From NCBI GenBank assembly GCA_947177715.1, contig CAMWVM010000026.1, forward strand, positions 1 to 11,724: a stretch of 11,724 bases of DNA, read 5' to 3'. Position 1 is the first letter of the stretch; the number at the start of each line of letters is the position of its first letter. The translations under genes and the position numbers were made by a program. Under the pieces are notes generated by a model, which had not been told where the DNA came from, made no database searches, and saw only the letters and a program-made list of their open reading frames with translations. Shown here piece by piece: positions 1 through 11,724 of the stretch. Source of the stretch: an uncultured Ruminococcus sp. (GTDB lineage: Bacteria > Bacillota > Clostridia > Oscillospirales > Ruminococcaceae).

Positions 1-80
1 TAAAAACATAATGGCTCCCGCCGCCACAGCTATCCGAAAGGATAGGTTGGAGGCGAGGGACATCTTGCCTGAGTTATAAT
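1..80 (+). repeat. Right part of a structured dispersed repeat (copy 1)
   Basis: Positions 1-22 are nearly identical to 4335-4356 (TAAAAACATAATGGCTCCCG and on). A GC-rich stem follows: 16-22 pairs with 52-59 with A56 bulged. It carries an inner hairpin that copy 2 lacks: CTATCC (30-35), a GAAA tetraloop (36-39) and GGATAG (40-45). The tail CTTGCCTGAGTTATAAT (64-80) matches 9979-9995 with one difference. The left part lies outside the window. The GC-rich terminal hairpin with a conserved tail resembles the right ends of IS200/IS605-type elements, but no transposase is visible, so the family is an inference. Confidence 0.6.
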
Positions 81-92
81 CATCAGATTTAA

Positions 93-104
93 TACTGATA
101 TAAT
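93..104 (+). promoter_or_regulatory. Extended -10 promoter of yebC
   Basis: TGATATAAT (96-104) is an extended -10 element (TGnTATAAT). No good -35 is seen at the right distance, which an extended -10 can compensate for. It lies 50 bases before the yebC start, right after the repeat at 1-80. The repeat tail itself contains another TATAAT (75-80) with no plausible -35. Confidence 0.5.
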
Positions 105-153
105 ACAATAAAATAATTTAGGCATATAAATTTTTATGAGGAGTTGAACAGAT

Positions 154-876
154 ATGTCAGGACATTCAAAATGGGCAAATATAAAAAGAAAAAAGGAAGC
201 AACAGACAGTGCGAGAGCAAAGATTTTTACCAAAATCGGCAGAGAGATGTCAGTTGTAGTTAAAGAGGGCGGCCCTGATCCTAATAACAATGCAAAGCTT
301 AGAGATCTGATTGCTAAGGCTAAGGCAAACAATGTGCCTAACGACAACATTGAAAGAATTATCAAGAAGGCTGCCGGCGACGGTGACAAAAACAACTATG
401 AAACAATGATTTATGAGGGATACGGCCCTTGCGGCGTTGCTGTTATTGTTGAATGTCTTACAGACAACAAGAACAGAACTGCTGGTGATGTTCGCCACTA
501 CTTTGACAAATTCGGCGGAAATCTTGGCACATCAGGCTGTGTATCTTTTATGTTCTCAGATCAGGGCACTGTTGTAATTGAAAATAACGGAGCTGACGAA
601 GACAAGATCATGGAAGACTGCTTTGAAGCAGGTGCTGATGATTTTAGCATTGAAGACGAAGTTATTGAGATTACATGCGGTCCTAACAATGTTTCAGCAG
701 TATCAGAAGCTTTGACAGGTTTAGGTTACAAGGTAATTTCAGCTGAGGCTGAAAAGATACCTTCAAACTACACCAAGCTTGAGGACGAAGAGGCTATCAA
801 GAAAATGAATTTACTTCTTGACACTCTTGAGGACAATGATGATGTACAGAACGTATATCATAACTGGGAGTGCTAA
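154..876 (+). CDS. yebC: YebC/PmpR family protein (TACO1-type translation/regulatory factor)
   Basis: A 240-residue protein of the YebC/TACO1 family, which normally runs to about 240 residues. The N-terminus MSGHSKWANIKRKKEATDSA, the AKIFTKIGREM segment and the C-terminal EDNDDVQNVYHNW are family signatures. Members are cytoplasmic. They were first described as transcriptional regulators (PmpR), and more recent work on bacterial and mitochondrial members supports a role in translation, helping ribosomes through proline-rich stretches. The start is set by GAGGAG (138-143), 10 bases before the ATG. The gene is monocistronic here: an extended -10 lies upstream, and the first strong terminator is at 1211-1247. 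The protein ends NWEC, whereas an in-frame diverged repeat 90 bases later reads DWELPEEN before its stop, so the last few residues may not be ancestral. Confidence 0.95.
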   Translation: MSGHSKWANIKRKKEATDSARAKIFTKIGREMSVVVKEGGPDPNNNAKLRDLIAKAKANNVPNDNIERIIKKAAGDGDKNNYETMIYEGYGPCGVAVIVECLTDNKNRTAGDVRHYFDKFGGNLGTSGCVSFMFSDQGTVVIENNGADEDKIMEDCFEAGADDFSIEDEVIEITCGPNNVSAVSEALTGLGYKVISAEAEKIPSNYTKLEDEEAIKKMNLLLDTLEDNDDVQNVYHNWEC

Positions 877-1000
877 CGCCGCACGGGCGAATATGGGAAA
901 ACTTGTGAGATTTTAAAAGCATTGTTCTCGCGAAAATTGTACCAATTATACGACTGGGAGTTGCCGGAGGAGAATTAGCGCACTGGACGCAAATCACGAT
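841..1000 (+). repeat. Diverged 90-bp-offset duplication of the yebC 3' end
   Basis: ACTGGGAGT occurs at 863-871 (the NWE codons of yebC) and again at 953-961, exactly 90 bases (30 codons) later and in the same frame. The similarity extends beyond the 9-mer. Upstream, TGTAC occurs before both copies and encodes QNVYHNWE versus YQLYDWE. Downstream, a stop and then CGCAC followed by a GG-CG-AA pattern appear in both copies (880 and 979). The second copy reads DWELPEEN and then TAG. Reading on from the yebC stop there is no further stop until this TAG. A partial tandem duplication, or an insertion that displaced the original C-terminus, would explain this. Confidence 0.45.
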
Positions 1001-1210
1001 ATTGGTTTGAGTAAAATCAAAGTTTTGTCCCGATGTATAGTACTCATATTAAAACTGGGGTATTATGGAGAAACCATAAACCAGACAAGATAGACCAAAA
1101 GGAACTATTAAAGTTGTCGAAGTAAAGAACTTGTTCAAGATGTATTGGACAATATAGGCACTATAATTTTTCCATAAAAGATAAACTTATTTTTTAGAGC
1201 AAATAACAAG
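1001..1210. other. Non-coding or degraded stretch, no recognisable gene
   Basis: No open frame with a start, ribosome binding site and recognisable product is visible. In the yebC frame, roughly 1021-1125 is free of stops but resembles nothing I know. The stretch ends at the strong terminator at 1211. It may be a worn-down remnant linked to the duplication just upstream. Confidence 0.3.
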
Positions 1211-1247
1211 AATAAAAAGCTCTCGGCATAGCCGAGAGCTTTTTTAT
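1211..1247 (+). terminator. Strong intrinsic terminator (probably bidirectional)
   Basis: GCTCTCGGC (1219-1227), loop ATA, GCCGAGAGC (1231-1239) form a perfect 9-bp stem. It is flanked by an A-rich 5' arm and a T-run (1240-1245), so it could work on both strands. It is the first terminator after yebC. Confidence 0.9.
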
Positions 1248-1465
1248 TGGATATATATTAAAATAACCATTTCAATCCACGTACAAAACGACACTTTAAT
1301 TATAACATTACCAAAGAATATTTTCAATAGATAAAATTAACATAAGCACCTATAAAACCATGTGAAAATTTATTAAAATAATCTAAAATGAAAAGACGCT
1401 GCACAAAATCGTTAATTTCAATATTATATATTATATAACAGTATATTTTAAAATAACCGAAAGTA
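1248..1465. other. AT-rich intergenic region upstream of the GIY-YIG gene
   Basis: Very AT-rich, with no gene seen. It contains a direct repeat of TTAAAATAACC at 1258-1268 and 1448-1458. It also has a lone ATTTCAATCCACG (1269-1281), whose reverse complement matches the 3' end typical of type I-C CRISPR repeats. No second repeat unit is present, so it is not an array. Confidence 0.5.
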
Positions 1466-1482
1466 GTTACTGTTATAGTAAC
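1466..1482 (+). promoter_or_regulatory. Inverted repeat just upstream of the GIY-YIG start (possible operator)
   Basis: GTTACT (1466-1471), spacer GTTAT, AGTAAC (1477-1482). It ends about 10 bases before the ribosome binding site AAAGGA (1491-1496). It could be an operator or a small 5'-leader hairpin. The gene's own helix-turn-helix-like N-terminus makes autoregulation conceivable, but this is inference. Confidence 0.35.
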
Positions 1483-1508
1483 AAAACAAGAAAGGATCTT
1501 AAATACAT

Positions 1509-2036
1509 ATGGAAAAAGAAAATTATAAACGTAGACCTAATCATCAAGAATTTTATGAGCAAATCAAATTATTAAAAAATGAATATCAATATCTTGTATC
1601 TATTGGTGAAAGACCTAAAACTAATAAAAGAGATTATGTTGGTGATTTTCTTGGTATAAGCGGACGGCAAGTAACTAATATAATAAACGAATTTGAAAAG
1701 CCAACAGATAATAAAGCCTTAACAAAAAAACTTAAACCTTTTTTGAATAAAATTTCTGGTTTCATATATATAATTACAAATAAATCAACGGGCACATATT
1801 ATATTGGTAAATCTGAGAGTATACCAACAAGAAGATGGAATGAACACCTAAGAAAAATTTTTCCTATAGAAAACATTACAGATTATAAATTTGAAACTCT
1901 TGAGGTCGTTCCAAAATCAGTTGATCTTTCTAAAAGAGAACAGTATTATATTGAGAAATATTATAAAAATGATCCGGAAAAAATTCTTAATCGCCAAATA
2001 TACATTAACGGAAAAATGAAACGAATAAATTTTTGA
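1509..2036 (+). CDS. Stand-alone GIY-YIG endonuclease domain protein
   Basis: A 175-residue protein. Residues 84-165 form a GIY-YIG nuclease domain: FIYIIT (85-90) and YYIGKS (97-102) are the two halves of the signature. Next come RRW..H (108-113) with the conserved Arg and His, E143 in KREQYYIEKY (the expected metal-binding Glu), and N161. Residues 15-64, including RDYVGDFLGISGRQV, look like a helix-turn-helix DNA-binding segment (inference). The domain cuts DNA in homing endonucleases, repair enzymes and mobile elements; the target here cannot be told. Start: ATG at 1509, behind AAAGGA (1491-1496). The gene is much more AT-rich than yebC or the ribosomal genes, has its own flanking terminators and no operon partners, which suggests transfer. 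It could be a free-standing homing-type nuclease. Confidence 0.8.
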   Translation: MEKENYKRRPNHQEFYEQIKLLKNEYQYLVSIGERPKTNKRDYVGDFLGISGRQVTNIINEFEKPTDNKALTKKLKPFLNKISGFIYIITNKSTGTYYIGKSESIPTRRWNEHLRKIFPIENITDYKFETLEVVPKSVDLSKREQYYIEKYYKNDPEKILNRQIYINGKMKRINF

Positions 2037-2093
2037 TCAAATAGATATTCAACTTTCTTTACAATATAAATTTTCTCTATCTTACCAACAATA

Positions 2094-2133
2094 AAAACCG
2101 ACATAAACCATTTTCATGATTTATGTCGGTTTT
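2094..2133. terminator. Bidirectional terminator between the GIY-YIG gene and flavodoxin
   Basis: AAAACCGACATAAA (2094-2107) pairs perfectly with TTTATGTCGGTTTT (2120-2133) around a 12-base loop. The two converging genes end on either side, and the A/T runs serve both strands. Confidence 0.85.
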
Positions 2134-2156
2134 ATGTATATTAACTTGTGCGTTTG

Positions 2157-2582
2157 CTACTTGCTTAACGCTTCGCCCAACGCCTTGCAGGCATTTATTG
2201 CCTTGTCATCCGGAGCATCATTGCAAATAACAAAATCGGTTGGCATTACACAACCAAGTCCTGAGCATTGCTCTGCCCAGTTTCTCATCCATTCGCCGTC
2301 ACCCCAACCGTATGAACCGAAAAGACCAATCGTTTTGCCTTTTAACTTTGGTGAAACAGCGTCAAACAAAGGCTCAAATTCACTATCCTCAAGCTGTTCT
2401 GAGCCCATTGACGGACATCCGAATGCTATTGCTGTAAAGTCGTCTGCCATATCTGCCGAAAACTCACCGGCTGTAAAAACTGAAACCTCCGCTCCTGTAG
2501 TCTTTGATCCTTCAGCAACAGCATTGGCCATTGCCTCTGTATTACCAGTTCCGCTCCAGTAAACTACTGCAATCTTACTCAT
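2157..2582 (-). CDS. Short-chain flavodoxin
   Basis: A 141-residue FMN electron carrier, the usual length for short-chain flavodoxins. SGTGNT (10-15) is the FMN phosphate-binding loop. GCPSMGSEQLED (55-66) matches the second flavin loop, and GSYGWGDGEWM (89-99) the third, with aromatic residues for stacking on the isoalloxazine ring. Flavodoxins replace ferredoxin as low-potential carriers when iron is scarce. I chose the ATG at 2582 because AAAGGA lies about 9 bases upstream; an ATG three codons earlier overlaps that ribosome binding site. The gene follows the DUF3793 gene on the same strand after a 57-base gap with no terminator, so the two are probably cotranscribed from the promoter at 3333-3361. 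The palindromes there suggest metal-responsive control. Confidence 0.93.
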   Translation of the reverse strand: MSKIAVVYWSGTGNTEAMANAVAEGSKTTGAEVSVFTAGEFSADMADDFTAIAFGCPSMGSEQLEDSEFEPLFDAVSPKLKGKTIGLFGSYGWGDGEWMRNWAEQCSGLGCVMPTDFVICNDAPDDKAINACKALGEALSK

Positions 2583-2639
2583 AAAAATCATCCTTTCATA
2601 TTTATATTTTATGTAACGGCTTATGCCGAAACTATCAGA

Positions 2640-3191
2640 TTAACTCCTCACTGCAAGTTTTTCAATAGAATGTCCATTCTCATAAAGCCTTGTATAAACA
2701 TTAGTGCAATGAGTATATTTATCAAAAAGCCTCAAGGTATCCTTTTCATTGGCATATATTTTCCAATGCCCCGAAAAACAATAATTTTTCCCCTTGTTTT
2801 CAATAAACCCTCTCACATCTTCCAATGGATATCCAAGGAACATTCCTATTTCATGAGGAAATTCATCGCACTGAGCAATACGTTCTTTTAGTCTTTCAAG
2901 ACATGCTTCAAAATTTAATGTATCGTAACCGTACTGCAACAAAAAAGATTCTGCCGCTTTAGCCTTAAGCTCAGCATAAAGCTTTCTTTTCCGATAGACA
3001 TATACCAAAGTTCTTCCGTTTTTCACACCCAACCATTTAAGTGACAAGCCTTTTCTTGAAAACTTGCGTTTAAACTCTTCCTCCGCCTGTTTCTTCTGAG
3101 AATCATCATGAAAAATCATGCTGAAAAGGCTGGCAGATTTAAGTCCCGCAAGAGTGGGAGAACAATATATTATTAGATGTTTTTCTAACAT
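2640..3191 (-). CDS. DUF3793 family protein
   Basis: A 183-residue protein that I recognise as DUF3793, a clostridial family of unknown function. Diagnostic stretches are the N-terminal LIIYCSPTLAGLKSASLF (7-24), a central KFSRKGLSLKWLG, and FPHEIGMFLGYPLEDVRGFI (111-130) followed by a GHW motif. There is no signal peptide or membrane segment, so it is probably cytoplasmic. Three Cys (10, 97, 108) lie in the N-terminal and central parts, with two more after residue 130. The start is certain: AAGGAGG (3198-3204) lies 6 bases from the ATG. It is the first gene of an operon with the flavodoxin downstream. Members of this family often sit beside flavodoxin or iron-transport genes, which fits the operator-like palindromes upstream. 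The biochemical role is unknown. Confidence 0.85.
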   Translation of the reverse strand: MLEKHLIIYCSPTLAGLKSASLFSMIFHDDSQKKQAEEEFKRKFSRKGLSLKWLGVKNGRTLVYVYRKRKLYAELKAKAAESFLLQYGYDTLNFEACLERLKERIAQCDEFPHEIGMFLGYPLEDVRGFIENKGKNYCFSGHWKIYANEKDTLRLFDKYTHCTNVYTRLYENGHSIEKLAVRS

Positions 3192-3205
3192 TTTGTCCCT
3201 CCTTA

Positions 3206-3223
3206 AGTTAGTTATAGCTAACT
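3206..3223 (-). promoter_or_regulatory. Proximal TTAG-N6-CTAA palindrome (putative operator)
   Basis: AGTTAGTTATAGCTAACT: 6-base arms at 3206-3211 and 3218-3223. It overlaps the leader immediately upstream of the DUF3793 ribosome binding site. It has the same TTAG-N6-CTAA core as the palindrome at 3311-3324. Confidence 0.55.
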
Positions 3224-3310
3224 ATATGTTATAATAATTAAGCGTTTATTATCCTTATTATGAATAGATTTATCAGCATTTAATCTCATAATCACGCCAA
3301 TTCCCTTGAG

Positions 3311-3324
3311 TTAGCATATGCTAA
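3311..3324 (-). promoter_or_regulatory. Distal TTAG-N6-CTAA palindrome overlapping the start site (putative operator)
   Basis: TTAGCATATGCTAA is a perfect 14-base palindrome. It starts 8 bases downstream of the -10 element at 3333-3338 on the minus strand, so it should cover the transcription start. A repressor bound there would block initiation. The half-site resembles DtxR/MntR-type recognition sequences (inference). Confidence 0.6.
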
Positions 3325-3332
3325 TAATATAT

Positions 3333-3361
3333 ATTATATCAGACCATAAATGTTTTGTCAA
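3333..3361 (-). promoter_or_regulatory. Consensus sigma-A promoter of the DUF3793-flavodoxin operon
   Basis: On the minus strand, TTGACA (3361-3356), a 17-base spacer and TATAAT (3338-3333) match the sigma-A consensus at all 12 positions. The leader to the DUF3793 start is about 135 bases. Confidence 0.85.
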
Positions 3362-3383
3362 ATAAAGATAAAAATAATATACC
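3355..3383 (+). promoter_or_regulatory. Possible sigma-A promoter of the GH25 gene
   Basis: TTGTCA (3355-3360), 17 bases, TATACC (3378-3383). The -35 overlaps the -35 of the divergent operon on the other strand, so the two polymerases would exclude each other. The -10 match is only moderate, so this is tentative. Confidence 0.35.
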
Positions 3384-3458
3384 CTCATCATAGAAAAATA
3401 AACACGAGTAACCATTATAAATAAATTTGCATATATTAATTTGGAGGTGAAAAAATCT

Positions 3459-4253
3459 ATGGAGCTTTCAGATACAAAAATTCGTGAACTTATTCACGCA
3501 CTTGCAAGAGATACAAGAACAGATAATATAATTGCCGCCGAGGGGTATACTCGTGAATTTATAGAAAATTTCGCAAAAGAATACGCAGATGAAATCTGCG
3601 AAGAACGCAGACGAATCAAAGAAGATTTCCGCCAAGACAGAGAAGATAACAGAACCTATGGCATAGACGTTTCATCATGGCAGGGAGTAATAGAGTGGAA
3701 CCGTGTAAAGCAGTCTTCACATGGTGGATTTGCTATGCTGAGAGCAGCATACGGCACAGAGCTTGACTCACGCTTCGAGGATAATTATGAAGAAGCAACA
3801 AGAGCAGATGTGCCTGTTGGAGCATATCTTTACACCCTTGCATTAGACGAAGAAACAGCAATAGAAGAAGCTGACAGGCTTATTGAAATACTACGTGGCA
3901 AGCGGCTTTCTTATCCGATAGCATTGGATATTGAAGAGCGTGCACAAGCAGAGCTTGGCAGAGAACGTGTATCAGCAATAATTGAAGCATTTTGCAGTCG
4001 AATGGAACAAGCAAAATACTATGTGATGGTATACTCATATGAAGATTTTCTTACAACACTTCTAACAGAAGAAATAAGAAATAAATATGATATTTGGGTT
4101 GCCGATATCGGCGGAAATCCTGATATTGACTTTGGTATACACCAATACTCTTTCAAAGGCGAAGTTGACGGAATAAGAGGCGACGTCGATTTAGATTATG
4201 CTGTCAAAAATTATCCCGAAATTATGAGGGAAAATAACTTAAATGGATATTAA
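3459..4253 (+). CDS. GH25 (lysozyme family) muramidase-like protein
   Basis: 264 residues. From about residue 67 it is a glycoside hydrolase family 25 domain: YGIDVSSWQG (67-76, with the conserved Asp), FAMLRAAYG (91-99), GAYLYTLA, ALDIE (155-159, carrying the catalytic Asp/Glu pair) and IHQYS. The family cleaves the beta-1,4 bond between N-acetylmuramic acid and N-acetylglucosamine in peptidoglycan. There is no signal peptide or transmembrane helix. Instead, a highly charged, helical N-terminal segment of about 65 residues precedes the domain. The start is the ATG at 3459, 8 bases after GGAGGTGA; a TTG at 3441 in the same frame overlaps that ribosome binding site and was rejected. The gene stands alone, with no holin beside it. 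It could be a domesticated phage lysin, a forespore or mother-cell autolysin, or a protein exported by a non-Sec route. Confidence 0.88.
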   Translation: MELSDTKIRELIHALARDTRTDNIIAAEGYTREFIENFAKEYADEICEERRRIKEDFRQDREDNRTYGIDVSSWQGVIEWNRVKQSSHGGFAMLRAAYGTELDSRFEDNYEEATRADVPVGAYLYTLALDEETAIEEADRLIEILRGKRLSYPIALDIEERAQAELGRERVSAIIEAFCSRMEQAKYYVMVYSYEDFLTTLLTEEIRNKYDIWVADIGGNPDIDFGIHQYSFKGEVDGIRGDVDLDYAVKNYPEIMRENNLNGY

Positions 4254-4256
4254 GAT

Positions 4257-4390
4257 TCAAATAAGGGCTTGCCCGTTTTAAACGTGGCAAGGTCAGCCTC
4301 AGCTGACGTTTTTAGTGGGAGATTCTACTCCTACTAAAAACATAATGGCTCCCGCCGTCTTAGAGGCGGGGGAACATAAGTCGTTGTTAT
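4257..4390 (+). repeat. Complete multi-hairpin dispersed repeat (copy 2), possibly a MITE
   Basis: Four hairpins stand almost without gaps. (1) CTTGCC-CGTT (4268-4277) pairs with AACG-T-GGCAAG (4281-4291). (2) GTCAGC (4292-4297) with GCTGAC (4302-4307). (3) A 14-bp stem, 4308-4321 with 4328-4341, containing one G-U. (4) CTCCCGCC (4349-4356) with GGCGGGGG (4365-4372). The left end TTCAAATAAGGGCTTGCC recurs at 9967-9984, and the right part recurs at 1-22. No coding sequence is inside. The layout fits a non-autonomous IS200/IS605-derived element or another structured repeat family. It sits between the GH25 stop and the next terminator. Confidence 0.65.
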
Positions 4391-4427
4391 AAAAAAGACC
4401 GTTTCATTAGTTTGAAACGGTCTTTTT
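4391..4427. terminator. Bidirectional terminator between the GH25 and membrane-protein genes
   Basis: AAAAGACCGTTTCA pairs with TTGAAACGGTCTTTTT around a short loop (about 4393-4426). Perfect arms with A and T runs serve the two converging genes. The minus-strand stop codon directly abuts it. Confidence 0.88.
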
Positions 4428-5072
4428 CTATTCTTCAATAATACTTTTTACCGGCGCATTATCACGCTCGCTCTGTAAACGCTTTTTCTTTTTGATTTTC
4501 TTCACAATCGAAATTATCGCCATTATAAATGAAAACAGGGTTACAATCATGATTGGATAATAATAAAGCATATAATCTTTATCCATATCCATTAAATCTG
4601 GATTTGCTCCGCTGTAATTTTTAAGCTTATCTGAAATATTGTCTATTATGTACATGGCTCCTCTCATATAAAAAACTGTACCAGCAAGAACGGCAATAAA
4701 GGAAATTATGTATTTTTTAAAAAATGCAAACAGCACTCCCGCAATAATAATAAGGCTTCCTATGCCCATAACTGCTCCAACCCATTTAGGCATTTCACTC
4801 ATATATCCGGTAGCTATTCCTGCAACAGTAACTGCGCAATAAAATATTCCCGAATATGCCAATGGAATCAGCATTAAAAGCTTTAAAAGCATTAAAACTT
4901 TTCCTTCATATCCGTTTTTTCTTTCCTTTTTAGCTTTCTTAATAAATCTTTCCGCAGATTTACTCATGCCTGATCTTGCCGCTTCAATTTCACGCTGTTC
5001 CTGAAGCTCCATTTCCTGCATCAATTTGTCCTGTTTTTCTTTTTGCACTCTTAGCTTTTCTTTTTTTGACAT
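4428..5072 (-). CDS. Four-helix membrane protein of unknown function
   Basis: 214 residues, not recognised as any named family. Residues 1-55 are highly charged (MSKKEKLRVQKEKQDKLMQE and on), heptad-like and probably a cytoplasmic coiled coil. Hydrophobic segments follow at about 60-88, 98-117, 120-143 and 170-190. Between the last two lies a 27-residue polar loop (DNISDKLKNYSG...) that is likely outside if the N-terminus is inside. The C-terminus is basic (KKIKKKKR) and then acidic. The start at 5072 was chosen for the ribosome binding site GAGAGG 6 bases upstream; the reading frame continues 18 codons further but without one. A good promoter lies at 5158-5186. The gene is monocistronic and divergent from spoIVB, so a sporulation link is possible but unproven. 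Confidence 0.75.
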   Translation of the reverse strand: MSKKEKLRVQKEKQDKLMQEMELQEQREIEAARSGMSKSAERFIKKAKKERKNGYEGKVLMLLKLLMLIPLAYSGIFYCAVTVAGIATGYMSEMPKWVGAVMGIGSLIIIAGVLFAFFKKYIISFIAVLAGTVFYMRGAMYIIDNISDKLKNYSGANPDLMDMDKDYMLYYYPIMIVTLFSFIMAIISIVKKIKKKKRLQSERDNAPVKSIIEE

Positions 5073-5157
5073 AAAAAACCTCTCATATGTATTAAAATTA
5101 AAATAGTATATACAAAAACTATACACAGATTAACTTATCAATCATTACTGTAAAATT

Positions 5158-5186
5158 ATTATAACACATTTGACCTGCAATATCAA
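5158..5186 (-). promoter_or_regulatory. Sigma-A promoter of the membrane-protein gene
   Basis: On the minus strand, TTGATA (5186-5181), a 17-base spacer, then TATAAT (5163-5158) with an extended TGT before it. It lies about 86 bases upstream of the start codon. Confidence 0.75.
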
Positions 5187-5361
5187 CAAAACCCATTGAA
5201 ATTTTTCGGAAAGGCTTTTTAAGCTAAATTTCTTGAAATACCAATGAAAAATATACTTATGTATCATGTTGAATTTATTTTTGTCCACCGTCAACAATAA
5301 ATTTGCAAACAAAAAGAAAGTAAAAATTTACGCCGATTTAAAAAGAAGGGAATGATTAAAA

Positions 5362-6621
5362 ATGGGAAAAATAATTCGCCGTGCCGCTGCGGCAACAGGC
5401 ATAATACTCATGGGAATTATGGGACTTGTGGGCTTTTATTCTACAGCTCTTCCCGATTCCTTTTACGTTTCAGGCGGCGAACCGCTTAATGTTTCATCTT
5501 TGTTTTCTATCTCATCAAAGCCATGCAAAAACGAAACATACTATGCTGCGTCCTCTCAATCCAATTTATCCTCATCTCGTTATTCAGACAATCTTTCTCA
5601 GATAACAAAAGTATCTGATACAACTCTTATGCTTTTTGACTCTATACCTATTAAAAATGTAAAAGAAAAAACTGTATCACGTCCTTTACTTGTACCCTGC
5701 GGACAACCCTTCGGCATAAAGCTTATGACGGATGGAGTAATGATCGTAAAGCTTGAAAAAATTGACGGAGAATGCCCAGCTTCAAACTGCGGACTAAAAG
5801 TGGGCGATATTATTACCTCAGTAAACGGAGAGCCAGTAGATTCAAATAAAAAAATCGGAGAAGTGATTTCAGCGTCACAAGGTCAACCTTGCCTTATTGA
5901 ATATAAACGTGAAGACGAAGAAATGACTGCAACTTTAACGCCATGTCTATGCGACGGTTCATATAAGGGTGGAATGTGGGTAAGAGATTCCTCAGCAGGT
6001 ATCGGTACTCTAACATTTTACAACCCTGAAACCTCAGCCTTTGGCGGACTGGGTCATCCGATCTGCGATTCCGACACAAAGGTTGCTCTGCCCCTTTCAG
6101 AAGGCTCTGTAGGAGAGGTGGATATTACAGGCTTTGATAAAAGTGAAAAAGGTAATCCAGGTCAGCTTTTGGGAGAGTTCACATCTTCATCAAAAACAGG
6201 GCTAATATCCGCAAACAGCAACTGTGGGATATTCGGCACACTCTTTAGCTGTCCTGCAAAGGAAAAGGCAATTCCACTCGGCTTCAGACAGGAGATTCAT
6301 ACGGGCGAAGCGAAAATTTATTCCACAATCAACGGCTGTGATCCAAAGGAATATTCCATTGAAATAGAAAAAATTGACCTCCATGAAGACGCTGAGCATG
6401 ATATGATAATTCGAATTACCGATGAAGAGCTTCTTGAAAAAACTGGAGGAATTGTACAGGGGATGAGCGGAAGTCCTATAATTCAGGACGGAAAGCTTGT
6501 GGGAGCTGTCACCCACGTTTTTATAGACTCTCCTCAGCAAGGATATGCGATTTTTGCCGACGCAATGTATGAACAGTCCTGCCAGTGTGCTGAAATTAAT
6601 GTTACAGATTTGGCAAGTTAA
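5362..6621 (+). CDS. spoIVB: SpoIVB peptidase (S55 serine protease, sigma-K checkpoint)
   Basis: 419 residues. An N-terminal hydrophobic segment (about 8-28) should anchor or export it. A PDZ domain spans about 114-195 (GLKVGDIITSVNGEPV at 144-159). The S55 peptidase domain carries H232 in FGGLGHPI and S371 in GGIVQGMSGSPI, the expected catalytic His and Ser; D354 is a candidate acidic partner. In Bacillus the forespore-made enzyme enters the intermembrane space and cleaves SpoIVFA, releasing the SpoIVFB protease to process pro-sigma-K. The start ATG lies 11 bases after AGAAGGG (5344-5350). spoIVB directly followed by spo0A is the classic arrangement in spore-formers. In Bacillus it is transcribed by forespore sigma factors; I saw no convincing promoter in 5187-5350. 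Thirteen cysteines are unusual for an exported protein of this size. Confidence 0.95.
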   Translation: MGKIIRRAAAATGIILMGIMGLVGFYSTALPDSFYVSGGEPLNVSSLFSISSKPCKNETYYAASSQSNLSSSRYSDNLSQITKVSDTTLMLFDSIPIKNVKEKTVSRPLLVPCGQPFGIKLMTDGVMIVKLEKIDGECPASNCGLKVGDIITSVNGEPVDSNKKIGEVISASQGQPCLIEYKREDEEMTATLTPCLCDGSYKGGMWVRDSSAGIGTLTFYNPETSAFGGLGHPICDSDTKVALPLSEGSVGEVDITGFDKSEKGNPGQLLGEFTSSSKTGLISANSNCGIFGTLFSCPAKEKAIPLGFRQEIHTGEAKIYSTINGCDPKEYSIEIEKIDLHEDAEHDMIIRITDEELLEKTGGIVQGMSGSPIIQDGKLVGAVTHVFIDSPQQGYAIFADAMYEQSCQCAEINVTDLAS

Positions 6622-6643
6622 TCATATTTTTCGCTTAAACCCC

Positions 6644-6663
6644 CGAATAATTCGTCTTATTCG
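6644..6663 (+). terminator. Weak hairpin after spoIVB (possible terminator)
   Basis: CGAATAA (6644-6650) pairs with TTATTCG (6657-6663) around a 6-base loop, followed by CCATTTTATAA. The stem is AT-rich and the T-run poor, so termination is uncertain and some readthrough into spo0A is possible. Confidence 0.3.
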
Positions 6664-6994
6664 CCATTTTATAACGCTTTTCCATAAGAAAACATGTTAA
6701 ACAAAGATTCTTGCCGAACGCTGAGGAAAAGTGTATGTCATAAAAAGGCGATTACAGAAACTATAAATCACTTAATAACATTTTGTTATGTATAAGGGTA
6801 AACACTTGTGCATTATATACAATTTAGTCGATAAAAAATTGACGTTTTTTCTAAAAACTTATTGATTTTTATGTTTAGATGTGTTAAACTGAAATCAATG
6901 AAGAATTGAAATCAGCTGAAAAATTCTTATTAACAATCAAAACAGACGGCAAGCAATTAATAAAGACATAATTAAACAACGGAGGTAAATTGAC
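6664..6994 (+). promoter_or_regulatory. spo0A control region: sigma-A-like promoter and a 0A-box-like site
   Basis: TTGATT (6862-6867), a 17-base spacer and TAAACT (6885-6890) form a plausible sigma-A promoter about 105 bases before the start codon. TTTAGTCGATA (6823-6833) contains GTCGA and resembles the Spo0A box TGTCGAA at five of seven positions, upstream of the -35, where an activator could act. A TTGACG (6839-6844) lies between them. No convincing sigma-H promoter was found. The rest (6664-6820) holds nothing I can name. Confidence 0.45.
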
Positions 6995-7777
6995 ATGACA
7001 AATAAAATCAAAATTCTCATAGGCGACGATTCTGCACAATACGGCGTTTCCTGCGCATCATCATTAAGATCCATGGGCTTCTTTGTTATAACAAGACCAA
7101 AGGACGGCTTGACAATATTTGAAGCTGTCAAAAACGAAGCTCCCGACGTAGTAATAATTGAAGCAGTAATGCCCAACTTAGACGCCATTGAACTTATTAA
7201 AAAGCTTCAGGCTTCTTCATATAAAAAACCACTTTTCATTGTTACAAGCTCTTATGAAAATTCTTTTATTGAACAGCAGGTTATGATGGCAGGAGCATCC
7301 TATTTCATGCTGAAACCCTTTGATGTAAAGGTGCTCGGCGAGCGTATAAAAGCTATGCTTGATATAGATTCAGACATTACTTCCGATCTGACTTATTCAA
7401 AAACAAAAGGAAATCCTAATCTTGAAATTATAGTAACAGATATTATTCATCAGATCGGCGTACCTGCCCATATTAAAGGTTATCACTATCTTCGTGAAGC
7501 CATTATTCAGTCGGTAAACGACAAAGAGATGCTGGAAAGCGTTACAAAGTTATTATATCCCGCTGTAGCCAAAAAATTCAGCACCACACCGTCACGAGTT
7601 GAAAGAGCAATAAGACACGCCATCGAAATTGCTTGGGACAGAGGAGATCTGGATACGCTTAACAGCTTTTTCGGATATACTGTTAACACTGGCAAAGGCA
7701 AACCGACAAACAGCGAGTTTATCGCACTTATAACCGATAAGATTTGTCTTAAATACAAAACTACTATTTCTGCATAA
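6995..7777 (+). CDS. spo0A: Spo0A, master regulator of sporulation, with D56E substitution
   Basis: 260 residues, matching Spo0A in length. The receiver domain covers about 4-122: acidic pocket D11-D12 (IGDDS), switch residue T84/S85, and K107 in FMLKPFD. The phospho-acceptor position reads [10 protein letters not shown], so residue 56 is Glu (codon GAA at 7160-7162) where Spo0A has Asp. A linker spans 123-141, followed by the DNA-binding domain with [21 protein letters not shown], the recognition helix [14 protein letters not shown] (198-211) and [14 protein letters not shown]. In the family, phosphorylated Spo0A dimerises and binds TGTCGAA boxes to start sporulation. Glu may mimic phosphate and give a phosphorylation-independent protein (inference). 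The start follows GGAGGT, and the gene sits behind spoIVB as usual. Confidence 0.95.
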
Positions 7778-7780
7778 AAA

Positions 7781-7812
7781 CAAAACCGTCGTTTTAATAA
7801 ACGGCGGTTTTG
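7781..7812 (+). terminator. Intrinsic terminator after spo0A
   Basis: CAAAACCGTCGTTT (7781-7794), loop TAAT, AAACGGCGGTTTTG (7799-7812): a 14-bp stem with one wobble, ending in TTTTG. It begins 3 bases after the spo0A stop codon and separates spo0A from the ribosomal operon. Confidence 0.8.
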
Positions 7813-7852
7813 CGTTGTTTACAAAAAATTAATATAAATTATGTCAAAAGCC

Positions 7853-7881
7853 TTGACAAAAAGAAAAAATACTGTTATAAT
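7853..7881 (+). promoter_or_regulatory. Consensus promoter of rplJ-rplL
   Basis: TTGACA (7853-7858), a 17-base spacer and TATAAT (7876-7881), preceded by TG one base upstream. The perfect match plus extended -10 suits a highly expressed ribosomal operon. The leader to rplJ is about 260 bases. Confidence 0.88.
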
Positions 7882-7885
7882 TATT

Positions 7886-8025
7886 GTTGCATTCGTATCT
7901 AAAGACAGCCGGCAGCGAATCTGTGGCAGTTTGATTAATGAGCGTCAGAATATATAATGTATTCTGTTTTGCTTTAGTTCTTCAAATGCCCAAAGATGAA
8001 TGCAGAAGTCCGGCCGAGGAAAAGA
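7886..8025 (+). ncRNA. Ribosomal protein L10 leader (autoregulatory 5' UTR)
   Basis: The leader carries the hallmarks of the Firmicute L10 leader: AAAGACAGCCGG on the 5' side (7901-7912) and GTCCGGCCGAGG on the 3' side (8008-8019), pairing through GCCGG/CCGGC. A local hairpin lies between them: CAGAATA (7946-7952) with TATTCTG (7960-7966). TGCATTC (7888-7894) and GAATGCA (7998-8004) are also complementary, but this pairing crosses the first, so they may be alternative folds. In the known system, L10 (with L12) binds this RNA and represses its own operon. Confidence 0.75.
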
Positions 8026-8050
8026 ATAGCAAAGTTTAATAATGCTTTGT

Positions 8051-8091
8051 AATCTCTTTTTGTCTTTATGATAAAAAGAGATTTTCTTTTT
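8051..8091 (+). terminator. Attenuator terminator in the rplJ leader
   Basis: AATCTCTTTTT (8051-8061) pairs with AAAAAGAGATT (8073-8083), followed by TTCTTTTT. It lies after the L10 leader and before the rplJ ribosome binding site. L10-dependent transcription attenuation is therefore likely, through a switch between leader folds. Confidence 0.75.
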
Positions 8092-8147
8092 GCAGATATT
8101 ACTGCAAACCGATACGGGTAGTAATTTTTCAAAGAGGTGAAATTATT

Positions 8148-8657
8148 ATGCCAAGCGAAAAGGTTTTGCTCGCTAAAAAGGAAAGAGTTGAAGAGCTTAC
8201 AGAAATGCTCAAGAATTCTGCTGCCGGTGTTCTCGTTGACTATAAGGGTATTACAGTTGAAGAGGATACAAAGCTTCGTAAGGAATTGCGTGAGGCTGGA
8301 GTTAAATACTTCGTTGAGAAGAATACAATGCTTCGTTTCGCAATGAACAATGCAGGTCTTGAAAGCATTACAAACGTTCTTGAAGGAACAACAGCTATTG
8401 CTGTTTCTGACGACGACCAGACTGCTCCTGCAAGAATTCTCGGAAAGTTTGCTGAGGACTGCAAGGACGAAAAGTTCCATCTTAAAGCCGGATTTATCGG
8501 AGAAGATGTTTATGACGAAGCTGGCGTTAAGGCACTTTCAAAGATTCCTTCAAAGGATGTTCTTTTGGCTCAGTTGGTTGGTTCTCTCCAGGGACCTATC
8601 CAAAAGCTTGCTGCAACACTTCAGGCTGTTGTGGACAAAAACAACGACGCTGCATAA
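8148..8657 (+). CDS. rplJ: 50S ribosomal protein L10
   Basis: 169 residues, the normal length. The N-terminal rRNA-binding domain includes AAGVLVDYKGITVEEDTKLR (25-44), AGVKYFVEKNTMLRFA and LEGTTAIAVS. The C-terminal helix (about 138-165, LLAQLVGSLQGPIQKLAATL) binds the L7/L12 dimers to form the ribosomal stalk that recruits GTPase translation factors. GAGGTGA lies upstream of the ATG. The gene is controlled by the L10 leader and attenuator and is followed by rplL after 71 bases. The usual upstream rplK-rplA genes are absent here; spo0A and its terminator precede the leader. Confidence 0.98.
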   Translation: MPSEKVLLAKKERVEELTEMLKNSAAGVLVDYKGITVEEDTKLRKELREAGVKYFVEKNTMLRFAMNNAGLESITNVLEGTTAIAVSDDDQTAPARILGKFAEDCKDEKFHLKAGFIGEDVYDEAGVKALSKIPSKDVLLAQLVGSLQGPIQKLAATLQAVVDKNNDAA

Positions 8658-8691
8658 TCTTTGCAGCATAACTTCTGCGGACTGATCCGCA
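8649..8691 (+). other. Two hairpins in the rplJ-rplL spacer
   Basis: GCTGCA (8649-8654) with TGCAGC (8662-8667) encloses the rplJ stop codon in its loop. TGCGGA (8676-8681) with TCCGCA (8686-8691) has a CTGA loop. The T-run after the second is poor, so it is not a good terminator. They may mark an RNA-processing or stability site that helps raise L12 output over L10 (inference). Confidence 0.4.
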
Positions 8692-8728
8692 AATACTTTT
8701 AAATTAAATTATAAAGGAGATTTTAATC

Positions 8729-9100
8729 ATGGCTTCAGAGAAAATTTTGAAATTTGTAGAAGATATTAAGACACTTTCAGTTCTTGAGCTTGCTGAGCTC
8801 GTAGACGCAATTCAGGAAGAATTCGGTGTAACAGCTGCTATCGCTGCAGGTCCTGCTGCTGGTGCTGCTGCTGGTGCTGCTGAAGAAAAGACAGAATTCG
8901 ACGTAGTTCTTGCTTCATTCGGCGACGCTAAAATGGGCGTTATCAAGGCTGTTAAGGAAATCACAGGTCTTGGACTTAAGGAAGCTAAGGAAATCGTTGA
9001 AGGCGCTCCTAAGGCTATCAAGGAAGGCGTTGCTAAGGCTGAAGCTGAAGAAATCAAGACTAAGCTTGAAGCTGCTGGCGCAACTGTTGAACTTAAGTAA
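8729..9100 (+). CDS. rplL: 50S ribosomal protein L7/L12
   Basis: 123 residues, the normal length. The N-terminal dimerisation domain (1-35, [20 protein letters not shown]) is joined by an Ala/Gly/Pro hinge (36-53) to the C-terminal domain (54-123). That domain contains [20 protein letters not shown] and [19 protein letters not shown], which contact EF-G and EF-Tu. Several copies bind L10 on each ribosome, so more L12 than L10 is needed. AAAGGAGA precedes the ATG. The hinge codons are a GCT/GGT-rich near-repeat (8856-8882). A strong terminator follows directly; no rpoB gene follows, unlike in most Firmicutes. Confidence 0.98.
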
Positions 9101-9116
9101 TTTAAAATTACATCTG

Positions 9117-9145
9117 ACAGCACCGATTTTCGGTGCTGTTTTTTT
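9117..9145 (+). terminator. Intrinsic terminator after rplL
   Basis: ACAGCACCGA (9117-9126), a 3-base loop, TCGGTGCTGT (9130-9139) and a run of seven T. It is a textbook terminator closing the rplJ-rplL operon. Confidence 0.92.
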
Positions 9146-9199
9146 GTGCTCTGAAAAAAATAAAAATAAGCCGTCTCAAATAGCAATTGTCACAAAAAA

Positions 9200-9238
9200 T
9201 AACTCCCGCAGAGAAAATGTGTTTTTCTCCGCAGGAGC
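9200..9238 (-). terminator. Terminator after the NUDIX gene (minus strand)
   Basis: On the minus strand, GCTCCTGCGGAGAAAA pairs with TTTTCTCTGCGGGAGT and is followed by TATTTTTT. The two imperfect positions are G-U wobbles only in minus-strand RNA and would be C-A mismatches in plus-strand RNA. The signal therefore belongs to the minus-strand genes. Confidence 0.8.
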
Positions 9239-9249
9239 TTTTTGTTATG

Positions 9250-9582
9250 TTAATTGGTATTAACCCAATATACCTCTCCTTCTTCAGACGATTTTAGATT
9301 ACCAGAAAATTTGTTGGTTTTATAAAGCAGCACCACATATCTTGTTCCATCATCGCACGTCCAATCTTTGATACCACATAACTTCGGTTCCGAAATAATC
9401 AAACCAGTTTCTTCTAACACTTCACGAATAACAGCATCAGTGAATGATTCCCTATTCTCTACATGACCCCCTGGAAAAGTTATTCCATTATAATCGTCAT
9501 CTACTTTTTCTTGCACTAAAACTTTATCTCCATCATATATCATGCACATATTTGTAAATGTAACTATTTCATTTCTTGTCAT
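9250..9582 (-). CDS. NUDIX hydrolase, short C-terminus (possibly truncated)
   Basis: 110 residues. The Nudix box spans 39-61 (G39, E45, R53-E54, E57-E58, G60) and binds the catalytic metal for cleaving nucleoside diphosphate-X substrates. FPGGHVENRES places it near MutT/8-oxo-dGTP diphosphatase-like members, but the substrate cannot be assigned. Relatives usually continue about 40-50 residues after the EEGEVYWV strand. Here the protein stops at NTN, and the terminator begins about 12 bases later. The gene may be truncated but still folded, or a pseudogene. Its ribosome binding site is weak (GTGAGAA). It follows the 78-residue membrane-protein gene after 31 bases, so translation may depend on that neighbour. 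Both genes are AT-rich. Confidence 0.8.
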   Translation of the reverse strand: MTRNEIVTFTNMCMIYDGDKVLVQEKVDDDYNGITFPGGHVENRESFTDAVIREVLEETGLIISEPKLCGIKDWTCDDGTRYVVLLYKTNKFSGNLKSSEEGEVYWVNTN

Positions 9583-9613
9583 AAGTTCATTCTCACAACT
9601 TGTAATTTAGCAA

Positions 9614-9850
9614 TTACTTTGTATTTCCTTTTATCGCACTTTTGCTATTACGATATAAATTAAAAGTAATAAAGAATACTAATGCAGGTGGTACTACTAA
9701 TTTTACTGGACTTTCATTTATGATAAATTTAACTGGGCTTGAATCTTCCATTATAGTACATATTAATCCTGCGATAAATATAAATGCTGATATAATTGAT
9801 AATGTTAAAAATATATTCTTTTTTATTGTTTCTTTCTTTAAATTGAACAT
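9614..9850 (-). CDS. Small two-helix membrane protein of unknown function
   Basis: 78 residues, not recognised. A basic N-terminus (MFNLKKETIKKN) is followed by transmembrane helix 1 (about 13-32, rich in Ile and Phe). A short loop contains an imperfect repeat (SPVKFII at 38-44, SPVKLVV at 47-53), then helix 2 (about 52-66) and a basic tail (KSAIKGNTK). Both ends are predicted to be cytoplasmic. GGGAGTG lies about 10 bases upstream of the ATG and supports the start. It is the first gene of a probable two-gene unit with the NUDIX hydrolase. Function unknown; the AT-rich composition suggests an acquired or fast-evolving pair. Confidence 0.65.
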   Translation of the reverse strand: MFNLKKETIKKNIFLTLSIISAFIFIAGLICTIMEDSSPVKFIINESPVKLVVPPALVFFITFNLYRNSKSAIKGNTK

Positions 9851-9966
9851 TTTATTTCACACTCCCAAATTCAAATTTATCGGTTTGCTGGTAATTATCA
9901 CATATTACCTTTAAAGTGTCTTTATAAAACTTCTATATTGCAGCACCCCAAAGAACGGATTTGTTT

Positions 9967-9998
9967 TTTCAAATAAGGGCTTGCCTAAGTTATAATAA
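9967..9998 (+). repeat. Short dispersed-repeat copy 3 (ends only)
   Basis: TTCAAATAAGGGCTTGCC (9967-9984) is identical to the left end of copy 2 (4257-4273 region). CTTGCCTAAGTTATAAT (9979-9995) matches the right tail of copy 1 (64-80) with one difference. The two overlap at CTTGCC, as expected if the middle was lost by recombination or excision between short direct repeats. It overlaps the cls stop codon by a few bases. Confidence 0.55.
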
Positions 9999-11534
9999 CG
10001 GAGCAAAAGTACGAAGAATCGCCGATGTCATTCTGCTGATAAGCGGTCTGTTTAAACAATCCCCAATGGTGATTTCTTTGCAGTTGTGATGAAGTATATC
10101 AAGGAAATCAGCCTTTACATCAGCAACACAAGGCATTTGATACATGTATGTAGCACATTCAAAATGCATGTACAAGCTGCGGTAATCAAGATTTATAGTG
10201 CCGACAACTGCCATAATATCGTCTGAAACAAAATTCTTAGCATGAATAAATCCGTTGTACTCGTAAATTTTCACACCAAGATTAATAAGCTCACGGTAAT
10301 AAGACCACCCAATCGACTTTACATACCACTTATCCGGAATCGCAGGAACAATTATCCTCACGTCTACTCCGCTTTTTGCAGCATAACCTAAAGCTGTTAC
10401 AAGTTCGTTATCAATTATAAGATAAGGTGTGGTTATATAAACATAATCTTTCGCCGAATTAATTATATTAAGATAAACCATCTCTCCCACATTTTCATTA
10501 TCAAGGGGAGAATCGCCATATGGCATTACAAAGCCATCGCTTTCAATTTGAACGGAACTGTGTTTTTCAGGTCTGTATTGATCATAATCTGTTGCCATAC
10601 CATCACCGCTGACAATCTCCCACATCTGTAAAAACATCATTGTGAAATTCCATACTGCTTCACCCTTTATCATAACCGCAGTATCTTTCCAATGTCCGAA
10701 TCTTACAATTCTGTTTATGTATTCGTCGCCAATATTTATACCGCCGTTGAATGCAGTGTGACCGTCAATAACAAGAATTTTTCTATGGTCACGATTGTTC
10801 TGAATAGTTGATATCATAGGACGAAAAGGGTTATACACATGACATTTAATTCCCTTTTTTCTTAGCTTTCTGTCATAACGATAAGGCAAACGTGAAACCA
10901 TTCCGTCATATAAAAGTCTGACGTCAACCCCCTCTTTTACCTTTTCAACAAGAATTTCTTCAACCTCAGACCACATTTCCCCATTGGCAATAATAAAATA
11001 TTCAAGAAAAATGAAATGCTTTGCCTTTTTCATTTCTCTTTTCATTGCTTCAAATTTTTCTTCACCGATTTTAAAGTATTCTACTGTGGTGTTTTGATAA
11101 ACAGGAAAACCACCGAATTTGTCCACATAGCTCGCAAGACGATAAATATTTTTGTTTTGTATGTTAAGATTATTAAGCACGCTTTCGTTTTGTTTGAGAA
11201 ACGGCTTTGTGGCAATACGTTTTTTATAATGTTCTTTTCTAAGCTTTTTGGTTCCGTATTGATTTACAAGAATAAAATATGCAATCGTCGCAAACAGCGG
11301 CATTGCAAGAAGCGGAACGATCCAAACTAATTTATACGCAGGATTTTCCGGCTTGTTTAATATATAAATTGTTAAAGCAAGTGCAATTACAGTGAATATA
11401 ATATTAATATATGTATAATGTGTGCTCAGACGCAAAAAAGTAAATGCAATAAAAAGTATCTGAGCAAACAACAAAAGTATGATTGTTGCTTTTTGTGAAA
11501 AGATGATCCTTGCTAAATGCTTTAGTTGTTTCAT
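9990..11534 (-). CDS. cls: Cardiolipin synthase (phospholipase D family)
   Basis: 514 residues, close to the usual length for bacterial cardiolipin synthase. Hydrophobic segments at about 16-37, 41-60 and 67-90 anchor it in the membrane. Two HKD motifs follow: H250-x-K252-x4-D257 with FNGGINIGDEY, and H431-x-K433-x4-D438 with GTINLDYRS. Each gives one half of the active site, which condenses two phosphatidylglycerol molecules into cardiolipin and glycerol. Cardiolipin also matters for polar and septal membranes in spore-formers. The start follows GGAAGAG, with a good promoter at 11573-11601. The gene is monocistronic. No clear terminator is seen; a repeat fragment lies at its 3' end. Another PLD-family phosphatidyltransferase is the only realistic alternative. 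Confidence 0.95.
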   Translation of the reverse strand: MKQLKHLARIIFSQKATIILLLFAQILFIAFTFLRLSTHYTYINIIFTVIALALTIYILNKPENPAYKLVWIVPLLAMPLFATIAYFILVNQYGTKKLRKEHYKKRIATKPFLKQNESVLNNLNIQNKNIYRLASYVDKFGGFPVYQNTTVEYFKIGEEKFEAMKREMKKAKHFIFLEYFIIANGEMWSEVEEILVEKVKEGVDVRLLYDGMVSRLPYRYDRKLRKKGIKCHVYNPFRPMISTIQNNRDHRKILVIDGHTAFNGGINIGDEYINRIVRFGHWKDTAVMIKGEAVWNFTMMFLQMWEIVSGDGMATDYDQYRPEKHSSVQIESDGFVMPYGDSPLDNENVGEMVYLNIINSAKDYVYITTPYLIIDNELVTALGYAAKSGVDVRIIVPAIPDKWYVKSIGWSYYRELINLGVKIYEYNGFIHAKNFVSDDIMAVVGTINLDYRSLYMHFECATYMYQMPCVADVKADFLDILHHNCKEITIGDCLNRPLISRMTSAILRTFAPLL

Positions 11535-11572
11535 AGCTCTTCCTTTCTATAATTTTGTACTATTTTAATGCT

Positions 11573-11601
11573 ATTATAACACCTTTCAAAAAAATTTTCA
11601 A
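11573..11601 (-). promoter_or_regulatory. Sigma-A promoter of cls
   Basis: On the minus strand, TTGAAA (11601-11596), a 17-base spacer and TATAAT (11578-11573), preceded by TGT (extended -10). It lies in the 90-base gap between the transporter stop and the cls start. Confidence 0.8.
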
Positions 11602-11624
11602 CAGATAATTCTAAGAAAAACTCT

Positions 11625-11724
11625 TTATTTCTTGCTTTTATATAGCATTTTCATCATGACTCCCGCAACGCAAACAATAAGCTCAGTGGCTGGAAACACC
11701 AGCCATAATCCTGTCATACCCCAT
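11625..11724 (-). CDS. C-terminal end of a MATE-type efflux transporter (partial)
   Basis: The last 32 codons and the stop (TAA, 11627-11625) of a minus-strand gene that runs off the window. The peptide GMTGLWLVFPATELIVCVAG followed by VMMKMLYKSKK looks like the last transmembrane helix and basic tail of MATE (multidrug and toxin extrusion) proteins, which often read G-x-x-G-x-W-x-x-x-P-x-x-E-L in this place. MATE proteins export drugs or metabolites in exchange for Na+ or H+. The identification rests on a short stretch, so it is tentative. No strong terminator follows before the cls promoter. Confidence 0.55.
   Translation of the reverse strand, partial: WGMTGLWLVFPATELIVCVAGVMMKMLYKSKK

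Follow-up and report, generated by a model that had tools for sequence, protein, structure and literature searches.

Glutamate at the phospho-acceptor position of Spo0A in a Ruminococcus clade and its recurrence within the family

The stretch of DNA analysed here (the window: 11,724 nucleotides of contig CAMWVM010000026.1, from an uncultured Ruminococcus sp.) carries a spo0A orthologue whose receiver has glutamate at residue 56, where a Spo0A receiver has its phosphorylatable aspartate. An earlier note on this DNA had reported the substitution (D56E) and had taken residue 56 to be the acceptor itself; both were confirmed, the codon being GAA and the residue standing in the alignment column of the acceptor Asp of the solved Spo0A receiver (5wq0) and of most relatives. 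Glu56 was fixed in a clade of five species and recurred elsewhere in the family. The reading that we put forward, with our confidence evenly divided, is that the window receiver may have become a pseudo-receiver by this one fixed change, and that the protein would then work independently of phosphate, with Glu partly activating it and control exerted through its amount or its partners.

Judged by its sequence and gene order, the window protein is an orthologue of Spo0A (Table 1). It has the receiver followed by the Spo0A_C domain, both as Pfam matches above the cut-off (58 bits against a cut-off of 30.2 for PF00072), and a stretch of 12 residues in Spo0A_C, which we take to be the DNA-contacting helix, was identical in the alignment to that of the solved Spo0A. 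The gene was the sole match at E <= 1e-60 in the source genome, a draft assembly (1.74 Mb, 277 contigs, 80% complete). As a receiver recognised by profile in which the acceptor Asp is absent, the domain belongs with the aspartate-less receivers. The pocket numbering of the earlier note was correct for D11, D12 and K107 and wrong for T84, as the conserved Ser/Thr aligns with S85: among 88 Spo0A proteins of other families, 80 have T and 8 have S in the S85 column, and 84 have L in the T84 column.

Table 1. Position of spo0A, its domains and pocket residues, and neighbouring elements in the window.
Feature	Position	Strand	Evidence or remark
spoIVB (SpoIVB peptidase S55 with PDZ)	5362..6621	+	Pfam PF05580, E 1.4e-79; gene preceding spo0A
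Block of about 65 bases upstream of spo0A	6826..6890	+	Aligns in 16/16 genus genomes; presumed function
spo0A orthologue	6995..7777	+	260 aa; Pfam Response_reg + Spo0A_C
Receiver domain, residues 7-118	7013..7348	+	Pfam PF00072, E 1.3e-15
Intact acidic pair D11-D12 of the pocket	7025..7030	+	Alignment
Glu56 at the phospho-acceptor position	7160..7162	+	Codon GAA
S85, aligned with the canonical pocket Ser/Thr	7247..7249	+	Alignment; T84 of the earlier note is 7244-7246
K107, pocket lysine, intact	7313..7315	+	Alignment
Spo0A_C DNA-binding domain, residues 147-250	7433..7744	+	Pfam PF08769, E 5e-45
Putative ribosomal protein L10 and L7/L12 ORFs	8148-8657, 8729-9100		Read by eye; downstream of spo0A

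An orthologue was present in all 16 genomes of the genus that were searched, residue 56 being Glu in five of them and Asp in 11. The Glu codon was GAA in the window genome (G000), G009 and G011, and GAG in G002 and G008. On a DNA tree of the 16 genus rows and three outgroup rows, built with codon 56 left out, the five Glu species formed one clade (support 100/99) with the Asp species G015 as its sister (support 99/97), and one D/E change suffices on this tree. The earlier note had asked for residue 56 to be aligned across relatives and had held that Asp in them would mark a private mutation; the Glu found in five species is not private, and Asp was met only outside their clade. Within the clade, the receiver had a median pS of 0.755, with synonymous sites near saturation, and a pN of 0.051, and dN/dS was about 0.016 as estimated from the 4 of 10 pairs that are unsaturated. 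Glu has thus been kept through the turnover of third positions, where a single change would restore Asp, and it looks as if it is held by selection. Position 56 was the sole one with a residue common to all five Glu species and absent in 18 near relatives, a comparison made without L018, a divergent member of the genus. The other pocket residues (D11, D12, S85, K107 and F104) were intact, and the window clade is special in that the acceptor alone has changed.

For the family as a whole, the Spo0A rows of the 16 genus genomes were joined by those from the best 80 of 573 named loci in a contig scan, which gave 74 distinct rows and leans slightly to Glu because its single pattern held the Glu motif, and by the matches listed when 297 genomes of the family were searched (239 matched and 145 were read, the remaining 94 being weaker matches). 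Among the matches listed, a set of 202 distinct rows, from which nineteen identical rows had been dropped, held Asp in 175, Glu in 25 and Asn in 2, and the 221 distinct rows held Asp in 186, Glu in 28, Asn in 4, Ser in 2 and Cys in 1. Asp was absent in 8 of the 19 last rows added; these are among the most distant ones read, and the frequency in the family is probably underestimated because such rows had lost Asp most often. Glu was found in 23 of 156 genomes and 13 of 74 genera among the matches listed, with the window genus (16 genomes) over-represented, and no Glu genome had a second match at E <= 1e-60 except G237, with one Glu and one Asp copy. Spo0A proteins of other families, used as a phylum control (89 rows, one dropped for low coverage), held Asp in 87 of 88, Gly in one and Glu in none. 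As side observations, one genome (CANPZC) carried two close Spo0A copies (L084 and L094), one with Glu56 and the other with Asp56, the acidic pair being Glu-Glu in both, and seven Asp56 proteins (L113, L119, L121, L122 and L126-L128) had no MP motif after the acceptor (for example DISAQNGD and DINLQNGD).

The Glu rows were scattered in the family. In a careful tree restricted to 113 closer rows, of which 16 carry Glu, we counted 13 D/E changes (bootstrap 12-14), at least 10 of which were forced by well-supported branches. This tree was limited to rows with at least 57% identity to the window protein, excluded Asn, Ser and Cys rows and dropped Asp rows that share at least 93% identity with a retained row (148 rows reduced to 113), and it lacks 12 of the 28 Glu rows. 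On a quick tree of all 221 rows, which has many long branches, the Asp/Glu label changed 20 times, at least 11 of them forced by starred branches. These counts cannot separate gains from losses; because Asp is so common and the Glu rows are so scattered, gains from Asp would be the simpler reading. The 202-row set contained 19 separate non-Asp groups, 17 of them Glu, and the share of Glu expected under unconstrained single steps from GAY is 0.14-0.25 (P < 1e-8 under a simple model in which each non-Asp group is one gain from Asp). This favours Glu over other replacements, but it also fits Glu as the mildest replacement.

The sporulation genes persist in the genomes concerned, as judged from two markers, SpoIVA and SASP, in 78 genomes that included 20 with Glu and 2 with Asn; 8 non-Asp genomes found later and those Glu genomes represented by named loci alone are left out of this test. 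SpoIVA was found in 77 of the 78 genomes, including all 22 with Glu or Asn, and SASP in 74 of the 78, including 21 of the 22, which speaks against loss of sporulation as the cause of Glu56. Apart from spo0A itself, one to four further Spo0A_C matches occurred in each of 13 of the 16 genus genomes (a total of 25, of which 23 exceed the cut-off), at G000:C21:2675-3415 in the window genome (L002, L021) and at L019, L020 and L037-L049. Position 56 was Ser in four of the six paralogues that could be aligned, Asn in one (that of the window genome) and Asp in one, and in G009 and G011 one extra match lay about 5 kb from the spoIVA match.

In the mechanism that we propose, Glu56 could not accept phosphate from a kinase, so that Spo0A would neither need nor use phosphorylation at this residue; its side chain, with S85 and K107 present, would shift the receiver partway to the active, dimer-forming state, and entry into sporulation would depend on how much Spo0A is present, on partner proteins or on both, and not on kinase flux. 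Kinase-driven control through residue 56 has probably been lost, because the acceptor Glu is fixed in the clade, the pocket is intact and the sporulation markers are retained, and sporulation in this lineage may be triggered without the usual phosphate signal. The earlier note had seen in Glu56 a phosphomimic that could make the regulator constitutively active or independent of kinases. A probable loss of kinase control via residue 56 is supported; constitutive activity is spoken against by PMC4395418, which reports, with reference to Green 1991, that D-to-E alone is often insufficient for it, naming CheY, PhoB and Spo0A. In PMC4395418 and PMC12632262, Glu is the commonest residue of pseudo-receivers and a possible partial phosphomimic. 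A further point against constitutive activity comes from PMC12632262, which gives Phe at K+2 as biasing CheY to inactive forms; the corresponding residue of the window protein is F109, and Phe was kept in 23 of the 28 Glu rows among the matches listed.

The strongest of the other explanations is that Glu56 is not a mimic and ends phosphotransfer only, activity coming from another input, such as a partner (for example a degenerate Spo0A-like paralogue) or an intrinsically dimeric receiver. Distant family members with Asn, Ser or Cys at position 56 (7 of 221 rows), none of which mimics phosphate, are in keeping with it, as are the further Spo0A_C matches in 13 of the 16 genus genomes and the statement in PMC12632262 that the residue itself has been disproved as the source of activity in some pseudo-receivers. 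We nevertheless consider this explanation unlikely, given that the pocket residues are intact in the window clade and that Glu makes up 28 of the 35 non-Asp rows among the matches listed, which are not independent rows, against 26% among aspartate-less receivers in general according to PMC4395418.

It is improbable, in our judgement, that Spo0A or sporulation is being lost, position 56 drifting under relaxed constraint with Glu as the mildest change. Features of the pocket speak for this explanation. Among the 221 rows of the matches listed, position 12 was Asp in 175, position 107 was Lys in 163 and Arg in 45, and position 85 was Ser in 168, Thr in 24 and Ala in 19; the phylum control had Lys at position 107 throughout (88 of 88) and Asp at position 12 in 82 of the 84 rows with a letter. 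By these alignments the family pocket is less constrained than that of other families. On the 202-row tree, positions 12, 56, 85 and 107 each changed 19-20 times (20 times for each of 12, 85 and 107), D63 changed 4 times and P108 did not change. The changes match those in the list of pseudo-receiver replacements in PMC12632262 (second acidic residue to Asn, T to Ala and K to Arg). Relaxed constraint may account for some of the pattern, because pocket residues drift in Asp rows too; many Glu, Asn and Cys rows lie on long branches, and the absence of Asp from 8 of the 19 most distant rows points the same way. Against it stand the strong purifying selection on the receiver of the window clade, the retention of SpoIVA and SASP, the unchanged DNA-contacting stretch and the rarity of transition products, with Asn in 4 rows and Gly in none of the family rows among the matches listed. 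In plain counts, the rest of the pocket was canonical in 119 of 186 Asp rows and 11 of 28 Glu rows, and an acidic residue 12 was rarer in Glu rows (18/25 versus 164/175, p 0.003), a difference that relatedness may explain. A coupling of residue 56 (scored as Asp versus any other residue) with other pocket losses was not seen on independent pairs (median p 1).

Phosphorylation could instead have moved to another pocket residue (S85, T84, S86 or D63) with kinases still in control. D63 was nearly invariant (192 of 202 rows among the matches listed) and an unpaired kinase remains in three Glu genomes; yet S85 and D63 are kept in Asp species too, so that nothing marks an acceptor switch, and we regard this explanation as distinctly improbable.

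The kinases were surveyed by their HisKA matches. Family-wide, Glu and Asp genomes did not differ (medians 11.5 and 12, p 0.52; 20 Glu and 56 Asp genomes), so that a lower number of kinases in Glu genomes was not seen across the family. Within the genus we counted 4, 2 and 3 matches in G000, G002 and G008 (80, 93 and 83% complete), 13 in G009, 11 in G011 and 9-26 in the Asp genomes (n=11), and the resulting difference (p 0.02) is not independent because the low counts come from three related genomes, which are also the smallest of the Glu clade (1.4-1.7 Mb). We read 30 of the 33 HisKA matches that the five Glu genomes contain; 26 adjoin a response-regulator-like ORF, including both of those found in G002, and one (L348) runs off the contig end. 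The low counts in this genome-reduced group and the pairing of both G002 kinases speak for the mechanism proposed here. Three homologous kinases of 822-844 aa (L357, L364 and L367, in G000, G011 and G009; 42-71% identity), with HisKA and HATPase domains, had no regulator adjoining, a result that was unchanged at a looser threshold; three of the five Glu genomes, among them that of the window, thus retain this unpaired kinase. All 29 HisKA matches of the Asp genomes G015 and G007 were read, 20 lying by a regulator, 6 having a receiver within the ORF and 3 having neither, and one unpaired kinase among these (L432) is a homologue of the three above. Unpaired and hybrid kinases look rarer in the Glu clade, with two comparison genomes too few for a conclusion. 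Against the kinase independence suggested earlier stand the family-wide counts, which do not differ, and the one unpaired kinase that the window genome keeps.

A search by ATPase domain in G000, G002 and G008 gave mostly other ATPases (by eye, of the gyrase, HSP90, MutL and SpoIIAB types) and, in G000, one kinase-like protein that adjoins a regulator. A soluble kinase-like HATPase_c protein (L403-L415; G000:C11:3144-4223 in the window genome) was present in 13 of the 16 genus genomes and is fast evolving, with 25-61% identity to the copy of the window genome. HisKA was found in none of the three copies scanned, and a conserved phospho-acceptor His in none of 12 aligned relatives. Because this His is absent in Asp and Glu relatives alike, the protein is uninformative on Glu, and a kinase with its His lost only in Glu species was rejected.

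The block upstream of spo0A has, in order, GTCGAT (in 13 of 16 genomes), a TTGACGTTTT-like stretch, an A run and a promoter-like pair, TTGATT-17-TAAACT (6862-6890), with TTGCTT in three relatives. GTCGAT resembles part of a 0A box. An altered spo0A promoter in Glu species was rejected, since the block aligns in the Asp and Glu genomes of the genus, and the same alignment speaks against the suggestion of the earlier note that Spo0A is driven by its level, if this is taken as a new trait. Elsewhere in the window, a long leader with a terminator-like stem, seen by eye, precedes the presumed rplJ (7890-8147), and an Rfam scan of the whole window gave no family at gathering score. A small protein of 175 residues (1509-2036) is coded between yebC and a flavodoxin-like gene; its residues 84-153 make up a GIY-YIG nuclease domain, and its first 80 residues match no Pfam family.

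Last among the alternatives, a sequencing or assembly error at codon 56 might be suspected in a draft genome in 277 contigs and 80% complete, but it is refuted for the clade, and an error confined to the window's contig is very unlikely because the genomes of four other species carry Glu, with both codons (GAG, GAG, GAA and GAA).

Endospore formation is commonly taken to be gated by phosphorylation of Spo0A. Among cultured spore formers related to this family, strains of Ruminococcus bromii have shown endospores under the microscope (PMC5814915). Tentatively, and with confidence a little short of even, we propose that in one gut-bacterial family Spo0A may repeatedly have left the phosphorelay, the protein becoming independent of phosphate, with sporulation kept and entry set by amount or partners. 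Recurrent, clade-fixed loss of the acceptor with sporulation markers kept offers natural test cases for phosphorylation-free sporulation, in gut commensals for which spores may be important in spreading from host to host. It also cautions that, in this family, finding spo0A in a genome is no safe sign that kinases control sporulation. Judged from search listings, we found no report of D56E in Spo0A in the open-access literature, and a term search of the main text of a study of Spo0 pathway evolution (PMC6136694) found neither 'Ruminococc' nor 'D56'.

The window protein resembles the Spo0A of Bacillus and clostridia in its domain order, the position of its gene after spoIVB, the acidic pair and the lysine, with 47% overall identity to Spo0A of another family. 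It differs from the Spo0A of other families in having Glu for the acceptor Asp, Ser in the receiver where 80 of 88 have Thr, and Ser at T+1 where 71 of 88 have Ala. In NtrC, the phospho-acceptor residue is D54, and an engineered D-to-E change reportedly acts as a phosphomimic. The window protein carries the same substitution, but here it is natural, fixed and recurrent, and PMC4395418 cites the Spo0A version of this change as inactive on its own. Aspartate-less receivers and pseudo-receivers, such as ChxR and the plant pseudo-response regulators (described in PMC4395418 and PMC12632262), are alike in having Glu at the acceptor position. Unlike them, the window clade has changed the acceptor alone, and the attached output domain belongs to the master regulator of sporulation. 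As a kind, receivers with Glu in place of the acceptor Asp are already well known; the window protein would be a pseudo-receiver of this kind in the master sporulation regulator.
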